This document shows positions 1-41,924 of a DNA stretch of 41,924 bases, piece after piece. Numbering within the stretch: position 1 is the stretch's first letter; the number at the start of each line of letters is the position of its first letter. Location: positions 1 to 41,924 of IMG/VR virus record IMGVR_UViG_3300028596_000026. One strand, written 5' to 3'. A program made the position numbers and the translations under genes. Source of the DNA: a virus. A model generated the notes under the pieces. It worked only from the letters and a program-made list of their open reading frames with translations, was not told where the DNA came from and made no database searches.

Positions 1-101
1 CGTACTGTCCTGCGCCGTGTTCGTCACGTCGTGGGACCCGTTCCGGCTGATGGGAGGGGTGGCCGAGCCGTTCAGGAGCAGTTCCAAGGCCAACTCGTCA
101 A
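1..101. other. Fold-back artefact at the window start
   Basis: Bases 1-108 are the exact reverse complement of 362-469. The right-hand copy lies inside an intact tail gene. The sequence that truly precedes position 102 is visible at the other end of the window (41601-41706). The join falls on TGTTCGC (102-108), which is shared by the inverted and the circular arrangements, so it looks like a template switch or chimeric read. Any reading frame that starts in 1-101 has a false N-terminus. Confidence 0.85.
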
Positions 102-319
102 TGTTCGCGCTGGAGAGTTACTCCCGGCCCCGCCACATGGCGCAGGTGCTCGGCTCGGTCACCAACACCATCCCCGGCACCGCGACCCAGGGAACCGTGA
201 CCTGGCAGACGACCGACTTCAACACGGCGTGGGAGGAGCCCCTCGGCACCGACCCGGCGATCGTCCCGTTCACGGACGCGGCGACAACCAACATCACGGT
301 CAACTGGCCGGGGTACTGG
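102..319 (+). repeat. Terminal direct repeat, left copy
   Basis: This 218-bp stretch is repeated at 41707-41924 with a single difference: A at 193 against G at 41798. It is the overlap expected when a circular or circularly permuted genome is assembled as one linear contig. The unique unit is 102-41706, about 41,605 bp. Confidence 0.9.
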
Positions 320-613
320 TTCATCTTCGCGTCCATCCAGGCGCGCACCGTGGCGCCGGCGGCGAACATTGACGAGTTGGCCTTGGAACTGCTCCTGAAC
401 GGCTCGGCCACCCCTCCCATCAGCCGGAACGGGTCCCACGACGTGACGAACACGGCGCAGGACAGTACGTTCCTGCTCGACGTCGGAACGGGGCTCCTGC
501 TCGCGCAGGGGGACAGCATCTCCGTGCGCGCCATGGTGCGCCGCAGCGCGGGCACCTCCGCCGTGTCGTTCGGCCGGCGGTCGCTCACTCTCCTGAGGAT
601 GACGCAATCATGA
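102..613 (+). CDS. Minor tail protein, C-terminal part (gene continues from 41601)
   Basis: This is the 3' part of the gene that starts at ATG 41601. Joined across the window ends it encodes 205 aa. The N-terminal segment (MPANTPNFGFTYPLPADP) is only at the right end of the window. The rest is a beta-rich domain ending in SLTLLRMTQS, of the kind found at the C-termini of actinophage minor tail or fibre proteins (C1q/TNF-like jelly roll, by pattern only). It is the last of three related genes (39706, 41030, 41601) and probably sits at the tail tip. The stop overlaps the holin start (ATGA at 610). An apparent upstream start at 17 is an artefact. Confidence 0.75.
362..469. repeat. Right arm of the 1-108 inverted repeat
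   Basis: This is the genuine coding copy of the sequence that appears inverted at 1-108. The match is perfect for 108 bp and ends at position 361, where the bases stop being complementary. Confidence 0.85.
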
Positions 614-828
614 GCAAGTACCTGACCAGCCTGGTGTACACCGTCGTCGGTGTGTTCGTCGGCTCCCTGGCCAGCCTGGCCGCCTCCGACAAGCTCTTCA
701 ACGTCCTGACGTTCGACTGGGGGCACGCGCTCACCGTCTCGGGCTCCCTGGCCGTCCTGGCCCTCCTGCACGGCATAGCGGCCCGCTTCCAGGGCGACCC
801 GGACTCGGCCCGGTTCGGCCGGAAGTAG
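610..828 (+). CDS. Two-helix holin
   Basis: A 72-aa protein with two hydrophobic segments (about residues 8-27 and 39-57) and a charged tail (DPDSARFGRK). This is the layout of small actinophage holins, which form the membrane lesion that times lysis. The ATG overlaps the TGA of the tail gene (ATGA), so translation is probably coupled. It lies directly before a strong terminator at the end of the late region, far from the endolysin at 19105. The family call rests on size, topology and position. Confidence 0.65.
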   Translation: MSKYLTSLVYTVVGVFVGSLASLAASDKLFNVLTFDWGHALTVSGSLAVLALLHGIAARFQGDPDSARFGRK

Positions 829-835
829 CGCACGA

Positions 836-874
836 GAAAGCCCCGCCCGGTCTCAACCACGGGGCGGGGCTTTC
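836..874. terminator. Bidirectional terminator between convergent operons
   Basis: A perfect 13-bp stem (GAAAGCCCCGCCC at 836-848 paired with 862-874) encloses a 13-nt loop. Each side has a short A or T run (AAA on the left, TTT on the right), so it can act in both directions. It lies between the plus-strand holin and the minus-strand binding-protein gene, exactly where the late and replication transcripts converge. Confidence 0.85.
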
Positions 875-938
875 GTCCGGGCCAAGGAGAGTTGGCACCG
901 GGAGCGGGGGCCGAGGAGACGGAGCCCGCAGTCTTGGT

Positions 939-967
939 GCCCCGGTCAGCAGCTCGATGACCGGGGC
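939..967 (-). terminator. Stem-loop after the minus-strand binding-protein gene
   Basis: A perfect 10-bp stem (GCCCCGGTCA at 939-948 with 958-967) and 9-nt loop lie 46 bp downstream of the gene that ends at 1013. No U-run follows on the minus strand, so it may stop RNA polymerase in the U-less actinobacterial way or protect the 3' end. The rest of 875-1012 shows no convincing gene. Confidence 0.6.
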
Positions 968-1012
968 TTACTCCTCAGCGTACGGGTCCGATCCTCCGTA
1001 CGCCAGGGAGGT

Positions 1013-1597
1013 CTAGAAGGGGGCCGCGCCCGTGAACGGGTTCTTCGCCGGGGTGGCGGCCGACTCCTGCACCACAGCGGCGGCGACGGCGGCGGCGGCC
1101 CCACCGACGGCCGCCGCCGCCTGTTCGGCGTAGCGCTTCGCCAGGAAGTCGCGCGCGATCTGCTTGTCCGCCTCGGTGACGACGTAGTCCATGCCCCAGG
1201 GGTTCCCCTTCTTGGCGGGGGCGCCCGGCTTGAAGGTTTCGAACTTGCCGATGACCATCGGCAGGAGGGTGCCCCTGGCCATGGCGTCGGTACGGAGGTT
1301 CTTGACCACGCGGTCCTGGGAGATCCAGACGCCCTCGAACCGGTTGCCGGGGAGGTACTGGCCGGACGGGTACCCCTGCGGGAAGAGCTCCACGGGGCGG
1401 TCGACCTCGGAGCCGTCGATGACGGTGATGGTCGCGGTGACGCGGTCGGCGAACTTGCCGGGCTCCTGGCCGGGGACGTCCGCTTCGAACAGGGTGGGCT
1501 CCACGAGCACGAGACGGCCACGGAACGACGCGAGGGACGCGAACGTGGTGGCAACGGCGGTACGGGTGGAGAACGGGTCCTGCGTGGGAGTGCTCAT
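1013..1597 (-). CDS. Putative single-stranded DNA-binding protein
   Basis: A 194-aa protein, read from the ATG at 1597, which has an AGGA box upstream. The centre is a compact beta-rich region (about 20-125), followed by an Ala-rich linker (about 145-175) and a tail ending NPFTGAAPF. An OB-like body, a flexible linker and a terminal Pro-Phe resemble SSB architecture, where the last residues recruit partner enzymes. The acidic residues usual in an SSB tail are missing, so the call is tentative. It is the last gene of the minus-strand replication island. The DPF near its N-terminus (residues 7-9) also occurs in the nuclease at 2358. Confidence 0.4.
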   Translation of the reverse strand: MSTPTQDPFSTRTAVATTFASLASFRGRLVLVEPTLFEADVPGQEPGKFADRVTATITVIDGSEVDRPVELFPQGYPSGQYLPGNRFEGVWISQDRVVKNLRTDAMARGTLLPMVIGKFETFKPGAPAKKGNPWGMDYVVTEADKQIARDFLAKRYAEQAAAAVGGAAAAVAAAVVQESAATPAKNPFTGAAPF

Positions 1598-1631
1598 TCG
1601 GGTTCCTGTCTCTGGGTTCTGTTTCCGGGGA

Positions 1632-1691
1632 GGCCCCGGGAGCGGTCGCAGCAACCGATATTCGGATGAGTATCGGAGTGCTCCCGGGGCC
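1632..1691. promoter_or_regulatory. Nested inverted repeat upstream of the putative SSB gene
   Basis: Outer 12-bp arms GGCCCCGGGAGC (1632-1643) and GCTCCCGGGGCC (1680-1691) enclose inner 6-bp arms CCGATA (1655-1660) and TATCGG (1671-1676). It sits 35-95 bp upstream of the ATG at 1597, in the leader or promoter region. It could be an operator, attenuator or cruciform. The outer arms contain the same GGGAGC core that is densely repeated at 15887-16735. Confidence 0.6.
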
Positions 1692-1853
1692 GTGATCCGT
1701 GCAGGACAGCCTAGGTGGATCGTTCCCTCCGTACGCCCTCCAGGGTTGTGACGTACGCCGCTTACCTTCTGCCTGTTCCCGGGCGTGTCCGGAGGGGTTT
1801 GAGCCTGTGGCTCGTGCCGTCCCGAGCGTGCCGGTACTGAGTCCCATCGGTAG
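1692..1853. other. Non-coding stretch, no recognised feature
   Basis: I see no convincing gene on either strand. It contains a small hairpin (GAGCC-TGT-GGCTC, 1801-1813). On the minus strand it would be transcribed between the tRNA region and the putative SSB gene. Confidence 0.4.
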
Positions 1854-1985
1854 TGCCTGTAGCCGGATTCGAACCGACCTCACCGCGACCGTGGCTTGTC
1901 AGCCGTGGTCTTGTGCGGCTCCCCGCGACGTCTCCCTCTGAGCCATTCCAACGATGTGGCTCCAGGACCGTCTTGGCCAGGCTGC
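1854..1985 (-). other. tRNA-like sequence, unresolved
   Basis: Read on the minus strand, 1862-1878 is a textbook T-arm: five pairs around TTCGAAT with the invariant G53 and C61. A plausible acceptor 3' strand plus A73 follows (1854-1861). Further upstream, 1942-1960 can form a D-arm-like stem with a GG-containing loop. I could not fold a full cloverleaf with a 7-nt anticodon loop and U33 between them. It may be a tRNA with an unusual arm or insertion, or a decayed tRNA. Confidence 0.35.
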
Positions 1986-2050
1986 GACCTCCCCGTATGC
2001 ATCCGGTTCAGCCACCCAAGCAGGAATCTGAGTGTCACTGCCAGCACTCG

Positions 2051-2120
2051 TGCGCGGACGGGATTCGAACCCGTACCTGCCCCGTGAAGGGGCCGGAGCT
2101 ATCCGTTACTCCACCGCGCT
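2051..2120 (-). tRNA. tRNA, anticodon uncertain (best pairing gives UCA)
   Basis: The minus strand folds into a cloverleaf. There are six acceptor pairs (GCGCGG with CCGCGC) plus an A-A mismatch at 1:72. The D-arm has GAGT paired with GCTC and a GG in its loop, and the T-arm is perfect around TTCGAAT. The best-paired anticodon arm has loop CUUCACG, giving anticodon UCA, which would read UGA. However, C32 and G38 can also pair, position 37 is a pyrimidine, and the variable loop has only 3 nt. The string also contains UUC (Glu) and CAC (Val) in poorer folds. Isotype is therefore open. A good minus-strand promoter lies upstream at 2333-2361. Confidence 0.6.
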
Positions 2121-2223
2121 CCCGAGCCCTGTCCACGGTTACCGCCGCTTCGGAGCTGCTCGGGTCGGGGCCGGTAAGCCCCTCGGACGGCGCGCCCTTG
2201 ACAGGGGTCACACCGTCCGTCGT

Positions 2224-2253
2224 GCCCTGGAGGGGCTTGACCCCCTCCAGGGC
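2224..2253 (-). terminator. Strong stem-loop between promoter and tRNA
   Basis: A perfect 12-bp stem (2224-2235 with 2242-2253) closes a 6-nt loop (CTTGAC). A second smaller hairpin (TGGC with GCCA) lies at 2257-2267. On the minus strand they lie downstream of the nuclease gene and of the promoter at 2333-2361, and upstream of the tRNA. They could end the nuclease message, act as an attenuator, or be a tRNA precursor processing signal. No U-run is seen. Confidence 0.6.
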
Positions 2254-2332
2254 TCCTGGCTTCGCCACCAGGTCGTACTGCCACCCTTACGTGTCTTCCG
2301 GGCCGCTGTGCTGAGCCCTTCCGACGCCGAGA

Positions 2333-2361
2333 ACGTTACGCCGGCTCACCGACACTGTCAA
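2333..2361 (-). promoter_or_regulatory. Vegetative-type promoter for the tRNA region
   Basis: On the minus strand TTGACA (2356-2361) and TAACGT (2333-2338) are separated by exactly 17 bp. This matches the -35 and TANNNT -10 of major-sigma promoters. The -35 overlaps the stop codon of the nuclease gene (2358-2360). It lacks the TTGACTTATG block of the phage's other shared promoters, so the tRNA region may be transcribed independently of them. Confidence 0.65.
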
Positions 2362-3983
2362 CCCTGGGACAAGGTTTGAAGCGTCAGCATGGCCAGGTTC
2401 ACCAGGATGCCCAGCTCCGGGTCTACGACACCGGCACCCACGGCCCGGTCGTAGAGCCCGGCCGCCTCCTCCTGGGACCGTACGGAGGCGAACAGCAGCT
2501 CCCAGTTCGGTCCCGTGCCGTGGTCGCGGATGTAGTCGGCCACGTCGGTGAGGGGGGCCGGGTCCGCAGCGGGCGCCGGGGGCGTCACGGGCATGAGCAC
2601 GTCCCCGAGCGGTTTCATGTCCCCGCCGCCCCGGCTGCGGACCTGATAGCAGACCTCGGCATGCGCCCGTCCGCTTGCCAGGTCCGCGCGCCGGGCCGTC
2701 ACGGTGAACTGGTCGTCGCCCTGGACCGGCATGTGGATCACCACACCCCAGTCGTCGCGCACCCGGATCGCCGGCGGCGACCACACCTTGTCCACCCAGT
2801 CGTACGTCCCCCACCGGTTGTACCCGAGGACGTAGACCAGGAGCTGGACCTCGGTTTCGTTCTTCGCGTATTTCATCGTCTTACCCGACTTCACGTCGCC
2901 CATGACGTACGTGCCCGAGGGCTCGTGGAAGTAGATGCGGTCGAACCGGCCGCAGACGCCCCCGTACTCCTTGGTCAGCGTGGTGCCTTCGATCAAGCTC
3001 AGCACCGGGACTAGCCCGTTCTCGGCCAGGCATTCGAGGTACTTCTCAGCCATCATGCGGTAGGTCTTGTTCTCGATGTCGTCGAGAACGATCTCCCCGC
3101 CGTCGAGCCGCTCCAGCAGCTTGTGAATCGCGGTGCCGGTGTCGGCCGCGACCTTGGCACCGGCCAGCTTGGACGCTTCCTCGGCGATGTCGTCGAGTGC
3201 CTGGCGGTCGTCCTCATGGGTGAGACCGGCGGCCCGGACGCCGAGCGCCGGTTCCTTGCTCATCCCGATGACGACGTTTCGCAGACCCCAGTCCCGCAGC
3301 GCCTTGGTGTTCTGGGCCGCCTTGTTGAACGTGGTCGCCCGGGTCCAGCCGTGGATGTTGCCGTTCTTGTAACGCCGGTAGTCGCCGGTCTCCGGGTCCG
3401 TGACCTGGTAGAGACCACGGACTACCTTCTCGTCCTCGGGCGGCTCCGTCGGGGTCGCCGTGGTGAACGGGTCGGGGACCTCCAGCGTCCCGCCGTCCGC
3501 CGCGCGCGGGTCGGCCGGGGCGGGGAGCGTCACCGCGACGGTCGGACCCTTGCACGTGTGCACGCCCGAGCGACCACAATTCGGACACCCCGGAGCACCC
3601 ACGAAGTCGTCGTCCTGGCCGCACCAGGCCTCGCACTCGTACGAGCCCTCACCGTCGGCCCGGATCCTGTCGCCTTCCTCGAACCGGTTCAGGCAGCGCT
3701 CGCACTCGCCGGGAAACTGGGCACCGAACCACGGGCCCTTCCCGTACAGCGTGCCGTCGGCCGAGCCGGACCCGTTCACGGCCGTGGCCGTGGTGAACGG
3801 GTCCGGCTCGGGGGCGGTCATCAGGCCCGGGGAGACCGGCGGAGCGGCCTCCATCACCGCGCGCATCGTGGACACGGCCGAGGGGTCGACCGGGTTGCAC
3901 GGGTGCTTGTAAAGCTCCCCGTTCTTCTTCACGCGCACGTCCCACTCACAGGACGGGCATCGGGCGCTCTTCACGGGTTCCAT
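2358..3983 (-). CDS. RecB/Cas4-like PD-(D/E)XK nuclease with zinc ribbons
   Basis: A 541-aa protein whose start at 3983 follows a clear SD (GAGGAGAG). Cys-rich N-terminal regions (CPSC at 9-12; CERC at 94-97; CPNC at 133-136 with CKG near 144) are probable zinc ribbons. The nuclease core has GTAIHKLLE (283-291, the conserved His of RecB-type nucleases), GRFDRI (345-350), GDVKSGK (362-368, the D-x-K of the active site) and EVQLLVY (378-384). It probably processes DNA ends during replication or recombination. Two DPFTTAT repeats (61-67, 171-177) lie in Pro-rich linkers. The C-terminal 100 residues are not recognised. It sits in the minus-strand operon between the 56-aa gene and the tRNA region. 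Confidence 0.8.
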   Translation of the reverse strand: MEPVKSARCPSCEWDVRVKKNGELYKHPCNPVDPSAVSTMRAVMEAAPPVSPGLMTAPEPDPFTTATAVNGSGSADGTLYGKGPWFGAQFPGECERCLNRFEEGDRIRADGEGSYECEAWCGQDDDFVGAPGCPNCGRSGVHTCKGPTVAVTLPAPADPRAADGGTLEVPDPFTTATPTEPPEDEKVVRGLYQVTDPETGDYRRYKNGNIHGWTRATTFNKAAQNTKALRDWGLRNVVIGMSKEPALGVRAAGLTHEDDRQALDDIAEEASKLAGAKVAADTGTAIHKLLERLDGGEIVLDDIENKTYRMMAEKYLECLAENGLVPVLSLIEGTTLTKEYGGVCGRFDRIYFHEPSGTYVMGDVKSGKTMKYAKNETEVQLLVYVLGYNRWGTYDWVDKVWSPPAIRVRDDWGVVIHMPVQGDDQFTVTARRADLASGRAHAEVCYQVRSRGGGDMKPLGDVLMPVTPPAPAADPAPLTDVADYIRDHGTGPNWELLFASVRSQEEAAGLYDRAVGAGVVDPELGILVNLAMLTLQTLSQG

Positions 3984-4005
3984 GTCTCTCCTCTACGATG
4001 ACGGG

Positions 4006-4042
4006 AGAGGGACCGGCCCAACTCACTGGGGCCGGTCCCTCT
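4006..4042. terminator. Long stem-loop between two minus-strand genes
   Basis: A perfect 14-bp stem (4006-4019 with 4029-4042) with a 9-nt loop lies between the end of the 56-aa gene (4050) and the start of the nuclease gene (3983). No U-run follows on the minus strand; GGGGTTTCT follows on the plus strand. It may be a partial terminator that lowers nuclease expression relative to the small protein. Confidence 0.65.
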
Positions 4043-4049
4043 GGGGTTT

Positions 4050-4220
4050 CTACTTCGCGAACTTGTTCAGGTCCTTGATCGCCTGCATATACCCGGCCGC
4101 GTCGGCCGAGGCGGTGACGGTCATGCCGGTGGCCTGGTCGTGCACGTAGACGCTTCCCTCGGGCGCGCCCACGTCCGTGACGACGATCGCGGGGTACTTC
4201 GGGGCTCCGTTGTCAGCCAT
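4050..4220 (-). CDS. Small acidic protein of unknown function
   Basis: A 56-aa protein beginning MADNGAPKYP. I chose ATG 4220 because GAGAGGAG lies just upstream; the longer frame to 4271 would start inside the promoter. It looks like one small alpha/beta unit (beta strands around AIVVTDV and VYVHDQ, then a helix YMQAIKDLNKFA). No family is recognised. It is expressed from its own copy of the shared phage promoter (P1) and is followed by a strong stem-loop, so it may be an abundant early protein. Confidence 0.65.
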   Translation of the reverse strand: MADNGAPKYPAIVVTDVGAPEGSVYVHDQATGMTVTASADAAGYMQAIKDLNKFAK

Positions 4221-4238
4221 GGTCCTTGCTCCTCTCGG

Positions 4239-4295
4239 GCCACCCTCTCCGGTGGCAATGACATAAGTCAATCACTCACCGGGGAGGGGTGTCAA
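4239..4295 (-). promoter_or_regulatory. Shared phage promoter P1 with 5' hairpin
   Basis: Minus strand: TTGACA (4290-4295), 18 bp, then TTGACTTATGTCAT (4258-4271), then a 6-bp hairpin GCCACC/GGTGGC (4239-4256) with loop GGAGAG, then the SD and ATG of the 56-aa gene. TTGACT falls where a -10 would be and fits the actinobacterial TANNNT loosely. TGAC-TTAT-GTCA is a perfect inverted repeat that could be an operator. The same arrangement occurs at 9046, 13689 and 18554. Confidence 0.75.
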
Positions 4296-4302
4296 CCCCG
4301 GG

Positions 4303-7300
4303 TCAGTGCTCGCAGTCCGACCAGCGGTACGCCGGGTTCGAGACCTCGGCCAGGATCGGCACGCCGCGCCACTCCCACGTGAACGCTTCCCGCAGCATCT
4401 GCGCCCACTCCTCCGCCTCCGCCTCGGGCACCGAGACGATCGCCTCGTCGTGGACGACACCCCGCATCGCGTCCCGGGCCGCCCGGCCGCCGAGGTCGAC
4501 GAACCGCAGCATGGATTCCGTCATGATGTCCCGGGCGCCGCCCTGGCCGTACAACGCCGGCGCCTGAGTCCAGGCGCGGTCGGGGTCGCACCGCATCATC
4601 CGGCCGAACCCGTTGTCGAGCAGCGCCCCGGTGCGCGCCAGTTCGACGACGCCGAGCTTCCACTCCTCGAACACGTGCAGCCGCTCGGCGTGCTTGGCCT
4701 TCGCCGCGAACGTGGCTGCCACGTCGAGCCCGTGCTGTTCGGCCACCGACCGGGGCGACTGGTTGTAGTTCAGGCCGTGGCTGACCGGCTTGTATTCCTT
4801 GCGCCGGGTCCGGTCGCCGCACATGATCCCGGCCATCTCCGCGTGGTAGTCCATCCCCGGCTGGAGCATCGCGATCAGGGCCGGGTCCTGGGAGTGTCCG
4901 GCCAGGGAACGGACGTCGACCTGGGACAGGTCGCAGGTGATCAGGACGTGCCCCGGGTCTGCGACGAACACCGCCCGGTGCGACGGGTGCAGGTTCGAGG
5001 ACGCCGGTTCGCTGGTCGCCCACCGGCCCGAAGCCTGAGGAGCACCCACCTTGGCGTGGGCGCGCCCCTTGGCGTTGGTCCAGCGCTGGATCTCGTCGTA
5101 CTTCGCCGTGGCGCCCGTGGCGAGCGCCAGGATCCCGCAGAGTTCCCGTACGGCCGGCAGGTGCCCGTACGCCTTCGGGTGCAGCATGCCGGGGAACGAC
5201 TCGCCCCGGTCCTTGTCCCACCACATTCCCTCTCCGAGGGCGTCGGCGGAGAGCTTGAGCGTCCCGGAGGCGGTCCGGGGGACGTAGTCGGCTCCCGCAG
5301 CCGCGAACGCCTTGACGAGCGCCTCACGGCCGACGTCGGTGGCCCAGGGGGAGGCGTAGACCTCACCGGGGATGCGGACCGCGAACCCCTCACGCTCCTG
5401 CGTCTCTCCGTCCAGCGCCCGTACATCGGCCATAGACCACTGCTGCGGCCAGTCCTTCTTCAGCTTGAGCTTGAAGCGGTCCGGCTTGGCCAGGGGGACT
5501 CCGTACTCCACCAGGCGCTCCTTGGCCTCCGCGATCTTCGCCGCTTCCTCGGCGACTCGCTCGGCCAGGAGACCGGTATCGATCGCCCAGCCGTTCAGCG
5601 TCATGCGGTTCTGGAGCGCGACCACGCGCATCTCCCGCTCCGCGTACTTGATCCGGGGGTCGTTCGGCGCGAGGCTCGACTCCCCGGGCAGGTGCACCAT
5701 ACGGAGCTGCTCCCAGACGAACTGAGTCGCGGCCAGGTCGCCGCGCAGGTAGTCGTTGTACTCCGGGTCGTCGAGCGGGATCTTGTCGAACCCGCCGTGC
5801 TTGGCTGCCAGCCGCTTGATCTCGTCCGTCTTGCCGGCGTGCCCGAACCGGTTGGCGACGTCGTCCAGCTTGTGCGACGTCCGGCCACCGTCTCGCGCGC
5901 CCGGGGGGTCCAGGAGCTGGGACAGGACCATCGTGTCGACGGCCTTGGCGGCCAGGGCGTCGTAGTCGGCCCCGTGGTGGTAGGCCAGGGCCAGGAGGTC
6001 GAACCCCAGGATGCCGTGGCCGTAGACCGTCCCGGTCTGCGGGGAGGACAGGTCCGTGACCGTGTCCCGCATCTTGTGGGGTTCGTCGGACCGGGCGATC
6101 CAGGGGTTCCCGGACGAGCCGATCGTTCCGGCCAGCCGGACGAACGGGCCCTCCTGGCCGCCCATGAACAATTGGGCTGCGGAGGCCGTCTCCAGGTCCA
6201 TGCCGAACGAGTAGGGCGCCGCGTTCCCAGGGTGCTCGGGGAACCTGTCCTGCGGGTCGTACAGAGCGTCGTCGGGGATCTCGGCCGGCGAACCCTCGTA
6301 CGGCATCGGCTCGGGCGCCGGAGGCTCCTCCGGGCCCGGGTCGTCCGGGTCGAACGGGTTCGGGCCGCCACCCTTGCCGAGCTCCACGCCGTGCCACCCC
6401 CGAATCTGCCGCCCGTCCACGTACTTCCTCCCCGCCTGGATCTTCTTCGCCTTGATCGTGTCGTGGGCGCCGAACCGGGACGCGAACGTCTTGTCGTTCC
6501 ACGGCCGGTGGCCGCGCTCCGCCGACCACTCGTTGAACGCGGCCAGGAGCTCCTGCGCCGGGATGAACGCGCCGGGGTCCAGCGTGAGGACGTCGGCGGT
6601 GAACCCGAGGATCAAGTCCGTCTCCGAGCGCCAGGACTGGGTGTCATCCTCCACGCGCCTCGGAATGTCGAGCATCATCCGGTCCCGGGCATACCAGGCG
6701 CGCGCTCCGTCGACCATCCAGGACAGGGCGGCCGAGCGGACGTCGTGGTCGTCGTGGGCGTACTCCATCGCCGGGTCGCCGAGCCGGTCGAACTCGGTGA
6801 CGACGTCCTCGGGGCGCTTACGGAACGTGAACGGGTACGTGAGGAGCGCGAGCCGCCGCCACGTGCCGTGATCCGTCTCGGTGACCGACGGCCGGTAGTT
6901 CGTGTTCACGAACAGGGAGTGCGTCGTCTTGAAGGTGACCGGGTCCTGCCGGATCCGGCGCGCCGTCAGATCCTCGGTGCCGAGGATCATCTTGAGCCGC
7001 TGGACGTTCAGGTGGCGCGCCTCCGGGGTCTCCTCCAGGACCGCGTACCGGGCACCTTTCAGATCCATGAGCTCGGTCGGGTGGTCACCGGCGTTACCCA
7101 TCAGCACACGGTCGGAGACCTGCACCCCGTACTTACCGATGGCGCGCCGGATCGTGTTGGTGATCGTCGACTTCCCGTTGGACCCGGCGCCGCACCCGAT
7201 GACCATGACGTGGTCGGGCGTCTTGTAACCGGTGAGTGCCTGGCCAAGACGGTCCTGGAGCCACGGGACGACGTCCGCCGGCAGGGCCGTGAGCGCCTTG

Positions 7301-8520
7301 GTCCACGTCGGATGGGTGTACCCGGGCCGGTACTCGCAGCCCGCCATGAGGGTGACCAGGTCGTTCGGGTCAAACGGCCGCAGCACCCCGGTGGGCAGGT
7401 GCAGGGTGCCGTTCATGACCGTGAGCAGATCGGGGTCTCCGTCGAAGTCCTCGGCGTACCGCTCCAGGATGCCGCGCGCCAGGTCGACCAGGGCCCGGAG
7501 CCGGTTCTTGGCCAGCACGCCGCGCCAGCCGGTGATCTGGCCCCGCATGTCCTGGGACTGGTTGTCGCGCTGCTTCGCCAGAGCGCCCTCGAACTGGGAC
7601 AGGGCCCAGATACGGACGGCCTCCACGGGCTCGGTCTCCGAGACCTCCGTCCAGACCCGGCCGGTCCACTTCAGCCACCCGAGCCCGGAGGCCCAGCAGA
7701 ACCGGCCCTCCAGCGTCCCGGAGCAGACGGCCTCCACCAGGTACGCGTCGGTGAACGACGCGTCGGCGGCGTTGCCTCCGGGCGGCGTGGTGCGGGCGGC
7801 GGCCGAGAGCGCCTCCAGGGTGCCCCCGGCGGCGAAGTAGTCGTCCACACCCTTGACCTCGGTGCCGTCGACCTCGGGCGGCACAACCAGGTAGTGGACG
7901 ACCGCCGCACCCCGGGACTTGAGCCAGGCGCCGAGCCGGGTCATGGCGAGCTGGACGTGCCGGTTGCCCTCGGCGTCGGCGTCGAAGCAGACGACCACGG
8001 GGCGCCCCTTGACCGGGACGTCCTCCCAGTCGCCGAGCGCGCCCATGGCGTTGCGGAAGTTGAACACGCCCGTGAGGCCGACGGCCGCGCACCCGGCGGT
8101 GACGATCGCGTCCACCTTTTTCATGCCCTCGGTGATCCACAGGGCGGTCCCGGGGTTCTCCCGGAGCCGCTCCAGGGACACCACCGGCATGTCGACGACC
8201 AAGGGCGCGCCCTTGGGGGTCTCGTACTTGATCGGCTTGGGCTCGCCCTTGGCGTTCATGCGCACCCGGGGAACGGCGGGCTTGACCTGGTAGCCGCTCG
8301 GCTCGCCGTCGGCGCCGAGCATCGGGACCAGGAGCATCGGGTAGGCGTCGTCGCGCTCCCAGACCGGGCGGGAGTAGCCGAGATCCTGGAGGAACTCGCG
8401 ATCGGCGGGGGTTCCGGTGAGGGTGCGGTAGCCGCGCGCCGTGATCGCGTCGCGGCCGATAGCGGAATCGACGAGCAGTTCGGTCTGGTGGTCGGGGGAC
8501 AGGTCGGTGAGCTCGGTCAT
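4303..8520 (-). CDS. Primase/SF3 helicase fused to family A DNA polymerase
   Basis: A 1405-aa single polypeptide. I chose ATG 8520 for its GGAAGAG SD. In order: a TOPRIM-type (DUF3854-like) primase region with WITEG (128-132) and CFDADAEG (178-185); an SF3 helicase with Walker A GCGAGSNGKST (442-452), an acidic motif VLEET (494-498) and SLFVNTN (535-541); a Pro-rich linker (718-745); a DEDDy 3'-5' exonuclease (DLE 775-777, D841, Y924-x3-D928); and a polymerase with motif A DLSQVDVR (1197-1204), motif B R1240/K1244/Y1252 and motif C HDE (1357-1359). All catalytic motifs I looked for are present except the usual Asn of exo motif II. One chain could unwind, prime, copy and proofread. It is the core of the minus-strand replication island. 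Confidence 0.9.
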   Translation of the reverse strand: MTELTDLSPDHQTELLVDSAIGRDAITARGYRTLTGTPADREFLQDLGYSRPVWERDDAYPMLLVPMLGADGEPSGYQVKPAVPRVRMNAKGEPKPIKYETPKGAPLVVDMPVVSLERLRENPGTALWITEGMKKVDAIVTAGCAAVGLTGVFNFRNAMGALGDWEDVPVKGRPVVVCFDADAEGNRHVQLAMTRLGAWLKSRGAAVVHYLVVPPEVDGTEVKGVDDYFAAGGTLEALSAAARTTPPGGNAADASFTDAYLVEAVCSGTLEGRFCWASGLGWLKWTGRVWTEVSETEPVEAVRIWALSQFEGALAKQRDNQSQDMRGQITGWRGVLAKNRLRALVDLARGILERYAEDFDGDPDLLTVMNGTLHLPTGVLRPFDPNDLVTLMAGCEYRPGYTHPTWTKALTALPADVVPWLQDRLGQALTGYKTPDHVMVIGCGAGSNGKSTITNTIRRAIGKYGVQVSDRVLMGNAGDHPTELMDLKGARYAVLEETPEARHLNVQRLKMILGTEDLTARRIRQDPVTFKTTHSLFVNTNYRPSVTETDHGTWRRLALLTYPFTFRKRPEDVVTEFDRLGDPAMEYAHDDHDVRSAALSWMVDGARAWYARDRMMLDIPRRVEDDTQSWRSETDLILGFTADVLTLDPGAFIPAQELLAAFNEWSAERGHRPWNDKTFASRFGAHDTIKAKKIQAGRKYVDGRQIRGWHGVELGKGGGPNPFDPDDPGPEEPPAPEPMPYEGSPAEIPDDALYDPQDRFPEHPGNAAPYSFGMDLETASAAQLFMGGQEGPFVRLAGTIGSSGNPWIARSDEPHKMRDTVTDLSSPQTGTVYGHGILGFDLLALAYHHGADYDALAAKAVDTMVLSQLLDPPGARDGGRTSHKLDDVANRFGHAGKTDEIKRLAAKHGGFDKIPLDDPEYNDYLRGDLAATQFVWEQLRMVHLPGESSLAPNDPRIKYAEREMRVVALQNRMTLNGWAIDTGLLAERVAEEAAKIAEAKERLVEYGVPLAKPDRFKLKLKKDWPQQWSMADVRALDGETQEREGFAVRIPGEVYASPWATDVGREALVKAFAAAGADYVPRTASGTLKLSADALGEGMWWDKDRGESFPGMLHPKAYGHLPAVRELCGILALATGATAKYDEIQRWTNAKGRAHAKVGAPQASGRWATSEPASSNLHPSHRAVFVADPGHVLITCDLSQVDVRSLAGHSQDPALIAMLQPGMDYHAEMAGIMCGDRTRRKEYKPVSHGLNYNQSPRSVAEQHGLDVAATFAAKAKHAERLHVFEEWKLGVVELARTGALLDNGFGRMMRCDPDRAWTQAPALYGQGGARDIMTESMLRFVDLGGRAARDAMRGVVHDEAIVSVPEAEAEEWAQMLREAFTWEWRGVPILAEVSNPAYRWSDCEH

Positions 8521-8597
8521 TCGGTACTCTTCCGGTGGTGGTGGCCTTACGGATGGCGCCCGGAGCCTCGTCGGCGCGAACTGGCGGGGCTCCTCCC

Positions 8598-8736
8598 GTC
8601 TTGTGCCTGACCTGGGGAAACGTGGCAATGCACGACCCTGCAAGACGGATAAGACAGGTGTCTGGGTTAACCCCAGGATACTAACTCCACACGAGGGTTA
8701 TACCAAGCACCTGTCTTATCCGTCTTGTTGCCGTCT
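8598..8736. repeat. Duplicated intergenic element, copy E1
   Basis: This element lies in the 233-bp gap between the HTH gene and the polymerase fusion and is repeated at 27310-27451 in the same orientation. Common parts are GTCTTGTGCCTGACCTG at the left, a perfect 18-bp inverted repeat AAGACGGATAAGACAGGT (8642-8659 with 8709-8726), AACTCCACACGAGGGT in the 49-bp spacer, and three GTCTT boxes 10-11 bp apart on the right (8712-8736). The copies differ in scattered positions between these blocks, so the blocks seem selected. Possible roles: operator for a multimeric regulator, replication origin, or structured leader RNA. Confidence 0.8.
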
Positions 8737-8753
8737 TGGCGGCCTAAGCGGAA

Positions 8754-9023
8754 TCAGTCCACCCGCACCTGGGACCAGTCCGATTCGCTGTCCGGGTTGC
8801 ACCACGCCCGAAGGCAAAGCCCCGGGTGCCCGCACCCGCGCATGATCACGTGCGCTCGGAGTTCGGCCGCGTCGTACGTGGCGCAGACGGCGCGCTCGCC
8901 CATCCTGCGGTACTCCACCGACAGACGGCCGGCCGCCGCCCAGCGCTTGATCGTGCGGTCCGTGACCCCGGCCAGCTCGGCCGCTTCGCGCGTGCTCACG
9001 CGCGCGTTCTTCTCGTTTGTCAT
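8754..9023 (-). CDS. Small HTH regulator (excisionase/MerR-like fold)
   Basis: An 89-aa protein with an N-terminal winged-helix-type HTH (STREAAELAGVTDRTIKRWAA, about 10-29) of the class used by small DNA-binding adaptors. Further on it has Cys residues (CATYD, CGHPGLCLRAWC at 64-76) that could bind a metal. No integrase is visible, so it is more likely a transcription or replication regulator. It is first in the minus-strand island, divergent from the 9122 operon across promoter P2, and just upstream of element E1. No clear SD precedes the ATG; TACCCT about 9 bp upstream could be a -10 giving a nearly leaderless mRNA. Confidence 0.7.
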   Translation of the reverse strand: MTNEKNARVSTREAAELAGVTDRTIKRWAAAGRLSVEYRRMGERAVCATYDAAELRAHVIMRGCGHPGLCLRAWCNPDSESDWSQVRVD

Positions 9024-9045
9024 GGGCCCAGGGTACGTCCCGGGG

Positions 9046-9102
9046 TTGACGGGGTCCCCGGGGCCGTGTTTGACTTATGCCATCGCCGGAGGAGAGACCG
9101 GC
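9046..9102 (+). promoter_or_regulatory. Shared phage promoter P2 with 5' hairpin
   Basis: TTGACG (9046-9051), 18 bp, TTGACTTATGCCA (9070-9082), then a hairpin GCCGG/CCGGC (9085-9102) whose loop is AGGAGAGA. The leader continues into CGAGGAGACACC and the GTG of the next gene; this SD block is identical at P3 and P4. It probably drives the long plus-strand early operon. It lies 23 bp from the start of the divergent HTH gene, which may control it. Confidence 0.75.
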
Positions 9103-9121
9103 AAGACACCGAGGAGACACC

Positions 9122-10144
9122 GTGAGCAACGACAAGATTTGGGCCTACAGCAACACCGGCAACCTGGCGCACGCGTTCGTCCAGGTCTGGGCCGACAAGG
9201 ACGGCAACGAGTCGTCCGAGCACCTTCGCGCCATGTGCCGCAAGACGATCGCCCGGCACGCGTCCACCCGGTACGAGGAGCGCAAGTTCATGCTCCTGGG
9301 CCTGTGCGCCAACTGCGTGAAGCTGGCCGACGCCCACCAGGCCCGGATCGAGGACGCCGACCGGCCCGCCACCGAGGCGCACGACCTCGGCTACGTCCCG
9401 ACCGGTGACGCCGACTCGCTCGACAACGAGCAGCGGGAGCGCCTCCAGGCCGGGTTCGACGCGGCCGTGGCCTCCCGCCAGGCGTCCCCGGCCGCCGAGA
9501 CGGTCACGATCCAGAACCAGCCGGTGGAGACCCTGGCCGAGACCGAGATCTGGGCCCGGACCCGGACGGGAGTCACCTTCCATGCCTTCCCCTCCGAGGA
9601 CGGTCCGGCGATGTGCAGGAGTACCGTTCACCGGGGTGCGGGCCTGGAGCGGTACACCCTGGCGACCGTCACCGAGCGCGTCCGCTCGGTGTTTGGAAAG
9701 GCCCGGGGCCTGGAGATCTGCCCCCGCTGCGTGACCCTGGCCGAAGCCCGGGAGTTCGACGCCGGGGAGACCCCGGCCGCCGAGACGGTCACGATCCAGG
9801 GCCAGCCGGTGGAGACCCTGGCCGACGCCGAGGCGATCGTCATCAGGGAGCTGCGGGCGGAGGTCCAGGACGCGGCCCACGCCGAGGCGCTGGAGATGGA
9901 CGCGGCCGGGGAGGCGCTCACCGCCGCCCACGCCGACGCCATGACGCTCCTGGAGCCCGAGACGGAGCCGGTCCGGTGGCACTACCGGGCGGAGCGTTGG
10001 ACCGATCAGGGCACCGTCCAGGCGGTTCTGGAGGGCTACGTGATCGGCAGCTCCGACGCGGACGAGGTGGAGCGCCGGATCCGGGCGGAGAGCGTGTCCC
10101 ACCCCGGTACCCGGATCGCGAACTTCACCCTCCGCAAGGCCTGA
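9122..10144 (+). CDS. Internally duplicated Cys-motif protein
   Basis: A 340-aa protein of unknown function, started at GTG 9122 behind a GAGGAG SD. It contains two copies of a module: a Trp-Ala start, then MC (39, 165), then CxxC followed by xTLA or KLA (62-65, 200-203), which may form a small metal knuckle. Each copy is followed by AAETVTIQ(N/G)QPVETLA (124-139, 219-234). At DNA level 9486-9540 and 9771-9825 are 55-bp direct repeats with two mismatches, so the duplication is recent or kept uniform. The C-terminal part is acidic and helical, then an Arg/Trp-containing domain. It is the first gene of the early operon. Confidence 0.6.
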   Translation: MSNDKIWAYSNTGNLAHAFVQVWADKDGNESSEHLRAMCRKTIARHASTRYEERKFMLLGLCANCVKLADAHQARIEDADRPATEAHDLGYVPTGDADSLDNEQRERLQAGFDAAVASRQASPAAETVTIQNQPVETLAETEIWARTRTGVTFHAFPSEDGPAMCRSTVHRGAGLERYTLATVTERVRSVFGKARGLEICPRCVTLAEAREFDAGETPAAETVTIQGQPVETLADAEAIVIRELRAEVQDAAHAEALEMDAAGEALTAAHADAMTLLEPETEPVRWHYRAERWTDQGTVQAVLEGYVIGSSDADEVERRIRAESVSHPGTRIANFTLRKA

Positions 10145-10155
10145 CCCATCCTCCC

Positions 10156-10178
10156 GGGGCCGCCCGCTCGGCGGCCCC
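10156..10178 (+). other. Intercistronic stem-loop A
   Basis: GGGGCCGCC (10156-10164) pairs perfectly with GGCGGCCCC (10170-10178) around a 5-nt loop. It lies between a stop codon and the AGGAG SD of the next gene. The same 9-bp stem recurs at 10754-10776, so it is a repeated mRNA element: a processing or stability site, or a leaky terminator. Confidence 0.75.
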
Positions 10179-10196
10179 CACCAACAGGAGCCCCGC

Positions 10197-10742
10197 ATGA
10201 CCGAGCAGCCCGCCCCCTGTCGCACCACCCGACACTGCGTCCATCACGACTTCTGCCACCGGTGCACCCCTAGCCTTACCGTCGCGTCGCGGTACCTCGT
10301 CAAGGCCATCAGCGCCGCCAGGATCGACGACGAGCGCAAGGGCGGCGTCTACGACCAGCTTGCCGCCACGGTCCGGGACGCCGCCCGCACCGCCAGCGGA
10401 CAGCAGCCCGAGACCGGCCAGGGCCCGGACCCGTGCTCCGCCTGCCCCGACGGCCACACCCCCGCCGACCTTGGCAGCCAGCCCTGGGCCGTCTGGGTCT
10501 CCGACCACCGCGACGGAGACGGCCAGCCCGCCATCCTCATGGTCGCGCGTACCGGAGGAGCCCACGTAGCCGAGTCCGACGCCGAGTGGATGCGGGCCCG
10601 CCTGAACGACCGCGCCGACCGGGCCGCCATCCTCCGCGAAGCCGCCGACGCCATCGAGCAGGCCGCAGGTGACATGACTCGGTTCCGTGGCTCCCAGATC
10701 GCCGCAGAGCTCCGCCGGATGGCCGGAGAGGCCCGCTCATGA
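10197..10742 (+). CDS. Hypothetical protein with N-terminal Cys/His cluster
   Basis: A 181-aa protein. The N-terminus has CRTTRHCVHHDFCHRC (8-23), a possible zinc site, and CSACPDG occurs near 80. The middle (AVWVSDHRDGDGQPAILMVART) is beta-rich. The C-terminus is an amphipathic helix of the AAILREAADAIEQ type seen in many Streptomyces and phage small proteins. Function is not known. ATG 10197 has AGGAG upstream and the gene lies between two similar stem-loops. Its TGA overlaps an ATG at 10739. Confidence 0.55.
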   Translation: MTEQPAPCRTTRHCVHHDFCHRCTPSLTVASRYLVKAISAARIDDERKGGVYDQLAATVRDAARTASGQQPETGQGPDPCSACPDGHTPADLGSQPWAVWVSDHRDGDGQPAILMVARTGGAHVAESDAEWMRARLNDRADRAAILREAADAIEQAAGDMTRFRGSQIAAELRRMAGEARS

Positions 10743-10751
10743 CCCGCACCG

Positions 10752-10778
10752 CCGGGGCCGCCGTTGTGGCGGCCCCGG
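10752..10778 (+). other. Intercistronic stem-loop B
   Basis: An 11-bp perfect stem (10752-10762 with 10768-10778) around a GTTGT loop. Its inner nine pairs are identical to stem-loop A. It lies between the ATG at 10739 and the GTG at 10799, which supports 10799 as the real start of the next gene: in both places the order is stop, stem-loop, SD, start. Confidence 0.75.
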
Positions 10779-10798
10779 TCAACCCGAAAGGAACCGCC

Positions 10799-11113
10799 GT
10801 GCACAACGACGACCTGACCCTGATCGAGAACCTGGCCAAGGGCCGGGGACACAAGGAACTGGCCTCCGAGCTGGGAGTCAGCCGGACCGCCGTTACTGCT
10901 CGCCTGGCCCGGATCAAGGACGAGCAGAACGTCTCCACCACCGCCGAGCTGCTCGTCCGCTTCGGTCAGCGGACCGCCTTCCTGAGCGCCGCCGAGGCGC
11001 TGCTCCAGAGCCGGCTGGAGAACCCGGTTGGGGAGGCGGAGGAGCACGTCAACCACGTGATGGAGGGTCTGGCCGGATACCTCCGGGGCCGGGCCCAGAG
11101 CATTTTCAAGTGA
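10799..11113 (+). CDS. HTH protein, LuxR/sigma-like helix-turn-helix
   Basis: A 104-aa protein starting at GTG 10799 (SD AAAGGA); the alternative ATG 10739 would add 20 residues that read through stem-loop B. Residues 7-45 (LIENLAKGRGHKELASELG, then VSRTAVTARLARI) form a tetrahelical HTH of the LuxR/sigma-4 type, followed by NVSTTAELLVRF, also typical of that group. The C-terminal half is helical. A DNA-binding regulator of early or late genes is plausible; targets are not known. The next gene starts inside its stop (GTGA). Confidence 0.65.
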   Translation: MHNDDLTLIENLAKGRGHKELASELGVSRTAVTARLARIKDEQNVSTTAELLVRFGQRTAFLSAAEALLQSRLENPVGEAEEHVNHVMEGLAGYLRGRAQSIFK

Positions 11114-11436
11114 GGCCTGAGCCTGAGGTGTTCGAGGACCCGGTGGAGCTCCCCGAGGGGGTGTTCCACTGCGGTCCGACGGCCTACAACAAGTACGGCT
11201 GCCGGTGCCGGTACTGCACCACCTGGAGCCGTCTTTACCAGCGTGCCCGGGAGGCCCGCAGAACCGAGACCACGCGTCGTCGTCGGCGCGCGGTCCGGGA
11301 TTACCTGGCCCACCGAGGCGTCCAGGTCTGGGGATCCGGACCTTTCCGCAAGAACCCGTTGCCGCTGGCCCGGCTCATCGCTCACTACCTGAACGATGAC
11401 CTGGAGACGTGGCTGAACCAAGAGGATGAGAAGTGA
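11110..11436 (+). CDS. Small basic protein with Cys-rich motif
   Basis: A 108-aa protein starting at GTG 11110, overlapping the previous stop. Residues 20-50 contain HCGPTAYNKYGCRCRYC, followed by a Tyr and Arg-rich helix (RAREARRTETTRRRRR). This resembles a widespread actinophage motif (H-C/G-G-T-x-Y-x-x-G-C-R-C-x-x-C) with basic helices, likely metal- and nucleic-acid-binding. The C-terminus (LARLIAHYLNDDLETWL) is helical. No specific function can be assigned. It is translationally coupled to both neighbours. Confidence 0.55.
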   Translation: MRPEPEVFEDPVELPEGVFHCGPTAYNKYGCRCRYCTTWSRLYQRAREARRTETTRRRRRAVRDYLAHRGVQVWGSGPFRKNPLPLARLIAHYLNDDLETWLNQEDEK

Positions 11437-11657
11437 GCAGACTTCGAGCATCGATGCTGGCCCTGGCCATCGTCCTGATCTTCACGGCGTTCGTCGTCGT
11501 GGCGTGCGAGGAGCGCGCCGAAGCGCCGGTCCAGGTCCCGGGAACGTCGGTCGACATCGACGTCGACCGGTCCAGGCCCCGCCCGAAGATGACGGCGCCG
11601 GCCCCGGCCGCGCCGAAGGTCGTCATCCCGAAGCAGCGGAGCGGGGGCAAGCGCTAA
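11433..11657 (+). CDS. Phage-encoded small lipoprotein
   Basis: A 74-aa protein from GTG 11433. It has a basic N-terminus (SRLRAS), a hydrophobic stretch (MLALAIVLIFTAFVVV) and Cys at about residue 25 in an AC context, which fits a lipobox. After the Cys come about 50 acidic, Pro- and Ala-rich residues. It is predicted to be lipid-anchored on the outside of the membrane. Phage lipoproteins of this kind often block superinfection by other phages, but nothing here proves that role. Confidence 0.6.
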   Translation: MSRLRASMLALAIVLIFTAFVVVACEERAEAPVQVPGTSVDIDVDRSRPRPKMTAPAPAAPKVVIPKQRSGGKR

Positions 11658-12055
11658 TGACCAGCAAGCCCGGTATCGACCACCTGGAAGTCGGTGACGA
11701 AGTTGTCGTCATCGAGCGGATCCACCGTTCCGAGGACCGCCTGACACCGGTCCGCATCACCAAGATCAACCGGGTGTGGTGGGAGTTCGAGGAGATCCAG
11801 TCCCCCGTCATTCTCAACCGGGCCCCCCGCACCTGGCGCATGCGGAAGGCCACCCAGTACGAGGGTGACTACCGGGGCGACTACTACGGCGACCGGTTCG
11901 TCACCGCCGAACAGCTCCTGTGGGAGGACCAGGACAACACCGCCAGGCGGTACCTGCGGGAGATCGGGTTGGACGCAGGGAAGTGCACCGTCATCGACAG
12001 GCTCACCCTGGCCAACCTGATCCGTACGCACCTCGGGATGGAGGAGATCCAGTGA
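11657..12055 (+). CDS. Hypothetical small beta-rich protein
   Basis: A 132-aa protein; its ATG overlaps the previous TAA (TAATG). The first 60 residues (VGDEVVVIERIHRSEDRLTP, TKINRVWWEFEEI) suggest a small SH3/KOW-like barrel of the type seen in phage proteins next to helicases. The C-terminal 50 residues are helical. It overlaps the SF2 helicase start by 4 bp, so it may be an accessory factor of that helicase. No known family is recognised with confidence. Confidence 0.5.
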   Translation: MTSKPGIDHLEVGDEVVVIERIHRSEDRLTPVRITKINRVWWEFEEIQSPVILNRAPRTWRMRKATQYEGDYRGDYYGDRFVTAEQLLWEDQDNTARRYLREIGLDAGKCTVIDRLTLANLIRTHLGMEEIQ

Positions 12056-13686
12056 CGACGCTCAAGCTGCGCGACTACCAGCGCCAGGCGCTGGACGCGG
12101 TCTACGACGCCTGGTCGGAGGGGGTCCGCCGTCCGGCGGTCGTCCTTCCGACCGGGGCCGGCAAGACCGTGGTGTTCGCGCACCTGACCCAGGAGTTTCG
12201 GAACTCCTACGTGCACGGCGTGCCGGACAAGGGCCGTCGCGTCATCGTCCTGGTCCACCGGGATGAGCTGGCCGACCAGGCGATGAACAAGCTCCGCCAG
12301 GTGCTCCCCGAGGACGTCTCGGTGGGGAAGGTCAAGGCAACCCACGACCAGACCGACGCCGACGTCATGGTGTGCTCCGTCCAGACCCTGGCTTCGGCCG
12401 GGCGCCGGGAACGGCTGCTCGCCGACGAGGGGCGTCACGGCAACGTCGGCCTGATCATCACGGACGAGTGCCACCACGCCGCCGCCGCGTCCTACCGCAA
12501 GGTGTACGACGCGTTCCCCGAGGCTCTCCAGGTCGGCGTCACCGCGACGCTGGAGCGCAATGACGGGAAGAGCCTCGGAGACGTCTGGGACGACGTGGTG
12601 TACACCAAGTCCATCCTGTGGATGGTCTCCAAGGGGTACCTCACCGACGTCCGGGCCAAGGCCGTCGACGTCTCCACCCTGGACATGTCCGGCGTGAAGC
12701 GCACGGGCGCCGACTGGGCGGCCGGGGACCTCGGCCGCGCCCTGGAGGAGTCCGGGGCGCTGGGAGCCGTCTCACGGGCCTACCAGGAGCACGGGGAGGG
12801 CCGCCGGGCGATCGTCTTCACCCCCACCGTAGCCACGGCGGAGGCGGTGGCGGCCGACCTGAACGGAGCCGGCGTGCCGTCCGGCATGATCTCGGGCGAG
12901 ACGCCCCGGGACGAGCGGCGGCACCTGTTCGAGGAGTTCCGGCAGGGACGGTTGCGCACCCTGGTCAATTGCATGGTGCTGACCGAGGGATTCGACGCCC
13001 CCTGGGCCGAGGTCGCCGTCATCGCACGGCCGACTCGCTCCCGGGCGCTCTACACCCAGATGGTCGGGCGCGTGCTGCGGCCCTGGGAGGGTAAGAAGGA
13101 TGCCCTGGTCCTGGACCTGGTCGGCGCCTCCGCCAACGGGCTGCGGACGCTCATCGACCTGGAGCCCGGCGCCGTCCGCAAGATGCGCGACGGGGAGTCC
13201 CTGGCCGACGCGGTGGTCCGGGAGGCCGAGGAAGGGGATCAGAAGGTTCCGGCAGGTTCGATCGCTTTCGAGCTGCGAGTCCGGGACCTGGACGTGTTCG
13301 CCGCGTCCCCAACCGCCTGGCACCGCACCCACGGCGGCGTGATGTTCATCGACATCGGGCGGAAGAAGCGCGTGTTCCTGTGGCCGTCATCGCAGGAGCC
13401 CGGGAAGTGGGACGTCTGCGCGCAGGACGAGACGGGAGCCGGCGTCACGCAGTATCAGGCCCTGGACCTGTCCATGGCGCTCGCGTGGGGGGAGGCGAAG
13501 GCCGAGGACCACCAGGAGTTCTCCACGCGCCGCAACGCGTCCTGGCGCCGGGGTACGCCGTCCGAGGCGCAGCTCCGGGCGGCCCGTGCCCTCGGCGTCG
13601 ACCCCAAGGGTCTGGGTAGGGGGGAGCTCGGCGACGCCCTGTCCGTGGCGGCGGCCTCCCGGGACCTGGACAGGTTCCTGTCCTAG
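12052..13686 (+). CDS. Superfamily 2 DEAD/DEAH-type helicase
   Basis: A 544-aa protein starting at GTG 12052. It has the Q-like RDYQ box near the N-terminus, Walker A LPTGAGKT (about 31-38), motif II TDECHH (DECH, about 138-143), motif III TATLER, motif V LTEGFDAPW and motif VI QMVGRVLRP, in the right order for a full two-lobed SF2 motor. The C-terminal 130 residues form an extra domain, not recognised. Likely roles are fork restart, recombination or branch migration in phage replication. It is encoded in the plus-strand early operon rather than beside the polymerase. The gene ends just before promoter P3. Confidence 0.85.
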   Translation: MTTLKLRDYQRQALDAVYDAWSEGVRRPAVVLPTGAGKTVVFAHLTQEFRNSYVHGVPDKGRRVIVLVHRDELADQAMNKLRQVLPEDVSVGKVKATHDQTDADVMVCSVQTLASAGRRERLLADEGRHGNVGLIITDECHHAAAASYRKVYDAFPEALQVGVTATLERNDGKSLGDVWDDVVYTKSILWMVSKGYLTDVRAKAVDVSTLDMSGVKRTGADWAAGDLGRALEESGALGAVSRAYQEHGEGRRAIVFTPTVATAEAVAADLNGAGVPSGMISGETPRDERRHLFEEFRQGRLRTLVNCMVLTEGFDAPWAEVAVIARPTRSRALYTQMVGRVLRPWEGKKDALVLDLVGASANGLRTLIDLEPGAVRKMRDGESLADAVVREAEEGDQKVPAGSIAFELRVRDLDVFAASPTAWHRTHGGVMFIDIGRKKRVFLWPSSQEPGKWDVCAQDETGAGVTQYQALDLSMALAWGEAKAEDHQEFSTRRNASWRRGTPSEAQLRAARALGVDPKGLGRGELGDALSVAAASRDLDRFLS

Positions 13687-13688
13687 GG

Positions 13689-13779
13689 TTGACAGAAGCC
13701 ACACGCCCCTGTTTGACTTAAGCCATCGCCCCGGAGAGTGAGTCTCCGGGGCACCACCCCGGCCGAGCGAGTCGGCCGG
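13689..13779 (+). promoter_or_regulatory. Shared phage promoter P3 with two leader hairpins
   Basis: TTGACA (13689-13694), 18 bp, TTGACTTAAGCCA (13713-13725), then two perfect hairpins. The first has a 10-bp stem (13728-13737 with 13743-13752) and loop GTGAG. The second has an 8-bp stem (13759-13766 with 13772-13779) and loop GCGAG. CGAGGAGACACC and GTG 13797 follow. The first hairpin would start at or near the mRNA 5' end. Hairpins of near-identical loop sequence in tandem suggest a specific RNA-level role such as 5' protection or protein binding. Confidence 0.75.
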
Positions 13780-13796
13780 ACATCCGAGGAGACACC

Positions 13797-14585
13797 GTGC
13801 AGAGCTTCACCGAGATCGTCACGCCGGCGATGGCGGCCGAGTGGCTGGCGAAGAACACCAGCAACCGCAACCTGAACAAGCGGCTTGTCAACGACTACGC
13901 CCGCGACATGGAGTCGGGCTCCTGGGTCCTGAACGGAGAGGCCGTCAAGATCGGGACCGACGGCATTCTCCTGGACGGTCAGCACCGCCTGGCCGCCCTG
14001 GTTCAGGCCAACGTGGCCGTCGAAATGCTGCTGGTCATCGACCTGGACCCGAAGGCCCAGGACACGATGGACACCGGCCGCAAGCGCTCCTTCAACGACG
14101 TTCTGTCGATCAAGGGTGTCGCCAACTCCGCCTCCGTGGCTTCCGTCGCGAAGCGCATGTGGGCGTGGGACAACGGCGACGTCAAGTTCAGCGGGAACAT
14201 CAAACCCACCACGGCCGAGCTGAACGCCTGGATCGCCGCGAACCCCTCCGTGCACCGCTCCGCCGAGATCGGCGTCCGCACCCGTCAGGCGTTCCGGGTC
14301 ATCGCCCAGTCCACGGCCGGGACCACGCACAACCTGTTCAACCGCCTGGACGAGAGCGACGCGGCCGAGTTCTTCGCCAAGCTGGCCTCCGGGGCCGGGC
14401 TCGCCGAGGGTGACCCGATCCTCACCGTCCGCAACCGCTTGATGCGGGACGCGGCCGACGGAAAGCGCCAGGGCGACATGATCAAGATCGGCTTGGTCAT
14501 CAAGGCTTGGAACTACACCCGGCGCGGCGAGTCGATGAACCGCGTGGAGATGCACAACGACTCGATCATGCCCATCCCCGAGTAG
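13797..14585 (+). CDS. ParB/sulfiredoxin-fold phage protein
   Basis: A 262-aa protein from GTG 13797. The N-terminal 100 residues have the ParB-like pattern: a start MQSFTEIVTPAMAAEWLAKN, NKRLVNDYARDM and above all LLDGQHRLAALVQA (about 59-72), the conserved G-x-H-R box. The rest is a helical domain often seen with this box in phages. Proteins of this type are nucleotide-binding and some are nucleases or replication accessory factors; no chromosome-partition partner is present. It has its own copy of the shared promoter, so it may be needed at high or separately timed levels. Confidence 0.65.
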   Translation: MQSFTEIVTPAMAAEWLAKNTSNRNLNKRLVNDYARDMESGSWVLNGEAVKIGTDGILLDGQHRLAALVQANVAVEMLLVIDLDPKAQDTMDTGRKRSFNDVLSIKGVANSASVASVAKRMWAWDNGDVKFSGNIKPTTAELNAWIAANPSVHRSAEIGVRTRQAFRVIAQSTAGTTHNLFNRLDESDAAEFFAKLASGAGLAEGDPILTVRNRLMRDAADGKRQGDMIKIGLVIKAWNYTRRGESMNRVEMHNDSIMPIPE

Positions 14586-14596
14586 GGAGACCCGCC

Positions 14597-14740
14597 ATGT
14601 GGCTCCTGTGGATCTTCCTCGGGGCGCTGCTGTACGGGCTCACGGCCCTGGCCGCCGGTGTCGTCCTGGACTGGTTCTGGGACAACCGGCGGCGGGGCTC
14701 GTTGCCCGAGGACTACGACGACTGGGAGAACGAACCGTGA
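14597..14740 (+). CDS. Small single-pass membrane protein
   Basis: A 47-aa protein from ATG 14597. Residues 2-26 are hydrophobic (LLWIFLGALLYGLTALAAGV), followed by an Arg cluster and an acidic tail (PEDYDDWENEP). N-out topology is suggested by the positive-inside rule. Function not recognised. It starts a run of coupled small membrane protein genes; the next gene overlaps its stop by 4 bp. Confidence 0.5.
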   Translation: MWLLWIFLGALLYGLTALAAGVVLDWFWDNRRRGSLPEDYDDWENEP

Positions 14741-14862
14741 TCGATATCGACTGGGACGGGTGGACGGTCGCCCTGATCGTGCTCCTGGGTGCCGCCGTCG
14801 GCTGGATCATCGGCTGGCTGGAGGACCTGATCAAGGACTGGTGGCGCAGTCGTGGCCGTTAA
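14737..14862 (+). CDS. Small membrane protein
   Basis: A 41-aa protein from GTG 14737. One hydrophobic segment (about 9-26, VALIVLLGAAVGWIIGWL) is followed by a charged amphipathic end (EDLIKDWWRSRGR). It overlaps both neighbours (GTGA upstream, 11 bp with the resolvase gene). It may work with the 14597 product as a pair. Function not recognised. Confidence 0.5.
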   Translation: MIDIDWDGWTVALIVLLGAAVGWIIGWLEDLIKDWWRSRGR

Positions 14863-15289
14863 CACCACCCGTCAGGGCGCCAACTTCGAGCTGGACGTAC
14901 TGCACTACCTGACCGGCTGCGAGTGCGCCACCACGCGCAAGACGCCGGTGCACGTCGACTGGCACGGCTTCGGGTACGACTGCCTCCGCAGCTCCGGCAG
15001 CCGGGGCGCGGTGGACGTCGTGGCGGTCGGGCAGTTCATCCCGAACCGGACCTTCCACCCGAACATCCTCCTGTTCATCCAGTGCAAGATCACCAACCCG
15101 AACATCGGGCCCGCCGACCGCAACCGCGTCCAGGACCTGGCCACCCGTGCCGGTGCCGTGCCGCTGGTGGCGTACCGGGCCAAGGACACGACTACCGGGC
15201 GCATGCGCCCCCACTTCCGGCTCCTGACGGGGCCGGGACCCAAGGACTGGCTCACCTGGGAGCCGGTGGAAGGAGCTGAGATCCGATGA
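14852..15289 (+). CDS. Hjc-like Holliday junction resolvase
   Basis: A 145-aa protein from GTG 14852. Features match the archaeal-type Hjc/PD-(D/E)XK resolvase pattern: GANFELDVLHYL (8-19, the helix with the first Glu), YDCLRSSGSRGAVDVVAV (active-site Asp about residue 55), LLFIQCKI (Q-x-K, about 72-79) and a helix with GAVPLVAYR. It would cut four-way junctions before packaging or during recombination. It lies within the coupled early operon, away from the polymerase. The catalytic order and length suit this family. Confidence 0.75.
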   Translation: MAVNTTRQGANFELDVLHYLTGCECATTRKTPVHVDWHGFGYDCLRSSGSRGAVDVVAVGQFIPNRTFHPNILLFIQCKITNPNIGPADRNRVQDLATRAGAVPLVAYRAKDTTTGRMRPHFRLLTGPGPKDWLTWEPVEGAEIR

Positions 15290-15750
15290 GCACGCTCTTC
15301 GAGCACAGGGACGACGACGGAGACGCGATGGAGGTGCGTCGGACGGCCCTGAATAACCGGACGTCTCTCTTCTTCGCCACCGACCGTCACGGCGTGGGGC
15401 TGGGCCGGGGCGACGTCATCCGGCTCCGGGACGCGCTGAACGAGTGGATCGGGGAGGCGCCGCAGCCGGTGGCCGACACGGTCACCCGCAGCGAACTGGT
15501 CGCCGCCATGGCCCGACTCCGTGCCGAACTGCGGGTCGAACTGCGGGCCGAACTGCGGCCGGCGGCCCATCCGGGAACGGTCTGCGCCCCGGTCATCACC
15601 CTGAACCCGATGACCCCCGAGGAGATGTGGGGGCCGGACTGCGTCGCCTGCGGGCACTCCTCCGGGGTCCACACCACCCTGCACGGCTGCGGTGCGGCCG
15701 TGCAGGGAACCGGGTCCTGCCCGTGCGCCGGGTTGCGGGGCGCGTCATGA
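15286..15750 (+). CDS. Hypothetical protein with C-terminal Cys cluster
   Basis: A 154-aa protein overlapping the resolvase stop (ATGA). It has a beta-rich N-terminal region, a short Leu/Glu/Arg coiled-coil repeat (RAELRVELRAELRP, about 77-90), and a C-terminal Cys-rich segment (CVACGHSSGVH ... CGAAVQGTGSCPC) that probably binds zinc. A DNA- or RNA-binding accessory role is possible but not shown. It is coupled to the next gene by ATGA. Confidence 0.5.
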   Translation: MSTLFEHRDDDGDAMEVRRTALNNRTSLFFATDRHGVGLGRGDVIRLRDALNEWIGEAPQPVADTVTRSELVAAMARLRAELRVELRAELRPAAHPGTVCAPVITLNPMTPEEMWGPDCVACGHSSGVHTTLHGCGAAVQGTGSCPCAGLRGAS

Positions 15751-16598
15751 GCAGGACGAGCCGGTTCGTCGGCGCCGTACGCCGCGTCAGGTGGCTGCTG
15801 TGGGGTTCGCTCCTGTGCACCTTGGTCGCCACCGCGCACGCGGAGTACACCCTCGCAGTCGCCACCGGGATGCACTTCCTGGTGGCGGGAGCGGTCCCGG
15901 GAGCGCTGGACCTCTACGTGGTCGCCTCGCTCCGTCAGGCGCGGGAGGTGCTCCCGGCGGTGCTCCTGTCCGTCGCCGCCAACGTAGTCAGCCACCTCGT
16001 GGCGGCCCAGGTGCTCCCGATGCACTGGGGGATCATCTCCGCTGTGGGAGCGGTGGCTCCGGTGCTCCTGTGGAGAGTGCACGCCCTGTGGAAGAGCGCT
16101 CCCGCACCGCTCCCGGACGAGAGCACCAAGGAGAGCACCGCTCCCGAGGGTGCTCCCGCACCGCTCCTGGTCGGCATCGACCCCTCCCGGATGGAGGGCC
16201 TGACGCACTACATCGACCAAGGCCGGGAGCACCTCGGGAGCACCTGGCCTTGGTCGGAGGAGCAGCCGCCCCCGGTACTGCTCCCGGAAGCTCCCCTCTA
16301 CGCTCCCGAGGCCTGGTTCGAGGAGACGGAGCCGGGTGCGGTGAGTGCACCCGCTCCCGAGGCGCTCCCGGCCCCGGAGGATCTGCTCCCGGAGGGTGCT
16401 CTCGATCCGAGCGCACTCGGTCCCGGGGACAGCGACCACGTCGGGTCGCTCCTGGCCTACCTGGCCGACTGCCAGGAGAACGACCGGATGCCCTCGGCCC
16501 GGGGGTGCAAGGAGTTCTGCAACGTCGGCTGGCCCCGGGCCAAGCGCCTCATGGCGTACGCCGGGTTCCCCGAGAAAGACAAGGAGGAGGGGGCGTGA
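15747..16598 (+). CDS. DUF2637-like membrane protein with C-terminal HTH
   Basis: A 283-aa protein. The first 110 residues hold four hydrophobic segments (around 15-32, 38-58, 70-90, 92-108) matching the DUF2637 layout found in Streptomyces plasmid spread (Spd-like) proteins and phages. A long Pro/Ala/Glu linker (about 115-225) follows, then a C-terminal domain (DHVGSLLAYLADC, then SARGCKEFCNVGWPRAKRLM) that looks like a winged helix. So it may tether DNA to the membrane. Its DNA is packed with GCTCCC/GGGAGC hexamers. Confidence 0.55.
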   Translation: MSRTSRFVGAVRRVRWLLWGSLLCTLVATAHAEYTLAVATGMHFLVAGAVPGALDLYVVASLRQAREVLPAVLLSVAANVVSHLVAAQVLPMHWGIISAVGAVAPVLLWRVHALWKSAPAPLPDESTKESTAPEGAPAPLLVGIDPSRMEGLTHYIDQGREHLGSTWPWSEEQPPPVLLPEAPLYAPEAWFEETEPGAVSAPAPEALPAPEDLLPEGALDPSALGPGDSDHVGSLLAYLADCQENDRMPSARGCKEFCNVGWPRAKRLMAYAGFPEKDKEEGA

Positions 16599-16735
16599 GC
16601 GACAACGAGAGCACCCCCGAGAGCACCGCTCCCGAGCCGGGAGCGGGTGCGGGAGCGCCCCTGGAGCACCCGGAACGCCGGCTGCTCCTGGTCGGGAGCA
16701 TCCGGGAGTTCAACCGCTTCTGCCGGGAGCGGGGA
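15887..16735. repeat. Dense GGGAGC/GCTCCC hexamer cluster
   Basis: I count more than 20 GGGAGC or GCTCCC hexamers in about 850 bp, mostly as CGGGAGCRC or its complement, such as GTGCTCCCG. They occur on both strands and in more than one codon phase across two genes, so codon preference alone does not account for them. The same core forms the arms of the inverted repeat at 1632-1691. Confidence 0.65.
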
Positions 16736-16924
16736 CTGAACCCGCACTCCGACCGGGTGCGCCTGGTCCAGGACGCGTCGCACCTGCGGGGCCGGTCCGC
16801 CGAGACCCACCAGCTCCTGTTCCTGGCCCACTGGACCGACCACCTGCGGGACTGGCGGGAGATCTACAACGTCGCCATCGCGCGCGGCCTGGCCAAGCCG
16901 GGACGCTGGGGGTCGGACCGATGA
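16595..16924 (+). CDS. Hypothetical small protein
   Basis: A 109-aa protein from GTG 16595. The first 28 residues are low-complexity (ESTPESTAPEPGAGAGAP) and carry the hexamer cluster. The rest is a helical unit (SIREFNRFCRERGLNP, LFLAHWTDHLRDWREIYNVAIARGL) resembling a small nucleic-acid-binding or DUF-type helical domain. Its start and stop overlap both neighbours by 4 bp. Function not known. Confidence 0.5.
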   Translation: MSDNESTPESTAPEPGAGAGAPLEHPERRLLLVGSIREFNRFCRERGLNPHSDRVRLVQDASHLRGRSAETHQLLFLAHWTDHLRDWREIYNVAIARGLAKPGRWGSDR

Positions 16925-17418
16925 TCTGGGCGACGATCGGAGGCGTCACCGCTGGCATGGCCGCCGCCCTGTGGTACCTGGTCCGCACCTGGTGGCCCGG
17001 ACTCAAGCGGCTCAAGTCCCAGCCCCTGGACCACGCCGCGAACCTGATCCCGTTCCTGTTCGGCTGGGCCTACGGCGCCCTCGGCGTCCTGTCCGTCGCC
17101 GGCCTGATCGGCATGGCCTTCGACTGGGGCCTGTGGGCGATGAACTGGCTCGGGGACGTGGCTCTGTTCCTCGGGGTCGGCGCCGACGCCGGGATGAGCT
17201 CCCGGGGGCAGTACCTCCCCCTCACCACGACCGGGTCCGCCACGGTGTTCCTGATCACCGTGGTCTGGGCCGCCATCTCCGGTTCCTCGGCCGTGCGGTA
17301 CGGCACGCTCTCCGGGGCCGGGATGGGCACCTCGGCCGGGGTCGCCGGCCTGGCCGCCGTCCCGCTTGCGCAGGGCGCGAACTGGCTCGGAGACACGGTC
17401 TACGGGGCCATTCTGTGA
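16921..17418 (+). CDS. Multi-pass membrane protein
   Basis: A 165-aa protein from ATG 16921 with about four or five hydrophobic segments: residues 2-20, 40-60, 62-82, 100-118 and 130-150. The loop RTWWPGLKRLKSQPLDHAAN is basic. Similar small multi-pass proteins sit beside DUF2637 genes in Streptomyces plasmids and phages. A role in the host envelope, DNA-membrane contact or exclusion is possible. Function not recognised. Confidence 0.5.
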   Translation: MIWATIGGVTAGMAAALWYLVRTWWPGLKRLKSQPLDHAANLIPFLFGWAYGALGVLSVAGLIGMAFDWGLWAMNWLGDVALFLGVGADAGMSSRGQYLPLTTTGSATVFLITVVWAAISGSSAVRYGTLSGAGMGTSAGVAGLAAVPLAQGANWLGDTVYGAIL

Positions 17419-17705
17419 AGCGAGCCGCCGGAGGCTGCCTGGTCCTGGCGATGTCCCTCGGGGCGATCTGGATTCTGTTCCGGATCGCCCCGGTGGGGGC
17501 GACGCTCGCCCTGTGGGGAGGCGGGGCCATCTGGCTCTGGTGGGCGGTCTCCAGACCGTTGCCGGATACAGCTAACCCCGCTCCCCCACCGGGAGAGGAG
17601 CCCCTCTCCGAAGAGAAACCCCTGGTCAGAGTGATTCGCCAGGACCCGACCAATCCCCACCGGCACACCGTCGAGTGGGTCACCGATAAGGAGAACGAGA
17701 CGTGA
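17415..17705 (+). CDS. Two-segment membrane protein
   Basis: A 96-aa protein from GTG 17415. Two hydrophobic segments (about 5-24 and 27-45) are followed by a 50-residue soluble tail (PDTANPAPPPGEEP, then VRVIRQDPTNPHRHTVEWV). It overlaps both neighbours by 4 bp (GTGA). Function not recognised. Confidence 0.5.
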   Translation: MKRAAGGCLVLAMSLGAIWILFRIAPVGATLALWGGGAIWLWWAVSRPLPDTANPAPPPGEEPLSEEKPLVRVIRQDPTNPHRHTVEWVTDKENET

Positions 17706-17842
17706 GCGGACTCAAGCAGCCGACGCCGGCGGAGGACGACCCCCGCCTGGACGGCCACCGCACCGAGTACCGGGCCAGCCGGGGCGGCTACTACCCCGTC
17801 CAGCCCAAGCCGGTCCCGGGGACTCCGAAGGAGCGGAAGTGA
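17702..17842 (+). CDS. Hypothetical 46-aa protein
   Basis: GTG 17702 overlaps the previous stop and its TGA overlaps the next ATG (TGATG). The protein is hydrophilic, Pro- and Arg-rich, with YRASRGGYYPVQP in the middle. No family is recognised; the call rests on tight coupling in the operon. Confidence 0.45.
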   Translation: MSGLKQPTPAEDDPRLDGHRTEYRASRGGYYPVQPKPVPGTPKERK

Positions 17843-17991
17843 TGGAGGAGCCGAACCGGGACCTGATGACGGCCTACGTCGGGGGCGCGTACGACAAGCT
17901 CGCGCACCTCGGCACCACGACGGGGGAGCGGCTCCTGATCGAGCGGGTGCTCGAAGAGATGCAAGACGAACTGGTGGGGGATCTGTACTGA
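17842..17991 (+). CDS. Hypothetical 49-aa helical protein
   Basis: ATG 17842 lies in TGATG after a GGAGCGGAAG stretch that can serve as SD. The sequence (TAYVGGAYDKLAHLG, GERLLIERVLEEMQDELV) predicts two helices. The next gene starts within its stop (TGATGA). Function not recognised. Confidence 0.45.
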   Translation: MEEPNRDLMTAYVGGAYDKLAHLGTTTGERLLIERVLEEMQDELVGDLY

Positions 17992-18257
17992 TGACCAAGC
18001 ACCCGATCCGCTCCCGGCTTCCCTGGCCGCTCGGCTGGAGCCGCGCCAGGAAGAACAGTTACTTCCTCCGGTACCTCAGCCGGTACGTGGCCGAGGGCAT
18101 CCGGGAGGGGTTCAGGAAGACCGAGGAGGCGCGCATGGCGCGCGAGCACGACGACCACCGCAACGAGAACCACAGCGACCACATGACCAACGACGACGCC
18201 GAGTCCAACGGGAGCGCCGGGACGACGTCCCCGCAGGACTCGCACGAGGGAGAGTGA
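17991..18257 (+). CDS. Hypothetical 88-aa charged protein
   Basis: ATG 17991 overlaps the previous TGA. The N-terminal half is basic with a helix (SYFLRYLSRYVAEGIREGFRK); the C-terminal half is rich in His, Asp, Asn and Glu and is probably disordered. Function not recognised. Confidence 0.45.
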   Translation: MTKHPIRSRLPWPLGWSRARKNSYFLRYLSRYVAEGIREGFRKTEEARMAREHDDHRNENHSDHMTNDDAESNGSAGTTSPQDSHEGE

Positions 18258-18262
18258 CCGGC

Positions 18263-18379
18263 ATGGGCTGGAAGGACTGGCGTTCCGAGGACGCCGAGAG
18301 CGTCGAGACGATCACGCAGACCGTGAACGACATGCACGACACCGCCGACGACGGCCCACTCCCCGGGACGGACGAGTAA
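18263..18379 (+). CDS. Hypothetical 38-aa acidic protein
   Basis: ATG 18263 follows GGGAGAG, a usable SD, 5 bp after the previous stop. The protein is short and acidic (GWKDWRSEDAESVE, NDMHDTADDG) and ends just before the operon terminator. It may be a real last gene or a coincidental frame. Function not recognised. Confidence 0.4.
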   Translation: MGWKDWRSEDAESVETITQTVNDMHDTADDGPLPGTDE

Positions 18380-18425
18380 CCTAAGGGCATCCCTCCCCGG
18401 GATGGCCGCCTGGCAAGACCGGCCC

Positions 18426-18461
18426 CGAAGCCCCTGCCGAACCCCACTGGCAGGGGCTTCG
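18426..18461 (+). terminator. Terminator of the early operon
   Basis: A perfect 13-bp stem (18426-18438 with 18449-18461) with a 10-nt loop lies 47 bp after the last small gene. It ends the plus-strand run of coupled genes and isolates the next promoter region. The following bases are not a clean U-run. Confidence 0.75.
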
Positions 18462-18463
18462 TC

Positions 18464-18545
18464 GTGTCCGTTTCTACCGGAAATCTCAGGACATCGAAGA
18501 GCGAGTTGTGTCCGTTTCTACCGGAAATCTCCGGACATCCAAGAG
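18464..18545. repeat. Two tandem 38-bp direct repeats
   Basis: Copies at 18464-18501 and 18508-18545 begin GTGTCCGTTTCTACCGG and end AAGAG, with two mismatches. The period is 44 bp, about four helix turns. Each unit has CCGG-AAATCT-(C/A)(C)GG symmetry and GTCCG/CGGAC ends. They lie directly upstream of promoter P4 (TTGACA at 18554), so they may be operators or activator sites for the 18624 gene. Confidence 0.8.
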
Positions 18546-18553
18546 TCCCGGGG

Positions 18554-18590
18554 TTGACATGTGCCAAGGGGCGTGGTTGACTTATGTCAA
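18554..18590 (+). promoter_or_regulatory. Shared phage promoter P4
   Basis: TTGACA (18554-18559), 17 bp, TTGACTTATGTCAA (18577-18590). The block TTGAC-TTAT-GTCAA is a perfect inverted repeat. The leader has AAGGAGAGCG but only a weak TGTC/GACA stem, then CGAGGAGACACC and ATG 18624, the same SD block as P2 and P3. Confidence 0.75.
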
Positions 18591-18623
18591 CAAGGAGAGC
18601 GCGACACCAACCGAGGAGACACC

Positions 18624-19022
18624 ATGAACCAGCACACGGGCCGCACGGAGTCGAAGAGCATCGCCGGTCGCTACATCGAGGTCCTGCCCTCCGGGCACGC
18701 CACGGTCTACCAGAACGGCGGGCTCGTCCGGGACATCGTCCTCACCGAGGACGCCACCGCCGAGGCGCTCCAGGAGCTCATCAACGAGGGTGGCCCGGCG
18801 CAGAAGATGGTGTGGGTCCCGATCGCCAAGGGTGAGGAGATCCTGATGACCCCGGCGGACATCAGCTACATCGCAGCCGAGGTCCTCTCGATCCAGGCGA
18901 CCCGCCGAAGCGGCCGTCAGCGCGAGGCGCTCAAGGCCATGACGGAGCTCATGGCGACCGAGCCCGAGCTCAAGTGGGTCGACTTCGTCCGCATCATGGA
19001 GTGGGAGATGCTCGGCCACTGA
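18624..19022 (+). CDS. Hypothetical protein under promoter P4
   Basis: A 132-aa protein from ATG 18624. The N-terminal 55 residues predict beta strands (GRYIEVLPSGHATVYQ, GLVRDIVLTED); then helices (ATAEALQELINEG; SYIAAEVLSIQATRRSG; EALKAMTELMATEPELKWV). It is alone between two strong terminators, with its own promoter and tandem upstream repeats, so it is likely regulated separately and perhaps abundant. No family is recognised. Confidence 0.6.
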   Translation: MNQHTGRTESKSIAGRYIEVLPSGHATVYQNGGLVRDIVLTEDATAEALQELINEGGPAQKMVWVPIAKGEEILMTPADISYIAAEVLSIQATRRSGRQREALKAMTELMATEPELKWVDFVRIMEWEMLGH

Positions 19023-19036
19023 GCCGGAAGACCCCG

Positions 19037-19066
19037 GACCCCCGACCCGCACCCGGGTCGGGGGTC
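19037..19066 (+). terminator. Terminator after the 18624 gene
   Basis: A perfect 12-bp stem (GACCCCCGACCC at 19037-19048 with 19055-19066) closes a 6-nt loop, 15 bp after the stop. TATCCT (19073-19078) just beyond could be a -10 for the endolysin gene, but no matching -35 is visible. Confidence 0.75.
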
Positions 19067-19104
19067 TCGTCGTATCCTGACCATGACGACGACAAGGGGA
19101 CGAC

Positions 19105-20223
19105 ATGGCGACACCGATCACACCGGCAGCACTCCTGAGAGCCCTTCGGGAAGAGGGCGTACGGGTTGTGGAAGAGCTCGGGTGGCGCACCCGCAACCGC
19201 AACCACCGAGGGCCCTGGGGGCCCGTCCACGGCGTGATGATCCACCACACCGTCACCGGCCCGAAGGTCAACGCCGTACCCATCTGCCGGGACGGCTACG
19301 CCGAGCTCCCCGGGCCGCTCTGCCACGGTGTGATCAAGCGGGACGGCACCGTCGTCCTGATCGGCTACGGCCGCGCCAACCACGCCGGAGGCGGAGACCC
19401 CCGGGTCCTGGCCGCCGTGGTCGGAGAGACGTACGGGCAGCGCCCCCCGGCCCCGCTCTACGGCAACGGCGACCCGGGAGCCACCGACGGCAACCGGGGC
19501 TTCTGGGGCTTCGAGTGCGAGAACCTCGGCGACGGGAAGGACCCCTGGCCGCCCGCACAGGTCGAAGCCATGGTGCGCGCGTCCGCCGCCCTGTGTCGCG
19601 CCCAGGGTTGGGGAGAGAAGTCCGTCATCGGGCACCTGGAGTGGTCGGACCAGAAGAGCGACCCGCACGGGCCGGTCGGCGTCAAGGACTCCGACTCGGT
19701 GGTCATGCCCGACCTGCGACGTAGGATCGGCGAACGGTTGAACCACGAACCGTCGTGGTCGAAGGGGTCCGCCCCCACCACGCCGACCAACCCCGGAGGC
19801 CCCGTGTCCGCCAACCTGTCCCACCTGTACCGCGCCGAGGACGACATCCTCCTTCCCGGCTCCGCCCAGCGCGTCTACTGGTCCGTAGAGCACGCCGACG
19901 AGCCGAACCAGCACGGCTCCGGAGGATTCTCGGTCCTCTCCAACGCCGACTGGTCCGCCGTGCTGCACCTGCACGTCTCCGGGCTCAAGGCGGACGAGTC
20001 GCTCGCAGTCCGCCACGTCGAGACGGACACCTCCGGCGTCTCCGAGGCGGGGCCCGTCGCGCATGTGGACGGACGGCTGAACGGCGGCTCGGTGACCCGG
20101 GCCGTGGCGCTCCAGGGTTCGATGCGGAACGGTGACGTGCTGTCCTTCGAGGTGGCCAACCTGGGCACCGGCAACGTCACCCTTCACGACGCGCGGCTGA
20201 TACTGCTCTCCTGGCCGCTCTGA
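19105..20223 (+). CDS. Endolysin: N-acetylmuramoyl-L-alanine amidase
   Basis: A 372-aa protein from ATG 19105 (SD AAGGGGA). Residues 35-200 form an Amidase_2/PGRP domain: VMIHHTV (44-50, zinc His), CHGVIKRDGTVVLIGYG (73-89), GFECEN and the second zinc-binding region IGHLEWSDQKSDP (about 175-187). It would cut the amide bond between muramic acid and the stem peptide. A short Pro/Thr/Gly linker (about 222-232) leads to a C-terminal beta-rich domain of about 140 residues. That domain resembles the phage's own minor tail C-terminal domains in strand pattern (ending LTLHDARLILLSWPL-like) rather than a known cell-wall-binding repeat. Confidence 0.9.
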   Translation: MATPITPAALLRALREEGVRVVEELGWRTRNRNHRGPWGPVHGVMIHHTVTGPKVNAVPICRDGYAELPGPLCHGVIKRDGTVVLIGYGRANHAGGGDPRVLAAVVGETYGQRPPAPLYGNGDPGATDGNRGFWGFECENLGDGKDPWPPAQVEAMVRASAALCRAQGWGEKSVIGHLEWSDQKSDPHGPVGVKDSDSVVMPDLRRRIGERLNHEPSWSKGSAPTTPTNPGGPVSANLSHLYRAEDDILLPGSAQRVYWSVEHADEPNQHGSGGFSVLSNADWSAVLHLHVSGLKADESLAVRHVETDTSGVSEAGPVAHVDGRLNGGSVTRAVALQGSMRNGDVLSFEVANLGTGNVTLHDARLILLSWPL

Positions 20224-20233
20224 GGGGCCCGAT

Positions 20234-20497
20234 GTGGACGACCCCACCGTCTGGGAGCGGCTCCGGGAGATTCAGGCGTCCCTGGGCCGTATGGAGGCCG
20301 CGCAGACCCTGTACGTCACCCAGGAGCAGCGCGAATCCGACAAGACGATCATGGACCTGAAGATCACGGCACTCGCCAAGGACCAGGAGGAGGACCGGGC
20401 GCGCATCGACCGGCTGACCCGGGGGGCCTGGACGGTCCTGATCGGGCCCGTCATCGTGGGGGTCGTCCTGTACTTCCTCCTGGGGGGTAAGTCGTGA
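20234..20497 (+). CDS. XhlA-like membrane protein, probable holin partner
   Basis: An 87-aa protein from GTG 20234. It has a helical, charged N-terminal part ([16 protein letters not shown], then [13 protein letters not shown]), then one C-terminal membrane segment (about 66-84). This coiled-coil-then-TM order is that of XhlA-type lysis proteins, which act with a holin. It lies directly behind the endolysin gene. The two-helix holin is at 610. The next gene overlaps its stop. Confidence 0.6.
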
Positions 20498-21063
20498 AAA
20501 CGCTGCGCTGGTGGGCCGCCGTCATCGGCCTGGCGCTCGCCGTGGCCTACGCCATCGCCGGCGTGCGCGCCCTCCAGGAGGACCGCGACGTGGCAGCGCG
20601 CGACCGGGCCGCCCTCGCGCAACAGGTGCGGGACCTCGGCGGCGTGCCCGTGGCGGGCCCGGCCGGTGAGGACGGACAGGACGGCACCCCGGGCACCCCC
20701 GGGCGCGACGGAAGGAACGGGACCGATGGGGAGGACGGCCGACCTGGACCGAGCGGCGTACCGGGCCCAACGGGCGCGAACGGCGTTCCGGGTGTTCCGG
20801 GCCCGAGCGGGAGTCCGGGTCCCGCTGGTGCACCCGGACCGGTGGGCGCGACGGGATCGCCGGGACCGTCAGGCGCTCCGGGTCCGAGCGGGGCGACCGG
20901 CCCCGTCGGCCCCAGTGGTCCGCAGGGCCCGGCAGGCCCGAAGGGCGACCCGGGCGAGTCGGTGATGTGCCCCACCGGGTATCTGTCCGTCACGATGGTC
21001 ATCGAAGGCCAGGAGCTGGCCGTATGCCGGAAGGAGACCGTGCAGCCATGGCGAAGGAACTGA
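20494..21063 (+). CDS. Collagen-like membrane-anchored protein
   Basis: A 189-aa protein from GTG 20494. It has an N-terminal membrane anchor (about 5-25), a short helix ([19 protein letters not shown]), then roughly 90 residues of Gly-X-Y triplets (about 55-150; GPSG, GPAG, GPTG units) and a small C-terminal domain with two Cys ([15 protein letters not shown]). The triplets should form a trimeric collagen helix held outside the membrane. Collagen repeats are common in phage tail fibres, but this one has a signal anchor, so a lysis or envelope role is also possible. It overlaps the terminase small subunit by 16 bp. Confidence 0.75.
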
Positions 21064-21521
21064 GCGGCGAACACCCCTGGATCCGGCAGGAGTGGGAGTC
21101 CCAGCCGGCCTACGACGCGTTTCGGGCCTACCAGCGCCTCCGGAACTCCAACCTGGTCTGCGAGGAGATCGGCAAGTCCCGCTCCCTCGTGACCAAGTGG
21201 TGCGCCGAGAACCTGTGGGTTGAGCGGGTGCGCCACATGGACAACCACGTGGCGACCTCCGAGGTCGACTCGTACGCCGAGGAACTCGCCCGGGTCAAGA
21301 ACAAGCACATGACCTTGGCCGACAAGCTCCTGGATCACCTGGAGACGCTGCTCAACGGGTTCATCGCCCGGGGCGTCGACCCGTCCGTACGGTGGACGCA
21401 AGCGTTCATCGCCGCGACCAAGGCCCAGGAGGTCGCGCTCAAGATGCGGCCCATGGAAGCGAACCAGACCGCGCGCCTGGAGGACCTCCAGCGTCGTCTG
21501 GCCGAGATCGTAGAGGGCTGA
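21048..21521 (+). CDS. Terminase small subunit
   Basis: A 157-aa protein from ATG 21048. The N-terminal half contains an HTH (about 22-50, [31 protein letters not shown]) and the C-terminal half is helical, matching the DNA-recognition and oligomerisation parts of phage small terminases. It would bind the packaging site and load the large subunit. It directly precedes the large subunit gene. Confidence 0.7.
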
Positions 21522-21523
21522 CC

Positions 21524-22984
21524 GTGGACCGCTGGGCCGACCTCGGCCGGCTCGGCCCGGCCGAACTGGTCCAGCTCGAAGAACTCCTGGACCAGATCGA
21601 AGCGTACAAAGCCTCTGGGCGGGTCCCGTGGATCTGCCCCGACCCCGACTGCGACGGAGAGCCGCACGGGTCGAAGTACGCCGCCGCCCACGCGCGCCCG
21701 AGCCAGCGTCCCCCGGACCTGGACGCCGAGTGGGACACCTGGGTGCTGCTTGCCGGCCGTGGCTTCGGAAAGACCCGCTGCGGAGCCGAGTGGGCCTGGC
21801 GCATGGCGAAGGATCTGGAGCGCGGCGCCCTGATCGCCCCCACCGCCGCCGACGCGCGCGACACCATGGTGGAGGGCGAGTCCGGGCTGCTCGCCGTCTG
21901 CCCCCCGACGTTCCGGCCCGAGTATCAGCCCTCCAAGCGGCGCCTGGTCTATCCCAACGGCGCCATGCAATTCCTCTACTCCGCCGACGAGCCGGACCGC
22001 CTCCGAGGGCCCCAGCATCACTACCTGTGGGCGGACGAGTGCGCGGCGTGGAAGAAACTCCAGTACGCGTGGGACATGGCGCAGATGGGACTGCGCCTCG
22101 GGAGCCGGCCGCGCGCCTGTGTCACCACCACGCCCCGGCCGCTCCCCCTGATCAAGGAACTGGTCCGGGACCCCATGTCGGTGATCGTGCGCGGGTCGAC
22201 GTACGACAACCTGACCAACCTGGCGCCCAGCTTCCGGCGCGCCGTGGTCGCGAAGTACGAGGGGACGACGCTCGGCCGGCAGGAGCTGGACGCCGAGATC
22301 CTGGACGACATGCCCGGCGCCCTGGTGGCCCGGCACCTGATCACGTCCAAGCGCGTCACCGAGGCCCCGCTCTTCAAGCGCGTCACCGTCGGCCTGGACC
22401 CGGCCGGTACGGGTACCGGCGACGAGACCGGGCTCATCGTCGTGGGCCGGGGCGCGGCCGACAACCGGGACTACGTGCTGGCCGACTACTCGGCGAAGAT
22501 GGGCCCCGACCAGGCGGCCAAGACGGCGTTTGAAGCGCGGGAGCAGTGGGGTGCGGACAAGGTCGTGGTGGAGGACAACGGCGGCAAGGACTGGATCGAG
22601 TCGGTGCTCAAGTCCGTGTGGAAGCACGAGCTGGGCCAGCGGGGGAACCCGCCGATCGTCCGGGTCAACGCCTCCCAGGGAAAGATGCTGCGCGCCCAGC
22701 CGGTGGGCATGCGGTACGAACAGGGGCGCATCAGCCACGTGGGGACCTTCGAGACGCTGGAGGACCAGCTCACCACGTGGATTCCCGAGGACGACCCCTT
22801 CAAGTCCCCCGACCGGCTCGACGCGCTCGTACACGCCGTGACCTACCACATGCGACGCTTCGACCGGGGCGAGTCGAGTTTCGGCAACCCGCACTTCCGG
22901 GCCAAGGGCGTCGGCGTCCCGGCGTCCCCGGTCGCGTCCATGGTCGCCCGGCGCGCCGCCACGCTGCCCCGGAGGGCATCATGA
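21524..22984 (+). CDS. Terminase large subunit
   Basis: A 486-aa protein from GTG 21524. The ATPase has Walker A AGRGFGKTR (about 75-83) and Walker B LWADECA (about 168-174). The C-terminal RNase H-like nuclease has DPAGTGTGDETG (about 292-303), EDNGGKDW (about 346-353) and DRLDALVHA (about 430-438). It pumps DNA into the prohead through the portal and cuts the concatemer. The gene overlaps the following DUF1360-like gene by 4 bp. Confidence 0.95.
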   Translation: MDRWADLGRLGPAELVQLEELLDQIEAYKASGRVPWICPDPDCDGEPHGSKYAAAHARPSQRPPDLDAEWDTWVLLAGRGFGKTRCGAEWAWRMAKDLERGALIAPTAADARDTMVEGESGLLAVCPPTFRPEYQPSKRRLVYPNGAMQFLYSADEPDRLRGPQHHYLWADECAAWKKLQYAWDMAQMGLRLGSRPRACVTTTPRPLPLIKELVRDPMSVIVRGSTYDNLTNLAPSFRRAVVAKYEGTTLGRQELDAEILDDMPGALVARHLITSKRVTEAPLFKRVTVGLDPAGTGTGDETGLIVVGRGAADNRDYVLADYSAKMGPDQAAKTAFEAREQWGADKVVVEDNGGKDWIESVLKSVWKHELGQRGNPPIVRVNASQGKMLRAQPVGMRYEQGRISHVGTFETLEDQLTTWIPEDDPFKSPDRLDALVHAVTYHMRRFDRGESSFGNPHFRAKGVGVPASPVASMVARRAATLPRRAS

Positions 22985-23292
22985 ACACGATGACGTACGA
23001 AATCCTGTCTCTGGCCGCCACCGCGCTCGCCGTGGCGCGCCTGACCCGGCTCGTGAACCGGGACGTGCTGCTCGAAAAGCCGCGTGCCAAGGTCCTCACG
23101 TGGCTCACTCAGCGTGACCGGACGATGCTGGCGTACCTGCTGGTATGTCCGTGGTGTCTGAGTATGTACCTCGGTGCGGCCGGGGCCGCAGCCTGGTGGG
23201 CGTGGGGCGGGACCCGGACGTATCTCTGTGTAACGGCCGCTCTGGCTTTCAGCTACCTGACCGGCATCCTGGCGTCGAAGGAGAGTGAGTAA
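22981..23292 (+). CDS. DUF1360-like membrane protein
   Basis: A 103-aa protein from ATG 22981 (ATGA overlap). It has three hydrophobic segments (about 8-20, 54-70, 78-98) and the family-like ARLTRLVNRDVL and CPWCLSMYLG sequences. Phages of Gram-positive hosts often encode it near head genes; its role is not known. It lies between terminase and portal and overlaps the portal ATG (TAATG). Confidence 0.65.
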   Translation: MNTMTYEILSLAATALAVARLTRLVNRDVLLEKPRAKVLTWLTQRDRTMLAYLLVCPWCLSMYLGAAGAAAWWAWGGTRTYLCVTAALAFSYLTGILASKESE

Positions 23293-25088
23293 TGGGTCTG
23301 CTCGATCGCATGCGGCGCCGGAGCGAGGACGGGGCCGGACCCCCGCCCAAGGTCGTCGTGGCGGCTGCCATGCCGCTTGCCGGCCCCGCCGTCCGGCGCA
23401 TGGAACGCCAGCGGGTCGTGGGCGGCGTGGAGATGTGGCAGAAGGACGCCTGGTACTTCTACGACGCCATCGGCGAACTCCGCTCCCCCGTCACCCGCAT
23501 GGCGCTCGCCCTGAGCCAGGCCCAGCCCTACGCCGCCGTCGTCGACCCCGACACCGGGGAGGAGAACGGGGCGCAGCGCTCGGAGAACCCGAACGCTCAG
23601 GCGGCCATGCGCCAGCTCCTCGGGGGCGCCAAGGCGCGCGCGCAGCTCCTGTTCCTCTACGTCGTCGCGTGGATGATCAGCGGCGAGTGTTTCATCGTGG
23701 TGCGCTCCCGGCCCGGCAAGCCGGACCAGTGGCTGGCGCTCACCGCCTCCAAGCTGATCAATCAGGGCGGGTCCTGGTCCTACGTCGACCCCTACACCCT
23801 GGAGCGGATCCAGCTCAACGAGGGGTCCGACCTCCTGCTTCGGGTGTTCTCCCCGCACCCCGACGACCAGGGAAAGGCCGACTCCGCCGTCCGCAGCGCC
23901 CTGCCGATCCTGGCCGAGATCGAAAAGACGTCCCAGAACATCGCCGCGCGCCTGGACTCCCGGGTGGCGTCCAACGGGCTCCTGTTCCTGCCCGAGGAGG
24001 CGGACTACCCGACCGGGTACGAGGGAGCCGAGGGCGCCGGGGCGTGGACGGCTTACCTCACCGACATCATGTCGACCTCCCTCACCAACCCGGGGCAGGC
24101 CTCCGCCCAGGTGCCCATCGTCGGCGTGCTGCCGGCCGAGGTGATCCAGTCCATCCTGCACGTCGACCTCTCGACCGTGTTCGACGCGTCCGTCCAGGGG
24201 CTGCGGGAGTCGGACCTGTCCCGCCTGGCCGCCGCGCTCGACATGCCCAAGGTCACCGCCGAGGGCACCGAGGCAGACGCCAACCACTGGACCGCATGGC
24301 AGATCGAAGAGACCACTTTCAAGGTCTACGGGAAGCCGCTCCTGGAGCGCCTCGGGGACTCGCTCACCGAGTACTGGCTGCGTCCGGCCCTGATCCGCAT
24401 GGGCGTGCCCGAGGAGGAGGCCGAGCGGACCATCATCGCGTGGGACGTCACCGGCATCGTCCAGGAGCCCGACCAGACCGAGAACGTGAAGTGGCTCTGG
24501 GAGAACCTGCTTGTCTCGGACGCGGTCGCGCTCGCCACGTTCGGCATGGGGGAGGACGACCAGCCCAGCTCCGAGGAGTACGCGCGCCGCGTCCTGATTC
24601 AGCTCCTCAAGGCGTCCCCGACGCTGATCGAGAACCCGGCCATCGCAGAGGCGGCCGACCTCGGGTTCGAGATCCCCGAGCCGGAGCCGACCGTGGTCCA
24701 GGCGCCGCCCGCACCTGCGGAGCTGGAGCCGGCCGAGGAGTCGGGGGCCGGGGCGCGCACCGTGCCGCAGACCCAGGACGACGACGTGCCCGACAGCCTG
24801 GTGGCGGCGGCCGGTGTCGTGGCGCTCCGAGCCCTGGAGCGTGCGGGCAGTCGGCTGCTGACCCGGGAGAACCGGGGCCGGTTCGGGTCCGTACCGAAGT
24901 GGGAGATGCACCTCCACATCAAGCCCCTGAACCCGGAAGCGGTCGCCACGGACGCGCTCCAGGAGGACTTCCTGGCCGCCTCCGCCGTGGACTTCCACTA
25001 CGCATACGACATCCGGAACTACCTGGTGGAGACCTTCCGCGAAGGCCTGCCCCACGACCCGGCGCGCCTCCGGAAGTACCTCCGGTGA
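23292..25088 (+). CDS. Portal protein
   Basis: A 598-aa protein, of usual portal length, starting at ATG 23292 in TAATG. Position between terminase and the MuF-type protein, plus the pattern VVAWMISGECFIVVRS (about 118-133), GLRESDLSRLAAALDMPKV (about 300-318) and a long helical C-terminal region, fit an HK97/SPP1-type portal: a dodecameric ring forming the DNA entry channel. The C-terminal 100 residues look loosely structured and contact the next protein in similar phages. Confidence 0.85.
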   Translation: MGLLDRMRRRSEDGAGPPPKVVVAAAMPLAGPAVRRMERQRVVGGVEMWQKDAWYFYDAIGELRSPVTRMALALSQAQPYAAVVDPDTGEENGAQRSENPNAQAAMRQLLGGAKARAQLLFLYVVAWMISGECFIVVRSRPGKPDQWLALTASKLINQGGSWSYVDPYTLERIQLNEGSDLLLRVFSPHPDDQGKADSAVRSALPILAEIEKTSQNIAARLDSRVASNGLLFLPEEADYPTGYEGAEGAGAWTAYLTDIMSTSLTNPGQASAQVPIVGVLPAEVIQSILHVDLSTVFDASVQGLRESDLSRLAAALDMPKVTAEGTEADANHWTAWQIEETTFKVYGKPLLERLGDSLTEYWLRPALIRMGVPEEEAERTIIAWDVTGIVQEPDQTENVKWLWENLLVSDAVALATFGMGEDDQPSSEEYARRVLIQLLKASPTLIENPAIAEAADLGFEIPEPEPTVVQAPPAPAELEPAEESGAGARTVPQTQDDDVPDSLVAAAGVVALRALERAGSRLLTRENRGRFGSVPKWEMHLHIKPLNPEAVATDALQEDFLAASAVDFHYAYDIRNYLVETFREGLPHDPARLRKYLR

Positions 25089-25891
25089 CCGTCCCGCCCG
25101 ACGACGGGCTTCCGCAGCGGCTGCGCGCCCAAGCCATCGTGTCGGAGGGTGAGCAGCGCATCGGTCGGCGCTGGTTCCGATCCCTGACCACGTGGCTGGA
25201 CCGGGTGCGCCCTGCCGTGACCCGGGGCGGGGGCGTGGACCCGGCACGGGTCAGCGACTTCACGGGGCCGTGGACGGATGCGGTGAACACCGAGATCCTC
25301 CCCGAGATCGGGAACGTGCTCGGGGACGCCTGGCGCCGCGTCACGGCCGCCGGTACGCCCCGGACCGACCCTTGGGTCGCGGACTACCTGAACGAGCGGG
25401 GCAACCGCCTGGTGCGCCTCCCAGACGAGGTGTACGCCCTGATCGTGGCCGAAGTGGAGCGGGGCATCACCGAAGGCCTGGAGCTCCCGAAGGTCACCGA
25501 GGCGGTTCAGGCGGTGCTCACGTCCACCGCGTCGGAGTTCTGGCCGAACCGGGCGCGCACCGTGGCCCGGACCGAGACGATGGGTGCGGTGAACGCTGGC
25601 GTGTTCCGGGCGGCCGAGCTGGACGCCGAGCAGCGTGGCGACCCGGCCCCCTTCAAACAGTGGATCGCGACCGAGGACACGCGCACCCGGCCGACGCACG
25701 CGGAGGCGGACAAGCAGCGCACCCTACTCAGGGAGCCGTTCCGGGTCGGGTCCTCGGAGCTGCTCTTCCCGGGCGATCCCCGGGGGGCGGCTGCCGAGGT
25801 CATCAACTGCCGGTGCACGCTGCTCCCGATCGTGCTCGGAGAGACAATCGACTGGACGGACCGGCAACGGCCGCAGGATGGAGGTGCCTGA
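25085..25891 (+). CDS. MuF-like head morphogenesis protein
   Basis: A 268-aa protein from GTG 25085 (GTGA overlap). The C-terminal third has the phage Mu gpF/SPP1 gp7 signature: RTVARTETMGAVNAG, WIATEDTRTRPTHAEAD and VINCRCTLLP with its paired Cys. Such proteins sit on the portal inside the head. The N-terminal part is helical. Overlaps the protease start by TGATG. Confidence 0.85.
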   Translation: MTVPPDDGLPQRLRAQAIVSEGEQRIGRRWFRSLTTWLDRVRPAVTRGGGVDPARVSDFTGPWTDAVNTEILPEIGNVLGDAWRRVTAAGTPRTDPWVADYLNERGNRLVRLPDEVYALIVAEVERGITEGLELPKVTEAVQAVLTSTASEFWPNRARTVARTETMGAVNAGVFRAAELDAEQRGDPAPFKQWIATEDTRTRPTHAEADKQRTLLREPFRVGSSELLFPGDPRGAAAEVINCRCTLLPIVLGETIDWTDRQRPQDGGA

Positions 25892-27087
25892 TGGCGCGTA
25901 GGTGGACAGCGGTACTGGCCCGGCTCGGGACCCCGACCGGAGACCGTAGGATCCTGGCCCCGGGAGGCATCACGTCCCGGGACCTGCCTCTGCCTCTGAT
26001 GTGGCAGTCGCGCACCGAGGACGGTCACGGCGGAAGCAGCGTGATCGGGCGCATCGAGACGATCCGCTTCGGGGACGACATGGTCACCGCCACCGGGTCG
26101 CTGCTCGACTCGGCCGAGTGGTCGGACGCGATGGAGCAGATCGAAGCGGGCGTAGTGGGCCCGTCGGTGGACCTGGACGACATCGAGTATCAGCTCGACG
26201 ACCAGGAGAACATCGTCATCACCCGGGCCCGGATCGCCGGCGCGACGCTGGTTCCCATCCCGGCGTTCGAGGGGGTGTCGCTCACGCTGGAGCCGCGCCC
26301 GGCGCAGGAGATGCCCGAGATCGGGTCGCCAGAGTCATACAAGGCGGGGATCTACGTCCCGGCCGGGTACGGTGCTGAGCTGGCGAAGTTCGCGGCCGAC
26401 GCCACAGCCGCGCGCACGGCCTCCGATCCGATCCGCCCTCCGGCCGAGTGGTTCGCCGCGCCGGATGTGGACCGGCTCACGCCGCTCACGGTCTCCGACT
26501 CGGGTCGCGTCTTCGGGCACATCGCCGGTTGGGACACCTGCCACGTGGGCCTGCCGGGGTGCGTGACGCCGCCGTCGAGCGCCTCGGGGTACGCGTCGTT
26601 CCACACCGGGGAGCAGCGGACGGCCGAGGGCGGCTCGATCGCCGTCGGCACGCTGGTCACGGGACCGCGTCATGCCGCGCCGGAGCTCACGTTCCGGGCG
26701 GCGGCCCAGCACTACGACGACGTGGGCGCTGCGGTGGCCAAGGTGGTGGCCGGAGAGGACAAGCACGGGATCTGGGTGGCCGGTTGGCTGCTCCCCGGTG
26801 CGGACCCGGCCAAGGTGGAGACGTTCATGTCCTCGGCCGTGTCGGGGGACTGGCGCCGGGTCGGCGGGAACCTGGAGCTGATCGCGGTCTGCTCGGTGAA
26901 CGCCCCGGGGTTCCCGGTGCCGCGCTCGAAGGTGGCGATGGCGCTGGGTGTGCAGAACTCCCTGATCGCGTCGACCGGGTCTCTCCCGGTGCGCGGTGAG
27001 GTTCCGGTCCGGGAATCGGTCCCGGTGCCGGCGGTGGACGACGGCCTCTCCCTGTGGGAGTGGGCCCGGCTGGTGACGGAGGACTGA
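25891..27087 (+). CDS. Capsid maturation protease
   Basis: A 398-aa protein from ATG 25891. Its position between MuF and capsid genes and its sequence (SSVIGRIETIRF, VGPSVDLDDIEY, ARIAGATLVPIPAFEG, then IAGWDTCHVG and FHTGEQRTAEGGSIAVGTLVTGPRHA) match the large actinophage prohead proteases, with possible catalytic His and Ser in the 170-260 region. It would cleave scaffold and capsid N-termini. The exact catalytic residues cannot be assigned by eye. Confidence 0.75.
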   Translation: MARRWTAVLARLGTPTGDRRILAPGGITSRDLPLPLMWQSRTEDGHGGSSVIGRIETIRFGDDMVTATGSLLDSAEWSDAMEQIEAGVVGPSVDLDDIEYQLDDQENIVITRARIAGATLVPIPAFEGVSLTLEPRPAQEMPEIGSPESYKAGIYVPAGYGAELAKFAADATAARTASDPIRPPAEWFAAPDVDRLTPLTVSDSGRVFGHIAGWDTCHVGLPGCVTPPSSASGYASFHTGEQRTAEGGSIAVGTLVTGPRHAAPELTFRAAAQHYDDVGAAVAKVVAGEDKHGIWVAGWLLPGADPAKVETFMSSAVSGDWRRVGGNLELIAVCSVNAPGFPVPRSKVAMALGVQNSLIASTGSLPVRGEVPVRESVPVPAVDDGLSLWEWARLVTED

Positions 27088-27088
27088 C

Positions 27089-27253
27089 ATGGCGTGCGGA
27101 AGCTGCTCGGGACAGAGCGCGCAGGACTACGTGGTTACGTACCGCGACGGAAAGACCCGTACGTTCACGGCCGCCGAGGGGGGTGTGGCGGCGGCCCGGA
27201 TCGAAGCGGCGAAGAACCCCGGGGCGACGCTGAAGGTCGCTCCGAAGCAGTAG
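27089..27253 (+). CDS. Small CxxC head-region protein
   Basis: A 54-aa protein (MACGSCSG start) 1 bp after the protease stop. It has CGSC at residues 3-6, then YVVTYRDGKTRTFTAAEGG and a helix (AAARIEAAKNPG). Proteins of this size and pattern, with N-terminal CxxC, are frequent between protease and capsid genes in actinophages. Function not known; the Cys pair may bind a metal or iron. Confidence 0.65.
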   Translation: MACGSCSGQSAQDYVVTYRDGKTRTFTAAEGGVAAARIEAAKNPGATLKVAPKQ

Positions 27254-27263
27254 CGATATATCG

Positions 27264-27295
27264 GCCGGGTCCCTGAGGCGGGGGCCCGGCTTTCT
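27264..27295 (+). terminator. Terminator before the capsid gene
   Basis: A 10-bp stem with one G-U pair (27264-27273 with 27281-27290), 7-nt loop, then TTTCT. It is one of the few hairpins here followed by a U-rich tail. It would separate the packaging/portal transcript from the capsid unit, implying a promoter between 27296 and 27612. Confidence 0.8.
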
Positions 27296-27309
27296 GCTGT
27301 CTTGGACGT

Positions 27310-27451
27310 GTCTTGTGCCTGACCTGCGAAAACGTTGGTTACCCCGAAGTAGTAAGACGGATAAGACAGGTAGCTTGGTTACCCCCAGATACATAACTCC
27401 ACACGAGGGTAAACTTTGGACCTGTCTTATCCGTCTTGCTGCCGTCTTGTT
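27310..27451. repeat. Duplicated intergenic element, copy E2
   Basis: Second copy of the element at 8598-8736, in the same orientation. The perfect 18-bp inverted repeat lies at 27354-27371 and 27420-27437 (48-bp spacer with AACTCCACACGAGGGT), and the phased GTCTT boxes at 27423-27447. TTGGTTACCCC occurs twice inside this copy. The right end runs into TTGGCATAAGTCAC (27450-27463), an inverted, partial copy of the P1-P4 core block. It separates the terminator at 27264 from the capsid gene. Confidence 0.8.
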
Positions 27452-27463
27452 GGCATAAGTCAC

Positions 27464-27612
27464 CGCTGAATCGGGCCCGATTCGGGGCTCCCCGAAGCGC
27501 CTCCCCCTCACCCTGCGTAATGACGTACGCTGTACTCAGCTTCGATGCTGGCTGCGGGCCGGTCGGGCGACGTGAGAACCATCCGTCCCTGCCGCGCCTA
27601 AGGAGTGCAGCC
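27464..27612. promoter_or_regulatory. Palindromes in the capsid gene leader
   Basis: GAATCGGGCCCGATTC (27468-27483) is a perfect 16-bp palindrome; it overlaps TTCGGGG-CT-CCCCGAA (27481-27496). They lie about 120 bp upstream of the capsid ATG. A partial repeat GCGTA/TACGC lies at 27515-27530. No consensus promoter is obvious, so the capsid promoter may be of a phage-specific type. Confidence 0.55.
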
Positions 27613-29388
27613 ATGGCAGACGAGACCATCGAGACGCCTGTGCCGTTCGACGCATCGGCCCTGAACGACACCGACCTGTACGCCGAGTACGCCACCGCCC
27701 GCGAGCGCGGTTCGGAGCTGGCCCAGCTCTCGGTACGCACCCCGGAGCAGTCCGCCGAGCTGGCCGACATCGCCGGCCGCGCCACCGCTCTGCACGGTGA
27801 GATCTCGGCGCGCCACAACGCCGCGTCCGCCGAACAGGCGAACGTCGACGTGTTCGGAGCCCTCCCCGAGCTCACCGCCCCCGTCATCGCGCCCCTGGAG
27901 ACCGCCCCTGAGGCGCCCGTGACGCCCCCGGCGGCCGTGGAGCCCGTGACGGTCCCGTCCGTGGCGGAGCTGGGCGCACAGCCGCTCCAGCCTCCGGCCG
28001 TCGCCCCGATCCGCCCGAACGGTGGTCTGCGGGTCAGCCTCTCCGCCGACTCGGCCGCCGTCCTCGGGCGCACCACGGCCGACGGCGCGACCCTGGACGA
28101 CATCTCCAACGCCTCGGGCCGCCTCTTCGCCCAGTTCGGCAAGTCGACCGCCTCCGGTGAGGGCCGCGTCCGCCGTTCCCTCGGCCAGATCGTGCGCGAC
28201 CGTGACCCCGAGCTGGTCATGCCGCGCACCGCCGACCCGAACGCCGAGCTGGCCGTCATCAACCGGGCGCGCAACGAACGCCGTCTCGACGGCGGATCGC
28301 TGCTCAAGACCTGGGCCGACTCGGTCAAGGCCAACGAGGATCAGCCCGACGCGCTCACCGCCGCCGCCGGCTGGTGCGCCCCGTCGGAGAACCGTTACGA
28401 CCTGTGCTCCCTGTGGGACCTGGACGGGCTCATCGACCTGCCCACGACCACGGCGCCCCGAGGCGGCATCAACTACACGCCCGACTTCACGTGGGCGGCG
28501 ATCAACGACGCGGCGATCACCAGCTTCACCAAGCTGACCGAAGCCCAGGTCATCGCCGACACCCCGAAGAACTGCACCGAGCTCCCGTGCCCGGTGTTCA
28601 CCGACCGCCGTCTGGACGTGGCTGTCACTTGCATCACCGGCTCGTTCCTCCAGTCGCACGCGTACCCGGAGGTCGTCGCCACCTGGCGTGACGGTCTCCT
28701 GACCAAGCACGCGTACGAGGTGAACAAGGACATCATCCAGCAGATCCTGGCTTTCGCCCCGGCGCCGGTCGTCATCCCGCCGCAGGGTGCCACCCCGGCC
28801 CCCGGCTCGGGCCCGGACACCTCGGCCGCGTCCTCGCTCCTGTCGGCGATCGAGCTGGCCGCCGTCGACATGCGCGAGCGCTCGAACATGTCGTTCAACC
28901 GGACGCTGGAGGTCGTGCTCCCCCGCTGGGTGCTCGCCGTCCTGCGCGCCGACATCGCGCGCCGCAACGCCTGGCACGCCGACCCGTTCGCCCTGGCGAA
29001 CCAGACGATCGTGTCCTGGTTCACCACGCGCGGCGTGCGCCCCCAGTTCATCCGTGGCTGGCAGGACGCCCAGTCCGGCCTGGCGACGGGCCCCGGCGAC
29101 ATCACGGACCCGATCACGCCCATCACGGCGTTCCCGACCACGGTCAACTTCCTGATCTACCCGGCCGGCGCGATCGTCCTGGCGCGTGAGGACATCATCA
29201 CGCTGACCAACGTGTACGACGCCGCGTCGCTGCGCCAGAACCTCTACACGGCCCTCTTCACGGAAGAGGCGTACGCGCCGATCTTCCCGTGCGGTGAGGT
29301 CCGGGAGTACACGGCCAACATCTGCCCGTCCGGTGCGACCGGCGCCCAGGTCTGGACGTCCTGCGCCGTCCCGGCCGCCGCCGCGTAA
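27613..29388 (+). CDS. Major capsid protein with N-terminal scaffold-like domain
   Basis: A 591-aa protein from ATG 27613 (SD AAGGAG). Residues 1-130 are helical then Pro/Ala-rich (ARERGSELAQLSVRTPEQSA; APVIAPLETAPEAPVT), like a delta/scaffold region to be removed by the protease. The rest is an HK97-fold type capsid protein by position and pattern (RRLDVAVTCITGSFL; LEVVLPRWVLAVLRADIARR; FPTTVNFLIYPAGAIVLARED; LYTALFTEEAYAPIF). Six or more Cys in the mature part could form disulfides. It is the first gene after element E2. Confidence 0.85.
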   Translation: MADETIETPVPFDASALNDTDLYAEYATARERGSELAQLSVRTPEQSAELADIAGRATALHGEISARHNAASAEQANVDVFGALPELTAPVIAPLETAPEAPVTPPAAVEPVTVPSVAELGAQPLQPPAVAPIRPNGGLRVSLSADSAAVLGRTTADGATLDDISNASGRLFAQFGKSTASGEGRVRRSLGQIVRDRDPELVMPRTADPNAELAVINRARNERRLDGGSLLKTWADSVKANEDQPDALTAAAGWCAPSENRYDLCSLWDLDGLIDLPTTTAPRGGINYTPDFTWAAINDAAITSFTKLTEAQVIADTPKNCTELPCPVFTDRRLDVAVTCITGSFLQSHAYPEVVATWRDGLLTKHAYEVNKDIIQQILAFAPAPVVIPPQGATPAPGSGPDTSAASSLLSAIELAAVDMRERSNMSFNRTLEVVLPRWVLAVLRADIARRNAWHADPFALANQTIVSWFTTRGVRPQFIRGWQDAQSGLATGPGDITDPITPITAFPTTVNFLIYPAGAIVLAREDIITLTNVYDAASLRQNLYTALFTEEAYAPIFPCGEVREYTANICPSGATGAQVWTSCAVPAAAA

Positions 29389-29403
29389 CCCACCCCTCAG
29401 ACC

Positions 29404-29439
29404 GGTGCCAGCCGCTACGTCGTCCCGGCGGCTGGCACC
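29404..29439 (+). other. Stem-loop after the capsid gene
   Basis: A perfect 12-bp stem (GGTGCCAGCCGC at 29404-29415 with 29428-29439) and 12-nt loop lie between capsid stop and the next SD. There is no U-run. It probably protects the capsid message or reduces downstream transcription, which would help make more capsid than minor proteins. Confidence 0.7.
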
Positions 29440-29463
29440 CTCACCCGAGAGGAGGGATGAGAC

Positions 29464-30342
29464 ATGGCAGTGATCCTGAGCAACCCGCAGGAGATCGGTA
29501 CGCCGACACCTCCGGTGCGGCGGTACGGGCTCCTGACGGCGGCCAGTCGGCTGGAGATGGACGCGCGAGGCGCGGCCTCGGGCATCACGTGGGCCGCCGA
29601 GGACTGCGGCATGACCGTCGTCCCGTACGACCCCACGTGTGCGCCGACACCGTCTCCGACCAAGGTGATGGACGAAGGCCAGCCCTTCGTCGAGTCGTCC
29701 CCGTACTGGCTCATCGCGACCTACCAGTGCGGCACCGGCGCCACCACGGCGGCCGACGTCTCCCGGCGCGTCCGCAAGCGCTACGAATCCAGCATTCAGA
29801 ACGCGCTGGAGGCGACCGTCTGGGACGGGAACGGCGTGGCCAGTGTGACGCCGACCCTGACGGACGCCCCGGCGCTCGCCGAGGTCACCCCGGGCGCTCC
29901 CGGCGCCGGAGCCGCCATCGCGGCCCTGGAGGCGGCGTTCTACGCCCTGCACGGCTACGTGGGCACCATCCACGTCAACACTGTGGCCGAGGGCGCGCTC
30001 CAGGACGCCGGAATGCTCCAGCGCCAGGGCGGAGCCGGGGTCCTGACGACCCCTACCGGCACCAAGGTGTCCCTCGGCGCCGGATACGGTGTCACGGGCC
30101 CCCAGGACGCGGCTCCGGACGCCGGGTTCGTCTACGCGTTCATCACGCCGCAGACGTACCTGTGGGAGTCCCCCGTGTCCGTCCCGGACCCGACCCAGAC
30201 CCTGGAGCGCCCGACGAACCAGTGGCACGGCCTGGCCGAGTCCGTATGGATGCACGGCTGGCTCTGTGACACCGTGCTCGCCGTCCAGGTCCCGATCGCG
30301 GCGCCGGCGGCGGCTGTCACCCCCGCAGTTCCGGGGCCGTGA
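29464..30342 (+). CDS. Probable head structural protein
   Basis: A 292-aa protein from ATG 29464 (SD GAGGAGGG). Sequence includes RRYGLLTAASRLEMDARG, PYWLIATYQCGTG, RVRKRYESSIQNALEATVW, HGYVGTIHVNTVAEG and FVYAFITPQTYLWES. Similar proteins follow the capsid gene in some actinophages and look like small capsid-fold or encapsulin-related proteins, perhaps a minor capsid or cement protein. I cannot prove the fold by eye. ATG of the next gene overlaps its stop. Confidence 0.5.
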   Translation: MAVILSNPQEIGTPTPPVRRYGLLTAASRLEMDARGAASGITWAAEDCGMTVVPYDPTCAPTPSPTKVMDEGQPFVESSPYWLIATYQCGTGATTAADVSRRVRKRYESSIQNALEATVWDGNGVASVTPTLTDAPALAEVTPGAPGAGAAIAALEAAFYALHGYVGTIHVNTVAEGALQDAGMLQRQGGAGVLTTPTGTKVSLGAGYGVTGPQDAAPDAGFVYAFITPQTYLWESPVSVPDPTQTLERPTNQWHGLAESVWMHGWLCDTVLAVQVPIAAPAAAVTPAVPGP

Positions 30343-30545
30343 TGCGACCCGGATACGAACTGATCATCCCCGCGCGCGAGGACGTGCGCGCGACCGCGCG
30401 CCAGCTCCTGGACGCGGCCGACGACCCGTCCCAGGTCATGACCCATCGGGGCGGTACCGAGTTCTCCGTCCCGGCCGACGTCGCCGAACGGTGGCGTGCC
30501 TCACTGAGCCCCAAGCCCCGGGGCCGCTCGAAGAAGGAAGGCTGA
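30342..30545 (+). CDS. Small hypothetical protein between head and tail genes
   Basis: A 67-aa protein from ATG 30342 (GTG 30339 is an in-frame alternative). Sequence IIPAREDVRATARQLLDAADD, then VPADVAERWRASLSPKP and a basic tail. Resembles short actinophage proteins after capsid genes; function unknown. It ends 3 bp before the major tail gene. Confidence 0.5.
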   Translation: MRPGYELIIPAREDVRATARQLLDAADDPSQVMTHRGGTEFSVPADVAERWRASLSPKPRGRSKKEG

Positions 30546-30548
30546 CCC

Positions 30549-31253
30549 ATGGCCACGATCTGCCGGGCCCAGGCCCGGGGCCGGATGATGCGTATCACGC
30601 GTCTGGACGAGTGCGGCGCGCCCGTGGAGGGCGCCACGTCGACCCTGGTCACGTCCTCGTTCGTCACGGTCCAGAACACGCCGAACTACCTGGACCCCGA
30701 GGAGATCCAGCAGGCCGACGCCAACGGAGACCTGTGCATCGACGACCAGACCGACCCGGCGTTCAGGTGGCTGGACCTCACCGTCACCATCTGCTCCCTG
30801 GACCCGTTCTTCGTCAACATGGTCACCGGTGACCCGCTGGTCGTGAACGACGCGGCGCCGACGCCGGACACCGTCGGCTGGCGCATTGACTCGGCGCTGA
30901 CCGGCTCGGCGAACTTCGCCCTGGAGATCTGGACCGGCATCCCCGGTCAGGCCTGTGCCGTCGGCGGGTTCCCGGAGTACGGCTACTGGCTGTACCCCTG
31001 GGTGACCCAGGCGCGGTGGGGTGAGTGGACCCAGGAGAACGGGCCGCTCATCACCACGTTCACGGCGCGCACCAAGGAGGGCGGATCTTGGGACGTCGGC
31101 CCGTACGACATCCGTCGTGACGCGGCGGTCCCGGCGACGCTGGAGCCGCTCCTCACGCCGATCGGCCCGAACACGCACCTGCACCACGAGATCACCTCGG
31201 CGCCGCTCCCGACGCCGGGTTGCGGGGCTGTCGTTCTGCCTCCGGCGCCGTAG
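30549..31253 (+). CDS. Major tail protein
   Basis: A 234-aa protein from ATG 30549. It belongs by pattern to the Streptomyces phage tail-tube family: MRITRLDECGAPVEG, TSSFVTVQNTPNYLDPEEI, NGDLCIDDQ, LTVTICSLDPFFVNMVTGDPLV, then FALEIWTG and YWLYPWVTQARWGEWTQENG. It should form the tail tube. Its position before the head-tail connector genes is unusual, since tube genes normally follow them. Confidence 0.75.
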   Translation: MATICRAQARGRMMRITRLDECGAPVEGATSTLVTSSFVTVQNTPNYLDPEEIQQADANGDLCIDDQTDPAFRWLDLTVTICSLDPFFVNMVTGDPLVVNDAAPTPDTVGWRIDSALTGSANFALEIWTGIPGQACAVGGFPEYGYWLYPWVTQARWGEWTQENGPLITTFTARTKEGGSWDVGPYDIRRDAAVPATLEPLLTPIGPNTHLHHEITSAPLPTPGCGAVVLPPAP

Positions 31254-31263
31254 TCTGGTAACT

Positions 31264-31323
31264 GCCGGGGCGGTGTGCCCACCGTGCGCCCCGCCCCGGC
31301 TCCACCGTCCACAACCTGTGGAC
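31264..31323 (+). other. Two hairpins after the major tail gene
   Basis: GCCGGGGCGG (31264-31273) pairs with CCGCCCCGGC (31291-31300) over a 17-nt loop. A second hairpin GTCCACA-ACC-TGTGGAC lies at 31307-31323. They separate the tail-tube gene from the 31375 gene. No U-run is present; they may act as attenuator or mRNA 3' protection. Confidence 0.65.
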
Positions 31324-31374
31324 AGAGCCTCCCGGCCGAGTCGTCCGGACCCAGTCACCTAGGAAGGCGTCGGC

Positions 31375-32556
31375 ATGGCTCTGGTTCAGTACCAGAAGAA
31401 GTACTGGTTCCCCAACGGAGCCCTGGCAGCCAACTTCCCTGCGGCGGTGTTCCCCGAGAACTCCAACGTGTTCGCCCCGATCTTCAGCGACGGAGCCGGT
31501 ACGCCCCTGGCCAACCCCACGGCCACCGACGGTCTGGGAGTCCTGACGTTCTGGGCCGAAGAGGGCAAGTACTGGGTGCACATCGATTCCGAGGCTTTCG
31601 CCGTGGACGTCGGCATGTCTCAGGAGGAAGCGGACCTGAGCACGGGTGTCGCGTCCGGTGGCGAACTGGACATCAACTTGGGTAACCCGCAGGCGCTCGA
31701 TATTCAGCCGTTCGTCGGCTACATCGTCTCCAACGTCCAGGCAACCTCGGCGTCAACGACGATCGTCAAGGTGGACGAACCTTTCCAGACGATCTTGCTG
31801 GACGCCGGCGCCCTGGCACGGTCGGTGACGTGGTGGCTGGTCGATTCGGCCGGGACGGTGATCCAGCAGGCGGCGCAGCCCACCCCCGAACAGCGCAGGT
31901 CCCACATTGTGCTGGGCGTCACCCTGTACGACACCGGACTTGGGCAACTGGTGGAAGCCCAGTCGCTCCCGGTGATCCTTCCCCAGGGCGTGAACCAGTT
32001 GGCGGACGTGATGGACGCCATCGGCCCGCTGAACCTGGCGGGGAACCTGGTTACCGCCAACGGGCTGAACCTGTCGTTCAACAAGTCGGCCGGAACGGTC
32101 CTTTCCAGGGCCAGCAACCGGTTTGTGACAGGGGTTCTGACCACCAACCCGCACATCTCACCCTCCCCGGCGCAGGCACCGGCCACGTTCCGGCGCATCC
32201 TGCGCGCCGCGTCGACTCCCACTCCGCCGCCGGTCACCACATTGGACCCGAGCCGGTACGACAACGGGGGCGTCCTGACACTCGTCGGGGGCGGCACGAA
32301 CACGTCGACCATTCAACGGGTCTGGGTTTTCGCCACGAACGTGGCGACCACTCAAATTGCCGTGCAGTACGGGCAGGCCACGTACGCCAGCCTGAACATC
32401 GCCGTGGCCGCCATCGGTACGGAGAACTTCACACCGGCCCCCATCACGGGAATCGGGGCGCTCATTGGCTACATTGTGGTCACCCGGACCGCTACCAACC
32501 TGAGTGACCCGACGCAAGCCGTGTTCGTACACGCGGGTAAATTCGCGACACCGTAA
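31375..32556 (+). CDS. Fibre-like structural protein
   Basis: A 393-aa protein from ATG 31375 with SD AGGAAGG. The N-terminal 90 residues (YQKKYWFPNGALAANFPAAV, FPENSNVFAPIFSDGAGTPL, LTFWAEEGKYWVHIDSEAF) match a recurrent module of actinophage structural proteins. The remainder is beta-rich and Thr/Ala/Val-rich, like a decoration or fibre shaft and tip. Codon third positions look slightly less GC-rich than in neighbours. It could be a head decoration fibre or receptor-binding protein. Its place between tail tube and connector genes suggests it was inserted as a separate unit. Confidence 0.45.
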   Translation: MALVQYQKKYWFPNGALAANFPAAVFPENSNVFAPIFSDGAGTPLANPTATDGLGVLTFWAEEGKYWVHIDSEAFAVDVGMSQEEADLSTGVASGGELDINLGNPQALDIQPFVGYIVSNVQATSASTTIVKVDEPFQTILLDAGALARSVTWWLVDSAGTVIQQAAQPTPEQRRSHIVLGVTLYDTGLGQLVEAQSLPVILPQGVNQLADVMDAIGPLNLAGNLVTANGLNLSFNKSAGTVLSRASNRFVTGVLTTNPHISPSPAQAPATFRRILRAASTPTPPPVTTLDPSRYDNGGVLTLVGGGTNTSTIQRVWVFATNVATTQIAVQYGQATYASLNIAVAAIGTENFTPAPITGIGALIGYIVVTRTATNLSDPTQAVFVHAGKFATP

Positions 32557-32566
32557 GGAGGAACCG

Positions 32567-33418
32567 ATGCCGGTCATCAACCCGTTCATTGCGCCCCCGC
32601 AGCCGGTGCCGGTACCGCCCACCGAGAACCTCTGCAACTGGACGATCGATACGACGTGCGTCCCGGGCTGGGACGCGCTTCCCGAGGACGTGCGCATCCT
32701 GTCGGCCCAGCGCGCGGCCGAGATCCTGTGGGCGCTGACCGGGCGCCGCTTCGGCGGATGCCCGGTCACTTGGCGCCCGTGCTCGCCACGCTGCTCGGGC
32801 GCGGGCGGATACCGCACGTGGCCGGTGAACACCAGCGCAACCGGGAACGTGGGGACGTGGATGTTCCCCTACCTGGACGCCGGGGTCTGGCGGAACTGCA
32901 TCTGCCCCGGTTCGTGTCAGTGCGGCGCCCGGTGTGAGGTGCCCATGCCGTCCCCGGTCGCCTCCGTCTCCGAGGTCAAGGTCGACGGCGCCGTCATCGA
33001 CCCCAGCGCCTACCGGCTCGACTCCGTCCGGGGTATCCCGTACCTGGTCCGGACCGACGGGGACTGCTGGCCGCAGTGCCAGACCATGGACCTGAACGAC
33101 ACCGAGGTAGGCACGTTCTCCGTGACGTACACCCCGGGCGAGACCCTTCCGGTTGCCGGAGCCGCTGCCACGGGGGCGCTTGCCGGGGAGTTCGCGAAGG
33201 CCTGCCAGGGTGCCGAGTGCGCGCTGCCAGACAACTTGGCGAGCCTCTCCCGCAACGGCGTGGAGGTCACCATGATCGATCCGACGGAGGTGCTGAACGC
33301 CGGTCTCACCGGCGTCGAGTCGGTCGACCTGTGGGTCCGGTCGGTGAACCCGGCCCGGAAGGCGCAGCCGTCGAAGGTCTGGTCCCCGGACGCGATGCGT
33401 GGGAGGTTCACCGGATGA
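32567..33418 (+). CDS. Head-to-tail adaptor
   Basis: A 283-aa protein from ATG 32567 (SD AAGGAGG). Sequence PEDVRILSAQRAAEILWALTGRRFGGCPVTWRPC is typical of the long Cys-rich actinophage adaptor proteins that attach below the portal. Many Cys (about 17) in SPRCSGAGG, CICPGSCQCGARC and CWPQC suggest a metal site or disulfides. It starts the connector cluster; the next gene overlaps by ATGA. Confidence 0.7.
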   Translation: MPVINPFIAPPQPVPVPPTENLCNWTIDTTCVPGWDALPEDVRILSAQRAAEILWALTGRRFGGCPVTWRPCSPRCSGAGGYRTWPVNTSATGNVGTWMFPYLDAGVWRNCICPGSCQCGARCEVPMPSPVASVSEVKVDGAVIDPSAYRLDSVRGIPYLVRTDGDCWPQCQTMDLNDTEVGTFSVTYTPGETLPVAGAAATGALAGEFAKACQGAECALPDNLASLSRNGVEVTMIDPTEVLNAGLTGVESVDLWVRSVNPARKAQPSKVWSPDAMRGRFTG

Positions 33419-33936
33419 GCGCCCCCATGACGGCCGCCCAGCTCCTCCTGGAGTGTCTGCGCACCGCGCTCCTGGCGCGCCCGGCGCCGCCGCCCGAGAA
33501 CAAGATCATGCTCCGGGCCGGGCAGGAGGTCACGCCCCTCCTCGGGAAGAACACGGACGAGTGCTGCACCGGCCTGGCGTGGGTCCGAGTGGTCGGCGTC
33601 CGGGCGAACGACCGGTACGCCGACCGCGCCGGTATCGGCACCTGCTTCACTCACACCCGCACCGCGACCCTGGAAATGGGTGTGGTGCGGTGCGCGCCGT
33701 CGGCCACCGTGAACGGGGTCCCCACCGCCGACCAGTGGACGGCCGCCGCCCTTCAGGTCGATTCCGACTACGAAGCGATGGAGGCGGCCCTGTGCTGCGC
33801 GTACGGTGACCTGAACGATCTCGGCGACGACGTCCCGATCATCGACCAGTACGAGCCCCTCGGCGTGGACGGGAACTGTATCGGGGGAATCATGACAGTG
33901 GAGGTGGATCTTAGCTGTGGCTGCGCGAGCACGTAA
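33415..33936 (+). CDS. Head-tail connector protein
   Basis: A 173-aa protein from ATG 33415. Sequence AAQLLLECLRTALLARPAPP, then CCTGLAWVRVVGV, CFTHTRTATLEMGVVRCAP and YEAMEAALCCAYGDL. Position after the adaptor suggests the stopper or a tail-completion protein. The call rests on gene order and typical size. The following gene overlaps it by 20 bp. Confidence 0.55.
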   Translation: MSAPMTAAQLLLECLRTALLARPAPPPENKIMLRAGQEVTPLLGKNTDECCTGLAWVRVVGVRANDRYADRAGIGTCFTHTRTATLEMGVVRCAPSATVNGVPTADQWTAAALQVDSDYEAMEAALCCAYGDLNDLGDDVPIIDQYEPLGVDGNCIGGIMTVEVDLSCGCAST

Positions 33937-34195
33937 GAAGACCGGTACGGTCCCGCTGGACGTGACCGTGGTGCGGATCCGCATCCTGGTCGGATTCAAC
34001 AACCTGCGGGCCGGCGACGAGAGCGTCACCGACCTGGATCCCCGTGTCCAGGGCTGGGTGAACGCGGGTCTCGCCGAGATCGTCTCCACCGAGACGGTGC
34101 CGATGGAACTGGAGCTGGAGGTGAGCGACGGTGGCACGGATCCGTCTGGACCGGGCGAACCTGAACCGGACCTTCAAGGCGCAGGGGAAGCGTGA
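33917..34195 (+). CDS. Small hypothetical connector-region protein
   Basis: A 92-aa protein from GTG 33917. N-terminal basic run (AARARKKTG), then VTVVRIRILVGFNNLRAGDE, DLDPRVQGWVNAGLAEIV and an acidic C-terminus. Short proteins of this pattern are common between connector genes in actinophages; function unknown. It overlaps the gene before and the HK97 gp10-like gene after by 65 bp in another frame. Confidence 0.55.
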   Translation: MAARARKKTGTVPLDVTVVRIRILVGFNNLRAGDESVTDLDPRVQGWVNAGLAEIVSTETVPMELELEVSDGGTDPSGPGEPEPDLQGAGEA

Positions 34196-34538
34196 GGGAG
34201 ACGCGGCCGCGCGCCAGGTCGTGAACCGGGCGAAGGTGCTCTGCCCCGTCGACACCGGCCGCCTCCGGGCCTCCATCCGGCTGGAGCGCCGCAGTCTGCT
34301 CGGGCTGCGGATGCGGTGGACGGTCGGCTCGGACGTCGAGTATGCGGCGATGGTCAACGACGGCACCCGGCCGCACAAGATTCGCCCGAAGAACGCCAAG
34401 GCGCTGCGGTTCGTCGTCGGCGGCCGGGTCGTCTACGCCCGGGTCGTGAACCACCCGGGGACGAAGGCCAAGCCGTTCCTGGACCGCGCCCTGCGGGAAG
34501 TGTCGTCCCAGCGTGGCTATGACCTGAGGCAGACATAG
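34131..34538 (+). CDS. HK97 gp10-like tail completion protein
   Basis: A 135-aa protein from GTG 34131. It carries CPVDTGRLRASI (about 43-54) and VEYAAMVNDGTRPHKI (about 72-87), the hallmark motifs of the HK97 gp10/neck-tail family, and ends KPFLDRALRE. It helps join tail to head. The long overlap with the upstream gene is genuine in both frames. Confidence 0.8.
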   Translation: MARIRLDRANLNRTFKAQGKREGDAAARQVVNRAKVLCPVDTGRLRASIRLERRSLLGLRMRWTVGSDVEYAAMVNDGTRPHKIRPKNAKALRFVVGGRVVYARVVNHPGTKAKPFLDRALREVSSQRGYDLRQT

Positions 34539-34547
34539 ACTGATCCC

Positions 34548-34841
34548 ATGGACGACAAGCGGACCGTCAAGGTCATCTCTGCCGGCAACACGTACTTCTT
34601 CGAGCCGATCTCGGAAGGCCAGGTCTCGGCGATCATCCTGGCCCAGAAGCTCGGCGGTACCAAGCTCATCGACACGGCCGGCGTCGTGCTGCGCAAGCGC
34701 GGTGGTGACGAGCAGTGGACGAACATCGTCGACGCGATGGCGGCCGAGGACATGTCGGCACGGGACTTCTCGATCTTGCTCCGCGACGCCATCAACGGCG
34801 GTACCCCGAATTCCGAGCCGACCCCCGCCGATGGCGAGTGA
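34548..34841 (+). CDS. Tail assembly chaperone (first protein)
   Basis: A 97-aa protein from ATG 34548. It lies directly before a second small gene and the tape measure gene, the place of the two-part tail chaperone. Sequence FEPISEGQVSAIILAQKLGG, WTNIVDAMAAEDMSARDFSILLRDAIN. The last codons are ACC-CCC-GCC-GAT-GGC-GAG-TGA. A +1 shift at CCC-G (34824-34827) would fuse it to the next gene. Confidence 0.6.
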   Translation: MDDKRTVKVISAGNTYFFEPISEGQVSAIILAQKLGGTKLIDTAGVVLRKRGGDEQWTNIVDAMAAEDMSARDFSILLRDAINGGTPNSEPTPADGE

Positions 34842-35361
34842 GTTCGCGTCCCTGATCTCCCGCGCACCGGTCACCGTCAACGTGGCCGGTGCCGAGGTCG
34901 TCATCCCGTACGCCCCCGCCGCCGCCTGGATCGAAGCGATCGAGCAACCGGCCTACGTCGCCTTCCACCTGGCCGACGGACCGTCCCGGGAGGCGCTCCT
35001 GCGCGTGCTCCTGGAGGTCCCCGGCGCCGAACAGGCACTGGAGCACCAGTCCCATGCGCTCATCGCGCGTGCGACCGGGCGCGCGCGGTGGTGGGAGGGG
35101 GTCCGGCTGGCCAACACGGCTGCGTCTGCCGACGTCCTCGGACACCTGGTCCTGGCCGGGGTCGACCCGCACGCGCGGACCATCGGGGAGTGGTGTGCGG
35201 CCATGTACGCCGTGGCGACCAAGGACGCCGACGACACGGGCCGGATCCGGTTCGAAATGCAGTTGGCATTCCCTCCGAGCGGCTTCGAGGACCGGTGGGA
35301 TGATGGGGAAGACTACGACCAGATGGTTGCCGGGTTCCGGGATCTGCCGGGCATGAGCTGA
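34831..35361 (+). CDS. Tail assembly chaperone (second protein or frameshift extension)
   Basis: A 176-aa protein from ATG 34831, overlapping the previous gene by 11 bp in the +1 (or -2) frame. No good SD precedes the ATG, so it may be made as an extension of the first chaperone by frameshift (about 270 aa total), or by coupling. Sequence PYAPAAAWIEAIEQPAYVAF, LRVLLEVPGAEQALEHQ, RWWEGVRLANTA. It would guide polymerisation of tail tube around the tape measure. Confidence 0.65.
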   Translation: MASEFASLISRAPVTVNVAGAEVVIPYAPAAAWIEAIEQPAYVAFHLADGPSREALLRVLLEVPGAEQALEHQSHALIARATGRARWWEGVRLANTAASADVLGHLVLAGVDPHARTIGEWCAAMYAVATKDADDTGRIRFEMQLAFPPSGFEDRWDDGEDYDQMVAGFRDLPGMS

Positions 35362-35371
35362 GGGAGGGTCC

Positions 35372-37804
35372 GTGGCGAATGAGGCGGAAGTCGATCTTGT
35401 CGTCTCCACGGCGGGGGCGCTCCCGCAACTGGAGCGGGATCTCTCCCGGATCATCCGGGTCGCCGAGAACGACGCCGACGCCATCGACGTCCCCGTTGCC
35501 ATCGACACCCAGCGCGCCGTACGGGATCTCTCCGTTCAGCTCGATCGTGCGGCGGCGCGCGCCGAAGGCAACCTGGACGGCATCGAAGTCGGCGTCCTGA
35601 TCGATCAGCGGGACGCGCTGCGGACCCTGGATCGCCAGCTCGGCCAGATCGTCGACGATGCCAACCGGGGTATCGCCATCGACGACCCGGTCCTGATCCG
35701 GGCGGCCCTGGACGGCCCGGAGAGCATCCGGAACATGCGGACCGAGCTGGAGGCGGTCGTGGACCGCGTCCAGGCCACCGCCCCGGACGTCGAAGTCGAC
35801 GTAGAAGTGGACGTCGACCGGCAGGACACGGCCGAGGTGAGCCGTCTGTCCCGGGCCCTGAACGGGCTCCGTACCTCCAGCCTCACCGCCGGCCGGGGCG
35901 TCGGCACCCTGGTCGGCGGAGTGGCGGCCCTGTCCCTCGGCGCGGGCGGTCTGGTCAACACCCTGGCCGCCGTGGCGGCCGGGCTCCAGCAGGTGGCACC
36001 AGCCGCCGCCGTAGGCACCTCGGCGCTCCTCACGCTGAAGCTGGCCACCGGAACCCTCCAGCTCGCCATGATCGGCGTGGAGGACGCGATCAAGGACGCG
36101 TTCGACCCGTCCATCTCCGTGGAGGAGTTCCACAAGTCGCTGGAGGGTCTGGCGCCCGAGGCGCGCCTGTTCGTCGACCAGATCCACACCATGCGCCGGG
36201 AGCTCCGCTCGATCCAGCAGGGTGTCCAGAACCGCGTCTTCAAGGATCTCGACAGCGATCTCCGGTCCCTGTCCCGCAATCTCGGGTCCACCGTCACCGA
36301 CTCCCTGAACCGGGCCGCCGACTCCCTGAACGGCATGGCCCGGGGCGCGGTGCGGGCGGCCAACCGCCTCGGAGCCTCGGGGGTCCTCGGACAGGCCCTG
36401 GACGGCGCCAACGAGGCGCTGGAGCGCCTGGAGCCGACCCCGGGGCGCATCGCCACGTCCTTCGGGCTCCTGGCCGCCGCGTCGGCCCCGGCGCTGAACC
36501 GGATTGCCACCGCCGTCGACGGCCTGGCGCAGCGCGTAGAGGACCGCCTCCAGGGCGCCTTCGACTCGGGCGCGCTGGAGGCATCGATTGACAAGGCCAT
36601 CGACACGATCGCCCAGCTCGGGCGGTCGCTGGGCAACTTCGGGGCCGGCGTCGGGAACATCTTCAGCGGACTGACCGAGAACGGCCGAGGGCTCTTCGAC
36701 ATCCTGGAGTCCCTGTCCGAATCCTTCGAGCGGCTCACCGCGTCGAAGGAATTCCAGTCCATCCTGAATGAGCTGGCTCTCACGGCCGATGTGCTCATCG
36801 ACACCCTGACTCCGCTCATTGAAGAAGCTTTCAAGCAGCTAGGCCCGGTGATCGAAGAGCTGGCCCCGGTCATCCGGGATTTCGTCTCCGCCATCGGTCC
36901 CGAGCTCATCCCGATCATTCAGGAGCTCGGCCCGATCCTGGTGGACATCGCGCTCATCCTGAAAGAGCAGCTCCCCCTGGCAATCGACCTGGCCAACGCC
37001 GCCATCGACGCTCTCGGGGTTGCCCTGGTCATCGTCGGCGGAGCGCTCGACATCGCGCGCCAGGGAGCCGAGCAGTTCTCGGCGTTCTACCAGTCGGATT
37101 TCGTCTCCTCATTCCGCACCGCGTCGAATGCGGCCGTTACGCACCGGGACGTGCTCATCGACGCATTCCAGCGGTGGACGGCCCGAGCCCTTTCCCTGGT
37201 CCTGGATTTCCAGAGCTCCCTGGCCGAGTTCAGCGCCAACGTCAGGCAGACCGTGGTGGCGGCATTCGTCGGAATGGGCGCCGACATCGCGCGCACCGTC
37301 CAGTCCGTCGTCCAGTTCGTGGTGACCAGCTTCCAAGCCCTTCCCGGCCGGATGTTCACCATCGGCGTCCAGGTCATGCAAGGCCTGGCTAGCGGACTCA
37401 CCTCCGGCGTCGGCCGGGTCCTCGGCATCGCCCGGGACATCGCCGAGGCGGTGTCGTCCACCGTAGAGCGCGCGCTCGACATCAACTCTCCGTCGCGCGT
37501 CATGGCGGAGCTGGGTAAGTTCACCGTCCAGGGCTTCGCCAAGGGTATGGAAGCAGAGCTCCCGAGCGTCCGCTCGGCGGCAAAGAAGCTCTCCGCCATC
37601 CCGGCCGGCATCCTCGGACCCCGGGGCGGAAGCCTGGAGGTAGCACAAGCGCGCCTCCCGTCCCTGCCGACCGTCACGGGCCGGGGGACCAGCGTGGTCC
37701 AGGTCTACATCGGTAACCAGCTCGTGGAGCAGTTCATCAACGACAGGGTCAAGGCTTTCAACGCCGGCCAGAACCGGATCAAGGTCCAGGGGGTGAGGCT
37801 GTAG
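35372..37804 (+). CDS. Tape measure protein
   Basis: An 810-aa protein from GTG 35372, the longest structural gene. It has a helical N-terminus, hydrophobic segments around 165-220 and 530-560, and repeated heptad stretches (LNRAADSLNGMARGAVRAANR, LESLSESFERL, FKQLGPVIEELAPVI), with INSPSRVMAELGKFTVQGFAKG near the C-terminus, a very common end module of tape measures. Using about 0.15 nm per residue, a tail near 120 nm is expected. Confidence 0.9.
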   Translation: MANEAEVDLVVSTAGALPQLERDLSRIIRVAENDADAIDVPVAIDTQRAVRDLSVQLDRAAARAEGNLDGIEVGVLIDQRDALRTLDRQLGQIVDDANRGIAIDDPVLIRAALDGPESIRNMRTELEAVVDRVQATAPDVEVDVEVDVDRQDTAEVSRLSRALNGLRTSSLTAGRGVGTLVGGVAALSLGAGGLVNTLAAVAAGLQQVAPAAAVGTSALLTLKLATGTLQLAMIGVEDAIKDAFDPSISVEEFHKSLEGLAPEARLFVDQIHTMRRELRSIQQGVQNRVFKDLDSDLRSLSRNLGSTVTDSLNRAADSLNGMARGAVRAANRLGASGVLGQALDGANEALERLEPTPGRIATSFGLLAAASAPALNRIATAVDGLAQRVEDRLQGAFDSGALEASIDKAIDTIAQLGRSLGNFGAGVGNIFSGLTENGRGLFDILESLSESFERLTASKEFQSILNELALTADVLIDTLTPLIEEAFKQLGPVIEELAPVIRDFVSAIGPELIPIIQELGPILVDIALILKEQLPLAIDLANAAIDALGVALVIVGGALDIARQGAEQFSAFYQSDFVSSFRTASNAAVTHRDVLIDAFQRWTARALSLVLDFQSSLAEFSANVRQTVVAAFVGMGADIARTVQSVVQFVVTSFQALPGRMFTIGVQVMQGLASGLTSGVGRVLGIARDIAEAVSSTVERALDINSPSRVMAELGKFTVQGFAKGMEAELPSVRSAAKKLSAIPAGILGPRGGSLEVAQARLPSLPTVTGRGTSVVQVYIGNQLVEQFINDRVKAFNAGQNRIKVQGVRL

Positions 37805-38619
37805 TGGCTACGTCTCAGGTGGTCCACGTGGTGTTCGGTCTGGCGACCGGCGAGACCTCGGCGACCGTGGAGCGGGGCCTGTCCGCCACGGGCCCCTGGG
37901 TCCCGATCGGCACGGTCGGCCTGGTCAGCGACGAGGGGTACTTCTACGACAACACCGCGCCGTTCGACGTACCCGTTTGGTACCGGGCGACCCGGACGAG
38001 CGGCCCGATCGTCCTGCCGGGTCCGCTGACCCTGGTCGGGGACGGGGCCGTCGTCTTGTCCGACCCGCTCCGACCCTGGGCCGACATCGAATTCCGGTTC
38101 TGCGAGACGACCCAGGACATCATCTCCCTGGTCTGCTCGTTCACCGGGCCCGAGCTGGTCTGGGCCCGGTTCGGTGACCGGGTGCGCGCCTCGGACGCCG
38201 GGCTCTTCCCGATCCTGGACGCCGAGCGGCCGGCGGATGTCTACGCGCGACGGAAGGACCATGAGGGCTCGGGGCTCATCCTGACCCGGTCCCTGGCCGC
38301 CATCGACCGCATGACCGATCTGTTCACCGTCGGCGGTCCGCTCTTCCTGCGCGCACCTGCGGCGTACGGGCGGACCGACTTCCACATTCAGCCCGGGGAG
38401 CTCACCGAAGCTTTCCTGGGGGACCGCATCGACCAGCGGAAGCCGGTCCGGCTCTGGTCCTTCCCCTACGTCGTCGTGGACGGACCCCTCGGGCCGCAAC
38501 AGGGCACCGAGTGCGCGAACTGGTGCGCCCTGTCGGCCGCCTTCCCGACGTACGCGACCCTGACAGCCACCGGAGACACCTGGGGAGAGATCGCCGCAGG
38601 AACGACGGTCTGCCCGTGA
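37804..38619 (+). CDS. Distal tail protein
   Basis: A 271-aa protein from GTG 37804 overlapping the tape measure stop. It begins beta-rich (VVHVVFGLATGETSATVERG) and includes ADIEFRFCETTQDI, RVRASDAGLFPILDAERPADVY and CANWCALSAAFPTYATL. First gene after the tape measure, so a Dit-like baseplate hub component is the best guess. Confidence 0.6.
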   Translation: MATSQVVHVVFGLATGETSATVERGLSATGPWVPIGTVGLVSDEGYFYDNTAPFDVPVWYRATRTSGPIVLPGPLTLVGDGAVVLSDPLRPWADIEFRFCETTQDIISLVCSFTGPELVWARFGDRVRASDAGLFPILDAERPADVYARRKDHEGSGLILTRSLAAIDRMTDLFTVGGPLFLRAPAAYGRTDFHIQPGELTEAFLGDRIDQRKPVRLWSFPYVVVDGPLGPQQGTECANWCALSAAFPTYATLTATGDTWGEIAAGTTVCP

Positions 38620-38626
38620 GGACGAC

Positions 38627-39709
38627 ATGCTGAGCTCATCGGACCTGTACCGCCAGGTCCTCCCCCGCCCGCACAAGCGTTTCTTCCGCATCGACGTCAC
38701 CGACATCGACGGCGTGACGCGCGCCTCGGACCTGCGCCCGATCACGGGGGAGGTCACCGCGTCCCTGGTCCAGCGCGTGACCAGGGGCGCGACGTTCCGG
38801 CTGCCGGACGAGTGGTACCCGCGCACCTCGGACGACCCGCTGTGTCCAGAGTTCGCCGTGGTGCACATCCGGGCCGGCGTCGAGTACGGCGACGGGACGA
38901 CGGAGACCTTCCCGATCTTCACGGGCCGTATCGACACCCCGAGGCGCAACTCTGAGGGGACCGTCGATTTCGAGTGCTACGACCTGGCCGCCGACGTCAT
39001 CGCCTACCCGTTCGAGCAGCCTCGGACGACCACTCAGCCGATGACGCTGGCCGAGATCAGGGGCCTGATCCTGGAGGCGCTCCCACAGGCCACCTTCGGA
39101 ACGGACGACGTCATCGACACCCCCACCCCGAAGCTCACCTGGGACAAGGACCGGGGAGAGGCCCTCGACGACTTGGCCCAGTCCACGGGAGGCCGGTGGT
39201 ACACCCTCGGGGACGGCAACTTCGTCGTCCGCAGCTTCTCGTACGCCCCCGGCCCGGTGGTGGCGACCTACGCCGACGGGCCCCTGGGCGTTGTCTCGCA
39301 AGCCACCGCGTCCCGGTCCAGGAACGGCGCGTTCAACTCGATCGTGGTCGTCTCGGAGCGCACCGACGGCACCGACCCCGTGCGCGTGCCCGCGCGCGTG
39401 AACGACCCGAACCACCCGCTGTTCTTCGGCGGGAAGTACGGCAAGGTGGGCCAGCTCATCAACGTCTCCACGCCGCTGTCCACCGGCCCGGCCCAGCTCC
39501 TGGCACAGACCCAGTTGGCCGCGTCCTCGGCGCTGCGGGAACAGTGGACCATCGACATGGTGCCCGACTACACCCTGGAGCCCCAGGACACGGTCACGAT
39601 GGGCTACCGGGGCCTGTCCGCCGTGCAGATCGTCGACCAGGTCAGCTACCCGCTGGACCACAGGGATCTCATGACCGTGACCGGGAGGGCCGGGGTGGAA
39701 CCGCAGTGA
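38627..39709 (+). CDS. Minor tail protein (DUF5047-like baseplate hub)
   Basis: A 360-aa protein from ATG 38627. Pattern: MLSSSDLYRQVLPRPHKRFF, RIDVTDIDG, EVTASLVQRVTRGATF, FPIFTGRIDTPRRNSEGTV, FECYDLAADVI; then a domain with LTWDKDRGEALDDLAQSTGG and the closing YPLDHRDLMTVTGRAG. This is the baseplate-hub (gp27/DUF5047) family of actinophages. The next gene starts in its stop. Confidence 0.75.
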   Translation: MLSSSDLYRQVLPRPHKRFFRIDVTDIDGVTRASDLRPITGEVTASLVQRVTRGATFRLPDEWYPRTSDDPLCPEFAVVHIRAGVEYGDGTTETFPIFTGRIDTPRRNSEGTVDFECYDLAADVIAYPFEQPRTTTQPMTLAEIRGLILEALPQATFGTDDVIDTPTPKLTWDKDRGEALDDLAQSTGGRWYTLGDGNFVVRSFSYAPGPVVATYADGPLGVVSQATASRSRNGAFNSIVVVSERTDGTDPVRVPARVNDPNHPLFFGGKYGKVGQLINVSTPLSTGPAQLLAQTQLAASSALREQWTIDMVPDYTLEPQDTVTMGYRGLSAVQIVDQVSYPLDHRDLMTVTGRAGVEPQ

Positions 39710-40290
39710 AAGAGACGGAGCGGTACGGGTTCCCGTACCCGGAGTGTGACCCGCCGCTGGTCAAGGACTCCTCGCAGATCGTGCAGATGGCGTCCCTGGC
39801 GCTCGACATCGACACCGAGGTGCAACGGGTCGTCACCGAAGCGAACCTGGAGCTGATCACGCCGCCGAACGCGCGTGCGACGATCGCCGTCCTCCCGGTG
39901 GCGACCACAGACAGCCTGGCCGTCCCGTTCTTCGACCTGTCCGTCTTCTCGGCCAACGGAGCCGGTCTGAACTCCTTCCCCGGGGCCGGCTGCCTGGAGG
40001 TGTCCGAAGCAGGCTGGTATCTGGTCGGGTGCCACGCGCTGGTGTCCTCGGCCACGGCCGCCGTGCTCCCGGCGGTCCGGCTGACCGTGAACGGCGCCCC
40101 GGCGTCGTCCTGGTCGGCGGTCGGAGGCAACTACATCGCGCTCAACTCGCGCCTGGCCGCCCTGTCCGGCGTCCCGCTGGTCCTGGCCCCCGGCGACCGG
40201 ATCCGCATGGAAATCCGGCACACGGCCGCCGGGTCCCCGGCGTGGGACTACCGACCGCACATCTGGCTTGTCAGGATGGTGGGGGTGTGA
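39706..40290 (+). CDS. Minor tail protein, paralogue 1
   Basis: A 194-aa protein from GTG 39706. The short N-terminal tail anchor (RYGFPYPECDPP, QMASLALDIDTEVQRVV) resembles those of the 41030 and 41601 genes. The C-terminal 130 residues form a beta-sandwich (GWYLVGCHALVSS, PAVRLTVNG, LVLAPGDRIRMEIRHTAAG, WLVRMVGV) of C1q/TNF type by pattern. It may trimerise and bind the host surface. Confidence 0.65.
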   Translation: MKETERYGFPYPECDPPLVKDSSQIVQMASLALDIDTEVQRVVTEANLELITPPNARATIAVLPVATTDSLAVPFFDLSVFSANGAGLNSFPGAGCLEVSEAGWYLVGCHALVSSATAAVLPAVRLTVNGAPASSWSAVGGNYIALNSRLAALSGVPLVLAPGDRIRMEIRHTAAGSPAWDYRPHIWLVRMVGV

Positions 40291-41033
40291 CGACCAACGA
40301 CACGGCCGCCGAGATCGCGGCCCGGAACTCCCCGTTCGCGCAGGTGCGCACCGGCACCGTGGTCAGCTTCACGACGAACCAGGTGCTGGTCTCCGTCGGC
40401 GGGTCGACGTTCGACGCGGCGTACCTCCGGGGAACCGTGCTGGCCGCAGGGGATCTGGTGGCGTGCCTCCAGCAGGCCGGGTCCTGGACCGTTCTCGGGG
40501 CGCTCGCCGGCGTCGGGGCGAACCTCCTGGCCGACGCCAACCCGAGCTTCGAACTGTCGCTCCCGGGGTCGTTCCCCAGCCTGTGGTTTCAGGCGAACCT
40601 GTCCGGCGTCTCGACGATCGTGGTGCAGACCGACGCTACGGCGCCGTCCGGTACGCGCGTGGCGGCCGTCGGCGGCCCGGTGGTCGGTACCCAGTCGTAC
40701 CTGTACTCTCAGCCGATCCAGGTCACGGCTGGCCAGCAGTTCGCCCTGTCGGCGTACGCCGGCGGTGACTACCAGCCCGGTGACGCTCTCACGGCGGACG
40801 CGGCCATCGTCGCGCTCTGGTTCGCGAACGAGACGAACCTCTACCCGACGACCAGCAGCCCCGACATCGTGGTGTCGACGGCGACGGACATCGTCCAGGC
40901 GCCTCCGTACACGACGCTGGGCGGCAACGTCACCGCCCCGGTCTCCGGGTTCATGCGCGTGGCGCTGCGGTCGACCACAGAGACGTCCCAGGTTGTGCGC
41001 TGGGACACGGTCATCGCCAGGAGGATCGCATGA
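40287..41033 (+). CDS. Minor tail protein
   Basis: A 248-aa protein from GTG 40287. An N-terminal small barrel (RTGTVVSFTTNQVLVSVGGSTF, AGDLVACLQQAGSWTVLGAL) is typical of phage tail spike or OB-type modules. It is followed by a carbohydrate-binding-like beta region (NLLADANPSFELSLPG, YLYSQPIQVTAGQQFALSAY). It probably joins the tail tip. Confidence 0.65.
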   Translation: MTTNDTAAEIAARNSPFAQVRTGTVVSFTTNQVLVSVGGSTFDAAYLRGTVLAAGDLVACLQQAGSWTVLGALAGVGANLLADANPSFELSLPGSFPSLWFQANLSGVSTIVVQTDATAPSGTRVAAVGGPVVGTQSYLYSQPIQVTAGQQFALSAYAGGDYQPGDALTADAAIVALWFANETNLYPTTSSPDIVVSTATDIVQAPPYTTLGGNVTAPVSGFMRVALRSTTETSQVVRWDTVIARRIA

Positions 41034-41599
41034 CGCTGAACACCCCGAACCGGGGGTACCCCTACCCCGAGTACACCGACGCGAACAATTTCCCCAGCCA
41101 GCTCCAGGCCCTGGCCACGGCCGTCGACAACGATCTCCTGAACTTCCTGGAGACCCCGATCACCGAGCGCCTGGACACGCCGTCGGTGCGCGTCACGCGG
41201 TCGGTCGGCACACAGGCCGTGGCGGCCAACGTGAACGTGGTCATGCAATACGACCCGATCGAGACGTACGACAACGACAACATGTACAACTCGGGCGTTT
41301 CCAACACCAACATCGTGGTCAACACCACCGGGACCTACCTCCTGACCGGCTCCGTGAACTTGGCGCCGACCGGTGTCGCCGGCGGCTCCGTCGCCCTGAT
41401 CGTGATGTCGAGCGGCGCGACGACCCCGAACCCGGTGGGCGCGTCCCGGCCGCTCGACAACGACAAGGCCACGTCCATCTCCGTGACCACCCTGCACCGG
41501 GCCAACGCCGCCGAGATCCTGACCCTGATCGTCCGCCACAACCACGGAGGCGCGCTCACGGCCTCCGGGGCCCAGTTCGCCGCAACGAGGATCGCCTGA
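41030..41599 (+). CDS. Minor tail protein, paralogue 2
   Basis: A 189-aa protein from ATG 41030 (ATGA). N-terminal NTPNRGYPYPEYTDANNFPS and LQALATAVDNDLLNFLE match the anchor type of the other two paralogues; the C-terminal part is beta-rich (GTYLLTGSVNLAPTG, AEILTLIVRHNHGGAL, QFAATRIA). The gene stops 1 bp before the third paralogue. Confidence 0.65.
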   Translation: MTLNTPNRGYPYPEYTDANNFPSQLQALATAVDNDLLNFLETPITERLDTPSVRVTRSVGTQAVAANVNVVMQYDPIETYDNDNMYNSGVSNTNIVVNTTGTYLLTGSVNLAPTGVAGGSVALIVMSSGATTPNPVGASRPLDNDKATSISVTTLHRANAAEILTLIVRHNHGGALTASGAQFAATRIA

Positions 41600-41600
41600 C

Positions 41601-41924
41601 ATGCCCGCGAACACCCCGAACTTCGGGTTCACGTACCCGCTCCCCGCCGACCCGAACGACGTCCCGGCGGACCTGGAGCTCTTTGCGAACCAGGTCGAGG
41701 GCACCTTGTTCGCGCTGGAGAGTTACTCCCGGCCCCGCCACATGGCGCAGGTGCTCGGCTCGGTCACCAACACCATCCCCGGCACCGCGACCCAGGGGAC
41801 CGTGACCTGGCAGACGACCGACTTCAACACGGCGTGGGAGGAGCCCCTCGGCACCGACCCGGCGATCGTCCCGTTCACGGACGCGGCGACAACCAACATC
41901 ACGGTCAACTGGCCGGGGTACTGG
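41601..41924 (+). CDS. Minor tail protein, paralogue 3, N-terminal part
   Basis: The gene starts at ATG 41601 (MPANTPNFGFTYPL, anchor LELFANQVEGTLFALES) and runs off the window end; it continues at 102-613. Full length is 205 aa. Positions 41707-41924 are the right copy of the terminal repeat. Residue choice at the single mismatch (41798 G, 193 A) is synonymous: GGG against GGA, both Gly. Confidence 0.8.
   Translation, partial: MPANTPNFGFTYPLPADPNDVPADLELFANQVEGTLFALESYSRPRHMAQVLGSVTNTIPGTATQGTVTWQTTDFNTAWEEPLGTDPAIVPFTDAATTNITVNWPGYW
41707..41924 (+). repeat. Terminal direct repeat, right copy
   Basis: Matches 102-319 with one mismatch. It shows that the contig closes on itself. It is too short and too central in a gene to be taken as a natural genome end without read evidence. 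Confidence 0.9.

Follow-up and report, generated by a model that had tools for sequence, protein, structure and literature searches.

Candidate replication origins built of inverted 9-bp repeats accompany a P4/D5-type primase-helicase in actinophages and Streptomyces plasmids

Results

Genes and repeats of the window

The window, by which we mean the whole stretch of DNA analysed here (41,924 nucleotides, IMG/VR record IMGVR_UViG_3300028596_000026), carries a direct terminal repeat at 102-319 and 41707-41924 (218 nt, 1 mismatch), so that the genome looks circular. One strand encodes a large protein in which a P4/D5-type primase-helicase is fused to a family A DNA polymerase, with the domains DUF3854, D5_N, DUF5906, a weak Pox_D5 and DNA_pol_A in Pfam and PHROGs, and, upstream of it, a small MerR/BldC-like HTH protein; the major head protein is encoded on the other strand. 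The ORFs scanned also include an exonuclease and a weak match to a Holliday-junction resolvase.

An element occurs twice in this genome, preceding the polymerase gene in one case and the capsid gene in the other (E1 and E2, Table 1). The initial annotation had reported such a pair, and repeat search and gene calls bear it out: the search recovered the two copies unprompted, as matches of 101 nt at 77% and 53 nt at 81% with a spacing of 18712, which is 0.45 of the circle and agrees with the earlier figure of about 18.7 kb, nearly opposite on the circle. The spans first given, 8598-8736 and 27310-27451, had the locations right, while the repeated boxes extend to about 8598-8748 and 27299-27459. 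The perfect 18-bp inverted repeat said to be kept in both copies is indeed there, with 36 of 36 arm bases identical, and in E1 the perfect arms reach 20 bp. The identical central block is also present, its length being 17 bp (TAACTCCACACGAGGGT) rather than the 16 bp first noted. What had been missed is a substructure: each arm consists of two 9-bp direct repeats, AAGACGGAT|AAGACAGGT, and thus each element has four 9-bp boxes, two per arm, with the arms inverted about the core. CGTCTTG boxes additionally flank both elements, and the outer flanks are otherwise little alike.

Table 1. Features of the window discussed in the text
Feature	Position	Strand	Description
Fused P4/D5-type primase-helicase and family A DNA polymerase	4303..8520	-	1405 aa; proposed initiator; Pfam, PHROGs
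Primase-helicase C-terminal part	6370..6753	-	predicted winged helix, RFX-like; proposed box-reading domain; AlphaFold2, Foldseek
Element E1	8598..8748	.	initiator-linked copy, between HTH and primase-polymerase genes; repeat search, reading of sequence, relatives
Side block of E1	8604..8625	+	GTGCCTGACCTGGGGAAACGT
E1 left arm	8642..8659	+	two 9-bp direct repeats, AAGACGGAT + AAGACAGGT
E1 core	8660..8708	.	49 bp; 51% G+C vs 70% G+C in the genome
E1 right arm	8709..8726	-	exact inverted copy of left arm
Outer box CGTCTTG, right of E1	8732..8738	+	further outer box on the left, 8597-8603
MerR/BldC-like HTH protein	8754..9023	-	89 aa; rival binder or replication-operon regulator
Element E2	27299..27459	.	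late-region copy, 5' of major head protein gene; relatives keep 5'-of-capsid copy
Side block of E2	27316..27337	+	GTGCCTGACCTGCGAAAACGT
E2 left arm	27354..27371	+	same sequence as E1 arm
E2 core	27372..27419	.	48 bp; 48% G+C; 78% identity to E1 core, same orientation
E2 right arm	27420..27437	-	
Major head protein	27613..29388	+	downstream of E2; PHROG 777, E 1e-106

The sequence AAGACGGATAAGACAGGT occurs only four times in the genome, twice on each strand, and these occurrences form the two inverted pairs. Moreover, E1 and E2 each score 25 in a motif-free scan, which looks for 9-bp direct repeats arranged as inverted pairs, while 12 Markov-randomised copies of the window reach a maximum of 20-21; this excludes a chance origin of the two elements. 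A further sequence, TGACCTGCGGAAACG, like the blocks at 8604-8625 and 27316-27337, adjoins the element in several capsid relatives in either orientation, among them G006, L010 and L013 and, inverted, L008. We regard this type of block as a likely second, putative binding site.

Several other repeats were seen in the window. At its left end, a perfect 108-nt inverted repeat (1-108 and 362-469) resembles an assembly fold-back. A 27-nt perfect inverted repeat, 1956-1982 and 7238-7264, has its copies 5.3 kb apart, each with a CGTCTTG or CAAGACG box, and a near-perfect 41-nt tandem duplication (93%, start spacing 44) lies at 18461-18545, in or near a short non-coding stretch. An imperfect inverted pair of 58 nt (72%), at 4245-4302 and 9039-9096, has its halves just beyond the 3' end of the polymerase gene and ahead of the HTH gene and contains TTGAC and a CATAAGTCA-like motif; relatives G006 and G010 have a similar CATAAGTAAAC...TGTCAACCC sequence before their HTH gene, and the pair is possibly the real promoter or operator of the HTH operon.

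Base composition was also considered. The maximum of the cumulative GC skew falls at 27381, 14 bp from the centre of E2 (block permutation p 0.002). We rejected this break as an origin signal, since it tracks codon positions 2 and 3 of the structural genes and since G029, G027, pS1D4 and G016 show the same break where their capsid gene begins, a site at which no element was detected.

Relatives of the capsid and primase genes

Among relatives of the capsid gene (57-61% identity), the element is present 5' of that gene wherever the upstream region was covered, with changed box letters, CTAGACGGGTTAGACAGG or TGTGCCGGATGTGCCGGG. In the three records that reach the primase (G002, G006 and G010), a second copy with the same boxes lies between the HTH gene and the primase, indicating that the two sites, and the two arms of each, change their boxes together.

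A profile built from three primases gave 48 IMG/VR loci, 44 of which are evaluable in that the region past the primase is covered; these include close relatives of one another and should not be counted as 44 independent lineages. In all 44, each with a relative of the window's P4/D5-type primase-helicase, the primase is accompanied by the element. The initial annotation had held that lack of the element from relatives that keep the gene order would count against its reading; such relatives do carry it. In 33 loci the element lies within a reading frame that continues past the primase, in nearly all of them into the polymerase, and so at the primase-polymerase junction; in 10 it lies 6-75 bp past the primase stop, and in one (G002, L007) it is 5' of the primase gene, as in the window. 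The arm-to-arm spacing is 46-56 bp throughout and the 9-bp period is constant, whereas the box sequences vary widely (GGTTACGCC, TGTACCGCC, TGTTCCCGG, GTGACGGAT, GTGCAAGAG and others). The element is the top-scoring structure of its kind in the whole locus of about 20 kb in 41 of 43 loci, its core has a lower G+C content than the genome in nearly all relatives, and the orientation of the core relative to the flanking genes differs from genome to genome. At the 33 junction loci (L034-L080, e.g. L047:12194-12282) the putative origin DNA would be translated as an interdomain linker.

Other searches mark out how far the element reaches. The sole exact database copy of the arms, L001 in IMG/VR, is a 4503-bp fragment of the same virus (0 mismatches) and is therefore not independent evidence. 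Named phages searched with the element itself gave no useful match, and a scan of GTDB genomes with the primase alignment gave 61 pattern matches, none of them confirmed. Around the primases of more distant named D5-primase actinophages (Dubu, phiAsp2, OscarSo, Isperia, Wyvern, LuckyBarnes, AvGardian, Adumb2043, Honk, YDN12 and Xkcd426) the motif-free scan found nothing above background, so that the architecture is not shared by every actinophage with a D5 primase. A partial literature search found no paper describing this element in phages.

Second copies

When whole records were scanned, 11 genomes turned out to have another copy, situated in the capsid or tail region and with arms that match in 34-36 of 36 bases: the window, G001, G002, G006, G010, G012, G037, G038, G041, G049 and G053. 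Counting a looser second copy in pS1D4-14.2, there are 12 pairs, 11 of which match this closely in their arms. The arms differ from one genome to another but agree within each, while the cores of a pair are mostly 65-88% alike and the flanks unrelated. This block-wise pattern strongly supports the suggestion of the initial annotation that the element is a binding array rather than a recent copy. As far as neighbouring genes could be named, the second copy is 5' of the capsid gene in the window, G002, G006, G010 and G049, and near tape-measure genes in G001, G012, G053 and probably G041. If the short fragments G006 and G010 are disregarded, the copies are separated by 0.32-0.49 of the record length; their relative orientation is inverted in G006, G012 and G053 and direct in the others. 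The idea that every genome has exactly two copies was dropped once more records had been scanned: the other records have one copy only, among them G019, G029, G039 and G043, which have terminal repeats and may be complete genomes. Thus the primase-linked copy is constant and the late copy is optional.

Plasmids of Streptomyces

Five small conjugative Streptomyces plasmids, with monomers of about 13.5-16 kb, carry one element per monomer, just 3' of the primase. They encode an HTH protein, a prim-pol protein and a P4-family primase that is 43-45% identical to that of the window. The records NZ_CP029340.1, NZ_CP108706.1, NZ_CP108534.1 and NZ_CP109563.1 consist of two near-identical halves, i.e. 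head-to-tail dimers or assembly duplications. A larger plasmid, pS1D4-14.2 (NZ_CP041606.1, 98.8 kb; L135, L136), has portal, capsid, terminase and tape-measure genes together with ParA/ParB, and so looks like a phage-plasmid.

Initiator and HTH protein as box readers

Mantel correlations on 31-41 phages were used to compare the divergence of the boxes with that of the two candidate proteins. Distances between boxes are correlated with those between primases (rho 0.50-0.59). With the primase core controlled, HTH distance adds nothing (rho -0.08, p 0.80), and what remains for the primase C-terminal domain is small (0.17-0.27, p 0.027 and 0.004). Covariation with the boxes is as good for the N-terminal part of the primase as for the C-terminal domain, so it does not pin down the box-reading domain. 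A residue-by-residue association of the boxes with HTH or primase columns was dropped as uninformative, because clade-specific residues dominate it. The HTH gene adjoins the primase in most relatives; at E 0.01, HTH_17 has no match in G029, G038, G041, G043 and G053, all of them element-bearing genomes of about 41-43 kb. On these comparisons the HTH protein appears a less likely binder of the boxes than the primase-helicase.

For the C-terminal region of the primase, AlphaFold2 confidently predicts a winged helix (pLDDT 91), the best solved match of which in Foldseek is the RFX DNA-binding domain (prob 1.00); the P4 origin-binding structure is absent among the best 50 Foldseek matches of this model, and the sequence of the domain has no relevant match among solved structures. 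RFX proteins recognise GTNRCC half-sites, and GTNNC is present in many boxes of this element family, which we take as a lead only. D5_N and DUF5906 are above cut-off in the proteins of the window, G001 and G002, and Pox_D5 is below it in the window protein and just above it in that of G002. The tail domain of a viral D5-type primase-helicase has been likened both to the P4 origin-binding domain and to RFX1 (PMC10516667).

Discussion

Our analysis suggests, with a good deal of confidence, that E1 and E2 are inverted-iteron replication origin elements bound by the phage's own P4/D5-type primase-helicase. Paired replication origins were among the roles offered by the initial annotation and are the one that the comparative data favour. 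E1, the initiator-linked copy, is likely the origin of this primase-helicase, while E2, the late-region copy, could be either a second origin or a fork barrier. We imagine that the primase-helicase binds the boxes in both arms, probably via its C-terminal winged helix, and that it would then assemble over the core of lower G+C content, melt it, prime and start replication; the fused polymerase may extend the primer. E2 might serve as an optional second origin or, alternatively, as a bound site that stalls forks and so turns replication of the circle into concatemer synthesis, as has been proposed for oriR of SPP1.

Could the element instead be an operator? The two copies would then form an operator pair for the BldC-like HTH protein, its protomers arranged head to tail on the 9-bp repeats, and would switch expression from early to late at the polymerase and capsid genes. 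In favour of this, direct repeats of 9 bp are bound by BldC protomers in head-to-tail fashion (PMC5859096), the primase has an HTH_17 gene upstream of it in the window, the plasmids and most relatives, and in the window both elements are 5' of the genes concerned. However, 43 of 44 loci have the element within the initiator gene or just 3' of it and not at a promoter, the orientation of its core relative to the genes is variable, five genomes have the element without an HTH_17 match, and box divergence shows no residual correlation with HTH divergence. Moreover, the plasmids lack late phage genes, so that an operator of capsid expression cannot explain the element there, while an origin can. 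The early-to-late switch or promoter that the initial annotation had also offered is thus a poor fit, and we consider the operator unlikely.

Even less probable is a site for partition or DNA looping, centromere-like or tethering, which would pair the two halves of the genome rather than start replication. The separation of the copies by a third to a half of the record agrees with such a role, as does the anatomy of P1 parS, in which inverted boxes surround a core. Single-copy genomes and plasmids exist, however, and the element tracks the primase gene rather than parAB, with no ParA/ParB among the window ORFs scanned. We give still less weight, indeed almost none, to a recombination site, either attP or a resolution site, with the HTH protein as excisionase. 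Paired arm sites about a core do resemble attP, and excisionases occur among HTH_17 proteins (PMC11963761). But no integrase, and likewise no resolvase, was found among the window ORFs scanned; moreover, genomes differ in how their two copies are oriented to each other, and the boxes diverge along with the primase.

More generally, and much more tentatively, we propose that one and the same origin architecture is common to a large group of actinophages and Streptomyces plasmids, most of them uncultured, and that its box code is free to drift as the initiator changes. In most phages of this group the origin would be translated as a primase-polymerase linker, and in many a further copy in the late region, about a third to half of the genome away, would act as another origin or as a barrier to forks in the change to concatemer synthesis. 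The rule of two 9-bp repeats, inverted, 46-56 bp apart and at a P4-type primase would predict origins within about 100 bp, for dozens of never-cultured phages as well as for a group of Streptomyces plasmids. Since the boxes differ while the architecture is fixed, the group offers a natural experiment on the joint change of specificity in initiator and origin. New minimal replicons for Streptomyces are a further prospect, and the idea raised for SPP1, that an origin in the late region governs the shift from one replication mode to another, gains a testable case.

Comparison with known systems

The operators of BldC in Streptomyces share with the element the 9-bp direct repeats and a BldC-like HTH protein encoded close by; their repeat number is variable, however, and they have neither a fixed inverted architecture nor a link to a primase. 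In its layout the window resembles the Bacillus phage SPP1, in which a single initiator binds two distant sites, oriL within the initiator gene and oriR among the late genes (PMC6316719), so that in both cases one site is in the initiator gene or module and the other in the late structural region. SPP1 oriR may stall forks, and a theta-to-sigma switch has been proposed (PMC6316719, PMC3485210). SPP1 uses a dedicated origin-binding protein (gp38) and a DnaB-type helicase, whereas the initiator candidate of the window is an unrelated D5/SF3 primase-helicase; because the initiators differ, the likeness is one of layout and the window cannot be assigned to the SPP1 type.

In the satellite phage P4, the alpha primase-helicase has D5_N and SF3 domains, and the order D5_N, DUF5906 and weak Pox_D5 is common to it and the window primase-helicase. 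The type 1 repeats of P4, GGTGAACAG, occur at ori and crr, two of them 9 bp apart. As in the phages compared here, two distant sites share their short repeats, some of them spaced by 9 bp and placed in inverse orientation in a unit of about 120 bp; relative G001 has the P4 repeat GGTGAACAG inside its boxes. On the other hand, the repeats of P4 are less regular and run in the opposite direction, while the phage boxes vary widely in sequence, the element is often inside the primase-polymerase frame and its second copy is optional. By domains and layout, the view that the element works like ori/crr and belongs to the P4 type is supported, though not proven.

The crenarchaeal plasmid pRN1 has as its origin a 100-bp stem-loop, 54 bp 3' of the gene of an SF3 replication protein (PMC4234260). 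Low conservation of sequence with high conservation of structure is common to both systems, and the pRN1 protein combines prim-pol, SF3 helicase and winged helix; its stem-loop was described without iterons, and its primase fold is another one.

Finally, pWTY27 is a small, conjugative theta plasmid of Streptomyces with a prim-pol RepB, a 522-aa RepA and an adjacent non-coding inverted repeat. RepA footprints a discontinuous inverted repeat of about 105 bp beside repA, the loop being unprotected, and the region is needed for replication (PMC3583192). A 149-bp piece with the footprinted repeat failed to restore replication, while 300 bp did (PMC3583192). By its published description, pWTY27 (GU226194, GTGGGAAC repeats) appears to share its layout with our five element-bearing plasmids; it differs from the window in having one origin only. 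Among the systems compared, we regard pWTY27 as the nearest experimental support for reading the element as an origin.
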